A DNA stretch of 64,000 nt, from positions 972,501 to 1,036,500 of the forward strand of contig AP031352.1 in assembly GCA_037833965.1 (NCBI GenBank). The letters run 5' to 3'. Position 1 is the first letter of the stretch. Every line of letters begins with the position of its first letter. The stretch is from Marchantia polymorpha subsp. ruderalis (lineage: Eukaryota > Streptophyta > Marchantiopsida > Marchantiales > Marchantiaceae). Positions 1 to 64,000 of the stretch are shown here, piece after piece. The translations under genes were made by a program, and so were the position numbers. The notes beneath the pieces are model-generated. The model made no database searches. It had not been told where the DNA came from and was given only the letters and a program-made list of their open reading frames with translations.

Positions 1-1137
1 GGATGATGGCACATTAAAAAGGAATAAAAAGCTTCCATGAAGCAATTTAAAAAATACCATCCCGTATCAACCCTTCATCTACCCGCGTGATAGAATAAGT
101 ATGACATATTGAATATGAATACATGTGTAAGTTATAAAGTTCTTCCTATGCTCGTAACGAACCCGTGCATAACACATAACAGGTTGATGTCAGATGATTC
201 ACTTTGATCAAATACGTCCACCATATGACCGGAAACATTGTTGCCCCAGATTGTCGGCGAGATTTCTCCAGAAGGCAGTGGAATGAACCCAACTCGGTCG
301 ACGTTTGAGGATCGATATAGTCCTTGGCTGATGACACGCCAATGTCGCGTAGTCCGGTAAGGTTCTTTATATTTAAAGAAAGGAGCGGGCTGGCGCTCGT
401 TCGGTTTTAACATTCGCAGATACAAGTCCACAAGTGGCTACGAGGCACGAAAGTGGCTTTCGTGGACCCGTACGCTCTCCTGTCCTGTTGTCTAGTAGGC
501 AAGTGGGGGCACCATGCCCCCGAGCGAAGGAAGCATGCGCAAATGCACAACCTGGCGCGGAAGCGTCATCGTCCACGTGTTGCTTTTGCAGTTGGAAACC
601 CTCGTTCCCTTCTCTGTCCAGCGAGCGCCTCTTCTCGAAATGGGCCGGGACATACCACCGAACCTCTAAACCGGTGTCTCAGAAATGGAGGAGCCGGTGC
701 AATAGACTCGGTTGGGGATTGCTGACCCGTCCTCCCTCTTACGGGGTCGAACTCTTCCACTCCAGTAAATATGTCTGCATCTGTTTGGTTGAGACAGACC
801 TCCGTAGTCGGGCCTTACCTTAACGGACGTGGAGGTCAGTCCTTCAGGATTCATGACGTTGCCGAGTTTCTTATTTATCTACTTATTCGGATTGATTAAG
901 TCCATAAGCCTCCCATTAAACACAGGAAGAGAGATAAGGATCGTCTTGTTCGGTTGTTAAGAAATACCCGGCATTTACCGGCCAGCTAATAATTCCTATT
1001 ACGACGCCACTGATTATAAACGTAAACGGGAAGGGTATGATCACAGTACGGGTGAAAAAACGCGCAGAATTATGATTACCATAATGCGTCACGGAGGATG
1101 AGCACAATTCGTTGCTAGATCCTTCCTAGGGGTGCCG
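1..1137. other. Gene-free flank upstream of the TDP2-like gene
   Basis: No convincing gene was found here. Several open frames of 60-130 codons overlap each other on both strands around 430-860 and look like chance in moderately GC-rich DNA. A G-box core, CACGTG, lies at 574-579. Its relevance to either flanking gene is unknown. Confidence 0.4.
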
Positions 1138-1701
1138 TCAGATGAAAGAATCCAACGGCTGGTTTTTGACCTTCTCCCGCAGTTCTAATTGCCGTGGGTC
1201 GAAGTGCTTTTTAAATTCGCGGTGCAAGTCGGTCAGTTGCAGCCAGTCGTCGACTGGTCGTGCCCGTCGAATGGTCTCTCCCGCCGGACCCTGCCGACAG
1301 TGGGAAGGCCCACTTCGACACACGACACAAGCCACAGACGGCTGCACCAGATCGTCAGAAGCCTGCCGCCGGCACCTGTCGCCGGGAGCTATGAGTTGCA
1401 GCAGCCGCAGAGAACACTGTCCCTCAGAGTGGAAGTGAAATTTATGAAGAAAGGAAGCACGAAATAATGAATGCTGAGGAAGGGAAGGGGATGGGAAGGG
1501 GTGAGGATGAAGATGAATGCGTGAGGAGGAGGAGGATCGTCCGAGTGAGATGATCTTGGCACCATTCCGGTCGAGAGGACGGCTACACAGGAGCTGCTCT
1601 GCAAATGCTGCAGTTGTGACCGCCTGTTGGATGGGATTCTCCTCGGCTCTCTTTCCCGAGCCTTCCAGGCATGCGATCTGTAAATTCCCGGGAGTGTTCA
1701 A
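1138..1701 (-). CDS. Weak candidate exon, divergent from the TDP2-like gene
   Basis: I do not recognise this protein. An open frame on the minus strand ends in TGA at 1138-1140. Only its last part looks protein-like: about 45 residues that are charged and amphipathic, including the stretch DLHREFKKHFDPRQLELREK. The upstream two thirds is serine-, histidine- and proline-rich and reads like translated CT-rich DNA. A possible minus-strand splice acceptor (CACTGTCGGCAG followed by G, near 1290) would make just the last 50 codons a terminal exon. If real, the gene would be transcribed away from the TDP2-like gene, whose 5' leader it overlaps. It could equally be chance, because this leader region is biased in composition. 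Confidence 0.18.
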   Translation of the reverse strand: MNTPGNLQIACLEGSGKRAEENPIQQAVTTAAFAEQLLCSRPLDRNGAKIISLGRSSSSSRIHLHPHPFPSPSLPQHSLFRASFLHKFHFHSEGQCSLRLLQLIAPGDRCRRQASDDLVQPSVACVVCRSGPSHCRQGPAGETIRRARPVDDWLQLTDLHREFKKHFDPRQLELREKVKNQPLDSFI

Positions 1702-1734
1702 GGTTTACGATGAGATTTTAGGCATTGAGATTAG

Positions 1735-1805
1735 GTAAAGGGTTTTGGTTTTTCTTTTCTTTTCTTTTCATTTCCGATAGTAATATTTGCCCCTTTTTAT
1801 TCCAG
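1735..1805 (+). other. Probable 5' UTR intron of the TDP2-like gene
   Basis: A good donor (AG followed by GTAAAG) at 1735 is followed by a strongly T-rich 71-bp tract and an acceptor TATTCCAG ending at 1805. The segment lies 470 bp upstream of the chosen start codon, and no long coding frame crosses it. It is therefore read as an intron in the untranslated leader. This is inferred from splice motifs only. Confidence 0.45.
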
Positions 1806-2271
1806 CTTGTTACGGTGAGAGGAAGATTGGTTCTGCTGTCACGCAGTGGCTTTCTCGCTCTCAGAACATATCGGGATCAGCAGGGAAGCGGTTTGGATTT
1901 ACAAAAACCGAATTCTGTGGAGAAACAGACTTGAAGCAGTGATCTTGATTAGGATTAGCAGTAGGAGGAAGAGAAAGAGGAAGGGTTGTTGAACCGAGGT
2001 TTAGAACGCGTGTATGTTCATTGTAAAACGCTGCAGCTTCAGGCGACTTGATTCAGTCCCACGTTGTGATGTGAAGCTCACAGTAGATTATTATAATCGC
2101 CAGGGGCGGGAATTCAGATGTAAGGTCAAGCCCACTTTGCTGAGAGGAAAGTGCTTGAAAGCATACGTCTTGGCTCCTCTTGTGAGGCTTCGTGGTTGTG
2201 TTGCGAGTCAGATAGACAACGGATTTGTGAGGTCTTACTTTGAGCCTCGATTCAGCAGCATTGCGGGCATA

Positions 2272-5200
2272 ATGACTTGGGCCTGCCCAAGATGTACGTT
2301 TCTGAATCAAGGAAAGATTGCTGTGTGTAATATCTGCTCCTACGACAATCCTCAGCCGGTTGAGGATGCTGGTCCGGAATGGTCTTGTCCTTCTTGCACA
2401 TATTTGAATCTGTTCGTTGAATCTGCTTGTGATATGTGTAATACCGCAAGACCGGAGCTAGACGAATTGGAAAGGAAGGATATAGGAGAAAATGGTCCAA
2501 GGCCTACGAGTAAATTCAGGCCTCTACGAAGCAATCAAAGAGGCAAGGCTGACAAGGAACAACTTTCTGAGGCCACAGATTCTAATGCAGCGACTCCGAT
2601 TATTACTGATCTGCATTCTTTCCTGAAGCCATCCGATATGCTCTCTCGAAAACGTAAGGCAGTAGACGACGAAGATGGTTCCAAGGTCAGTGATATGGAG
2701 GGATGTACAACATCCAGGGACAGAAATGCTACAGGAGATGGGGAATTGTCTAATAACTTGCTTGGAGAACTACATATGGAGAGGATGGCTAGACTCAACA
2801 GTAAGGTTCCATCAGATGCTTTTCTGGGACTTTTGAGTTGAACTTATTGGTGTTGTTTTTTGGAGAAAGAACGTAGATGTTTGAAGTAGCTGTCATTGGA
2901 CATGTTAGATTATGTTTTTTGCGCTGTGAGAAGCTGTAGAGTATGCTCAAAACCGGCTGCGTATGTGTGCATTTGAATATGGCTTCGTAAGTTCTCATGT
3001 ATGTTTCACAACTTACTTGTAGTCATTCTATTTCAGTGACGGATCAATCTTTTGGCTGTCAAATGATGGTCTCCAGACCTTATGAAAAGCAGTCAGCAAA
3101 CTTCTGCTGAAGCTTCTGGAATGGCCTCGGATTCCCAAATGCGGAGGGGGTCAGAGAAAAGTGCACCCCCCAGTTCAACAAACAACACGGATACTATTGT
3201 TATTTTGAGTTATAATGTGTGGTTTCGGGAGGACCTTGAGTTGCACGGAAGAATGAATGCCATTGGAAATATCATTCTGCAACATCAGCCTCACGTGATC
3301 TGCTTTCAGGTACTCAGCTCCCCTGAAATCGTGCTTCAAACGTTACCTTGCTTATGTGCAACTTAGATGTTGGAACTAGATAAAGATACATGTTGGTGTA
3401 AGACTTCTAAGTTGCACACACTACATCTGTGTCCATGCAGGAGGTGACTACCAATATATATAGCATATTTCAGAGGTCAAGTTGGTGGAAACTCTATCAG
3501 TGTTCTGTTCCACCTGCTCAATCATCCAAGCGAGCGTATTTTTGTATGCAGGTGAGTTTGTCGTGAAATATTGAGTTCTTTGATGAAGTTTCGGGACTTA
3601 ACTAATAGCATCCAATGTCTGCTCTTTAACAAATCCCATCTTTACTGATTGTTCAGTTCTTTTACAACTGTTTTGGAAATAACAACAGCTTCAGACGTAA
3701 TCTACTAAATCTTCTTTCTACTAAATAAACAGCTCAAAATAATATTCCTCCCGCTGCCCTCAATATTCCATATCATCAGTTCTGTGCAATCTGTTTTTAC
3801 TGATGTCTTTCAGTTTAGTGCAGAGTCTATGATCTTGAAATGTGTACGGTTCGGCTGATGCGTTGTGAGTTTCTCATACCAGATGATCAGATTACCTGTT
3901 CTGAATTTTCATCGGAATCCCTTCAATAATTCAGTAATGGGACGAGAGCTGTGCATGGCCGACATGGATGATGGTCATGGAGAACAACTTGTGGTTGCCA
4001 CTTCACACTTAGAAAGCCCTTGTCCTGCACCACCGACATGGAATCAGATGTTCAGTAAAGAACGAGTGGCCCAAGCCAATGAGGCTTTAAATTTTATGAA
4101 AGATATGCCAAATGTGGTTTTTGGTGGTGACATGAACTGGGATGACAAAACGGATGGTGCACCTCCACTTCCTAAAGGATGGTTTGATCCATGGTTGAAG
4201 CTTCACCCTACTCAGGTACAGAAGACTTACCATCATATCATAATTCTGATGGTTTATTTGTCTGATTTAAAACTCACAGAGTTTGTAATTTTTCTTAATT
4301 TCTGTGAAGTAGAATGGCAATATAAATTGATGCCGAGTTTATCAGTGATGCGAGTCCCATCTGCATCTTGGTTAGCAGATTATTTTTTGGCGAAACACAT
4401 GCTTCCAAGATTTGCTGCATTTTGGTTTGCAGATCATCCGCTTATAATATATAGTTTTTCAACGTCATTCATATTTAAATATACATATTCATATTCACAT
4501 TTCTTTCATGTACCTCATTGTGGTTTCTGGTATGTCATCTGAACGGATCCAAAGCAATTGTCTGGTTCTCTACTGACTCTAGACATGTCCTTACTCGTGC
4601 AATGCATTTGAGCATGCCTCACCGAGTTGTTGGACCATTAAAGAATGTAAAACCAAGTTTGATATTAACACTATCCTTGATATCATCACGAATTCATAAT
4701 CTTATTTCTTGTTTCTCAGTAGCGCTGTTAAATGGTTCTAAATGGTGCTAGAGACACCCATGTATGCTTATGAGGCAAGCGTTGATAATAATTAGGAAAC
4801 CGCTTACTTGCTTCTCATATACTATTAAATTAGTCTAGTTCCTGTTATCTGAACATATGTTCCAACTTTAAATATGCGTGCCTCAAAATAGGTTTGGATC
4901 TTAGCATTTCAATTTAAGTCAATTTACACTAACCTGGAAACAGAACTGGGGGTGACCTCAAATATGTGTCCTCCCAGTACGATGCCCGCGGTGCTTCAAG
5001 TTTGCAATGTTTCATTTATCACATTAGTAGTTTGGACTTGATTCCAACTAATTTACAGTATCTTCATAGACTAACAATTTTGTCCGTTCATTTATATTAT
5101 GGTACACTGATTCTTGGATTGGGAAGCTCCATCGACCTCCAGCTTCAAATTGTTGTGCTCGAAAGAAAATTCATCTGTGATATTTCTAGAACATATAAAG

Positions 5201-5567
5201 ATCTTATTTCGAAACCCTTTGAAGCAGAGGCTTGTGTAAGCAGAGAAGTCGTACAGAAATGAGATCGGAATACCGCCAACCTGATTTGGGGGTTTGATTT
5301 GTGGGTGAGCAGCCAGGGTTGACATATGACAGCAAAGCGAACTTGATGCTCACTGGGAGTCGCCTGCAGAAACGAATCGATCGTTTTTTTTGTCATCTAC
5401 AAAACTTCAAAGTGGACAGTCTTGAGATGGTTGGAACACAACCAATTCCAGGTTTAACCTACCAAAAGGAGCGGAAGGTGAAGAGAGAAGTTCAGATGCA
5501 AACTCTGCCAGTATACCCAAGTGATCACTTTGGCCTTCTTCTCAAGTTGCAGAGGCTTCAACCATGA
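2272..5567 (+). CDS. TDP2: TDP2-like 5'-tyrosyl-DNA phosphodiesterase with two RanBP2 zinc fingers
   Basis: Family role: hydrolyses 5'-phosphotyrosyl bonds left by abortive topoisomerase II, releasing trapped DNA ends; mainly nuclear. Five exons fit by splice motif and phase: 2272-2800, 3077-3309, 3441-3551, 3883-4215 and 5313-5567, giving 486 residues. Two RanBP2-type zinc fingers (Cys 5/8/19/22 and 39/42/53/56, each with W-x-C and an LN pair) open the protein. A low-complexity linker with a basic SRKRK stretch follows, then the endonuclease/exonuclease/phosphatase domain from about residue 215. Catalytic motifs are intact: SYNVWF (Asn223), QEV (Glu255), SHLES (His333), GGDMNWDD (Asp374) and PSDHFG (His474). 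Start choice: the ATG at 2272 has A at -3 and places the first zinc finger at the N-terminus, as I recall for plant homologues. An in-frame ATG at 2014 would add 86 residues. The fourth intron is about 1.1 kb, so a small missed exon is possible. The ApgM-type gene follows on the same strand. Confidence 0.9.
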
Positions 5568-6868
5568 TCTCTTGTGATCAATAGCTTGATTGCAATGTAG
5601 GTATTATCCGTAGTCTTAAAATACCGAGGGATTGAATCAATTTTGTACATGAGAAGAGGTTAGTGGTAGGATTCTTGTATGCGGTGAACTTCCTCCCGTT
5701 TTCAATGGAAGCACTTCTAGGATTCACCGGAAGTGTACAACGTTTTGAGATGACTTGATGGTCATCATTCTATGAACATTTGGGTGCAGCTGTGTTGTCT
5801 GAATATTTCCTGGTCTGTCAACTTTACTGTAAACAGACTTTTGGGAACACAAAAATACATATCGACAATATCTAGCAGACGTTGCATGAAAATCTTCCCG
5901 GCGAAATTTAGTTTGGATCGAATCATCGTTCCAAACGGCGTATATGACTCACTTGGGTCCCCCAACTGAAAAAGAGGTAGACAAATCTATCAAAATACTA
6001 TTTAGGATAAACGGAAGTGTGTTCATAACACAGAAGTAGAAGGCGAATAACTGCCCAATTTGCAGAAGCGAACGGTGAAGCCTTGTGTACCGTTAGTGCC
6101 GAGTGGTTGACTCAAATGTGTTTCAACGCTGGCAATTAAAATTGCCGGGAGCATCGCTGCGAAAGGAAGCAAATCTTAAGAATGTATCCTAGACATTGTC
6201 CGACTTTCGGACCGGGTACTGGTGAAGATCGACGAGCGTACCTTGGTATCAATAAAATGACATCAAGCGCGAGCACGCATTGCATGGGAGAGGTAAATCG
6301 CCATCATCGACGTAGGAACAGGGCACGTACTGTCCATTCTAGAGGGCGTAGGTGCATACCGACTTCATGGCCTGGATGGAAGACATCAAGCATAGGAAGG
6401 TAGCTTTGGAGGACCGTGTTGTGACGGCCTGAGAGTCGACGAGTGTGCACCACAGTCGTCACGTCACATCGGAGCTCAACATCCTGACAGTGTAGGTGAT
6501 TGTGATGGGATGCGGAAAAGTCAGAAGTGGAGCCGAAATTAAATAGATCGCGAGGAGCTGAGGAGTTCAGCCGCACAGACTGTGTCAACGCGCAGGGGAC
6601 ACAGAGTGGATAGACAGAAAGGCGGAGTGACAGACAAATCGGAGCCAGACAGAGGGAGACAGAGCACAGCGAAGTTTACCGCCGCGCATGAACTGATCGA
6701 TCGATCGATTCGTCGAGGTGTAGAAGGTTGTGACTCGAGAAGCAAAAAGGCTTGCGATTTTGGGAGGGAATTCTGCGATCGGGCTGGAAGGATCTTCAAT
6801 CTTCGTGATCTTCATTGATCCGTGCGAGGGATTATTCAATCAGTTCTGCAGAATCTAGACGTGCGTAA
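5568..6868. other. Intergenic region between the TDP2-like and phosphoglycerate mutase genes
   Basis: This should hold the 3' UTR of the TDP2-like gene and the promoter and 5' leader of the next gene. Only short overlapping open frames are present. A short GATC-repeat tract lies near 6696-6710. No TATA box or polyadenylation signal could be assigned with confidence. Confidence 0.5.
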
Positions 6869-9624
6869 ATGACGAATGCAGATAATTTGACAGGCTTGAA
6901 GAAGAAGAGGGTGGCTTTCATTCTCGTAGATGGATTGGGAGATGTGAGCATACCTTCTCTGGGGTTTCGAACTCCCGTGCAGGCTGCCAGTACACCCAAT
7001 TTGGACGCTGTGGCACGAGCAGGGGTGAATGGTCTGATGGATCCCGTCGAGCCTGGTCTGGCTTGTGGAAGTGACACAGCCCATCTATCGCTCATGGGTT
7101 ACAACCCTCTCATCTACTACAAAGGGCGTGGCGCTTTTGAGTCACTCGGTGCAGGCCTCGCCATGTCCCCTGGCGATATTGCCTTCAAGGTACTGAAATT
7201 TCACTAGTGAATCAAATCTGGAGTACGCAATTCACAGCTCAGTGTCAACTTTTTCCAATCAGCCTCCACTCCGATTTTCTCAAGATATGAGAATCACGTG
7301 AACTTCCTAACAGATTTTTCTCTAGTTAGGCATTTGTCATCTCAGTCACAAGAGATTTCAGCTATTCTGAATGTCGACGGGTTGCCCGTCTCCGTTGCAC
7401 TGAATGTCAGCGTTTTGCAGTGAAGCTTGTTTTGACATCTATCGTCAGTTTTCATCTACTCTGATTTCACACGACCTTGAGAATGTACGTCTTTACGACT
7501 TTTCAGGGAATTTTGTGTCTTGCTCTTCACACAAGGCTTGCAATCCTGCGAGTGAACTCCATTCGCTCTGCGATTTTGGGTGTGTTTACCGATCCTTAAA
7601 TCAGTGGAACTTGTGATCACTTTCTTTGCGCAGAGTAACTTCGCAACCATAGATGATGCGTCAGGAATAGTCACTAGTAGGAGGGCAGACCGGCACTTCG
7701 AAGAGGAGGGACCCATCCTGTGTGCAGCTTTGAATGGACTCAAGCTGCCATCCTACCCCAAGTATCAGGTTTGTGTAAGGTGCAAAGATTATTCTCTGTT
7801 TCTGAAACTATCACGCCGTTCCTTGAGCACAGGGGCGATGGTGTTTTTGCGTTGCTCTCTGTAATGGATGATGGCTTCTGCGCTTCTATGCATGCATCCT
7901 CGAACTGATCCGTTATTCGACCCTTTACTTCAATGTGTTAGTTAATGTTCTGGTTCTGATGATTGTCCAGGTATGCCACAGAGCATAGGTGTGGAGTAGT
8001 TGTCAAAGGCCCAGGTTTAAGTGGCAATATATCTGGCACGGATCCTCTGAAGGATAATAGGCTTCTACAGACTGTGGTGGGGCTCGACGACTCCGAGGAA
8101 GCTAAGCACACTGCAGCCGTGGTCAATGAACTTTCCAATGAGATGAGAAAAATTCTTACGGCTCATCCCCTGAATGCTGAACGCAAGGTGCAGGGGAAGA
8201 GCATCGCAAATCTGGTTCTCCTCCGTGGTTGTGGTATTCGCATTGAGGTGCGTACGAAGGAGAAATGAATGAGCAAGCTTGATTCCTCACTTCATATCGA
8301 GTATGCCCGTTTCAAAGCAACCGAATTGTGGCTGAGTAATTGAATGTTAAATGTCCTGATGGTTAAAGTCTCTGGACCTTAGCTCTACTATGTCTGATGA
8401 TGGTGATTTCCACCTGCTTGAGTGTTTTATGAGGAATTTACAGCTCTACTGGGCCATGATCATCTCTTCAGAATGTGGGTTCATGCCCACTTTGTCTGGG
8501 AATGTCGCTGTGATGTACTGCGAGGTCACGAACTGCTTCATGGAAGTACTTTCTCGAGTAAATGTGCAGGTGCCAACGTTTCAGGAGCAGCACGGGCTTG
8601 TACCATGCATGGTTGCTCCCACGAAGATCATTGCAGGTCTGGGTTTGTCGTTGGGGATCGATATTTTAGATGCTCCGGGAGCAACAGGGGACTACCGAAC
8701 CCTGCTGACCTCCAAGGCCACTGCCATTGCAAGCGCTCTGTCTGCTCCCTCCAAGTCTCCACCGAGTATTTTCATTCCAGGAGACGAAGGCTTCAAACCT
8801 GGACACAGTCAAGGTTATGATTTTGGGTTTTTGCATATCAAGGTAACTTAGCGTGGGATTCCAGTTGAGTCATGGTTTGATTTCTCGCCGACAAAACGGT
8901 CAAATAGAATTCTTTCTCCTCCTCTGCTTCTTGATGTGCCTTGCTCTACCGAGGATATGGAGTCAGCTTAGGAGGGTGGTCGGCAGTGTGGAATGTGAGT
9001 TGTGGACAACATTGGCTGTTTGAAAGACAGGAGCAAATTCCAGAATCTAGCTGATCCTTTATCTCCTCACTATAACGATTTCCTTCTCTGCTTGTGGCTG
9101 TGACTTGACGTTGTTTTTTCGCTGAACTTTCACAGGCAATTGACGATGCTGGACACGATAAGGCTGTAGAATTGAAGGTTAGGGCATTTGAAGCTGTGGA
9201 TGTAATGCTTGGCCAGCTTGCGCGCCTGCTTTGGGAAGAAGAAGCGAAGAACGGCCAGTTCGAATATAGTCTATGTATTACAGGTGATCATTCAACCCCT
9301 GTTGAATATGGAGATCACAGTTTTGAGCCTGTTCCGTTCACCATATGTCACTTGAAGGACTTCGTGGCAGCCAAAGGCGGTGAATCTGCAGTCCTCGCCA
9401 CCTCTTTGTCTCCTTTCAATCTGCCCATAGTCGGTTCTTCAGCTCTGGCTGCACTCGCCGAGAGCGCCAGTGCTAGGGCCACTCGCGACTCCTGTGATTC
9501 TCCAGTTGCTGGTGATTCAGTGGTTCATTTTGATGAAATTGCTGCAGCCAGAGGTTGCCTCGGGCGGTTCCAGGGTAGTGAAATGATGGGGATCATAAAG
9601 AAATATATGCACCTTACAAACTAG
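6869..9624 (+). CDS. 2,3-bisphosphoglycerate-independent phosphoglycerate mutase, ApgM (archaeal) type
   Basis: Family reaction: interconverts 3- and 2-phosphoglycerate without cofactor, using two metal ions and a serine nucleophile in an alkaline-phosphatase-like fold. Five exons fit by phase: 6869-7189, 7634-7779, 7971-8247, 8570-8842 and 9136-9624, giving 501 residues. Motifs in order: LVDGLGD (metal-binding Asp21), ACGSDTAHLS with the probable nucleophile Ser68, YATEHR (157-162), GNISGTDP (175-181), DDAGHDKA (342-349) and TGDHSTP (Asp390, His391), then a second GDHS at 398-401. There is no obvious transit peptide, so the product is probably cytosolic. The length is close to plant homologues and longer than the roughly 400 residues of microbial ApgM. 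Exon 2 must end at GTAAG/GTGCAA (7779), not at the nearer CAG/GTTTGT (7768), because only the former keeps frame into YATEHR. I recall Arabidopsis At4g09520 and At3g30841 as the same family; the enzyme's role in plants is less clear than that of the standard iPGM. Confidence 0.92.
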
Positions 9625-11539
9625 TTCGAAAGTGGTGCACATTTCGACTTGTATCAACAAATTTAGGGATGTTAAGTGAATGAATCATGAAGTCTCTTAC
9701 CTCTCAAGTGACATCAGGATGCACAAGGCTCCATCAATGGACTGTAAGACATATTTTCGGCCTAGGGTGCCTTGAGCCCCGGTCCTTTCCTGCTCTTGTT
9801 TTCAGCAGAGAAGCGTCTGATCAGAACGGGCTGAAAAAGGAATCAACCAGGTCACATCAAATAAGTCAGGCAAATAATACGTCTGGACTTGAATGACTGA
9901 GACGAGCTTGAAGCCGAGCCCAAGCGCCCCTTCTGACGTAGTAAATGAGGATCTTTACTTGTTGCTTTGACACCTGTCGATTTACAATCCATAAAAGAGT
10001 TGCAGAACTCGCCCGAGTTTGGCTTCTGGATGCAAGCTGTGTTCTGGCTGGCCATCGACCATCTTGCTTTAGAATCTAGAGAGTGCATAGAGGAAGTGAG
10101 AGAATAAGTCTGCCTCTGAAACATATTATTGCGAAGTGGCTCGTGTGCCGATGATGGCTAATATAGATAAATCTCGCAAACATAAGCCATTCCGTTGCGC
10201 ATACCGTAAATGAATAACTGGGCAGCTCCTTCTCGTGATTCACGTACATGGTAGATGTAATAGTGCACAATGCTCTCTCCTCTCCCCGGAAACGTATCAG
10301 GTTTTTAAGTAGCGCTTTCGTACTTTCTTTATGTACCAGGAATCATTGCACTCTCCGTATCCTCCACCGAAATCATTCATATTCAGCCCTAAATCACATC
10401 ATCATACTAATCCGTCTCCAAAATTCGATTTACTCTACTTCTAACTCAAAGTATGGACCCCCGGGCCACACTACTGTCAGGGCTTCAAGCCCATGGAGCT
10501 GGCTCACGTAGAGAATAGAGAGTGTCGTTCTATCGTTCAAAGGGTTGAAAGGAGAGGAACTATGTAATATAGACAAATCTTTGTTTGCGTCCATGTCTTG
10601 GCCCGTGTATCTTCAAGAGCTCTGAACATTCAAACAAGAGGTAGCAGAACTTTTGTCAAGTCAGCTGTCATCATCATCGCTTGCAAAGGCGCCCTCGATG
10701 TTGTCAAACATCAAGTAATATCGTGATCCGATTTTAGAAAAAGATTCTCTAGACTGTTTTAATGTTCACCTGTGGACTGACATGAGCAGAAGCAGCATCA
10801 CCATCACCATCATGTAAAGCGGGGGATGTGGTGTGGTGCATCGAGAAAGTATGAATTACACAATAGTCCAGCCTATCAATCGGGATGAATGACCGCGAGT
10901 GTTGTTGTTCGTGGAATGAGCCACCACCCCACCCCTAAGAAACCTTATGTGCACACTGGATTGAGCACCCCGCCAGCCCCGGATCCGTGGGGAATCTTTC
11001 GACGTCTACTTCGAAATACGGTTGAACGAGTTGGCCACGAGGAGTCTACGTACCAAGAGAATATCGACCTAAAGGGACCATGAATTCACCTTCACCTTCG
11101 TCCGAGAAAAAATTGAAAGAGGATGTGAGTGAGTCTGCTGGAGTCTGCCACCGTACAAGGGCAATGGAGAAAGGAGATTGAAGGGAAGGGAAGAGAAGGG
11201 AAAGGTTAGGGTAGCGAGGGGAGGCGCCATGATTTCCCCTCTTCCTTCGGTACTCGCTGCAGAGGATCAAAAGCTGGCACCTTGGTACTCCGTCCTTTCT
11301 CACACATAATTGGGCTTTCTTTTAAAAGAGTCCGTTCCGTCCTTCAAACTTCTTGCAACAGCTTTCCAAAGCTTGCCTTTCAGCTTTCTGTTCATGTGCT
11401 GACCGAATCGGGCGGCGGCATTGGACGAAAGACATCATTGTCCCCCGTCATCCCGTCACTATTGCACCCCCAGATTTTAAGGACTCCCACACCTACTTGC
11501 ATTCGGATTCATCAGCCACGCCAAGAGCTCTCACTCTAA

Positions 11540-11575
<36 letters not shown>

Positions 11576-12071
11576 CATGCCACCCACTTCAAGACTCCGA
11601 TATTGAACCTTACTTTCCAATCAAACCTATCCCGAGGACATCACTAATTCCACTCCCAATTCCGCCATCAATCAACGTTCTCGTAGATACCTCCCAATGC
11701 CTCTTTGAAAACCCGGTACTGCGTTATATGCTCCGTCGACCTTTCATGGATGCGCTTTATTCCGCATGTTCCCTCATTGTGACCCATCAGGTACGAATTG
11801 AGAGACCGAGCACCAAGAGTTAAAGCCTTGGGTGGACTTTATACCAGTTTCCACCCCTAAAGGCCAGGACGGCACCAGGTTTGAGGAAGGGTAAGGCAGG
11901 GGACGCTGAACCGACCCCTGTGCACAATCACATGAATTCAAGAAGAGCAGCAGATGAATAAAAATTCCAGTCTTGGATTCACACACGATAACTCTGGCTG
12001 GGGTGGACCTAGAGCGAGCACTCACTCACTCTCTCACTCACTGCACAGCCGTCGGTGGTATTGCAGTGGAG
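9625..12071. other. Intergenic region downstream of the phosphoglycerate mutase gene
   Basis: The start is the 3' UTR of the preceding gene. The remainder has only short open frames without recognisable motifs, some GA-rich sequence at 11150-11230, and a CT microsatellite at 11545-11570. Confidence 0.5.
11545..11570. repeat. (CT)13 microsatellite
   Basis: Thirteen uninterrupted CT units. Such tracts in plants often lie in transcript leaders, but no gene is evident next to this one. Confidence 0.95.
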
Positions 12072-12749
12072 ATGAGGGAAGCCACGAGAGGGGAACAGTT
12101 TCCCGTGGAGCCGAGCAATATATGTACAGAAACGCCTCCGTCATACGCAAGCCGTGCGAGTATGTCATCCACTACCGCAGGCCCTCAAAGGCCGAAGTGG
12201 AGTGATTATGCTCATGCGATGACTACGGGAGTCCAGCGTGCGCATGGACTTGCCAGAGAAGATTCAAGGTTATCAGAAGATCTTCGATCGCGGGTCGTTT
12301 CTTATTGCTCGTGTGGGCCCGTCTCGGACCTCCTTCGGTGGCCGTCAATGATTTTGTTCGGCTTCGGTTGGAACTATGACACTCCTCGCACTACCCGCAC
12401 AACCAGACATGCATCTCACCGAGTCATCACCACTGGTACCACATCAGTTTGGCTTCCCAGCCATAGGCAGCTCGCTTCATCCAAAGTTGCCAGGCTCGAT
12501 CGAATCTTTGCAAAGTGGAGGCGAGCATGCCCCACTTTATGCACTTTAGGCTTCGATCCATGCTATCTATCTATCTTTGTACTCATCGTCCTCCGAGCGA
12601 AGCGCTCTTCCTTGAAATACTCCAGCCCAAGAAACAACTTCCGAGGCGTTTGGACGGTTCTACCCATGCGAAAATTTCTTCTGGAACGTTCGACGATGCT
12701 GTTTGGACCCCGTTGGCTGGGCTGGAGCGTTTGGATCCTGAGAAGGTAG
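12072..12749 (+). CDS. Weak candidate single-exon gene of unknown function (225 codons)
   Basis: I do not recognise this protein. The frame is open from at least 11973, and its first ATG is at 12072. An open run of about 258 codons is longer than expected by chance in DNA of roughly 50 percent GC, which is the only positive sign. The translation is rich in Arg, Ser and Thr, has a weakly hydrophobic stretch near residues 165-180, and shows no domain motif, signal peptide or repeat. No neighbour suggests a role. It may be chance or an exon of a poorly conserved gene. Confidence 0.2.
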   Translation: MREATRGEQFPVEPSNICTETPPSYASRASMSSTTAGPQRPKWSDYAHAMTTGVQRAHGLAREDSRLSEDLRSRVVSYCSCGPVSDLLRWPSMILFGFGWNYDTPRTTRTTRHASHRVITTGTTSVWLPSHRQLASSKVARLDRIFAKWRRACPTLCTLGFDPCYLSIFVLIVLRAKRSSLKYSSPRNNFRGVWTVLPMRKFLLERSTMLFGPRWLGWSVWILRR

Positions 12750-15640
12750 TGGGTTCATAGATCTTCTAGATTTGGAGGTTGAGCACGACGTCGTAGGGGT
12801 TCCACCGAATGCAGACCCTCGAAACCTACTGGAGTGGAGGAAATGTTTTTGTTGTTACACCCCCCAGCTGCAAGATGATGGCGTGGGTCATCCCTTAGTT
12901 TCTACTATTTTGCTCGGTGCCCCGTGATTCTTCCAAGGTTGCTGCAAGGTCTGTCCTCCTAAACTTGGAAAGCAGTCACTCCAAATTTGAGATCACTACA
13001 GCTCCCTTCAGAACGTGCCTCAGAGGAGACAGAGCTTATCAAATGCGGGCTTGCTGAGCAATGTTCACCTATATATCTATCAATCTATCAAAGCCTACAG
13101 TGGTGGTACAGGATGTGGCATAGGGTTGTAAGGGCACCATCCCCAAGCTTGATCTTCACTTCACCTTTTGTGGTGAATTTGAAATGTCTGTGCTGTTAAA
13201 GGGAGTGGAACATGCTTGGGTTGTCCCACTGCACCAGCTCATGGTTGTAGGGAGCTCCCGTAGTCGCACTGTTGTTCCTTTTCGCAAATGTCTGTCGGAC
13301 ATCTTCAGCTGTCCGGCAGTAGTTACAACATGTTTCCAGCACATCTCAAGCCGTGACCAGTCAGCGGTACTCGAGGAGGTAGATGTTTTCTAGCATTCGA
13401 CGTAGGTAGGTCGTGAGGGATCTTCCCTTCGCCCTTCGCTCTCGACATCTGCAGCTCACGTACGTACTGAGTCGCCAAATCCTCACTGATGTCACCCGAA
13501 TTCGATTCCATGTGCTGCTGGAAACACTACCTCCTCCTCCTCCTCTAGCTACATGTCAGATAAGCGAACGACGGGTGTCTCCAGCCCAACCTACTGGCCG
13601 GAGATATTGGACATGCTTGGCTTTCTTGCTTGCTCTATCTTGGCCAGATTTTGAGAGAAAAGTCCGGGCCGCTGTGAACAGCTTGCAACTATCTCATCTC
13701 GTCTATTGTGTGAATCACCCCGAATTTTGCACAATTGTTCTCCTTGCTCGCATGTTTTCATCCTCTCGCCCAAAAGAGACCCACGGCCAGACATGTCCAC
13801 CCACAGTGACATCTTTCCAGCCGACTACATGGAGACAGATGCGCCGGGGCAGGCTTTGGGTGCCAAGTCTGTCAGGTGTCAATTTCAATTTCAAGCGGTT
13901 TGTATTATTCTATTGAACATACTTTCCACACGAGGTGATGGTCTTTTTCGGACCTGGAATCCTTTAGTGATTCCGAACAGAGTGAGTTAGAGAGAGCATT
14001 CTCCTCCTCCTCCTCCACCATCACAGTGAATCCTGGCCAGCCGGCAAACAGATCCGGAGAATGACTTCATTCATGAGTTTATTGCTGCCTGACCCGAGGT
14101 TGACTAGAGCACGCATCCAGATGCTATTATCAGCACGCGAAGTTTCAGTTTCACTCCATGCCGTCGCTGCTCATGCCAAGCAAGACTCGACGGCCTTATT
14201 AAAAGACCTAACCCTAAGCCTCCATCGCTCTCGTGCATTAAGTAGCTAGCTAATGGTAGATACATGGTAGATGCGGGTCTGGAGAATCTAAACCGAGGCA
14301 TTTTCACCTAAACCACAAAGTCACTGGACAACTGTACCGTGCAACCACAGTGAGTGAGTAAGCTCCGAATCTTCTAATTCTGGAGATTTTTTTGATATGT
14401 GGCCGATTTGACTTGACAGAATGTTCAAGCATCAAAGTGGATCCTTTGTAACCGTGATTCGACGGAGTCGTTTAGTGGCATAGTCAAAACGTTTCCAAAC
14501 CACAGAAGAATTTTAGGCCGTCCCGATTTTCCCGGTTTCTTCAAGTCAACTGCACTAGATTCTTGACTCTCTTCACGCGGTGAAAGTGACTCGGATGTTG
14601 AAGGAACATGTTCACTACACCTCATCTCATCTCATCTCGCCTCGTCTCATTTTCAGGTGTTAAAAGTTTTCCTCTATAGGAATTGAGTAGTGCCAAATCA
14701 GGTCCAGTTGTTCGACAGCAACAGCAACAGCTCAGTTTCTGATACGGACTTACTTTGGATCTTGAACAGTGATCTCTTCAGCAGCGTTAGGCAGATCACA
14801 TCTAAAGCATGAACCTTTCAGTACCAGCTTTTTCCTCACTACTAGCAGAAGCAGCAGCATCAGCAGCAGGTCTACACACGCAGAGTAGCCTAACGGGAAG
14901 GAAAGGTGGGAGTTGTACTGAAGAAGAGGAGAACGGTACAAGACATCCCCGTGCCTTCAACAGGAAAGATCGTTAGAGAATGACAAAGTGCCTCCGCCGC
15001 AGATCGGTCATCCTTTTTCTTCCTTCGTCCGTCTGCTGGGCAGGCTCAGCAGGCTCAGCTCAGATGAGCCTTGCTGGAGTTCGGGGAAAGATGTGCGTAC
15101 CAATTGTGGGCGAGCACATCATAACTAAAACATGGATGTTCTTGTTTAAGTACCACACAACAAACAGTCTTCTCTTGAGGTCGTGTTTATGGTACCGGCA
15201 GGTGCAGCTGCAGCTCCTTCGTTCCAAAGCAGGCAGTCGTACATGGCATGGCCTCGCCTCGCATTATGCTTTCTAAAAGCTATGCTGTGCGAAACGGGAT
15301 GACGAAGTCGAATTCTCCTCGATCGGAACGGAACCGTTTCTTTTCCTACGATCGAACGAAGTAACCGAGTGTTTATGCATTCGAAACCTATCCGTTCAGT
15401 CTAGAGAATCTCAGACTTGCGATGTGTGTACCCTTGACCAAGCGTAGCCAGGGATGGTGAAGCAGGCCCACCTCCTCCTCCTCCCAGCAATCGACTGACC
15501 GACTGCTCGAGTCCAGTCCAGCTTTCCTCTCCCTCGTCAAAGCAGGCGAAGTTATACCCATCTACTGTACTATTTCCTCCACTCGAGGTCTGTTTGAGTT
15601 GAGCATCTAAACATTGATCCATCGAGATAAAAGTGCCCTA
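12750..15640. other. Gene-free region
   Basis: I see no convincing coding region. Short CTC/CCT trinucleotide runs occur near 13529, 14003 and 15471. A telobox-like CCTAACCCTAA lies near 14207, a motif sometimes found in plant promoters. It is a single copy and may be chance. Confidence 0.4.
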
Positions 15641-15644
15641 GTCA

Positions 15645-16110
15645 GGCATGAAAAACATGGAGACTCTCAATCACGCCTTGCGAATCTGATTGCTCAACCT
15701 CTGCGGAATAAATGAATGTGTCTGGGCTTGAGGTGGAGGATGAGGCATCCTCACCTACATCACCAAAAAAGTCTGGATTCATTCCATTGTGATGAAAGAG
15801 AGCTAGAAGGGCAAGGAGAACATAACGATCTCCATCACTACTTGAAAATCTCATTGCTCAACGCTAGCTGAATGTATGGATGTATGTCCCGGGTTGAGGT
15901 GGGGGGATGAGGCATCGTCACCTACATGACTAGAAGAGTGCGGATTCCGTTGTGATAAAAGAGACCTAGGAGGGCAAGGAAAGCATGAAGAGCTCCATCG
16001 TTCCTTATAAATGTTATAGCCAACATGAGCTGAATGAATGATTGTATGTTCGGGGTTGAGGTCGGTGGATGATGCAACCTCACCTACGGCACTAAAATGT
16101 GTGAACATCA
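15645..16110 (-). repeat. Imperfect tandem repeat, period about 164 bp, nearly three units
   Basis: Three related blocks share GCTCAAC (15692, 15856, and a variant near 16019) and GATGAGGCATC followed by CACCTAC (15739, 15906, and a variant at 16068). The spacing is 162-167 bp. On the minus strand each unit can be read as a related peptide (for example VGDDASSPHLNPGHT and VGEVASSTDLNPEHT, 54 residues apart). Because not all spacings are multiples of three, the third unit lies in another frame. It could be a decayed protein with a roughly 54-residue repeat, or a plain DNA satellite. Confidence 0.7.
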
Positions 16111-16855
16111 TCCTAGTACCAGAAGCCTGAGTCTTCCTCTTCTTGCTTTTCTTCTTTGTAGCAAAGCCCAGCCATCTTTCGAAGACCAAGTTACATCCAT
16201 GAACGAGATGAGATGGATGGGTGCTGAACTGATGGATGCATCTATTGGATTGATCTCACTAAGTCTCTTTCTCCATCTCCGACTCCCTCTTTATCTGTGA
16301 CTTTGTCTGTAACGGCACATAAGTACCCCAATTCTCGCACTCATGTCACTAGCATTTCTGCAGACAGTTCCGTGTTCTTCTCTTCGGGCAGTCAAATCGT
16401 CTTTATCCAATCCCCCCTCCGCCATAGCTTCGAGGACATACTACTACTACTCTCATATACGAATACTACGACGAGAACTACCTGTTCCTCCTCTGTATGT
16501 ACATTATATGTCCCACCACTGGAAACTCCCACTTCAAGCAGCGTAATCATACCCAACGCTATTTCATGTCACCATTGCGCATAGAACCATGCGCATCCTA
16601 TTTCGTATTTTCGTCTTTCATGAGTCGTCGTTTGTTCGCTCAGCATAAAAAGGAAAGTCCTTTTTGTCGGACCGAAAATACATTCGATCAGACAAGCAAA
16701 CCCCGACTGGCTCCACGCATGTCTTCATTTCTGTTGACTATGACTTGCATGTCATATAGCAACAAATCTGCTGGATGCTAAAACTGAACTCATTCGTCGT
16801 CAACTTCGGAACAGCTTTGCTCGTTTTAGTTCCTTCGCCCTTGATTCCAGATTGA
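16111..16855. other. Gene-free stretch
   Basis: Only short overlapping open frames are present, and no feature could be assigned. Confidence 0.4.
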
Positions 16856-17150
16856 CTATGGCATATCTATCTTTCTAGATTGACAGTTGTGTGGGGACAG
16901 AAATGCTTTATTCATGTGGGCATGTTTCAAGATCAACTCATAATTAGCAGCCGCAGCGCAAGGGGGTTTTAACAGCTTAAGAACTTGGCCTTTTCGCCAA
17001 GTGGAGGGGATCCATCTTGTTATAGTTATATGGAAGGGATCCGCACCCAATAATATAGCAAAAAGGATTGGGAAGACACCATCTAGCATGCTGCATAGAG
17101 TATGAAACAAATGCGTAACATACACCTCGAACAAAATATCAATAAAAAAA
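16856..17150 (-). mobile_element. Possible LINE reverse-transcriptase remnant
   Basis: A minus-strand open frame contains RWIPSTWRKGQVLKLLK followed shortly by a NYELIL-like stretch. This recalls the start of a LINE reverse-transcriptase domain (a proline/tryptophan-bearing segment, then a hydrophobic run and lysine, then NYR-type). It abuts the DNA transposon at 17157 and is separate from the larger LINE beyond it. The likeness is short and judged by eye, so it may be chance. Confidence 0.25.
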
Positions 17151-17156
17151 ACCATG

Positions 17157-17190
17157 TACAGAGTTAAACCTCCCAATAGTGACATACATT
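17157..17190 (+). repeat. Left terminal inverted repeat
   Basis: AGAGTTAAACCTCCCAATAG and the following GTGACAT pair with the element's right end. An inverted partial copy of the same core (TCATTATTGGGAGGTGTCAC) follows at 17208-17227. Confidence 0.75.
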
Positions 17191-18154
17191 GGTTCTATAG
17201 TTTTATGTCATTATTGGGAGGTGTCACTCACACGAGGTTGGATAATATTTAGTGGATCATGTGGAGACATTCTTATTGTATATTTAGCGGATCCGCTAAA
17301 TATTTAGCGGATCATTTGGCGATTCAAATTTGAACTTACATCAACAATGATCAATGAGATTATAGTTATCTGATATTTATGATGAGAAGATTTCCAATAC
17401 ATAAGATTTCATACTTGCCTATATATCAGCAATTTCTACTATATAAGATTTTTGAAATTTCTGTACTCTACTGCATATAGAAAGTTTTTACTACTGAAAG
17501 AATTACATGGTTCAATCGAGAATGAATTTTTCTCGTTTGAGAAATATTAGGAACCAATTCTGCTTGGTATATTTTGCAAAACTCTCTAGATTACAATGGT
17601 AGTTATAATCAACATGAATATCAATTGTCAAAATTGAATTTTTCCATTTTTCCCTTGACTTAGAAATTTGAGCTGGTTGAAGAACCCAAGATTCTAGTCG
17701 AAATTGAATTTTTCAATTTGTCCCTTATATAACTCGGAATATCTCAATGCTAAGTGTTTGGATCACACTGAGCACTAACGCCATCCTGGAACAACCTTTG
17801 TACAAATCATGTGCAAAATAATATAAATTTCGGTAAGATATGTTTCATCGCGAAATTCAGAGCACACTTCCTTAACTTATGCTCCGAGCATAAAATCAGA
17901 ACATCCACGTACTTTTGGGACCTGTCTTGTTAGACATATATTTGACGTATGTCAAGGAAAAGTAGCAGATGATAACAAGAGCAGTTAACATTTGACGCAT
18001 TCAATCTTCTCATAATATAGTTACAATCATGATTCAACCTCACTGGAAGCATAGAAAAAAAAATAAAATTCTAAATCCGGAAGTTCTAACCGGATACTTT
18101 CGATAATTATAATAGTCATTAAAGCTCCACCATGTTACTATTGAATCTTCTCAT

Positions 18155-18175
18155 GTCACTATTGCCAATAGTGAC
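18155..18175. repeat. Subterminal palindrome
   Basis: The arms GTCACTATTG and CAATAGTGAC are perfect inverted copies around one central C. They repeat the core of the terminal inverted repeat, which is what a transposase-binding site array would look like. That role is inference. Confidence 0.7.
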
Positions 18176-18261
18176 GTACGGTTCTTATTGAACAGATTTA
18201 TACATTAGAAACTAATGGTTCCACAATTTCATGTCACTAATGTGAGTATGTCACTCATAGG

Positions 18262-18292
18262 AGGTGACACTATTGGGAGGTTTAACTCTATA
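18262..18292 (-). repeat. Right terminal inverted repeat
   Basis: On the + strand this reads GTGACACTATTGGGAGG and then TTTAACTCTATA, the inverse of the left end. A GTCACTCAT-type partial copy lies just inside it. Confidence 0.75.
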
Positions 18293-18621
18293 CCATTGCA
18301 CCTAAGTGAAGTTTATACGAAAATCCATACACGGACACCATGCTCACTCTCCTAGCTAATGCTGTCGGTACGGAGTAAAACAAATGGTATTGGTAATAAA
18401 TCAAGCCCGAGTGACCCGAAGGGTCAAAAGGCTAAAAAGAATACAAAACAATCAACTTTACAACAGCTTTAGAGGGGGTTCTCCCCTCTAAAGCGACAAG
18501 AGCAGTAGAGGAACGATTGATAACATTTCTAAAGTAGCAACCTAAAGCGTAAGCTTGGAGTTGCAGAAAAGAATAAAAATTCTTCACAACAATATTATGA
18601 GCCGCTATAATATCCCTCTAT

Positions 18622-18927
18622 TTAGAACAAGTAAGAAGCACATGCTCTTCGTACTCTATATGTTCTCACATCCATTGCACAGATGTTCACTTCGGTCAAT
18701 GTGATGCCACCGTACTTACTCAATATGTAAAATGTGAGATTCCGTTCTATGTCGTGCAATAATATGACGTGAAAGAGTAGAAATCCTAGCAATGAGATAT
18801 GCCTGTTGATAGTAAACAAGCATAGGGTTACATGAAGTGTGTAGAACTCCAATTTGGTGCCAAATCTACTCCAAAGAATGTTGAGAGTTTTTTCCTCTAG
18901 ATGTTGGCGAAGTGCCCATGGTTGCAT
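18622..18927 (-). pseudogene. LINE 3' conserved region
   Basis: The frame carries RFGTK, then ISLLGF and FHVILLHDIERN, then KYGGITLTEV. This resembles the region after the reverse transcriptase in plant and algal LINEs. A Cys/His cluster seems to follow in a neighbouring frame, as in the zinc-knuckle tail of this element class. Confidence 0.5.
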
Positions 18928-19470
18928 GTCACAGTGTCATTCCTTCACATTCCATCTTGAGTACCAAGCCACCACATTTGAGAACCATCCTTTGAAACGT
19001 GTGTCTTGTAAAGCTTGATGAGGAAGTCGAGAAGTACTAAGAGATTTTATTCGTGCAATGTAATTGATGGTCAAATAGAGAGCTTCAACCTCATTAGGAA
19101 AAAAAACTTGTTTCAGTCATTAGGATGGCATATGGGAGGTTTGGTTTCTCATACCAAAATCTTCTTGAAGAAATATCTTCTGAATCTTCTCCAGACGCTC
19201 CCAACCTATCTTTTATAAAATCACTAGCAACACTAGAGTTTTAAATAAAAACTTTTGAAGTTCCTAGGAAAGAAGATGAGCTCTCTTACATCTATTTAAG
19301 AGTGAATAGAGAGCTTTGTAACCAACTTCTACTCTCTTTTGCACACAATGTGTCCATCTGTAGTCATGAGAAAAATCAATGACTAAGTATTTGTAAACCT
19401 TCTTTTGTTATGACTCTAGTTCTTTGTAACAGAAAGAAAAATCTGATCTAGTTACGACTATGATGATTTT

Positions 19471-20330
19471 TTATTTCTCCATGTCTTGAATCTCATTCTC
19501 AGTACAAAAATTTGTTAATGTGTCAAGGTGTTTTTGTAAACTATTAGCATCACGTGCTAATAAGATTATATCATCTGCATGCAATAGAACTTTGATAATG
19601 AAATCTCCGAGCTTAACACCTTCACTCTCACTTTCGTCTAACCACCTTTCTATATCATCTATGAAAATTTCAAATAAACTTGGAGATAGAGTACAACCTT
19701 GAATGACTCTAATAGTGCTCAGGATTTCTATTGGTTGAGAAGCATTGATCTTCACCCGAACTAAGTTGTATAACGTGATCACTGCTCCCAAGAGATTAGA
19801 CTATACTTCTATGTCTTGTAATCTTTTCCACAAAAGCTTTCGAGATACCGTGTTAAAAACTTTCTTGAAATCTATGAAGGCACAAAATAGAGCTTTACCG
19901 TTGCCCTTAGATTTTTCCCATAATACATGTAGTACCAGAATATAGTCGACAACGTTGTATGTTGGGCAAAAATCTGCTTGAACTCTTGATCTCTCCTCGA
20001 AACACTTGTCCAAGTATTCAACTTTGATTCCAACAACTCCTCAAATAACTTTGGGAAAACAGTTTCCACCATGATAGTTCAGTAGTTTGTCGCCACGTCT
20101 TTACTACCTAATTTGTGGATAAGAACAATCTTCCGTAATTACCAAGGTGGAGGAAAATCGTAAACAAAGGCACCTTCTAAAGCTTTGGTGAGATATGGTA
20201 CAATATAGTCTCCTTCCCACTTGAGAAGCTCAACGGACAAACCATCCAAATCTTCACTTTTGCCATTTGCTTAACTTCTAAGTAGAGTCTTCATCTCCTG
20301 TCCAGGGAACAAACAAGATACTGCTTTGCA
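19471..20330 (-). pseudogene. LINE reverse transcriptase remnant
   Basis: Recognisable blocks are SRVQADF, then FIDFKKVFNTV (the first catalytic Asp region), VIQGCTLSPSLFEIFIDDIE, and LLHADDIILLA. The last is the catalytic box, with both Asp residues kept but His where Tyr or Phe is usual. The blocks lie in more than one frame with stops between them. This is the strongest evidence for the element class. Confidence 0.85.
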
Positions 20331-20343
20331 TTTCGGCATAGAG

Positions 20344-20541
20344 CTAGCTTCCAAAAAGAAGTAAAGCTTTTTGGCAAAAGCTAAGGATTCTAGATCTAAA
20401 GAGCATTTTGCAGCTGATACATCTAATCTTCTCTAATAAAGACTTAGGATCTTGCATCAGCTCTTTAGTCAGAGATTTATGTTTTTGTCTCAAGAAAGCT
20501 AGTTTCTTAGACTTCACCATTTGTTTGTATATTCTTGTCAA
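20344..20541 (-). pseudogene. LINE endonuclease-RT linker remnant
   Basis: A basic helical stretch (RIYKQMVKSKKLAFLRQKHK, then TKELMQDPKSLLEKI) matches the linker that precedes the reverse transcriptase in plant and algal LINEs. It is in line with the flanking endonuclease and RT pieces. Confidence 0.6.
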
Positions 20542-20849
20542 AAGACGTTGGCTTTGAAGATCTAAAGACCTATCAAATGCTTTTGCTCTTGCTAGCTTGC
20601 AATCGGAATCAAAACACTCGTTACCAAGGCAATACTCTAATCTTCCTGTTGCTATGTCGTAGAAAGAGCTTGGACGTAGAGTTTTCGAGTAGTTCTATGA
20701 ATTGCAAACTAGCTGTATGTGGGTCTTAGCTCCAATCAGTGTGTTTCAGAAGATTTTAAAAATGTGTAGCATAGAGATTTTTTTTACAAGGTAGTAAGAA
20801 TAAACTAGGAAAAGATAGAACATGCTTGTTGATTTGGGAGTAAAAGATA

Positions 20850-21590
20850 GAGTAAACAAGAGAGGAGCATGATCAGACTCGGATTGAGGGTTAAGAACTT
20901 TGAAAGTAGAGATAAGAGATCAACCAATTGAGGAGGATAGAAGAAAATCTACCGTGCTAGCACCAGAAGAGGAGAAACATGTATTAGAATGAGAGTTGGG
21001 AAAGCGGGAGATTCCATTAAGGACTTTCAGGTTACAAGTGGCCCAAAAAATTAGAAAATGTTCTATCAAAGAGTTGGTAGAAAGATCGGAAGAGACTCAA
21101 GACCATTGACTATCATCCATTTCTTCTAGAAAAGAAGAGGTCAAAGAGCTACAGAATTGAGGGAACTGGATTCAACGTATGCGAGCATTGAAGTTTCCAG
21201 CTCGAAACACATCTTCTTTGCTCTAATATTTGAATACATCTCTAATGAGCCTATGAAATGGTTGGCTATGATTGCAAAAATGTGTAAAGATGGTCATGCA
21301 TAATGGCGCAAAGTAACAGATTGCGAGATAGCAATGAGATCCTCCAAGCACAAAACATAACAAATGATATTGATCTTTGATATCTCAAGCTTCAAAATGA
21401 ATGACAAATAGAAGTTTAGATCTGATGAAAGTGGCAATATCTCCATGTCCCCTTGCCGCGTGTTTTCTTCTCTAATTACTTCTTGATCCCACCAAAGTGA
21501 ATCCTTGCAACTCAGCAATAGTGTTACTTTCATGTTTCCAAGTCTCCACGACGTTGATGACATCTCCCTTCTACTAGATTGAATCGGCAC
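20850..21590 (-). pseudogene. LINE endonuclease remnant (apurinic-type)
   Basis: The best piece (21294-21590) reads TLLLSCKDSLWWDQ, then REENTRQGDMEILPLSSDLN, recalling the KDS..W and RG.GGIAIL blocks of LINE endonucleases, though several conserved Gly residues differ. The rest of the span is broken by stops, and its edges are approximate. Confidence 0.55.
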
Positions 21591-21846
21591 TCACGTACTT
21601 TGATGATGACAATCTTCAAATATTTCACACCAACACCCTCAACTCCCTCAATTGTTATGTAAATGTTTCTTTTTTTTACTGTGTGACAATCACTCTATTA
21701 TCATGCAAATAAGTGACAAAACTTGATATTTGAGCCTCATTGATCTTCTCAAGTTTCTTCCTTCTAGCTTTTAGTTGCAATGGACTAAGAACAAGATCCA
21801 ACCATATTCTTTGTACTTTGAGAATAGATTTTTTGGCCATGACAAT

Positions 21847-22694
21847 TCATGTTGAGACTGGTCGACAAACTTGACCAAAATGGCTCGAGGTTTTGTTCCA
21901 ATTTTCCCAATCCAAAAAGCCTAGAGTAAGTTTAGGCTGTGAACATGTGGTGTCAAGTAATAATTTAGTGACAATACTCTTCACATCTTCATTTTCTGTT
22001 TCTGGTAAACCAGATATCCTAACATTCTTCCTACGGAAATATTGATTTGTATTTTCAATCTTTTGTTCTTGACAGAAAGAAATATGCGCAACCTTAATAG
22101 TCTCGGCATAGTACTTAAGTGTAAGTTCTAGGGTGTCTATCACTTCGTGCAATCTTGGGCTACTAGGAACAATTGCTAGTGATGTGGTTTTAGTCTGAAC
22201 ATCTATGAGGGTTTCGGAAATATAAAGCGTCACACTTGAGTTATCTTGCAATTCTATCCTCGTGGCTTTTGGTGAAGCTTTCAACCCTTGTATCTGAGTA
22301 TGAGTGAGAGTGAGTTGAACAGTTTGTAACTTAAATTCTTGATGAAGTTCATCAAGGTCGTTCGAGATTGTTTGTACCAACTTGAAAATTTCCTTTTGAT
22401 AGGTCATCGTCACTCCTTCACACTTCTTCTCATCCAATCTGAGTATCTTATCTCCCCTATAGAACGAAGTCTTTTCCTTCTCCAAAATTGTGGAAGATCC
22501 CTAGTGCCTTGAGAAGAATCCAAAATCCTCACGGTTTTACTGTGAGGATTTTGGGTTCTTCTTGTAGAAAGAACTTTTGGGTTCCACTTGTGGAAACGGT
22601 GATTTCTTCTTCTTACCACAGTCACTCTACCACTTGTGAGTCGTAAACATTCGCTACTGTAACCGTAGTTGTTTGTAATGTCGCACCGCTTCAC
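21847..22694 (-). pseudogene. LINE ORF1-like protein
   Basis: A 212-codon frame (21847-22485) carries a predicted coiled coil (heptad-like Leu/Ile spacing, first 80 residues), then RRKNVRISGLPETENEDVKS, the typical start of the RRM-like fold of L1-type ORF1 proteins. A further frame to 22694 overlaps its start and may be the original N-terminus. ORF1 proteins bind the element's RNA. Confidence 0.65.
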
Positions 22695-22750
22695 TACTCT
22701 AAATGAATCAATGTCGGATCTACTTCGTCGCCATCTCTAGCCCTTCACCG

Positions 22751-23777
22751 CTTCAGTATCTCCGACCGACCGCACACTAATCAAAATTTAGGTTTTACTC
22801 AATGTTTTCCTTACATTTGGAAATCTATCATTCAATTTTTCCTCGAATCCATTACTGCATTCATCTCACTCCACCTTACTTCACCTCTCGCCGAAATGAC
22901 ATTCAAGAAAATTTGCTCACGAATAGGTTCTCGTATCTTCTATTTCTATGCCTTTGATGATATTGTTTGCGTTTCACCCTCCGTTTCGCTCGCCAATCCC
23001 AAGAATAGTCGCATGCATGTGAGCTTTCACAAAAAACGCATCAATCTCACACAAAAGCTTGCTACTCTCGCAGGTCGCATCGCATCGCATTACTTCATGG
23101 ATTGTGTTGATGATGAGGACAAAAAGTATGGTGAATTGTCCGCTCAAAGACGCCACTTTTGCCATGAGTTGCGAGATGTGCAAATGATATACAACATATC
23201 GATGGACTATAGTGATAGCCACTCCCTTGCACTTACAAGGTGTAGCTCATACTTGTATGAAAATTTACTCTATCAAACGGTTTATCACTTTCATTCATCT
23301 CATTGCCTTGGTATTGCTTAAATGTAATCTATATGTATTAAGGCGCTACATAATTGACTGATAGGCACGACAATTTTGCCTGTTATTATTACGACATTCT
23401 CACGTGACATGTGAAGGTCAATGATCATCCACCATGTACTTGCATGTACTAGTACCCATCGATTGATCCGGTGATGCTCGGAGTCTTCGATTTTTTGGTA
23501 TCAAATGTTGCTGGTAGTGGCTACTTTCGCTACTATTATCTATATTGAAGTTACCACATGCATGCAACTACTCTCACTATATGAGTCCCAAATTTTTGCA
23601 TTTTAAGAAGGATAGAGGTTCTTTTTCCTGCATGCAACTTCCTCATCCAGGTGATCAAACAAGTTCTTAAAGCTAACTAATCTTTATAGTAACGATTACA
23701 TCTTCCTAAAAAAATAATTATTTTCATCCAGTGAGTTGTTCATTGAGAATAACACATGCCATATGTTGGTTGTTCTC
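22751..23777. other. Gene-free gap between two mobile elements
   Basis: One open frame of 141 codons (22896-23321, + strand) has no recognisable motif and is probably chance. A short GCATC repeat (GCATCGCATCGCAT) occurs near 23085. Nothing else is seen. Confidence 0.4.
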
Positions 23778-23861
23778 TGTAATAACCCACCAAAGGCTAA
23801 AACTGCAGTATAGCAACAAAAGGTCAAACCCACAGGGACAGAGGCAACACACGGAGTACTA

Positions 23862-24680
23862 AATGTCACGTTTTAACAAACTATTGAAGAGTTTGAATTC
23901 TTAGGCTACTGTCACTCCCAGAATTACTGCAATTGCTCAACTTGGAGGTCACTCAGAGGTCGCACAGTGCAGCGTAGTTTGCCCCAACACACACTTGAAA
24001 CTGTAAAAGCACAACTCAGAGGTCGGTTAGGTCCTCTACTTAAGATTCAGGGGGAAAGTTCCTCAGGAGTACGCTCAGAGGATCTGCACGTAGTCACCCA
24101 ACTCCAAATTTACAACCCTTCCACTAGTTACTGCTAGTGCAGGGCATCCGGGTTGGAATTCCTACTTCGGATGCGGTACCTTCGTCAAACCAAAGTCATT
24201 CTCACGCGGTGAACAACACACTCAACTCACAAAACGCGCAGAGAATACTAAAATCCGAACTGAGAAACTCAATTGAGAAAAGATCCAATGTCACCACTTA
24301 ACAATCTATTGACGAGTTTGAATTCTCAGGCACTAGTCATTCCCGCTACCCCGAAGGCGCCTCGAGCAGCGTAAGACACACAACTTGAATTTACAACCAA
24401 TGCTTACTCCAAAGTTAACAAAACTTCACTTTGGCATTCAAGGGGAAAAATCCCGAAGGAATACAAACAAGGAAAATCGTCCGAAGGTGTAAGTCCGAAT
24501 TTGAAGATCCGGACTAGACTTTCTGCTAGCTCAGAACATTCGGCCAAGGACCTTGAGCTACAAAATGCGGTAACTTTGACAAGCTGTAGCTCCTCTTGCG
24601 CGGTGACAGATGAAAGACACAAACGCGCAGAGAAAACGAGTTCATGAACTGAACTTCCGAAACTGGAAAATCCCCCAAGG
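23862..24680. repeat. Tandem imperfect direct repeat, period 425 bp, two units
   Basis: The units start at 23862 and 24287 with AATGTCAC. Both continue with a near-identical block (AACAAACTATTG / AACAATCTATTG, then GAGTTTGAATTC, then AGGC). Both also share ACGCGCAGAGAA near their far ends (about 24235 and 24623). The middle parts are more diverged. The repeat sits at the 3' side of the element's coding pieces. Confidence 0.7.
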
Positions 24681-24689
24681 CCAACGCCT

Positions 24690-27600
24690 TGAACTACTTT
24701 ATACACTCTAAGATCGTAACTACCTAACACTACTACTCTACGCTTCATCTGCTATGCCTCCGATGCGAAGGCCGATTGCGCACTAACTCCCTACCCGTCC
24801 AATCGTCTACTCTCCTGCGCAGTCCGAGCCGCCGCAACACCTCGGTCACCTCTGCCTCGAGGTTCGCAATGGCGTCCCGCGACCTCGAGAGGAATGACTC
24901 CAACTGCTTCGCCACGCGCCGCCGACTCCGATTGTCATCTGACATCAAAGCCGCCGCACGAATCTCCATCTCTCACAAGGTCGCTCTCTCTCGCGTTGCA
25001 ATCTAGCAGCGAGTATAACCTTTTAGGCACCGGTCAACTCGCGACACTAACTCTTTCCGCGTGTGATCTGTCGCGCGCCGGTTGTGGCCTTCAAATTCCA
25101 CTAGCTGCAACTCCGCCTCCGCACGTTGCGCTCTCAATTCGTCGCACTGCGATTGCAGTCGACGCAGTAACTCCTCGTCCGTCTTCCGTGCGATTTCACT
25201 CTACTCCAGCAACCGCGTATGCCGCACAAGCTCCTCTGCCAAGATGTAATTTTGAGCTCGCTCGGAATTGAGCTCCGCCCCGATCTTCGCACGCTGAACT
25301 TCAAATTCGCGCTGAACGTCGGTCACCATAGAATCTCGCAGCTCCATCGCTTTCTTCTGCAACTTGCGTGAAAGAGTAAACTGCTCCTGCAGGAAATCGT
25401 ACCGCTCTTCTAGCTGCCTATACTTTTGGTCCAAGGCTATCAGCTCGGGATTTGTCGCTACCTTGATTCGAGTCCGATTCCTGACCAGCTCAACGTAGGA
25501 TCCTCGATGGCGGGGATCCGCGTACCTAGTCGCATTGCGATCAACGTACCGTAGTAGTGGTACCACCTGCTCGCAAAGCACTCTCGGTGTACCTCGCACC
25601 GACTCCACTTCCTCTTCCTCCGATCCTGTGTCGTCTTCGGTCTTGAAGATCTTTGTCGCCGCAAAATCCTCGGCGATTCTCTTGAGCTAAGTCGCGCTGC
25701 TTCTTCTGCCGCGACCTCCGCTCCACGTCCTGCCAACATTTTCAACTTGGTGGGAGAACTTGCTCCTGGTGAGCCTGCTTCACCTGCCCGGACTGCTACT
25801 GCCAAAGGTGCTTCGACAAAACGTCTTTGCCGAAGGCACACGTGTCTTCTCCTTCCTGCCTTCGTCCGCCGCAGATTGCTCAAGTTGCGTCTGCGCCGAA
25901 GGCGCTTGACCTGAAGTCGAGTCATCAAAGGGTACTCGCTCGTAAGCCAAGCTCTTCTCCGTTGTTGGCATGTTGGCCGGTGCCGCATGCCGTCTTCCTT
26001 GACCCGAAGGCCTACGTGCTTCCTCCGAAGGCGTCCGTGCCTTCGGTGTAGGGAGGTCAGCTGAACTCTCAAGAACTCATGCACTCACATCCTCCTCAGA
26101 GGATGGTGAGTTTCTCGTCTACGCGGCTCGTCTTGTGTCCGCGCTACTCGCCGGCAGAACAAGCTTGCGTGCCTTCTGCTTCGGTCGACTTGCGAGCTCG
26201 TGGTTTGTCCGACGTCTGACTGGAGCAGCGGGCACTTTCCGCTGGCTCTGGTCCGCTTATCCATACCACTTCCGCTTCCACGGTTCTCGCTCTCTCCACG
26301 GTTCGTCTTCCATTCTTGGCCGAGCTGGTGATGTTTTGGCGGATGCTTCGTCGGTGTCGGTATCAACCTCAACGTTCTTCACATACCTGCCCGGATTTGT
26401 TCGTGACATCAAGGGAAATTGTACCCGCTCCGTTGCTGTCAAACACCCCATCGACTGATAGAAATTGATCAAGAAGGGAGAGAGGTGATTGATCGATCCC
26501 CCCTTCTCCTGTGCGTGCTATCGCGTTGCCTTCCACAGAATCCGAGCCCAATGAATCGGAGTTCCTGACAACGCCAGCTCCACAAACCCCACCTGCCAAG
26601 ATGTCATGTAGGTGGTCCCGTGCGGCTGTAAAATTTGGAGGAGTGCTACCGCGACATTCCTCCGCTTGCGATCCTTGTAGTCACGGGTCTTGTATCCATT
26701 CTTGCTCGACTTGCAGTTCTTGAAAAGTGCATCTAAGGAAATTTCTTCTTCCTTTGTGACCTGCACACTCTCACGGTCAAATAGGAGGTCGACTTCCTCT
26801 TTCGCGCACCTTCCCAAGACCTGCTCCCAATCACTGACTTGCCTCCTCTCCGGGTGCGGTCGATAACAGCGCGGAGGTTGGTTCTTCTCCCGCAGCCACT
26901 CCCGGACTATCTCCGGGCACACCCAATTCCATCCCCATAAGAGTAAGTCGAGCTTCACTGCCAGCAGCTCGTCTTGAAATGCGCGTAGTCCGATCTGCGT
27001 CACTTTCAGCGGGACCATCCGCAGCTAAATCGACCTGGCCATTGAACTCTTGCAAAGTCTCTACGAACTCGGCTTCTGCGCGTCGGGAGCTCGGGCGAAC
27101 TCGCTGCAATCTCTCTCTGCAATTCTCTCCCACTCTCTCAAACTTTCCGCGAGCTCTCCGCGAATTCTCCACAAGACTCTTGCAAGGACTCTTCCGCTAC
27201 GCACTCTGTTGCTGTGCACTCTAGGCAAATTCCCCGCACACTTTCCTGCAACACACTCTCTGCAAACTCTCCACTGATTCTCCGGCTGCGCGTCGCGAGC
27301 TCTAGCGAATGCAAAATTGAAAATGCGAGAGTGAGTCCCTTCCTTCGGCGATCAAGATTGCTCATTGTTTGACACTTGGACTGGCCGCGGCCCACTTGAA
27401 TGCTATGCCGGCGCAGAGGCGTAACGGTACAATTCGCACGCGCGAATTCACGCTTCGCCATTGCGCAGACTCCCACACTTGTACATTCAATCTTGATCCC
27501 GCTGATTTCCGCCGACGCCGTTCTCCGTTCGCGTACCGCCGAAGGCGCTCGCGGTGAAGGTACGGAATTCCGCCGTTTCCTTTGTCCTTTCTTCTTCCGC

Positions 27601-27910
27601 CGAAGGCGAGTACTTTCGCTCAAGGCGCATCCTTCCACCAAAGGAGCATTCTAGAGGCGAAGACATTCCTTCCGCCGAAGTCAAAACCTAACGACGAAGG
27701 CGGCGCTAGTGCCAAAGGCGTTGGGGCGAAGGAATCTACCGCCGAAGGCGTCTGATGTGACGAGGTCGTTTTTCCTGTGACGAAGGCGCTTTGTGTCGCA
27801 TGTCTTCAGCGAAAGCTCCTCTGCAGTCGTCTGAGCCGAAGGTGCTTCCTTCTGCTTGGGCCAAAGACCCTTCAGCCGAATACACCTCAACAAAGGAGCT
27901 TTTGCCAAAG
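24690..27910 (-). pseudogene. Minus-strand coding part of the 4.36-kb element
   Basis: The globular part includes TSWQVGFVELALSGTPIHWA and a preceding EEEISLDALFKN stretch, vaguely recalling plant mobile-domain proteins but not assigned. The coiled-coil part includes YRQLEERYDFLQEQF and FLSRSRDAIANLEAEV, with strong heptad spacing. The arginine-rich part overlaps the CGAAGGCG motif array. Function is unknown; it may be a gag-like or structural protein of the element. Treated as a fossil and broken. Confidence 0.5.
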
Positions 27911-27925
27911 GCGTCGAAGACGCTC
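27536..27925. repeat. Dense array of degenerate CGAAGGCG motifs
   Basis: About fourteen copies of CGAAGGCG or close variants (CAAAGGCG, CGAAGGTG, CAAAGGAG) fall within roughly 390 bp, about every 28 bp but not at fixed spacing. Smaller groups occur at 25800-26050 and 24340-24500, all inside the same element. Read on the minus strand the motif gives AFGG-like peptides. Confidence 0.75.
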
Positions 27926-27983
27926 CCCTCAGCAGGAACCGTCTGTTCCATCCAAGGCACTCGACCTCGGCCTAAGCGGGCTA

Positions 27984-27999
27984 CCCCCCCCCCCCCCCC
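27984..27999. repeat. Poly-C tract (16 C)
   Basis: Sixteen consecutive C residues close to the right end of the 4.36-kb element. The exact length may be uncertain because such tracts are error-prone in sequencing. Confidence 0.9.
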
Positions 28000-28133
28000 T
28001 AGATTCTTTGAGACCTGAGATTCTCACTTTTTACTCTATTTTACGTACCGATTACTATTTACAGCTGCTGCCGCGGTACTTATTTTCCAAAAATGTTTTA
28101 ATTCCGACCAAAAACAAAAAGTGGGTTACCACA

Positions 28134-30690
28134 TCCTCCTAGACATTATTTCAGAAATATGACCTTTGAGATGATAAATCTCAAAGGTCATAGTTGTCTC
28201 AATTGGAAGAAATTCATAAAATAGATCATTGCTATAGTAGAATTGGGAACACCAAAAAAACGATACAGTTCAAAATGGAAACCACCTATAATACATTTAA
28301 GGGATGAAATCAACATACGAGCTAAGTACTAGACTCCAATAGCATCAAAATGAGAATTAAATCTCATAACACTCACTAGAGTACACATATCAAACTGACT
28401 ATCAACGTTAACATTTCTAGAATCAATCCCTTACTTGATTGTTACGTAACGAATTGCACTGCATAGTGTTCTACGTAGATTAAGCAAAAACATGTGCCAT
28501 ACATGAACTTTGCACAAAGGTGAAGAGAACTATAAAGTTTTTGTCTAGTAAGATAGGCTCTAGTGTTTTCTCTCGTAGACATGTCAAATGGTATGTTATG
28601 ATTTCATATAACTGTAATGTTAGAATAACAAAAAGGTGACATGTGCATATCATATTGTATATATTGGCTTCACAAGAGTACATCCACTGTATGAGTTTTG
28701 CACCGATTGATTATTAGTTCACACATCCATCCCATCATGACCATAATAAGAGTAGTTTCACAAAAGCTGGAGTCTTCTCCTTTTTAGTCCTGATATGTCT
28801 TATATATTGCACTTTAGCACAAACATGCACTTTTCCGTGTAATGCTTACACACTTGTTCCCCCTCGCGACTTTTTTTGTTTCCAGCAAGCAGAGTCATGG
28901 CTTGCAATAGTTGAAGCTCACATTCTTCTAGAGATATAATACTGGACAAAATGTACACACTTCAACCTCATCAGATGAATTTTCTTGTCATGCTTCAAAA
29001 GGGGCTTAATGGTTGGGCTTTCCTGATTGATCGTATGAACGAATAAACGAATTAATGCAAGCTGAGATGACTGGACTGGAATTATACTGTCGGGCCCTGT
29101 CCAGATCACAGCCCCACATGCTTTTTGGAGCTTTGATTTCTAGTCATACGGACCTCATGTCAAAAAAGCAAGCAGCAGTGACCAAGGAAGGAAGGAAAGA
29201 GGTGTTTCATGAGTCAGTAGAGCAAGTCAGACTCGAGAACAAGACAAAATGCCATAATGACCAGCTCCCTCTAAAATACAGTGACAACGTTCCAAGTCTC
29301 ATCTATCCCCTTCGGAGGCCTCGACTGTTCCCGGCGGTCCGGTTGCGGAGTTGACCGGAGAAGAACATTGATTGGACTTTACATGGCCCCGAAACAGGCA
29401 ACTCCAGGTCGCCCCTCTGGAGTCGGGAATCAAACTGGTCTCAACAAACGCTGGAATTACTATGAGACTAGTAGACTTTGACATTTGAGTTGTGTTTCTG
29501 AAGCAGCCGACTTAAAAGTCTTATATTTGTAGTTATCCAAGTTAAGGTGATGTTATGGGCCAGTGACAGAGTGAACTCGGATTAGGCGCTCTACGTACTG
29601 TATCTCTGGAGAAACGTCATGCGAAAGGATCTCCATGCATGATGAGGTGAAAGCTTGTCTCTAAAAGTCATCCGATAAATCCTCCGTAAGACTGAATCAT
29701 GAATATGATCATCCACCAATTCCTAGATTGTCTCGGACAGTAATAGAAGAAAAGTCTACCGAAAGTTGCAAGCCCAAAGAAGTTTCAATTGCATGCCCAC
29801 TAGCTCTGACTTTGTTGTGATAATTATATTATTATCTCATCCTTTCTAATTTAATTCATTTTTACCACTTCCTCTCGTAAGCAATAGGCAGATGACCTTA
29901 CTTTTTTGTGGAGATCAGAGAATCGTATCAATCAGATCTGAGGTACGTGCTGAGTTCTGTTGTTTGCAGGTTTTTTTTATGTACAGGCCTGGTTGTGGTT
30001 CCCGTCCGAAGATTCGATATTACTCTCTCTCTCTCTCCCCCCACCTCTCTCTTTCTCGAACGAAGACGATATTGATGGAGAACGACTGGGGCCATCCTCT
30101 TTGTTTTAATAAACCACAGTATTAAATGAGAATGTAGCACTTTGACTTGTGAGTATCGTGAGATATGTAAAATTTGTCACTAAAAAGAAGGAAATGGTTG
30201 AGTATGTAGACAGAGCACATGCGAACTGGGAACATCCGAGCCAGCTCGCTCATACTGTAGTGTAGGGTCCTGGCAAATATCACAGGACAGCCTTTTGGCA
30301 GCGGAACAGTACGCGGAGAAAACTTACGAGTGCTTGAAAGTCGAGGGAGGTCTTTGGGAGAATATCATGCGGATTCAAATGTCCCCGCCTTCGGCAATGC
30401 GGGCCTTGCAGCCTTGACGAGTGGAACTTGACATTCGGCGGGAGGAGAGAGCAGAGCAGAGCAGAGCAGACGAGGTGGGGTTGATGCGCTTGCAGTAGGC
30501 AGATGAAGATGTGAACATTCCTCTGAGTCTTCTCCGGCTTTGTCCTCACATCCATCAACACGAACACTGTGGATTTGATTTGACACCTCTTACCCCGCGT
30601 ACCGAGATCAGCTTCTTCGCGGTGTTGCTGCTGACGGGGATGATGTGTGTTCAATAATCCACGGACTATTCAAAGTCCAATCCCGGCAGT
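28134..30690. other. Gene-free region
   Basis: No convincing gene. A perfect 11-bp inverted repeat (GACCTTTGAGA / TCTCAAAGGTC, 7-base loop) lies at 28161-28189, just past the end of the 4.36-kb element. A TC-rich microsatellite lies near 30021-30038 and a GCAGA repeat near 30450-30472. Confidence 0.4.
28161..28189. repeat. Perfect 11-bp hairpin
   Basis: GACCTTTGAGA and TCTCAAAGGTC flank TGATAAA. It lies 28 bp beyond the edge of the 4.36-kb element. No function is evident. Confidence 0.6.
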
Positions 30691-33600
30691 CATTTATGAG
30701 CGAGAAAGCAATTCACTTTCTTGCTCGTATTGACTCGGAAGGATTTCTCCCTGTAGGAACGCTCGGGCCGGGCCTATAGGACGGAGAGAAATCGCTTTCG
30801 TCTCATATAAAAAGGTTTTGGAAACCGCAATTTGCCTTTCTCCTCCGCTTCTCTTCTCCAGATCTTTCAGCACGTTGCAGCTTTGTCTCATGCCCGTTCT
30901 CCTTTGACCAGCAGAGGGCAGGCAGTCAATGTAGCCTCCATGGCCGTTGGTTGCTGTACGAGGACATTCAACCGAGCCACGGTCATTTCCGAAAAGGTTG
31001 TTCCCAGTGAAAGAATTTTCTGTCTGCATTTGTCCTGTCCTCAGAGATGTACATTGTATCGACCAGAGTATGTACATATTCCGTGAACTGAGTACTGGTG
31101 TAAGACAAACTGCGTAGCTAACGTCATGCCGACATGTCCTCGACAAAGTTATCATTGAACAAGAAGCCCTGCACATGTAGGGTAGCAGGTCAAAATGATG
31201 TCTGATTCTGCTTTTCAGCACGTTATTATTTTGTATACATACTCTCCTGACTGACTGGTGAATCTGAATATGTGTAACCTCTGCAAAAGATGCAAGATGG
31301 CTGTATTGCAATTCGCACTTTCCATAGGTGCAAGCATACGTGCTGTTCCCAGATAAAGGGAAATACAAGCACATTGCAGTGTACATATAGGTGCAACCCG
31401 AACCTTCCCCCAGGATTTACTACGGAGAAACTCTTGGGTGCGGTTCCTTTGTGTTTCGATGCATCAAGTGGGAATATTGATATGTCCGCTTGGTTAAACC
31501 TTAATAAATTTCTGCAAGTGCAATTCTAGTAAAATTGCAACTACAATGTTTTTAGATACGTCGAAGTGATACTTCTCGGAAGTTGCAATATCTAAGTCCA
31601 TTGCAGTTATACATATTATATTTATTTCCAAACAATATAGCAAAAGGGATGTGCAGAACTCAACATGTAGCGTAGGCATGAATGAAACCCATGGGGTAAG
31701 ATGAGGCTAGGCCATAATATAGTCAAAAATCTTAGGTTGTAACATTATTATAAGTAAATTAGTTGATGTTGTACTTGATTTGTATAATAAGTGTCAAACA
31801 TTGGGAACTATCAAAAAAAAGTGACAAAAAAACAAAAAGAAGCAAAAACCACTTAAGTAAAACAATTTATTGTATTTTTTTCTTTGTTCTTCATAGCAAC
31901 TGGCCACTGTAGGATCAGAAATGCAGTTACAGAGTTGATAGGTAATTGCTAAAAATTCCATTAGTCAAGCAAGCTTGTGTTCCATCACAGAAGCAACTTC
32001 CAAGTTCTTGCACTTAGAGAGAGTAGACTGTGTAGGGTTTCATCGCATGGTGTACAGGCCGAGTGTACATTGTGCTAACTGTCGAGAGATTTTTGCGGGA
32101 GGGAGGGTAAGAAAAGGTGAAGTATACTCGAAGTTAGACCCTTTTCTGTTTTACTTTTGGTCTTTTTCTTGATGTCAAAGTCAGAAAAGCTCGGGAGGAT
32201 GGATGGTGGACCAAAATCTCATATTCAACGTTTGACTGCTGCGGCTATGTTCTAGGCGGCTGGTTTTCTAGTGATGAGAGAGGTGAGCACATGTGCTGGG
32301 TGTCGATACTGTGCACATCCCTGGGCGAGGAGTCTTCGGTCCCACATCCATTACAGATGTTTCCCACATCCATCTGTATAATTTTTCGGTAAAGGATTAG
32401 TCGAAGAAGAGTACATTCGTTGCATAGTGGTTTCTGCTCCTTTGAGTCCTTCTTCTCTGCTTGCATGCTGGACTCCCTCAGTAGTCAAATAACTGAAGGG
32501 GGGTTTTTTTTAGAAGCAAAAGGAATTTCTTTTTGTGCAGATCTGCTTCAATCTTCCTTGTTCCAAAATCAGCTGCCATCAAGTGTCATCCACCAACCCC
32601 GCCCCCACCCCCACCACTACTTTGTGTATAGGGAAACTATATTTGACTTGCAAACAAACTCGCAGCACGTAACCTTACTCATGCAAAACTCTATCCTCTA
32701 TTTGATTCTGGATAAAATGTTCCTTCTTCTAAGTTTTAAACAAGCTCACTCACAGTCTCGTTTCTGTTCTCTTCATGATTGAGTGAGACTCGTTATGGTA
32801 GACCGTACGATGTGACGGCCTCTTGGCCTGCTTACATTTCCAGTCACAATACGAAGATATCTAATCCAACATCTTTTAATGAATTAAGAGAAACGGATCT
32901 ACGTATGAATGAGTTTTGAAAATTTAAACTTGTTCATGTGACAAGGAACTCGTCATAGTACAAAATGTCATTCGAAAACGGATGTCATCCCTATGACGGT
33001 GAGGAAAAGAAGATACTAAATTCCATGATACGTTAAACCCGGCATGACCAAAGCCATTTTCGTGTAAATTAAACGTTTTCGTCGTTTTTTTTCTCTTTTG
33101 TGCTCGTTTGAAGAGTCAGTTTCAGGGACCTCTTCAATATGATTTTTTTGCACAATGATCTTCACTCCAATCAAAATCTCTTGTTAGAGTTTTTAACGAG
33201 CACTGCAGAAGAAAAACAAGTTCAATGATTTCCTATTCGAAATCATAGAGGAGAAAAATGTTCATTTTTAATCTCTTTTGATATTTCACATGAACTTTTT
33301 GTATTTGACAAGTCAAGGTACCTATCAAAACCTTCCCGAGAGTATAAGGAGTAAACTTCTAGGAGAACAAACGTACGAAATTACTTTAGCCTTTGCGCCA
33401 CTCTCTCACTTGACGTTTGATCATGGACCCGATGTCCTATACGCTGTCAGTTTCGACCTACGGCTCCTCATGTACACACAAGATCATGTAACTGAGACCC
33501 AATGATCCTAAATCAGAATTTGTCATTTTGACACCAATTTCCGAACTGGGTTAGAGGCGAGTCATATATCAGACCCCTAAATCAATTGTAATATGCAGAC

Positions 33601-35400
33601 TACGCCTTCGCGGTCTCCTAGGTCAGAATCTAGTGTCAGTGAAAGACATAACGATGGTTACTTTCCCTCTATGCAACTTGTCAGATGGAGAGTATGGTAG
33701 CAAAAGAGAACGTCGTAGCGCAAAGGCTCGAAAGGGTGTGTGATCATTCTGGGTAGAAAAAAAGGTTATAATAGAAATGGCATACGCACCTCACACAAAA
33801 AGCACTAGAGAAATGACTCATTATGCTCCACACCATGCACGTTCATTGTTGTGGTGTATCGAACGCATGTTCCAAATTTCCTCCAGAATTCCCTTCCAGC
33901 TGTATGTAACATGATTCGAAAGTGTCATTTCAGTCAGGTCTGGGGGATCTCGATTGAATTTTGCCTGGATAGTGTTCCCAGCTGATTCAACCAAAGCACA
34001 TGCTTGGATTGCCTACGTGGGGATATTGTCAAAATAATGAGGCACTGGTGTGATTAATTATCAGTACCTATGTAACTAGCTCAAGATCTGAATGATTCCA
34101 GACCGCGTCAATCATTTCCACAACAAAAATATTATGTGCACGTCCGGAGAGCAGGAAGCAGATAATCATCTACAGACTACAAAGCGAGAGAGGCACATGT
34201 TGAAATCTATCTATCCATCGTGTCTTCCATTGCTCGGTCGTCGACATCTTGTCGAAGAAAAGTGAAGTCTACAATACATTGAGGTATCATAGCGTGGGTT
34301 TGGCCATCTCCATCAATACTCTTCTCCTTTTGCAGATGACTTTACCTTGGGGTCTTATTATTTTCCCGTCCAACGGATTCATTCCCTTTCACTGCAGATT
34401 TCTTACCGAGGCAGGAGATTCTTCTCTTCGGTTTGCTGAGCTATTGTTTATTAGTCGCCTTCATCGGTCTGTATGTACATATGGGTATGTCGTTAATATT
34501 GTACTGTACTGGAAGTCAGGACAGATTCCAGCCTTACACATGTGCAGAGACAAGTCTTCTCTGCAATTTGACCCACATGAGCTCCCGCAACTCCTGCGTG
34601 GTGATGTGCGAGCGATCATTAGAGCAACTGTTGCAGAAAGTTGTTCTCCACACATTGTCGAGGACAATCCAAATTACCATCATCCTCGTTCTTCTTTCTA
34701 TACATACTGTCCTCATTCTTATTAGATCGCATACCATATATCGAGAGAAGTATATCGAACTAGGGAGAACAAAACGTTACACGAGGCATAACTGTTTTAA
34801 TTCGCACCTGACCTTTCCACTTCTCTCGAAGATTACCTGGATTTGTTTTGTCCATTGTCGGTCATCGTCACTGCTACGTTACGAGGCTCTGGTTTAGAAG
34901 ATAAAGGTATTGGCTCATCTATTTGAATACCGGACCTTTCGCGTGATATCAACAAATGAGAGAAATAGGATTATAAATTCATTCCTCCTCTAGGATGGGC
35001 CAACTTTCTTTTTTCATCCCTAAATGTCCCGCGTTCGGTAAGGTGTTACAGCTGGAAATCCAAGCCCAAGCATTGAACCAACTGCGCTGGGTTGCAAAAT
35101 AAGTATTATATCTTCCAGAAAATCGGGGTGAAACCTAGTGTTGATGAACAAGTCATTTGAGAAAGAGAGTCACAAGTCCATGAAAGTTTCGATGATAAGT
35201 GGCAATGAGGTCAAGAACAAAACAGATGCCCTATGTTGTGCCACGATTATGACAAGCTTTGATAGATAGCTGGTTGGAACGGGCTCAAACAGAGGCCTAG
35301 ATTAATATTATCATAAACTTGTGGAAGAGTTAGAAGGGTAGGAAGGAACGAAGCAAAAGAAATCACCTTGGGAGAGGGGAGGGCATTAAGAAGTGTCTCA
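30691..35400. other. Gene-free region with one TATA-like site
   Basis: No recognisable gene. A TATA-like CATATAAAAAGG lies at 30804-30815 on the + strand, followed by pyrimidine-rich DNA, so a transcript start near 30836 is conceivable. The only longer frame (30694-31386, minus, 230 codons) overlaps it antisense and has no motif. Beyond 31500 the sequence is AT-rich with short chance frames. Confidence 0.35.
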
Positions 35401-38140
35401 GTAAGTACAACCATGGCCTCCGGCATGTATCAATTGTGGTCAGTCGAACAAATCAAACAGCCCAAATTGCATGCGGAAAATACGAATTGTTACAAGTTGC
35501 CAATTTCGTTTCCAACTCTCGGAGACTTATGAGAACGACGTCTCTACCCACCTATCGGAGACTACTACGCGCGAATTCGATGCCAAGCCCCGAAGAATTG
35601 AAGGGGACAGAAAGCCAAGCTAAGGCCCAACAGTAAAGCACACACCAACTGATTAACTCCAGGCGCCGGCAAGGTGTATTCCCATATAAGGGTGTTATAC
35701 AACATATATATATGGATATGAACATATGAACATGTGTATATATGTTCATGTATTCCCATGAAACGCAGCAAGAGTCTCGTGGGTAATGTCACATCCTGTC
35801 CCATGTGAGAGGCGATCGTGACAACTGCGGCACCGTACATGCACATTGTAGGTTTGTTCCTCGCGGTAGAAAAAATCCAGGGATAAACTCTACTTTAGTC
35901 AATTTTAACACCTCTGTCTGTGCTCTCTCTCCTGATTCCTATCGTTAGATGAGCTCTTTGTTGCTGGTGTTGAACACAATGAATTTGTAGCTGTGATGAT
36001 AATAGTCATATGCATGAACTCAAAAAGGCACCAAGTAATACACCACAAAGGATGGGAGAACCCAATCAAGTCTTAAAATGGGGCTTGGCCCCAATAGCAT
36101 CATGGTGGAAATTATGTGTATATGTGATTTGAAACATCTTTCAGGTCAATTTAACTACTCCATTACATCAACTTCCGAAAAATCATTTAATGTGATTGAA
36201 TTTTAAAGCTAAAGAAATTTTCTTGCGCGCATCTAGCAAGTCGCTATGTATATACCTCTCCGCAAGCTATGTTGAAAATATCCAAATAATTGAATACATT
36301 GGTTTCACGTAAAGTCTATCTATGAAAAATTGTCACAATCTTCAAAACATTATTAATCATATTAAATTTAAAACAAAGCTTGAATAATTTCTTTGATACA
36401 TAACCTCCTCTTGTAGTCCATGTAGGAAGAATATCACAATCTCCAAATCAATCGCAAAAGTTTTAAAACCATAAGTTGGAAGCTAAACTTGAAATAATGA
36501 ATTTTCTACAAAATGGAAAAAAAATAGACAGCAAGTGAATAATTTTGATAAAATTGTAAAATTAAATTTACAAAATCTTATAACTCTATACAGTGTGTTT
36601 AGTCTAGGTACAATTTCAAGTTTAGAAAAACCTTCTATATATCGTCATAATGTAATATATTGGCTCAACTCCTAGTCCATCTAGAATGAAGTCGACAATC
36701 TCCATAACAATTATCAAGCTTAAGAAATTTAACAAAAAAACATCCCCCACCAAAGTATAGTTCAGCACCATCCATCCACTAACATGAACGATTCAGTAAC
36801 GGAATCCATTTGCACCCCCAAACGAAAGTAAAATCAGAGAAGAATAAGTTGCAAGCAGAGCAGTATTCGGGATTCACCTTAGGTAGTAAAGAAGAAATGA
36901 CCAGCTCGTCCGTATGGAGGTAAGTTACCGGTTACTCGGATCCCAGCGTGAGGTCTGGTCAACAGATCTCTCATCAAACCTCTCTATGGCTTTAGGGAAC
37001 TGGACTAGATGAATCATAATGTCTCCGTTATAGGGAACTTTGTTATTTGGTGCCAGTTTATAGTCCATCATGGTATGGATTCTTTTATTAGTTGTTGAAT
37101 ATGCTTTCATCATGATTCTAGATTTGAGCTCCCTTATTTTAATGTTATTTGGTTCTCTCTTTCTTTACTTCATGTCACCGAATCGGGTCGAATTCTGGGC
37201 GAGCACTCTAAACAACGATAAAAGTCGGAATTCTTCTCAACATGTCGCGCGCAAACGAACAATCAGAAGCATTATGACTCCTCGACCTAGATTCCAGGTT
37301 GAAACATGCTCGAGACCCTCGAGAGATGATTTGTCACCCTCTCCACCGTATGTATGAACTTACAGGCCAACTTTTGAAATCTTAGCGTGTGATCTATTTC
37401 TCGCCTTTTCGTTCCTCTTCATTTCTGAGCCGAGCCAGAGTGAAGGTAGGGGTGAATGACAGACAGTCAACATGGACAAAAGGCGAGTCAGTGGAAGAAA
37501 GAGATAGACTGCCCGAGAAGAAAAGAACGCCATGGGCTCGAGGAAGGAATATGCAGTGCTGGAAACATTCAACATGGAGGGATAAAGGCAGTAAAAAGAA
37601 TAGCGGACTTTTCCCCAATGACCCAGGGCTATGGATAGTGAATGACGAGGGGGCCTTTCGTATCACAGATTCATCGTCAAAAAGCGGATGAGATCGAGTG
37701 AGAACCCGGTCAACATCGAGCAAAAAGCTAGTCAAGAGGATCGATCCACACGCTCGCTCGCTTACTGGAAGCGAGACCGGCCTCAGGAGAGCTTTGGCTC
37801 CCTGTGCCTCTCCACGAGACGGATCAAATATCCCAAGCCACGTCTCGCGTAAAGTACATGCAGTTTGCGTGAGATTCATTTCCCCTGTCCTCGCTTTACA
37901 TGTTCAAACCCCGGAGCAGCATGACGATGAGATCGGACGCTGACCGCACTCGCCGGACATGGCCTACTCGTTTGGGTTAGCAAATTCGCTGCCGTAGAGC
38001 CTCCAGAAGGTCTCGCCAACTTGTCCTGGTACGTCCGTCTGCTGGTACAGTCGGTGTTGTTCTCGTACACATTGAGTTGAAGGCAGAATGTTGTCCTCCA
38101 ATCGCCGAAACTCTCATTTGCGCGTAATTAATATTCTAGC
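35401..38140. other. Gene-free region, partly AT-rich
   Basis: Short frames at 37360-37940 overlap on both strands and show no motif. 36000-36800 is AT-rich. A TA/ATG-rich stretch with short inverted repeats lies at 35700-35750. No gene is assigned. Confidence 0.4.
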
Positions 38141-41100
38141 ACGCAATGCCGGATGGCCGGGAAACAGATGGAGGTAACTATTTCCGTCAATTCGACTCTC
38201 ATTTCAACCTCCCAATTCTCCAAGGGTTCAGTGTGTGATCAAGATTGTATACACCTTGGGCTGTTTCAGACTCATTATTAAGGTTGTTGTGTGAAGACAT
38301 GAAATAATTCTTTAGACAGTTTACTACTATACTTACAGTTAATCTTGATCATATGCCATGCGTCTTAGAAATTTTTAATCAAAACTTGACCTCACTGTTA
38401 CAGTTTTCATGAATGAAAGGATGATTAAAGAAGTAGCTCAAAAAACACTGGATTCACTGGTCCTTGCTGCCCCTCCTGAAATATCCTGGTCCGTTAAGTG
38501 TGTGATATATGTTGTAAATAAACTATGGGTGCTTCAGACTAATAAATTAAATTATTGAATGAATAAAGAAAGGAAAAAAAGTCTTCACACCACTGTATGA
38601 TCATTTGTAGTTAATTGTGCTTGACTTAGCACGCGTATTACAAATATTTTATTCATATCTGACCTTATTGTTGTAGATGTCGTTTATGGTTAGAAAAACA
38701 GTTGACGGTTGTCCAGTCTGTGGTTCTCGCTATCCCTCTTTGAGCACAACTGACCAATCAGCATAGTGCAAATCTTACTCAATGAAATAATTTAATTAGA
38801 TGCACATGTTTCAGGTGAAGAGATGTACAAATAAGGGTAGGAAATGAAGACCAGCCCATTGTATCTCCAATTTCTGTGGAGTTTAAAATTGTATCAAATA
38901 TCTAGTTTTTTATTCATATGAGTAAAAATGTGAAATGCATGATATGACATACTACTTCATGGTATGTTCCATGTAATAGTATTGGTAGATCTTAGAGTTT
39001 CAATGCACCCATTCTGATATCATCCTCATGAAAAATATTATGTTCAAATTGAATGTCAATAAGGTTCTTTGATAATGGACTAACTTGAAACATATATTTA
39101 TAAGATACTATTTTAGCACTTTATTTTGCAATGGAAATGGAATTTTATCAAATAATTCATTGTAACATTCTTCATAAAGTTTATTTTTTATTTGAGAAGA
39201 AATTTTTAGAATCTATTAACTACTTTACTTAGAATATATGAGCATTTACTCTAGTATCATTTTAAAAACCTGAGATATTGAATCTACTCATTATTAAATA
39301 TTTTATTGCTTGTTATGTGGTTAAATTATATAATAATTTTATGTGATTTTAATTTAAAAAACCCATATCTTCTAATATAATGTCAAAAATGTAGTTAGAT
39401 TGAAAATTTCAGAACCTTTTACGTATTTAAATAACTAATAAATGTTAATTTCATTTTAAGTATTTAGATAAAAGAATTATATAATGAAGATGACACAAAA
39501 AATTTCACAGATAAAATTATTGAGAATTATTAGAAAACGTAAATATATGATACATAATCAATTTTACAAAAACAGAAATTTTGAAATTCTATTTCATGAT
39601 ATTTTATTTCATTTAAGAAGATATGTATCGATCTCCATTCACATATTTGTATCCTAAATTAACTGATATATAAATAACTGATTACATGATTATTTACGTC
39701 TTGTTTTGAAGAAAGTGTTTTCATGTATATAATTGCATTACGCATTATTCATCTTTGTATTATAAAGAATCATTGTAATTCTTGACAATTTTTTCATCCA
39801 CTGGATATTCTCTATTTTACATACGAGTTATTTTATTATCAATTGCAAAACTCGATGTAGATCTAATGTCAATAATATATTTTCCTTGATAATACGTGCG
39901 TTTTTTAAATGAACTGTATATCATAAAACATGAGTTTGATAACAGGACCGTATATTTTTAGGATATTAGAATATCATAATATACGTAAATACATATAAAG
40001 AGAGAGAAAGAGATATTATAATGTAATTTAACTTAAATAAAAATATATAGATTTTAAAGTTCTTATTTTGTCCAAGGTAGAACAGTATATATTAATTTGA
40101 GTTTCACTCATTGTTCTCATAAACATTTGTGAATTGGATAGCCATTTTAAAACCAGATTACTTAAATTTCGTCATTTTGGCTAAATTATTAATAGTATGC
40201 TCTTTTCATCCCAAACAGAAATCCTGAGTACTGGGGTTACAACTTGTTGACTCCCATTTGCCACTCAAACCGATGAGAATAGGCTTGTAAGATATTGATC
40301 AATTATAATATGGAACAAGCAGAGTTTATGAGAAGCGCGAGGTGCCCATCAGAAAGTGGCATTGATAAGTGATAATCTATATACTTAAAAAAGTATATTT
40401 ATTCCTAATATATCTGTATTTTACGGTATTTTGTAGGTTTTGTTGTAATTTTTACTGCTTTAGATATATCTGGCAAGTTCAGAAACACATTGTCCTTTTT
40501 ATGCGGAGGAAGTATTTGCAAGTTCGTATAGATTTAACATACAATGAAATAGCAAAACACATATGCATGATACAAACTATGAAATGATGGCTGATATAAT
40601 TTATACTATTTACTAGACTGTAGTAAGAATTTTGAAACAATAGGTTAAATCTCATGGAAAATTCCATGTGAATATATTTCCAATGTCATAGAAGCACTTT
40701 AAGATAACAAAATTAAAAAATATTTCTTAAAACTTCAATAAATCATAGATTTTTATATATACTTGATCTCATATTTTTTAATTTTAATTTATATATTGAT
40801 CGAAGTATAACTCTCATGCTTAAGATTTACTAATTTTCCATCGTTTGAATTGATAAATGCAACTCTTTACGATGTTGATAATACATGTGATAGAGTTTTG
40901 TATTATATATGATGACCTATCTTTATGACCATGAGAGTGGAAAATCATTGGCTAGATTCTTCAAGCAAAAGTATATTAAAAGATGATGCATTTGTTAATC
41001 TGCCCTTGCAGTTATATGGAGATATTGACGTTGACTTTAACCTATTTTGTTCGTGGAAATATACTTTTCTGGACATCATGGTGTATTCATCTCTCTGATG

Positions 41101-41230
41101 TATTATTAACTTATTTTATGGTAGTCCAGTGGGATAAATGAATTTCGTTGGTCCTTATTGAGATAATCATCTTATTTGTGAATCCTTTGACCAATGTAGT
41201 TTGACTATATTGGATGCAACGGTATGTATT
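38141..41230. other. Very AT-rich gene-free tract
   Basis: About 3 kb of A/T-dominated sequence without open frames above 72 codons and without recognisable element ends. It is probably old decayed repeat DNA. Confidence 0.5.
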
Positions 41231-43999
41231 TCAAATTATGATAGTACTAGGACGAGCCCCATGGTACACAGTTGGTTTCATGCATGTACGAGATTCATGT
41301 GATCTTCCGATAAATCTTTTCTGAATTACTTGGTGCCCGTAAAAATTATTTAGAAGAAAATTTACCCAGATTATGTGGAGCGGTGGTATCCCACTCCTTT
41401 CCAACTTTGCAACTTGTTTGTGAAGAGTGTACACTTTTGAGGAGCAAATTCTTATTAGATTGCAACTCTTAATGAGCATAATTTCTTGCTATTTGCATGG
41501 ACACACCCAAAGAAGACCGCCGAGAAAATAGCCTTGAAAGAGGTGGTTGAATTATTGAGACACTCAAGAAGGCCATTTTCACACTTCTAACCTCTAGGCC
41601 AAGCGAGTTATAAATCATTGGGCTAAGATTATGAGAAATTCTGTTGTCTGCTGTGAAGGAGCTTGTCACGAGAGCCAGGCAGATTTGCCTTGATGCACAC
41701 TGATTAATCGCCATTGGCTTTCGATAGCTCTTCCAATCGCTAAATCACGTGCCATCCACTGAAAATATTGGCAGCAGGAGACTATGGGGCATTTACTCCA
41801 AAGCAATGAATTGAGAGAGATATATTTAACCAACATTTACAGGTTTTGAGGTGTTTATGTTAGGGTGGTTAATTTCGCCCTTCCAGTTCGCTTTTGGAAG
41901 CTTGCTTGCTTACTATCGATGTATGTTCATGGGAATTCTCTTCGAACACATACTCTAGTTCTGATGTACATAATAAAAATACATTTGTTCTTTTAAAGTC
42001 AGTATTTTGCACTGATATTGCGGCTGTGATAACCGTCGGTAGCTTTAACACTGGTTTTGGTGACATTGGCGTGGTCTGCTCTAGTTTTCTTGCCGTTTGA
42101 AATTTTTGCAACTCTTTATCATTTTTTCGAGATCTTTTTTTCCAAGACTATCACTATTCCAATTTGTTGCCGAGTAGACGAGACATGATTATTCTCCGTC
42201 TTTCCACCTGGATTTTATATGATCAACTACATGAAGTGAGATCCGATATATCAGCTTAATAAAATATTAAAAAGGTTGTGAATCATGTATATATAACTCA
42301 ATACAGTGAAGCAAACATACTTCATGACTTTATGAACTCTGCTGGCTTAGTCACCCAAGTCATTAAGAAGAAATATTCTAGCAGAAGTATTTACGAACAA
42401 AAATGATGGAAGATGTGAGATAAGTTCAAACTCAACAATTAACGTCCTGATATACTTTTTGGAAATACAAATACGGTGATAACTGGTAGCCGCACAATGT
42501 CCAAGTACTAAGAGAAACTAGTCTTAGCAGATGCATATACTAAATCTATGCAGACCGGGGATGTCAGTGGACGATCAGACTGTCTAACTATGTGTTGTGG
42601 ATCAAACACATGTTTGGAAGAGCAATCTGATTAGCGTAGAGCACAAACTTGGTGAACGAAGTTATAGTGAACGAACGGCGTAGAGCACAATAGTCTCATA
42701 CATGGCAGCAACTAATGATTTCACTAAATTATTGTTTTTTCTTAATGGTATATGCTTGCCGCGGGACCCATTGCGAGCTGCTTGGAGGACATGTCCACAG
42801 TGGGCGGTCAAAACGAGCGCGGATGAATCTATCTAGCGGTAGCAAATCCGATTATCAGTAATAAACTCGTCTGATCTCACTCAACGAGCTGCGGTAATGG
42901 GGTGGAGTTTCCTGGAGGCTTCGAACGCGAGAGGAGTTATAAAATGAACCTCGTCGGATTGATGGGATGGGATGGCGACTCGCGGGGCTCGTTGACCTAA
43001 CGGAAAGTGAGCGACGGAGTTATCTCGATGTCGGTCAATGGCATCCTTTTCTGAGCAGATGAGCCTTACCGACATCCATGCATGGCAGGCCCCGCCTTTC
43101 CCGCTGTCTCTGTGGCCAACCGTACTATTCATGCATACGGAAACGTGTTTAAATACGGTACTCTCGAGTTGAAGACTTGCGGCCCCACGACCTTACTGCC
43201 TCGCCTTACAAGAACAAACGCCACCACTTGCCAAGACTGCGGTTCACTGTACCTCTCACCCATGACTGTCTTCAATTCTGGTAAAGTCTACAGTCAAAGT
43301 ACAGTAGAGTCCCTTCAGGGTGCTACGTGTCATAGAATCGTAACTCTTTCGACTGTTACTGAACATCCTACTCTGTTCTCAGGGTAACAGAGGCGCAGGA
43401 AAGGCGTCGTTTATTTTGTATTTTCGTCGTCGTATAAATTCTATCACAGTTTCTCTCTCGAGAACTTCTTCTCAGGCCAGGAAAAGTTTGGTCAATTATT
43501 CTGTTCGGCATATTAAAATACTGGCGAGCTTTAGCCGAATACATCGCCCTTGGAGCCAGTATTATGATCTGCGTCTAGATGTACTTAGACCATGCTATAG
43601 ACATGGTTAACCCAGTGAAGTGGAAGGCGTTAACCATTTTTTTTCCCTTTTTTTTTGGGGGGCCCAATGCGGTTTTTAGGAAGCACTGAAGTTACCCAAC
43701 TGCGCACTTCCGGATAATTGTTTGTTATTGGCTTATAATAATTATTAAATGCCTGTCCCGGTAGCCCAGTAACATTCCTCCGGACTAACATATACGGAAT
43801 CCGACTGTGGCGGCGAAATTCAGGAGGGGCCGTCCCGACAGGCATATCCAGGACAGGTGTTATCTAAACTCTAGAAGTAGTCTTATATGTTGACAGCCTT
43901 CGGATACACATCTGACGACTTGTAGAGAGTCGCAATCTACCCGTTAATCCAGCTCCTCGCTCAAGTTTAGGTTAATAGTATCGGTTCCAATAACAATAA
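41231..43999. other. Gene-free region
   Basis: Only short frames without recognisable motifs are present. T- and G-runs lie at 43636-43663. Base composition turns GC-richer from about 42750 onward toward the receptor kinase gene. Confidence 0.4.
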
Positions 44000-46900
44000 T
44001 CAGATCTCATGAATTCTTCGGGCAGCAGAAACCTTCAGGCCTCGGTCGTGATTTGGTATAACGTCTCTCTCTCTCTCTCCCTCCTTCAAGCAATCAGAGC
44101 TAATTAAATGGACAGGTACTGCCGTTGATTGGATGGATTTGCGCGGGCCCCACCGTTGCGATTGGTTTTCGTGTGCACCCCGGATTTGGGTTCACGAAAT
44201 CGGGAAAGGAAGCACGTAAAGACGACGAAAGAACGAATGGAGGACGACGTGGAAGGACCGAAGTAGAAAATCTGGCGTGGGTACGACGCACTCAATATTG
44301 AGATCGTACTTACAAGAACAACGATTTGTTAGAATTAATTACGAGAACAATTAGATCACTTGAGCTTTTATGGATTTTATGAGGGTGAACAGCTGGTCGT
44401 ATCTAAGTCCGGGCAGGGGGTTCGATACAAGAACTATTCTCTCTCGCTCTGATGAGCCGCTGGCACTGTTTTGAAAAGTTGGTAGAGTTACGGCTCGGGT
44501 GAAGGAGGCCAGGGGGCCCGACCCGGGCGAGGCCGTCAGGGGATGATGTCATGGAAGGAAACCGCGACACCTTGCTAAGAAAGTCGCGACAGAAGAAGGG
44601 GAGAAACAGCTGCGGGGAGGAAGCTGGCAAGGCGATAAGGACCGCGGGATTCCCATCGTACGGTGGAAACCGCGTTCTGAGGCAGGGATGGTTGGAAGAT
44701 CGTAAACCGCGATGACAAAATATTAGGGCATTAGGGTAGGAGTCCGACAAAGGGATAAAATCTGTACAGTGGAGATTCTCTTCGGAAAAGGCTGGTGGCC
44801 CGATCCGGACGACGGACGGAAGGTGGACGACGAGGCCGTCGCCCGGGGACGGAGAGGAATTTCGCCCCAGGCGAGTGGAACAGCGGACAGCGTCGGACGT
44901 TAACGCCCAGAGGAATCAGGAGAATATTCCCGGCAAATGAATGTCGTGGTGGTCGCAGGTGAGGAGGGGTGAGAGTCGTTCGGCAGATGGCGCCAGGCTC
45001 CTAGAGGTGGCAACTTGGCGCGAACGCGCAGGAGGACAGGGGTTTAGGACGACGATGCGAGCGCAGCCAGTCGAGAAGGTAAGGGGATGGGATGGGAGGG
45101 AATGAGAAGGAAGGCATGGCATGGCATGGCATGATATGACATGGCTGATGATGACCCGGAAGGAGATGTACAGAGAGGAAAAGCGTAACCGAGAGCAGAG
45201 CAGAAGATGGCGACACTGCTCGGGGGAGTTCGTTCGGATGTACGAGAGAGAGAGCGAGTGCACTTTGCGACCGGTCTGAGCTAATCCTTAAACCGGCCGT
45301 TGCCCATCGGATCCGCATCCTCCAGTTTCTACGAAGAAGAGGCGGGATCGGGGCAGAATAGCAGAAAAAGGAACAGGACGAGGACGAGGACGGGCGGACG
45401 GACGGACGCGAGAGAAAAATCTGTACGGCTGGATCTCCAAAGGATGAACAGCGGCCCAAACGGATGGCGAAAAGGACGGAGCCCAATAGAAAAAATTAAA
45501 TGGTCTTCGGGAGCCCATGTCAGGGCAGCGCCGTCCGGGTCGGCTAGGGTCCTGAGCGGTCAAACAATGGAGCGCGAGCTGGCGGGCGGAGGGGGCGGAG
45601 TTCTATTGGGTCGGGGTCTTCAGCCTCCGGTCTGGTCGCCGTTTTACTGCGGCTGCTGCGGCTGCTGGAGTAGGAGCTCACTCCCAGTCCGCGCGTCTCG
45701 AATGTCATGCAACAGGGAAAAGTTCCTGTAGGCCGCGCTCTCGCCCGCTCACCCGCTCACGAGCGTGTGGTCGTTTCAAGTTGAGCGAGCCGAACGGAGC
45801 GACTGAAATCTGACTCATCATCCGCGTCGTCCGTATTTCTATTCGTCTCGCTCCGCTCCGCTCCGCACCGTCCTTCTCTCTCCCTCTCTCCCTCTCTCCC
45901 ATTCTCCCTCGGATTGGGATCACGGGGCAAGCTGCCACCGAGCGAGCGAGAGAGAAAGGCAACGAAACGAAACAATGCGAAGTAGTCGGCAGTAGAAGAA
46001 GAAGAAGAAGAAGAGGACAGAGAAAGAGTACGAGGGGGGGAGGGGAGGGGAGTGGAGTGGAGTGCAGCAATTGGAGCGTAGACTGGACTTTCTCCTGTTC
46101 GTAGAGTACGCCGTGAGATTAGCCAGCGACTGGACTCTTCCACTGGTCGTTCGTTCGAGCGAGCGAGCTTGTTTAGGGAGGGAGGTCAGTTCGCGCGAGG
46201 GGCAGGGCAGCAGCAGCAGCAGCAGTAGGAGGAGGAGGAGGAGGAAGAGAGAAGAAGAAGGCGACAGACGTGCGGCGAGATCAAGCGGCTAGTGTGCCGG
46301 TCCGAGGCGACAGAACAGCCAGCCAGCAGGAGCTGCAGCAGCGCTTTGACAGGAGAGCAGCAGAGTTGTATGCAGTTGGTGCCCTTGCTCGCGCTCACAA
46401 CGAGAGCGAGAGATCAAAGGAAACGGAAGCCGAAGGAGAGGGAGGGAGGGGGAGAGAGAGAGCGAGAGGGGAGCAGAGGAGGGGGGCTTCCGAAGGGGAC
46501 GGTGAGCGACAGACGACTCTACCACTCTGCTCTGATGATGGATGATCTGAGATGAGGTGGGCTGGAAGGAGGAGCAGCAAGGAGGAGGAGGAGCAGGAGA
46601 AGTTGAGGGTAGGGGACGGAGAGGACGACGAAGGAAGAAGTGGAGAGGTGGAAGGCGCTGCCGCTGCAAGTCGCTGCAGGTGGTGAGGGTGACGAGAGGA
46701 ACGAGTGTGGTGGAGTGGCACGTAGTTTTTCTTTATAGTTTTTTTTTAAAAATCGAGTAGTCGTCGAGGCTGGTGCGAGTCCTAAATCGACAACTCCTCT
46801 CGCTTCTGATTCTTTTACCAGTGACCCTGGCGTTCGGTTTCGCGGCTCTATGCTCGTAGCAGCAGCCATGGCGGCAGCAAATCCGACATCCGTCCAGTCC

Positions 46901-47862
46901 ACACAATTCGCTTCCGGCGAGTGAGAAGTGAGGAACTTCTCGGAGCAGGCGGACGAAGGGCAGTTGCAGCAGGGGCACGAGGAGGAGGAGAAGAAGAAGG
47001 CGCACGCACGATACGGAAGGTGCGAGGATCGACGGGTGTGTTGTGTTTCAGTAGGGCGTTGCCTGGTGTGCCCGTGGAGAGCCGAGTGGGGAGGTGGGCT
47101 TGACAGACTGAGAGGTGTATAGTGAGCGACAAGCCGAGGAGACCTCGAACCGCTAACTTTCAGGGATAGTTCAAAGCTTTTGATATTCAGGATTCGGAGA
47201 TTTTTTGCTTTGCTAATGACCAAAGGCGTATACAAGTCTTTGCGGACTGCGGGTTCCTTAGGTAGGAAGGTTGACGGCAAGCCAGGGGATTGCCCACGCC
47301 GGTGGATGGTCCTTTGAAGGAAGCTAGTGAGCTCCAGAGAGCCTAATCGGGCTTAGAAGCTGATCAGGAGACCGGACTGACAGGCAGAGAGACTGGCTCT
47401 TTCAGCAACGGCAGGCGGGACCCCTTTTTTGGCGCTTCGATGTTGCTTGCGAACTATCGATTGAAGAGAGCAGGGGAAGAAATGTTCGTCAGCGATTGAC
47501 CTAGTCTGGGTTTCTGCTTCAATGTTCTCTCGGACGACAGAATCGGGATAAGTGTGAGAAGTGTGAGGGAAGGCCAGAGGGCAAAAGTTTGATGACCTGT
47601 TGTCGTCGACGTAGCCTAGGACGAAGCGGTTTTGGCACTTTGACTTTCATGGCTGGCTCGGGTGGCTAGGGACAGGAGAGGAAAGACAATGTTACTCGGG
47701 TTGCCGCGGAATCCTAGTCAGACGAGTGCTGCGGCCGAGTACTGAACTGCTGCGGTTGCAATTGCGTGACATGTAGTAGCTGTGATTGACAGACGAACTT
47801 ACGGATGTGTAGTAGGAAGGTCTAGACCGATTCTGAGAGTGTGCATTCAAAGCCGGGGAGCG
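44000..47862 (+). promoter_or_regulatory. Long GC- and purine-rich promoter/leader region of the BIR1-like gene
   Basis: This stretch shows strong purine bias on the + strand, with GA, GAA, GGA and CAG runs. Examples are (TC)n at 44064-44079, GGCAT x4 at 45113-45132, GAA at 45995-46014, CAG at 46208-46225 and GGA at 46228-46245. Long minus-strand frames here (up to 253 codons at 46519-47280) come from CT-rich DNA lacking stop codons and are not read as genes. A 5' UTR intron is possible: a donor-like GGTGAGC at 46500 and acceptors such as CTCTTTCAG near 47406. The transcript start is not determined. Confidence 0.45.
46208..46245. repeat. CAG and GGA trinucleotide runs
   Basis: Six CAG units (46208-46225) are followed after AT by six GGA units (46228-46245). 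They lie in the presumed leader of the BIR1-like gene. Confidence 0.9.
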
Positions 47863-49761
47863 ATGTCTTTGGAAAACCCAGAGTTGGCGCTGTTGCTGCT
47901 CTTTTTCTTGCTTGTTCCGCAGTGGGTAGACTCTCAAGAAGACCAGCAGTGTCTTCTGGATTTCAAAGCATCAGTGAAGGACCCAGCCAATTATCTTGAT
48001 GGTTGGAAATCAGGTGGAAACATTTGCAACTTCATTGGAGTTACCTGCTTACACATTGATGAGCCGAAGGTGTACACACTGAAGCTTCCTGGAGCGTCTC
48101 TCTCAGGAAGCTTTCCAAAAGGCTTAGCGAAGTGCAAGTCCCTTACTTCCTTGGATTTGTCTGGGAACAGTTTCTCTGGACCCATATCCGCCACCCTTTG
48201 CGATGACGTTCAATACTTGGTGAGCATAAACTTGAAGAACAACAAGTTCACCGGAGGCATTCCAACCAACCTGGGAACCTGTAAGTACTTGAATGAGCTC
48301 TATCTTCAGTTCAATCAGCTTACGGGGGAGATCCCCGCCAGCGTTGGGAATCTTAATCGCCTGAAAGAATTCAATGTCTCTCACAACAACCTGGAGGGCG
48401 TCATTCCTTACGCCGTCAGCCTTAGATTCAATGATACTGCCAATTTTGCAAGTAACCCAGGACTCTGTGGTGCACCCCTGACATCGGAATGCAAGTCCAA
48501 AACCGCCAAGAAGAACACTGGGTTGATCATCGGAATTGCTATCGGAGCAGCTGTCGCTGTGCTGGTCGCGGTCGGGACTTTGATGTGGTGGTACATGATA
48601 TCTCGGCCTCTTGGTTACTACTCTCGGAGGGACGAAAATCGATGGATCAAACGTATTAAGGCGCCGAAATCCATCATCGTATCGATGTTCGAGAAACCTC
48701 TTGTGAAGATTAAGCTCTCTGACTTGATGGCTGCCACCAACGATTTCAGCCAGGCCAATGTCATTGCCTCTGGCCGGACGGGAACCGTGTACAAGGGCAT
48801 CCTCCCTGACGGTTCCGTTATGGCGATCAAGCGGCTGCAGGTCACTCCTCACTCTGACAAGCAGTTCAAGTCCGAGATGGAGACTTTGGGTAGGCTTAAG
48901 CACCGGAACCTGGTTCCACTTCTGGGCTATTGTATTGCCGGTCAAGAGCGTTTGCTAGTATACAAGCACATGCCAAATGGGACACTTCAGGACCACCTTC
49001 GAGGGTCATCCTACAGAGGACCGGTCACTGAGCAATTTTCGAAATCAGGTGACGCTGAGAAGGGTTTGACAGATAATGGAAGTGTCTCCCTGGAGAAGCT
49101 GCCTGAGAAGAAACTTGACTGGGAGACACGGCTGAAAATAGCTATCGGGGCTGCGAGGGGATTGGCATGGTTACATCACAGCTGCAACCCTCGTGTGATT
49201 CACCGAAATATTAGCCCCGGGAGTTTACTCCTGGACGAAGAATTTGAACCCAAGATCTCCGACTTCGGTCTGGCTCGTCTCATGAATCCTGTGGACACTC
49301 ACATCAGTACTTTTATCAATGGTGATTTTGGAGACGTGGGATACGTAGCTCCTGAGTACGTGCGCACGCTGGTAGCCACCGTGAAGGGTGATGTCTACAG
49401 TTTTGGCGTGGTTCTTCTGGAGCTCATCACCGGGAAGAAGGCTGTTGATGTAGCGGACGACAATTTCAGGGGTAACTTAGCCGAGTGGATTATGTTTTTG
49501 ACTGGAACCTCGAATGTTGGGCATGCAATCGATAAGTCCTTGACAGGCGCAGATAAGGATGACGAACAGATGCAGTTTTTGAAGATCGGCGCGTCGTGTG
49601 TAGTGCCTGAACCGAAAGAGCGACCGTCGATGTATGAAGTCTTTCATATGTTGCGAGCCATCGGGGAGAAGTATCACTTTACTGATCATAATGATGAGAT
49701 ACCCCTTGCACCAAACACAGGAGATCTAGACGAGAAGGAGCTGATTGTATCTAACTCATAG
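47863..49761 (+). CDS. BIR1: BIR1-like leucine-rich-repeat receptor kinase
   Basis: Family role: BIR proteins sit in the plasma membrane, bind BAK1/SERK co-receptors and restrain immune and cell-death signalling. The coding region is one exon of 632 residues (Arabidopsis BIR1 is about 620). The ATG at 47863 gives a clean signal peptide (1-24); in-frame sequence upstream to 47782 lacks that feature. Order: LRR N-cap (25-62), about five LRRs (70-190), a Cys-bearing cap (LCGAPLTSEC, 201-210), a transmembrane helix (about 220-246), and a kinase domain (about 297-600). Lys323 (AIK), Glu338, DFG (467-469) and APE are present. The HRD motif is HRN (447-449) and the first glycine of the P-loop is Ala302 (ASGRTG). 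I recall HRN also in Arabidopsis BIR1. A stretch of about 35 residues rich in Ser, Gly, Glu and Lys (381-417) separates the kinase lobes and seems longer than in BIR1. Activity cannot be judged from sequence. Confidence 0.93.
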   Translation: MSLENPELALLLLFFLLVPQWVDSQEDQQCLLDFKASVKDPANYLDGWKSGGNICNFIGVTCLHIDEPKVYTLKLPGASLSGSFPKGLAKCKSLTSLDLSGNSFSGPISATLCDDVQYLVSINLKNNKFTGGIPTNLGTCKYLNELYLQFNQLTGEIPASVGNLNRLKEFNVSHNNLEGVIPYAVSLRFNDTANFASNPGLCGAPLTSECKSKTAKKNTGLIIGIAIGAAVAVLVAVGTLMWWYMISRPLGYYSRRDENRWIKRIKAPKSIIVSMFEKPLVKIKLSDLMAATNDFSQANVIASGRTGTVYKGILPDGSVMAIKRLQVTPHSDKQFKSEMETLGRLKHRNLVPLLGYCIAGQERLLVYKHMPNGTLQDHLRGSSYRGPVTEQFSKSGDAEKGLTDNGSVSLEKLPEKKLDWETRLKIAIGAARGLAWLHHSCNPRVIHRNISPGSLLLDEEFEPKISDFGLARLMNPVDTHISTFINGDFGDVGYVAPEYVRTLVATVKGDVYSFGVVLLELITGKKAVDVADDNFRGNLAEWIMFLTGTSNVGHAIDKSLTGADKDDEQMQFLKIGASCVVPEPKERPSMYEVFHMLRAIGEKYHFTDHNDEIPLAPNTGDLDEKELIVSNS

Positions 49762-52370
49762 CGGAGAGGTAATACGAGCAGTCTTTTTTCCTAGGCATAA
49801 CTGAGCAGTGGTGCTCGGCAGTTTTTTCCTTTGACTTTTTTTTTTTTGCTTGCAAGACCAACTTGGAGCAGGTGGAACTCAGTACACACTCTTGTAATTT
49901 ATCAACTTACCCAGTGCTCTACCGCTGTACAAGGTTCAACGCGATCATCTGCTGGTCTGTTATTTGGCTTCCCCCATCCAACCCCCCTCACTTATCTTCT
50001 CTATACATTCAGACTACTTGTGCAATGGAGTAAAGGCGCTATTGTAGAATGTTTTGGCTTGCAAGGCAAAACGAATCTTAACCTCCAGAGTGTCTGATCG
50101 GTTACCGACCTCCATGGTCGGTTCTGTGTCAGCAAGGACAATGTTATCCCCAACGGGATTACATGAGGTCAAAATGAGTCATTTTTTTCTAGCCTTTTAC
50201 AGGAAGGTCTATTTTCTTTGTGTCTCTGGACGGTTCTGTGTACTCCTTGCATGCTCTTCTACCGTCCTCAAATGAACTGGGATATAAGAGATATTCACGT
50301 CATACGAGCAAATCAAGATGGTGCACTTTTGATTAAAAACTAGCATCCATCCGGGTGGGGGTGAGGACATCAAGTTCTTCGCGTGTATGTTGCGAAGAAA
50401 GCATGTACACGGCAAGCGCTTGGTGGTTTTGTGCAGTTTCCATTAAGGCAATTATCAGAGTTCGGGTAGATTTTCGGGTGAAAGGTACCTGATCCCAAGG
50501 GTCTGTGAAACGAACATACGACCAGAGGATGTGCTTGGACTTGCGTTGTAAGTGTCTACTCTCCAAATACTACTAGGAGCCCCGAAGTTCATGGATGTGC
50601 GACATGATTGCTATATTGTGAGGCCCTGGCAAATGCCCTCGCCAGTTTCTGCCTGTCGAATGCCGGTACCGCCTTCTCTCACTTAAGTCACCGGGTATAT
50701 GACTGCCCCCATAGTTTTAATGTTCGTGCTGAACCAATCTATGTTTCAAATGTGTGCTGTGTGTGGATAGAGCATTTGAATATTAACGAATTTAGAGCTG
50801 TATCTACTTTTTTCAATGGTGTAGTTCGTCGTGTATATTGTAAAGCGTCTTGGTGTACATTCAAATAACGTACAACTGAGAGTACGAGGTAGTTTTTGTA
50901 CTTTTAATTACGTTTTGTAGGAAAATACACTACTACCCAGTTCTTGTGTATTGCTTCTTCTAATTGAACCGCAAATTGCTAATTCCAAATTTTGCTAGCT
51001 CATTTGTCCACCTGTTTAAAATTTGTGATGAGAAGCTCTCACAAATGTCCGCGGCCTGTAAGATTCCAACTTACAGTTGGAATCTTCTGGACGGGAATAT
51101 GCTACATTGTGGTCAGATTTCTCAACATCATTTGCCGCGCAACTCGGCATGGCTGTCTGACCTAGCATTGGCCTGCAGTTATCCTCCAGTCACCACAGCC
51201 GTGTACATGAATTCGTCAGTGTGAGGTGCAAGTTATACCCTGTGTTTGACAAGCCGCGAGAAAGTCTATTTGAACGGGTCTTCAACATTAAAACCACTAC
51301 CATCTCTTAAGTTCTTACACGGTGAAAAGAGCCTCTAAGACTTTTCATCATACGCCATAAGCTGGAGAGACTAGATAAGCGAAACAGGTTTGCACTACAT
51401 TAAATCTTGTGTTTCAGTGTAACTAAGTATATCACAATTATGAAAGAATTTATGTTACAAAATCGATTATGTACCGAAGACCCTGAAGCACAACGCCACA
51501 ATCATCAGATGTCAAGGAAAGTGAAGATCAAAAACAGTGCGCGGACATGGGGTCTAATGAACCGCAGAGTTGACCAAGAAAAGATTTGAAGATTCACTGT
51601 AAGATACTTAACTTTGGGTTGATTTATCTCTACGCCCATATGAAGCCTTCAAGTGTTTCAATGAAAAATGCGGACTTGTGCGAGCGAAGTTTGAAAACCA
51701 CGGATACTTGTTGACTTAATATTTACCGTCGAGGGGGCTTGAGGACATCAGAATTCTTTTCTCTATTCCCTAAATACGATTCAACTTATACATATACATA
51801 CAAGGAAAAAGATAAAAACGGCCGGGCCGATTTTACTCCGGAACGCCCCTGCGATTGGGTGAACTTTAAATCTTAACATTCCAATAGCGACTTCTGGCCC
51901 GTGATATCGGAATTGGTTTTTGTGGAGTAGCCACTGTCTTCTCTATCCCAGCCATTTCACACGTATCTCTATTGTGAAAGCGTCCGCAAAGAAATCGGAC
52001 TCTTCTTTGGTCTCCTTTCCAGTTAGTTTTCCAGCTCGTTCTTGTTCTTCTTTTCTACATGATTCCCCGACTGTTTCCCACCTTGTCCCCCGCGCAAGTA
52101 CCGTCTCCCTTGCCCATCTGTATACATTACTTGTGCCTTTTTGCGAGCAGACGTCTACAACATTTTACTTTTATTAGCCTACAAAATTTACGTAGCAGAA
52201 GAAGAAAAGAAACACGAAAGTTGATATGCGTTACTCTTGCATTGATGCCAATGGGGCTGCGGTTTTTCTTTCACACGTTGTCCGCTTGTGGCATGGTCTG
52301 CCGCAGCTACTATTCCATTGCAAAAAAAAGTCAAACAAATTGTATGTCGCAATGAAACTAATGAACTTCA
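49762..52370. other. 3' flank of the BIR1-like gene; otherwise gene-free
   Basis: The first part is the 3' UTR. No further coding region is recognised. A perfect 11-bp hairpin (AAGATTCCAAC / GTTGGAATCTT, 5-base loop) lies at 51060-51086. Confidence 0.45.
51060..51086. repeat. Perfect 11-bp hairpin
   Basis: AAGATTCCAAC and GTTGGAATCTT flank TTACA. It lies about 1.3 kb past the BIR1-like stop codon, probably beyond the transcript. No T-run or other terminator sign follows. Confidence 0.6.
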
Positions 52371-52818
52371 AGATAAAATATTAAAGCAAAGAGATATAAA
52401 ATCAGATTGGTGTTTTGATGATTTTGTCACAAGTTTTTAAAATCTTCAGAAAATATTAAGTGATGAGAGTTAATTTCATTTTACTCTTAAGCTTAATATT
52501 TGCTTTTTATTAATCATTTTCACTTGAGTTGCTTTATTGTGATAAAAAAATAATCGTTTATGCATTAGAAAAATTATTTATTTATAAGTTATGAAACATT
52601 GTGTTACTTTGCAGATTTAAAATTCGAATCAAGTAAAATTTACTAACAATTTTTTTTACCTTTATATATAAACGTTGAAAAAAAAAACAGATTATAAATA
52701 AATTTTAACATTTTATGGCTAGATTTTAGTTCTAATTAACTCAAATTTTGAAAGAGATTTATGTTAGATTTCTATGTATCTATATGAATTAAAATTATTC
52801 ATAAAATATGGATCATTT
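52371..52818. other. AT-rich stretch beside the copia element
   Basis: A/T-rich DNA with homopolymer runs and no open frames of note. It lies directly outside the recognisable left repeat of the copia element. Confidence 0.45.
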
Positions 52819-52932
52819 TTCTCTTCTATACAAGAAGAGATAAGATGCACATCTTAGATAAACTAACCACAGTTAACTTTTCTAACCATGATTATCAATA
52901 ACTGGAGTTAGTCCAAGATAGAGTTAACCTAA
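52819..52932 (-). repeat. Left terminal repeat of the copia element (recognisable part)
   Basis: This stretch aligns without gaps to 58038-58151, with 20 differences in 114 bases. It starts from a CTCTTCTATACAAGAAGAGA block shared by both copies. Confidence 0.8.
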
Positions 52933-55900
52933 TAAACTTTCCCTTGACTCGAATCTTGAAGAGGTAACCAATGTAATCCACATGTATCTCTACGGGAAAT
53001 TCTAGAAAGTAAAGCTAAATCACGCTTTTCCTTTATAACCGATAGTTAACAAGATATAAGAAATAGCTGGCAAAAATTGGATGAAGAATACATGTACAAA
53101 AGGCTAACCATTCCTAAGCAAAATTTGCAACTTTGCACAATGCTTGGAAAATTTTTTCTATGAAATCACTTTGGTCAATGCGGCGGCAGGGTTGAGCTTA
53201 CCATTAGTTTGATGAGCTTAAATGCACAATCAAACACTGTTTGTCAGATATGAGAATATTGGATATCAATGTGCTTTACCCTACCATCCATCACATTGTT
53301 TGATGCTAGATGAAGTACAATTTGACTATCACAGTAAAGATTCATATCACTGTGTGGCAACTTCATCTTAGTGGCCAACTTGTTTAATCAAATTGCCTCC
53401 TTTGCTGCAATGTATTCTGCTTTTGTGGCTGACTCAGAAATGTATTTTTGAAGTGCACATCTCCAACTTATGTATTCACCAGCAAGAGTGAAAACAAACC
53501 TTGTTGTTGATCTCCGCTTATCCAGATCTCCTCCATAATCAGCATCAACATACCCCAAGAGCGAACTTGCATTGTTTGATCGTGCATAAAACAATAATCC
53601 AGTATCAAGAGAACCCTTGATATACCTAATTATCCACTTCACAGCTTCCCAATGCTCTTGTTCGGGATTTGACATGTACCTACTCACCTTCCAAACTGCA
53701 TATGCTATATCAAGTCTGGTGCGTACCATTAGATATATAATGCTGCCAACTGCACTTTCATAAAGAATAGAAGACATCAATCCTTTTGCAGTTGAATAGA
53801 ACGATGTCGAAAGTATTAAGCGTGAAGCTAATGGAGTACTTACAGCTTGAAAATTTGACATGTTAAATCTAGCAAGTACTTTCTCTGCATATTACATTCG
53901 TGTCAATCAAATTTTGCTTGATGATTCTTCCTTGTGGCTCTCCATGCCTGGAATATGCTTAGTAGGACCTAGATCTTTCATATTAAACTCAGAACAGAGT
54001 TGGACTTTTAATTTAATAATCTTAGACCTATCCCTAGCAATAATAAGCATGTCATCTACATACAACATGATTAATATGAAGCCAAAACTTGTGTTGCTAA
54101 CATGCTTCATGTACACACAAGGATCATATGCACTTCGTATGAAGCCTATAAACCAAACGTTTCTTTCAAAAAATCCTCATATAAATCATTTCGTTTAACG
54201 CTTCATTCAAAAAGGTTATAACAACATACATCTGATCGAGAAATAGATCAAATAATGTGACAAGTGCACACAATAATCATATAGTTGAAAACTTAGCAAC
54301 ATGTGAAGAAACCTCAGTGTAGTTGATGTCCTTCCGTTGTTCAAAGCCATTGACCACAAATCTTGCCTTGAAGATTTTTTCATCTGCATCTGTAGCACCA
54401 TGCTTCACCGTGAAGACTCATTTGTACTATAGCTTGTTTTTCATTGGACAATTCCATAAATTTCCAAGTCTGGTTGTCATGAAGTGATTTCATTTCCTTT
54501 CGCATTGCTGCATCCCAATCAAGCTTCTCCAAAACCTATTGAGATTCAATATAAGACAACAATCTCCCATCCTCATGATCAACGCTCCCCCCGACTCATC
54601 AACAAGTAGGTATTTGTCCTTGACAGCATGTTCAGTAGAAAATTAGATACCATAGCTTTTGAGTGCACAACAAACACGTGTGGATCTTGCAGTTGAATAT
54701 TCTAGTTGATTAGTGTGATGGTTCAAATGATGGCTCACGAGCAATGTGTTGCTCCTCATGGACCTCTTCAAGAACAAAATCTTGCTCTTCTGCCTCGCCC
54801 GTTATTTATGAAGCACCTCCTTGCTCCCATCATGAGAAATTTCATGAAAATTTTTCCCCTCAATGATGTTTGGGAAAGATAATTGGCCTTTGTTAGTAGC
54901 AGAATCAATAAATTCCTCTTCTTTTGATAATCTCGACTCATTTTAAAAAACATATCTCATAACAAGTTTACAACATATAGGATTTCAAAGCCGGTACTTT
55001 TTGACATCACGTTGATAACAAAGAAAAATACACTTGGTAGACTTAGAATTGATCTTAGTACTCGATTCGCTAGGAACATGTGCATAAGCATCACATCCAA
55101 ACATTCTAAGATAAGAGTAATCAACAATCCGTTTATGCCACATTTCAAACGGAGTCTTGTAACTTGTTGCACTACAAGTGAACAAGTTTATCAAATAAGT
55201 TGCAGTATTGATAACTTCAGTCCAAAAAAATGTGGTTAACCAGCATGACTCAACATACTCCGTGATCTATCAAACATCGTCCGATTGAACCTCTCTAACA
55301 CGCCATTTTGTTGTGGAGCATAAACATTGGTGAAGTGGAAGGTAACCCCCTTGTTTTCACAGAACGCGCCAAACTCCTGGAACACCATACTCTTTGTTGT
55401 TGTCTGATCGCAAGAGCTTCACCTTCTCTTTTGTTTGAGTCTCAAATTAGGCTTTTCACTTCTTAAAAGTGACAAAACATCAAACTTGCATGGAAGAAAG
55501 TAGATCCATACATACATTGAGTAGTCATTAATAAAGGTAACATAATTTTCCTTCTCAGGATGTGAGGCAACAGGGGAAGTGCCGCACACATCAGAATGAA
55601 CATACTCAAGAACTATATAGGAAATATGAACGCCAGTTCCAAAAGCACGTCGCATGTGATTTTCAAATACACACCAATCGCAAATTTCAAGCTTGCAAGA
55701 CCTCAAACTAGGTAATAAATTCTATTTGTGTAACATTTTCATACATCTTTCACTCATGCGGCCAAGACAAGCATGCCACAATCTGGTCTCATACTCCAAT
55801 GACTTTAGATAAAACACATTTGAAAAGAGCAGGCGGAGTCCAAAATCCATTCATCTCTAAAGATGAAGGAAGAGGTTCACAAGACATAACATACATCATT

Positions 55901-57831
55901 GTCGATCACAACATTTGTAGATGTACCAACATATCCAATCTCTTCTCCTGCGGCTTACTACGACAATCTTTTTTCATGTGGTCCAGCTTGCCACACTTCC
56001 AACACTTCATCTCCTTCTTGTTGCCTTCTCTTGACTTGGATCAATTTTGCAACTTGCTCACGGTGATGAATCGCTTCTTTAATCTTCCACAACTGACATA
56101 GAGGGCAGTAGAAGAAGAAGGTGTTGAAATAGAAATTAACTTTTGTTGGATGTCGTCCATCAACAAAGCTGTCACTACCTCGTTGTAAGTGATGCTATCT
56201 TTGTCTCGATGAAACAACACACGATGGAATGTGATATGAGATTGGCAAGGAGCTTAAAAGCTGCAATGACTTTTTTTCATCATTCAAATCATCACCTAGA
56301 TTAAAAGTATCCATCAACAAATCATTGAAAGCATCAATGCAATTCTGAATCTTTGTACCTACGACCATCTTGAAGCTCATAAGCTTTAACGATGTGAAAA
56401 ACAGATTTGACTACTCCTTCATATGATAATTTTGTTTAAAGCGCTTGAAACATAACTGTCACAATCTCCAGCTACTCTATTTGTTTGAACACATTTCACT
56501 TCAAGTAGAGAGTCACAGTACTCACAACTTGATCTAGAATTCCATTCCAATACTCGTCATCAACATGAAGTGGATTAGGTTTGAGAACCTTTTTCAAGCC
56601 CATTACCTTGATCACATTCTTGATTTGCTGTTTCCATAGGAGGTAGTTGGTACGGCCGTCAAAACGTTCAACTTCAAACCTCGGTCCACCAACCTTACAT
56701 AGCGCCATAGGTTTGATAAGTCAATTTCCAATTTGATAACATTCCAGATGAACTTCAACAAGATCTTCGGAAAGAAAGCTTGACTCCTCACTTTCGTTGT
56801 CTGAATGCAGTAGTCCAGCATCTTCCACAACAATTGAAACATGTTCCACTCCTCGCTCCAAGCTACTCATGCCAGAAAGTGTTCATAATGTTCTCAGTTC
56901 TCAACATTTAGCCTCAAAAATTGTAAAAAAATAAAAGTTATCAGAATTAAAATCTGAGATCATGCGTAGTCGACAAGCTAACCCAATGGAATGTGAAAAT
57001 GATTTGTTAAAATCAACTCTAAGTATAAAGTCATTAACCCAAGAGTTAAGGGGATAAAGACTTGAATCTCGACCTCCAAAAAAATCTTTACTACCAAAAA
57101 CTTACACTGAGTCTATTTCCAAAACCGTCTCTTGTATCGTGAGCTCAACTTGCTTGAGAATCAGCTTGCAAAATTTGAGCTCAAACGAACATCGTTTGCG
57201 TGGTCTAATACACCAAAATTGCCAAAAAAATACATTATCTGTTTGATTTTTGTGTGAAAGTTTTCTTCACAAGAGCGTTTTCTTCAAAACAGCTTACGTG
57301 AACACTTTTGAAGCCATTCCGACCCAAATAATCCGAAGTTCCTTTCGGCTCAAAATTTCCAAACCTCAAATCCATCCGAAATTTCTCAGATCCTAAATCT
57401 GAGACTAATCACTCTGAATTTGCGTCCTTGTGAGATCACCATAACCGAATTTGAACTCAATTTTCAAACACCCATAACTTCGAGAACTCTCAACAAAATT
57501 TTCTTCAAAATGATTGTCTCGAAGAGTAGATCAAGCCCATGTCTGAAAAATAAATAAAATCAATGACAAAAAATCAAAGCGGTTTTTTAAAAGTAGAATG
57601 TAAGAGAACTCTCCGCTTCAAATATCAGAAATCTCTCTAATCACTCAATGAAACTATACCCTTCTTTTATCAAAGTGTAATTAGTGACTCTGGATACTCT
57701 TCTACAGTGAATCAACTAACAATTACTTCAAATTGCGAGTAGAAATTTTGACTGCACTTCTATGACTCCCATGTCTCCAAGATTGTGAAAATCAGAAATC
57801 TGCATGAGTTGAACGAGCTCTAATATCAATT

Positions 57832-58153
57832 GAAAATCCCAACAATCCAAATTGATTAGCACCCACGAGAGTCACAACACCGAGATAAAGTGGTTCATTT
57901 TCCACAAACTACGTTCACGGTAAAAGTAGAAACTTCACTAAAGCATAAGTGTATACACGACCTCCATAGTCAAGCTTTCCCCCTTCCTGTTCACTCTCTA
58001 AGTGCAATCCTGAAGTGCACGTAGTGAGTGTCTCCTTCTCTCTTCTATACAAGAAGAGATAAAATTCACATATTAGCTAACATAGCTAGAGTTAACTTCT
58101 CTGACCATGGATATCATTAATTAGAGTTAATCCAATATAGAATTAACCTAACA
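57832..58153 (-). repeat. Right terminal repeat of the copia element
   Basis: The + strand runs from TGAAAATCCC (about 57832) to CTAACA (58153), as expected of a TG...CA repeat. The probable primer-binding site adjoins its inner edge. The inner boundary is approximate. Confidence 0.65.
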
Positions 58154-60980
58154 CAATATCAACTTGGATGAAAATGTATCATAATTTCCCATTTGTTAAT
58201 ATTGATTTGATTAATTTAGGTGATCAATGATCTTTCATGAAATTTTTATTGCTCCTAATATTTCAACAATTCAATGTTTTTCAAAATTTTAAAATTATTG
58301 CAAATTTATAATGTTAAAAATTATAACTTAAGCTCAAATTGACAAATCTTTAACAATAACCTTTCAATTATCAAGTATATTATATGATGCAATGCAAATA
58401 CTTGCTTATTAATCTTAATATGTCTCTAAATTCATATTTATCAATCAATACAAAATTTTACACAAATAATTTTTTTTTGCACTTAAAAATAATAATATTT
58501 TTTTTTGTTCAAAAATAAAGTGCTTTAAAATGTATTAAGATTGTGATTATTGATACAATCTTGAAACTTTAGTTGTAAACATGTAATTTTATAATCAAAA
58601 TTACGTTTTGAAATAGTATTAATTGCTTCAAATTTCACATTTAAAAAATGTATAATCTCATGTTTTTAATTTGTAATTCAAATTTTCTTAGCTTTAATCT
58701 TTGATACTCCCAAAATGTCACAATATTCAAAATATCTTACTCTCAAATTTCAACTTCTCATAAAATATAAAATGATATCTTTTGCTAAAAAATTTTGAAT
58801 TCTAAACTTGTGCATAGATCATCTTGTTGAATATAAAATCCTATTACTTTTTCTTTTCAGGTGTTTTAAATATATTGTCAAAAACTTCTATCAATCTTAA
58901 TATCTTCACTAATAAATAAACTAAGAGTAAATTTTGATTTTTTGTGGAGTTAAAATAACTTCGATTTGATTAAAATTTAAAATCTAGCTTAAAATTGTAT
59001 TTAAACTCTATATAAATTTTTTAAATGATAGATAACAAAATATCAAAACTAAAATTTTAAATTAATTGTAAATTAATAAAATTACATAAAATTAAGGAAT
59101 TTATCAATTGAAGATAACCATGGTTGTCAAAATATTCAACAATAAATTTACTATAGAAAGGTATTTGAATGACATAAATAATAAATCCAAATCTAAGTAT
59201 TAAAAGTTGAAACAATAAGCAAATTTCAATTCATTGAATCTATTCTAAAATAATATATATTATCAAATTTTAAATTGCAATGTAGGAAATAATAACAAAA
59301 TGATATAGGGGTTGATCGTTTGATGCATAATTTGAAAACTTATTTATTGATTAAACTTGTAAATAATCTTGATGGAGTAATAAAATACTGATAAAAAAAT
59401 TTATGTAGCAATATGTTTTAAGTGTCATATAGTACCTTTTTATAAGTTCATGTTAAGTCCACTCAATCCAATAACTTAAGCTCTATATCATGCTTTATGT
59501 GTCATGAGGTCCAATCTTTTATAATCCTATGCACAAATTGATACCTCAAAGTTGATCCACATCATGTAGAGGTGAAATTATTTTATTGTTGTTATTAAAA
59601 TCTGATCTTAGATGTAACAAACATCTTAACAAATCAACTGATGACACGCGTGATCATCTTTTCATAGTAGTTGTATGATAACACAACATCAACACATTAT
59701 TGATACATGAATAGTAAGATGTGTAATGGTGATGAGATTTTATTTCTTGTACATATTTTGAAAAGATGATACAAGACTTGCTTAGATATCTTTCATCTTC
59801 ATTATTAGAGTGTAAAATTTTAACCTATATATGCTCATCTCTAATATTACAATGATTCTAAATCTGTCTAACTCTTTCCTTGACTTTGGATTATTACTCA
59901 TGAAATGATAAAAAACTGTTGTAAAATTTTTGTTGTTAAGAGTTGTATAAAGTCTGAAAAATGTTTTTTACAATTTATGCAATAATTAACACGTAAAAAA
60001 AGATAAAAATATTTTGATTTGCAAATATAATTTTTTTGGATAAAATCATCAATTCTTAACTTGTTCAACTTAATTTTTCTAAAAGTGTCATTTTTTAATA
60101 TAAAATGTGATGTACTTGAATATCAATGTCAAATAAATTAAATGATACTTTTGACAGTCATTTAAAAAAAAAGATGAAATGTATATATAATGTATATTTT
60201 TTATAAATATGTAAAATTGTGAAATTCTAATTTTGATTCAAGTCAATACATGTTGAAACTATGACAATTCATCAAATAATTTATAATGCAAATTTTTTTT
60301 CTGATAAATTATGATAAAAGTATTACAAAATTATCATAAGATAATATTTTTTCATTTTAATATTGAAAATTTGATCATTTTTATACTTCCAATGTATCAC
60401 TTAAAATGAATGAAAAACAAAAAAACATAATTTTATATCGATTACATGCTGAAAGCAATTATGGCAGAAATAAAGGAGTTGAAACAAGTTTCAATAGAAT
60501 TCCATAGAAGCAGCAAGTTATGGTAAATAAAACAGAGGGAGCAATCAGAATAAAAATGATTGATATCAAATTACATCAAGATAACTAATTAAAAAAATTG
60601 ATTATTTTTACATGAAAAATAAAATGAAAAAATATGCAAAAATTAAATGAATAATTACATAGATTGAACCACATTATAATATTTTATCCTTTTTAATGAT
60701 TATATTTTTGACTTCTTATATACATACATTAAACGTTCAACAGATTAATAACTGAATAGCATTTTATTCCTAAATGATTATTTTTTAAATATTGATTCAA
60801 TATCTTATCAACTAAAATTTGAATTATTTATTTTTTCAAACAAAGATTTAAAAAATTCTTTACAATAATACAAGAGTCATGCATTTAATAACTTTGCAAT
60901 GTTCTAGTTGGTCATTGAAGTAATTGTGATACAATGTTTATTTCATTTGGAAAATTGGAACATTTGCAATTCATTTGGAA
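58154..60980. other. Very AT-rich gene-free tract
   Basis: About 2.8 kb with no open frame of note, many A- and T-runs and no recognisable element ends. It is similar in character to 38.2-41.2 kb. Confidence 0.5.
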
Positions 60981-62560
60981 CATCATTCAACATGTCTTGA
61001 TCTCAAAGCGCTAAATTCGCCCAACCTAGATAATCTTATATAATCATTGAGTGTAATATTAAGTAAAATAACCTTACTGATGTTTGTTTGAAAAGATAAA
61101 AATATGTCTTTCCACATTGGTATGATAACTTTCCTATCACAATAAAAAGAATAGCATTCACAAGTAATAATGAAAACCCACCATCCCAACTTGAAAGCTT
61201 TTAATTAGAAAAGATAGTTAGATATCTTGATTTTGCAAGCGATTCAGGAAGCAATTATGCATTTGAAGTCGATGGAACAATTGATGGAATTTGTGGAATA
61301 ATGGAGTGGCCATGAAATTGTATGTTGGCAGACTGACTGTATGCAAATGCAGAGAAAAGGTGGTCCTGACTTTGAGCCGAATTCGGCCTGATGACGACGT
61401 CGTGAGGACGAATTTGTCAATAACAACGGAGGAATTGTACATGAAACTGTTGGTTGATATCACCGTTCTACTGCTTGTCTTTGGTACACTGAAGGTCTAC
61501 GTTTTTGTACGAGAACAGTACGCGCGATACGATTCAATAATTCGAGAAAATTCGTCTTTGAAGATATAATTGGCGATTTCCCCGCGCGAATTGAGTTCTG
61601 TCTAGGGTAACAGAAGAGTAGACCAGGAAGGTACCAGATGCAGTTTCAAGATGTAGCGGTATTGCAGAAAGCTTTGGGCAAGAATCTAAGGCAGTTAGAG
61701 AAAATGCTTCCTCATTCCGAATGCGCCGATGTCAGCATGATGGATATGATCTTATCGTTCCACCGGCTCCGTTCGTTGGAAGACTTGGCTGGCTGGTTGG
61801 TGGTTTAGTGTTACTCAAACCACAAATTGTCCCGTCATTCGGATCTGTCCTCGCACGTGAGGAACTTATTCACGCCGCATTAGCCCCATGTTACTTTATC
61901 GTCTTCCGATCCTTTTTGTTACTCTGCTGCTTTGCTGTGCATTATTTCATTCACGCCCTTAGCAGCAACGGGAGGGATCTTGCTGGTTGGTCCCGCTTCG
62001 TTCTCATGGTAATATTCTCCCGATCATGTTTGTTCTCTCTGGTCTTTTGACTACATTCGGAACTTTGGCAGTTTCCTGACATCTTTCTCGTCTGAATAGT
62101 CCGATCAGGATCTGCGATGAGTCGAAGACGGTTGACACTTTACTCGGATCTGCATACCAGCATAGTGCGTCGTCGGAGGGAAGAAAAAGAGAATCACGGC
62201 ACATGATTATAATAATGACACATTAGTAACATGATTCTCCATGTTGGTCTCATGGAGCGTGTGAATGAGGAGCATCCGAAGTCCGGCGACCCACCCATTG
62301 AGGCCCAGTCGGGCCATTCTCCTCCCTCCCCGTTGCACAGTGAGCCACTCCAACCTCTCGATGGACCTCGAACTTCTGGAAATCAACCCTTCGTCGTCGA
62401 TTTCGCTTATTCGCGACATCTTCTGCGAGCAACTTAGTTTCTGTCGAACTAACGCATTAAACGCAACTTTGTCGGTGGCCCCGCAAAGCGATTCGGGTAG
62501 AGTGAGATGACAAACACGGAGATTCCGCCGATGAGGCCTCTTGTACTTTAGCTATCAAGT
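60981..62560. other. Moderate-GC island with short open frames, no gene assigned
   Basis: Composition is closer to that of the genes than the surrounding AT-rich DNA. Two + strand frames (61291-61569 with a hydrophobic stretch LLVDITVLLLVFGTLKVYVF, and 61721-62050) have no recognised motif. A small unannotated gene or non-coding transcript is possible, but nothing decides it. Confidence 0.3.
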
Positions 62561-64000
62561 CTTAAACAAATGCCCAAATGTCACAATCTTCGACCCCACG
62601 TAGCTCGTCGAGTTCAAAAGACGAGACCAAGATTGCAAAAAGCATGGAAAACTCCATCAAGTAATCAACGGTGTAGGGCCCAACATCGACAAATTTGGAA
62701 GATATTGTAATGCTATTGGGGCCTACTACACTATAAATATTTAAATTATTCGTTTTCATATGGATTGTCCGAGTTATGGGAAGAGCCCACTAACTAAAAT
62801 GTGCTACTCAATTGGGTATACTCAAAATAATCTTTGAAAATTTTATTTGATATCTCACTATAACTCCAAGTCCTAAGGAACAAAAGAATGACTATTCTAC
62901 ATCCGCCTATACTTGGAAGATATTGGTAGTTGTTGCTTAACTCTTATAGATAAAAAATGCTTAATCCATCTCAAATATGCAATGGTCATTGAACCTACAC
63001 TTCATTCGTGTACACCAAAAAAATGTTGCTTGATTGAAATCAACCTCATTGGTTATCATCACTACCTCTATGTGAAATAACAATATGTCTTGACATATTA
63101 AATATGACCATCTTAATGATGTACATGCCCTCTATCATTCAAATGTAAGATGGATCATATGAAGCTCTAATCTCTTATGAACAGGCATGCTTATATAAGT
63201 CAGAAGGCTTACTTACCTAAATTAACTTCATTTAGTCTCATCATGAAAGTTAATTAGGTTATTTTAGATTGCTGTTAGTTTCTCATAAAGAAACTCTTCC
63301 AATTGTCGAGTGGAGACATAAGATAGGAGTGTCAAAATAATTTACTCTTTTCCAGGAAAAAAAAAACTTGTTTACAAGAAAACAAATTTGTATATATATT
63401 CACAAACAATCCCATAAATTGCATTCAGTGCTACACTTAGAAGAGTTAACGTCAAAGCCATCATGATTGCTGGAAATGTGGCTATTATCTTTTTTTAAAG
63501 TGCTCTTTAAGAGGACAATGGACCTTATCACTTCCCGTGATAATTTCACCACATACCAAAAACATGGAGTTTTATACAACTCAGAGTCCAAATATGTCAA
63601 AACAATGTGCTTCCAAACAGAATATCATATATAATAAACATAACATAATACCATGCGTCCACATCTCAACATCTTTGCTATCAACTAGACTTTAGGATTC
63701 AAAATTCACCTGCAGAGCTGTCAATTTATGCACTTAGTTGGATCATTGTTAGTCTGAGACATGCAAGATAACCATAGCTAGTTGACAGTTAGACAAATAG
63801 TAAACACAAGACACAAAAATATCGTGGTTCATTCATGTGCAGGGCTATTTCCAGGGCCGGAACACAACACGCAACAAAGAGTATATTGATAACAGTGAAA
63901 AGTCATAATAAAGTCTCAAGTCACTAGGATTAAGTATCTCCAGTTTTAGCAATCTAACAAACTTTTCTGGCTAAACGGGTAAAATAGAACATATTGGGTC
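62561..64000. other. AT-rich right edge, possibly part of another old repeat
   Basis: No gene is recognised. Near 63810-63860 a stretch with ATCGTGGTTCATTC and a following GGGC-rich block recalls sequence seen inside plant LTRs. The window ends before this can be judged. Confidence 0.3.

Follow-up and report, generated by a model that had tools for sequence, protein, structure and literature searches.

The element and its copies

The window, a 64,000-nucleotide stretch of the Marchantia polymorpha subsp. ruderalis genome, contains a 4,356-bp element whose exact ends are TGTAATAACCCAC and GTGGGTTACCACA (Table 1). The initial annotation had reported these ends, their coordinates and the TTCTC/TCCTC flanks correctly, and the flanks agree at four of five positions. 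Read in minus-strand sense, the element starts with TGTGGTAACCCAC at position 28133 and finishes with GTGGGTTATTACA at position 23778, giving the same TGTGG...TTACA termini as the LTR pair that flanks an internal region elsewhere in the genome. The element also has imperfect inverted ends of 13 bp. The window sequence also shows the CCGAAGGCG-like motif array first described. The reported tandem 425-bp repeat proved to be two similar 58-bp stretches lying 425 bp apart, and went unreported by Tandem Repeats Finder. An Rfam scan of the window returned nothing at gathering score.

Table 1. Features of the window element and its flanks.
Feature	Position	Strand	Basis
Probable solo LTR, Ty3/gypsy	23778..28133	- (sense)	Boundaries recur in other copies; homologous pair flanks gag-pol
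Left target-site duplication TTCTC	23773..23777	.	4/5 vs right copy; perfect 5-bp duplication in 8/12 readable copies
Right target-site duplication TCCTC	28134..28138	.	4/5 match to left TTCTC
Copy 1 of 425-bp-spaced repeat	23862..23919	.	84.7% identity over 58 bp
Copy 2 of 425-bp-spaced repeat	24287..24344	.	84.7% identity over 58 bp
Decayed ORFx	24748..27018	-	Runs from a start codon at 27018 to the end of the last codon at 24748; several stops and frameshifts
ORFx N-terminal conserved domain, 166 aa, still open	26521..27018	-	Identity to intact and window-type copies
ORFx middle: basic linker rich in S/T/P/A, with a KRKW motif resembling a nuclear-localisation signal, broken	25783..26517	-	Window pieces and composition of intact homologue
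ORFx C-terminal coiled-coil-like part, broken	24748..25686	-	Window pieces; simple heptad heuristic on intact homologue
TATA box TATAAAG, putative genomic-RNA promoter	24697..24703	-	Between ORFx stop and LTR end
Putative R-U5	23778..24670	-	Start assumed about 30 bp past TATA box
TATA-like TAAATAG, candidate ORFx promoter (rival: genomic-RNA promoter)	28055..28061	-	Near LTR 5' end

In the 241-Mb genome, 6,118 matches to the 17-base LTR end were counted at one mismatch or fewer, compared with 8 for a reversed-pattern control, and 2,355 exact matches (control, 0). Among the 12 copies with both ends readable, eight carry a perfect 5-bp target-site duplication (TSD), three, including the window copy, match at four of five positions, and one has none. 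Recurrence of the boundaries together with 5-bp duplications, which had been proposed as a check on the element, was thus confirmed, with TSDs in 11 of 12 readable copies. When the two window flanks were joined as an empty-site query, the only match was at the window's own locus.

The initial annotation had also suggested looking for two copies around a gag-pol region, and such a pair was found. In the young complete relative at C1:377831-393369, both LTRs measure 4,870 bp and show no difference over the 3,701 bp compared; its TSD is perfect (CGTCC/CGTCC). A complete relative is organized as LTR, primer-binding site (PBS), gag ORF with a weak protease match, UAG, RT-RNase H-integrase ORF, polypurine tract (PPT) and LTR. 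Pfam analysis of relative L029 identified Retrotrans_gag (1.1e-13), zinc knuckles, RVT_1 (7.6e-27), RT_RNaseH_2 (9e-36) and rve (3.7e-14), with RT-RNase H preceding integrase; the protease match, at 23.1 bits, falls below the Pfam cut-off of 24.3 bits. The statement that the window shows no polymerase therefore holds, because gag-pol is absent from the window itself and resides in full-length relatives. A search pattern for a tRNA-Met-type PBS gave 0 matches. The actual PBS, TGGCGCCGCTGCCGGGGA, was read directly from L029; it starts 22 nt past the LTR and may be of the tRNA-Asp type. The PPT, AATTGAGGAGGGGGGCA, was likewise read directly and adjoins the 3' LTR. The gag ORF starts 83 bp past the LTR end, and the pol stop lies 37 bp upstream of the 3' LTR. 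No chromodomain of the kind that would indicate a chromovirus (Tekay and others) was among the Pfam matches of the pol ORF up to E = 1. Matches to RNase H were to RT-linked models only, although a diverged additional RNase H (aRH, as in Tat/Ogre/Retand) could escape these models.

The PBS, PPT, reverse transcriptase, integrase and paired LTRs rule out the new DNA transposon family that the initial annotation had listed as an option. We had taken up a TIR transposon with 13-bp inverted ends and 5-bp duplications as a candidate when ~0.9-kb inverted arms were seen in L015:5167-7798, and dropped it on finding the direct LTR pair with gag-pol. The arms and the imperfect 13-bp ends would fit a transposon of this type, but the gag-pol regions, with PBS and PPT, are bounded by direct repeats, Pfam detected no transposase among the window ORFs tested, and the L015 structure has no TSD and more probably arose by recombination. 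We consider that there is practically no chance of this explanation being correct.

The other option, a large non-autonomous derivative (LARD or TRIM-like) that moves as its own unit and is not a recombination product, would account for the fact that most window-type copies are single. By script, a PBS was found at only 1 of 26 LTR ends of window-type loci, to which L009, a one-base variant, adds one by eye; variants with an altered interior, among them a nested copy of 2.5 kb in L028 (TSD TACCG), are also single. Yet a PBS is present at 450 of the 2,355 exact LTR ends (control, 0), and these 450 junctions share the same LTR end, indicating that gag-pol elements of this kind are common; LTR-PBS junctions numbered 1,209 in a separate count. 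In L009, the LTR is followed by PBS and gag and is 80-82% identical to the window LTR. With full-length gag-pol relatives available, a non-autonomous derivative becomes superfluous. Moreover, neither window flank contains a PBS or PPT adjoining the LTR, and a lone LTR without them could not be reverse-transcribed as a unit, whereas solo LTRs are the ordinary expectation. We therefore regard autonomous movement of the LTR unit as very unlikely. The window element is, with high probability, an old solo LTR from a Ty3/gypsy family of very high abundance whose 4-5 kb LTR holds a gene. LTR-LTR recombination would have removed gag-pol at this site, leaving one LTR whose gene then decayed. What had been put forward as an undescribed system is thus not an undescribed class: the element belongs to a known one, Ty3/gypsy, and it is the LTR that is unusual.

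ORFx, a gene inside the LTR

Intact LTRs encode an 851-aa protein, here called ORFx, on the sense strand, and in the complete relative the ORF lies wholly inside both LTRs. The idea of a giant LTR carrying its own gene was thus right, as the LTR pair flanks gag-pol and each LTR has an intact ORF. The minus-strand arginine-rich, globular and coiled-coil pieces originally seen in the window are real, and are fragments of this one decayed gene. When intact ORFx was aligned to the window with tblastn, matches were obtained at 27042-25888 (5 stops) and 25938-24736 (6 stops). The N-terminal domain of the window copy is 66% identical to that of the young intact copies L030 and L016, and 79-86% identical to those of six other window-type copies.

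A 951-aa open frame was present in all 53 scored copies and was stop-free in 52; these 53 are the best query matches of 13,437 candidates, which biases the set toward young, intact copies. Forty-two of them form 21 same-strand pairs spaced 10,588-10,684 bp apart, the spacing of LTRs. The frame could be open merely through the youth of its copies, with no functional protein encoded. The scored copies are 99-100% identical and must therefore be recent, and the N-domain (165 aa) is stop-free in only 42, by hand count, of about 150 window-type matches listed. But the frame remains recognizable between subfamilies, at 28-69% amino-acid identity, and third codon positions hold the most differences in every comparison row shown. 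They account for 24 of 43 differences against L016 (p = 0.002) and 142 of 260 against L025 (p = 1.5e-12). The dN/dS ratio was 0.13-0.35 where computable, with synonymous sites almost saturated between subfamilies (pS about 0.6-0.8) and with dN biased downward because the stretches were picked by protein similarity. Values were 0.233 against L016 (800 codons) and 0.254 against L025 (793 codons), and two stretches of the window ORFx gave 0.235 and 0.163. As judged from these codon comparisons, ORFx is shown to be under purifying selection across subfamilies, and an open frame due to youth alone is highly improbable.

Pfam found nothing near cut-off in ORFx, and a PDB sequence search with an 881-aa piece of the frame gave no match. 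In IMG/VR, the window N-domain yielded 8 pattern-matching stretches, with 0 relatives by tblastn. A single-sequence AlphaFold2 model of the N-domain was unusable (mean pLDDT 34.2). The protein consists of a conserved N-domain, a basic linker with an NLS-like motif and a C-terminus that is coiled-coil-like by a simple heptad heuristic. No transmembrane stretch of the kind expected for an env-like protein was found, the maximum 19-residue hydropathy being 1.22. This make-up suggests that ORFx may be a nuclear protein with an accessory or regulatory role, and not an envelope.

Promoter candidates and the possible role of ORFx

Two candidate promoters frame ORFx. In an intact copy, the TATA box TATAAAG lies 33 bp past the ORFx stop, and its distance to the LTR end is 926 bp in the window and 925 bp in a young copy of another subfamily. 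Of 38 hits across subfamilies (duplicate loci counted), 32 have the TATA match and 6 lack it; among window-like copies, 172 of 976 8-mers exceed the TATA 8-mer in conservation. From the position of this box just past the stop and its fixed distance to the LTR end, we infer that genomic RNA would start at TATAAAG and that ORFx would lie in U3. Given the short gap between the pol stop and the 3' LTR, the gene that follows pol is ORFx, which would thus come last on the genomic RNA, at its 3' end, in the position of env or accessory genes. Since the PPT lies upstream of ORFx, the gene would be copied into both LTRs. Its expression could occur through a spliced or subgenomic RNA, or from TAAATAG at the LTR 5' end.

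The same solo LTR could instead be transcribed from TAAATAG, which would place ORFx in R-U5 as the first ORF of the genomic RNA, cap-translated before gag. This motif lies at LTR position 72-74 in 9 of 10 LTR starts shown (at 93 in L030), and its seven columns, at 0.88-1.00 identity over 26 rows, exceed the regional mean of 0.797, so that it stands out from its surroundings more than TATAAAG does. There is also a precedent in rice Retrosat2, for which the available text of PMC3485330 describes a TATA box at the LTR 5' end and a 2-kb R region. Such an arrangement would put gag about 1 kb behind an 851-aa ORF, however, when the gag ORF itself begins so close to the LTR end, and it leaves aside the canonical TATAAAG that two diverged subfamilies share directly past ORFx, at a constant distance from the LTR end. 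An R-U5 location is therefore an unlikely reading, and we favor placement in U3.

The family joins a conserved 851-aa protein, encoded wholly within the LTR, to a very abundant plant repeat with many intact young copies. LTRs are usually seen as regulatory sequence without coding capacity, and solo LTRs as inactive remnants. We speculate, with little confidence, that this LTR is a self-contained gene cassette: its own sequence would drive ORFx, and the protein would benefit the family in trans, for instance by countering host silencing. If so, loss of gag-pol by LTR recombination would spare the promoter and ORFx in the solo LTR. The host's usual means of disarming an element would then leave the accessory gene in thousands of places, which would help to explain the abundance of the family. 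These considerations raise two testable questions: whether a plant retrotransposon carries an accessory gene in U3, and whether ORFx is expressed from solo LTRs. They also carry a warning for annotation, as solo LTRs of this family could pass for genes or unknown repeats.

Comparison with known systems

In layout, the family may resemble MMTV sag: the complete relative has an intact sense ORF wholly within both LTRs, and the proposed U3 placement, with the PPT upstream of the gene, would be that of sag. MMTV sag and lentiviral nef are accessory ORFs that occupy U3 of the 3' LTR or extend into it; these belong to vertebrate retroviruses, and the ORFs are much shorter than ORFx. Barley Sukkula and other LARDs have giant 4-5 kb LTRs, many single copies and a non-coding internal domain; our family, in contrast, has gag-pol partners and a coding LTR.

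With plant non-chromovirus Ty3/gypsy elements (Metaviridae), the family shares the gag-RT-RNase H-integrase order, PBS and PPT, 5-bp TSD and TG...CA LTR; it differs in the large conserved gene inside the LTR and in a PBS located 22 nt past the LTR. According to the text available from Neumann et al. 2019 (PMC6317226), non-chromovirus LTRs reach about 5 kb, and the compact internal region of our family resembles the Phygy and Selgy clades as described there. As far as the accessible portions of PMC3485330 go, Retrosat2, RIRE3 and RIRE8 are similar in having an LTR of about 3 kb or more, an extra ORF and ends (TGTCACACCC-GGGCGTGACA) of similar style. Their ORF0, of unknown function (mean Ka 0.257, Ks 1.647), is set apart by its description as upstream of the gag-pol ORF and outside the LTR, whereas ORFx is inside it; the same text says that the enzymes are not encoded by LTRs. 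We found no plant LTR coding for protein in the accessible literature, including the available text of PMC3485330, PMC7264820, PMC6317226 and PMC9985172, which is weak evidence given thin coverage of subscription journals. The searchable text of the review PMC7264820 contains no occurrence of "within the LTR", "in the LTR" or "U3 region". It covers Athila, Bagy-2, Grande, RIRE2 and Retand, whose aORF or env-like genes also lie downstream of pol, in sense orientation in Athila and Bagy-2. Those ORFs are located between pol and the 3' LTR, whereas ORFx, which has no transmembrane stretch, is preceded by the PPT and is thus duplicated in both LTRs.

A solo LTR of a Ty3/gypsy element

The ends, length and flanks that the initial annotation had assigned to a 4.36-kb element with LTR-like ends were all confirmed on the window sequence. 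The window's own genome (241,466,482 bases in 9 contigs) was searched with the 4,356-bp element, with scoring of 35 first-look candidates out of 6,585. This search recovered at least two further end-to-end matches, with 81% and 78% identity, together with many partial matches, and these copy counts are lower bounds. Genome-wide, the LTR end TTTGGTGGGTTATTACA occurs 3,082 + 3,036 times with at most one mismatch, compared to 3 + 5 times for the reversed pattern; exact occurrences number 1,139 + 1,216 versus 0. The proposal that other copies share the same boundaries and 5-bp duplications was borne out in loci fetched from the genome. Both ends are readable in twelve copies, a count that omits copies with a truncated end or changed terminal bases. 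Perfect duplications flank eight of these (L002, L005, L019, L022, L023, L026, the L028 nested copy and the full-length element of contig C1), three match at 4/5 bases (window, L003 and L013), and an inverted structure in L015 has no duplication.

Same-orientation LTR ends recur several times on C1 at a spacing of ~10.66 kb, and the two repeats of a pair fetched from this contig are identical across the 3,701 bp compared. The complete C1 element has a 4,870-bp LTR, an internal part of ~5.8 kb and CGTCC on both flanks. The initial annotation had also raised the question of whether LTR copies flank a gag-pol region, and the C1 pair does enclose two such minus-strand frames. Pfam searches showed that the first (945 codons) contains Retrotrans_gag (1.1e-13) and two zinc knuckles, and weakly matches an aspartyl protease (23.1 bits, under the 24.3 cut-off). 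The second (946 codons) contains RVT_1 (7.6e-27), RNase H (9e-36), Integrase_H2C2 (6.9e-14) and rve (3.7e-14), with no Pfam match to a chromodomain or second RNase H in this pol frame. The PBS TGGCGCCGCTGCCGGGGA begins 22 nt past the LTR, and the polypurine tract GAGGAGGGGGGCA directly adjoins the 3' LTR on its upstream side. Locus L009 carries an LTR that is 80-82% identical to the window LTR, lacks the first ~200 bp, and is followed by the PBS (one base different) and gag. Therefore, the window's own subfamily includes gag-bearing members. Inspection of the flanks found that neither PBS nor polypurine tract adjoins the window LTR, which is therefore a solo LTR of a Ty3/gypsy element. The PBS follows 450 of the 2,355 exact LTR ends genome-wide, and a shorter LTR-end pattern gave 1,209 LTR-PBS junctions. 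Assuming two LTRs per complete element, roughly 1,450 of the 2,355 ends are solo or otherwise unpaired, which is an upper bound.

Other features of the window and the relatives are listed in the table. Long segments of C1 (5.6 Mb) seem triplicated at intervals of ~393 kb and 358-366 kb, each with the same succession of LTR insertions. The first 3.27 Mb of this contig contain 100 exact LTR ends (~30 per Mb versus 9.8 genome-wide), and we infer that C1 may be a sex chromosome. Gag/pol junctions on contig C6, with 10,662 bp between each, suggest a tandem array of elements with shared LTRs. In L029, a locus of the young full-length relative, a single TAG separates gag from pol, which share the same register. 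The TMV-type readthrough context is UAG CAR YYA, which the gag/pol junction of L029 fits. A 20-mer spanning this TAG occurs 403 times at ≤3 mismatches (control, 8), and all of the 100 matches listed are exact.

Coordinates of the element, its ORFx remnants and other features in the window and in fetched loci
Sequence	Position	Strand	Feature
Window	23778-28133	minus	Solo LTR, 4,356 bp, flanks TTCTC/TCCTC
Window	27042-25888	minus	ORFx stretch (tblastn), 5 stops
Window	25938-24736	minus	ORFx stretch (tblastn), 6 stops
Window	26521-27018	minus	ORFx N-domain, open
Window	15706-16087		~163-bp tandem repeat, 2.3 copies; wider match begins 15618
Window	22512-22562		51-bp palindromic match near element, 86% identity
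Window	28159-28191		Hairpin with 14-bp arms just right of element, spotted by eye
Window	52817-52932 / 58036-58151		116-bp direct repeat, 83% identity
L015	5167-7798		~0.9-kb inverted arms from LTR 3' part (longest 642 nt, 95% complementary), nested inside another copy
L028	6118-8619		2.5-kb LTR variant, perfect TSD TACCG, nested within another LTR; interior carries other repeats, among them a GC-rich array of 20-21 bp
L029	6580-6582	minus	TAG between gag and pol, context TAG CAA CTA
C1	2261483, 2654947, 3021028		Apparent triplication examples (also L010, L011, L012)
C6	10776521-10808526		Four gag/pol junctions

ORFx, an open frame within the LTR

In the young copy, the LTR contains an open frame of 951 codons that runs in the gag-pol direction. 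This gene, ORFx, is 851 aa when counted from the ATG that aligns with other copies. The 951-aa frame was found in all of the best 53 copies scored from 13,437 candidates, a sample biased to young, intact copies; 52 have no internal stop and one has a single TGA. Forty-two of the 53 form 21 same-strand pairs spaced 10,588-10,684 bp apart, indicating one ORFx copy per LTR. The product has a conserved N-terminal domain of ~170 residues (WGWNW, RDYKDR, HWAR.LWK). Its middle is basic, rich in S/T/P/A and includes RKRKW, and its C-terminus is rich in arginine and coiled-coil-like. Hydropathy over 19 residues reaches at most 1.22, with no hydrophobic stretch, and Pfam gave nothing near a cut-off. Sequence searches found no relative in PDB (queried with an 881-aa ORFx-frame piece) or IMG/VR (queried with the window N-domain).

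The window ORFx is decayed, and its reading frame changes from piece to piece. The tblastn matches and frame pieces show that what the initial annotation described on the minus strand as arginine-rich, globular and coiled-coil pieces are fragments of this gene. Among the window-type N-domain matches listed, the matched stretch is stop-free in 42 of ~150 (counted by hand), and the longest open frame is 673 aa. Distant ORFx relatives with 28-41% amino-acid identity are also present in the fetched loci.

Codon comparisons used the intact ORFx of L030, a young copy, as reference. The dN/dS ratio was 0.233 for L016 (800 codons), 0.254 for L025 (793 codons), and 0.235 and 0.163 for the two window stretches. 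All stretches of >100 codons with a computable ratio fell between 0.13 and 0.35, where the choice of stretches by protein similarity biases dN down and decayed copies push the ratio up; dS was saturated in many cross-subfamily stretches, which gave no ratio. Third codon positions hold the largest share of differences in every comparison listed, and the excess over an even spread was significant for L016 (p = 0.002) and for L025 and both window stretches (p < 1e-8).

Putative promoter position and comparison with known elements

The pol stop lies 37 bp upstream of the 3' LTR and gag starts 83 bp downstream of the 5' LTR, and therefore most control signals must be in the LTR. In L030, a TATA box, TATAAAGTAG, starts 33 bp beyond the ORFx stop. 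Its distance to the LTR end is 925 bp in L030 and 926 bp in the window, and these LTRs have only ~65-75% identity in alignable stretches. Of 38 hits, duplicate loci counted, 32 have a TATA match. Its columns are 0.83-0.97 identical versus a mean of 0.854, and 172 of 976 8-mers score above the TATA 8-mer. In the simplest model based on these sequences, genomic RNA would start just after this TATA box, giving an R-U5 of ~0.9 kb and leaving the remaining LTR, ORFx included, as U3. ORFx would then be the final gene of the genomic RNA, at the env/accessory-gene position, and as it lies downstream of the polypurine tract it would be copied into each LTR.

Alternatively, a TATA-like TAAATAG near LTR position 73 (93 in L030) could mark the main transcription start, as reported for Retrosat2 (PMC3485330). 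TAAATAG contrasts more with its surroundings (0.88-1.00 versus 0.797) than the TATA box does. Otherwise, TAAATAG is a candidate promoter that could drive ORFx separately.

Plant elements with large LTRs or with extra ORFs have been described before, and the text consulted places the extra ORFs in the internal region (PMC6317226, PMC3485330, PMC7264820), whereas ORFx lies inside the LTR. The literature searched yielded no plant LTR said to encode a protein. We take MMTV sag to be the nearest layout to the LTR-borne ORFx.
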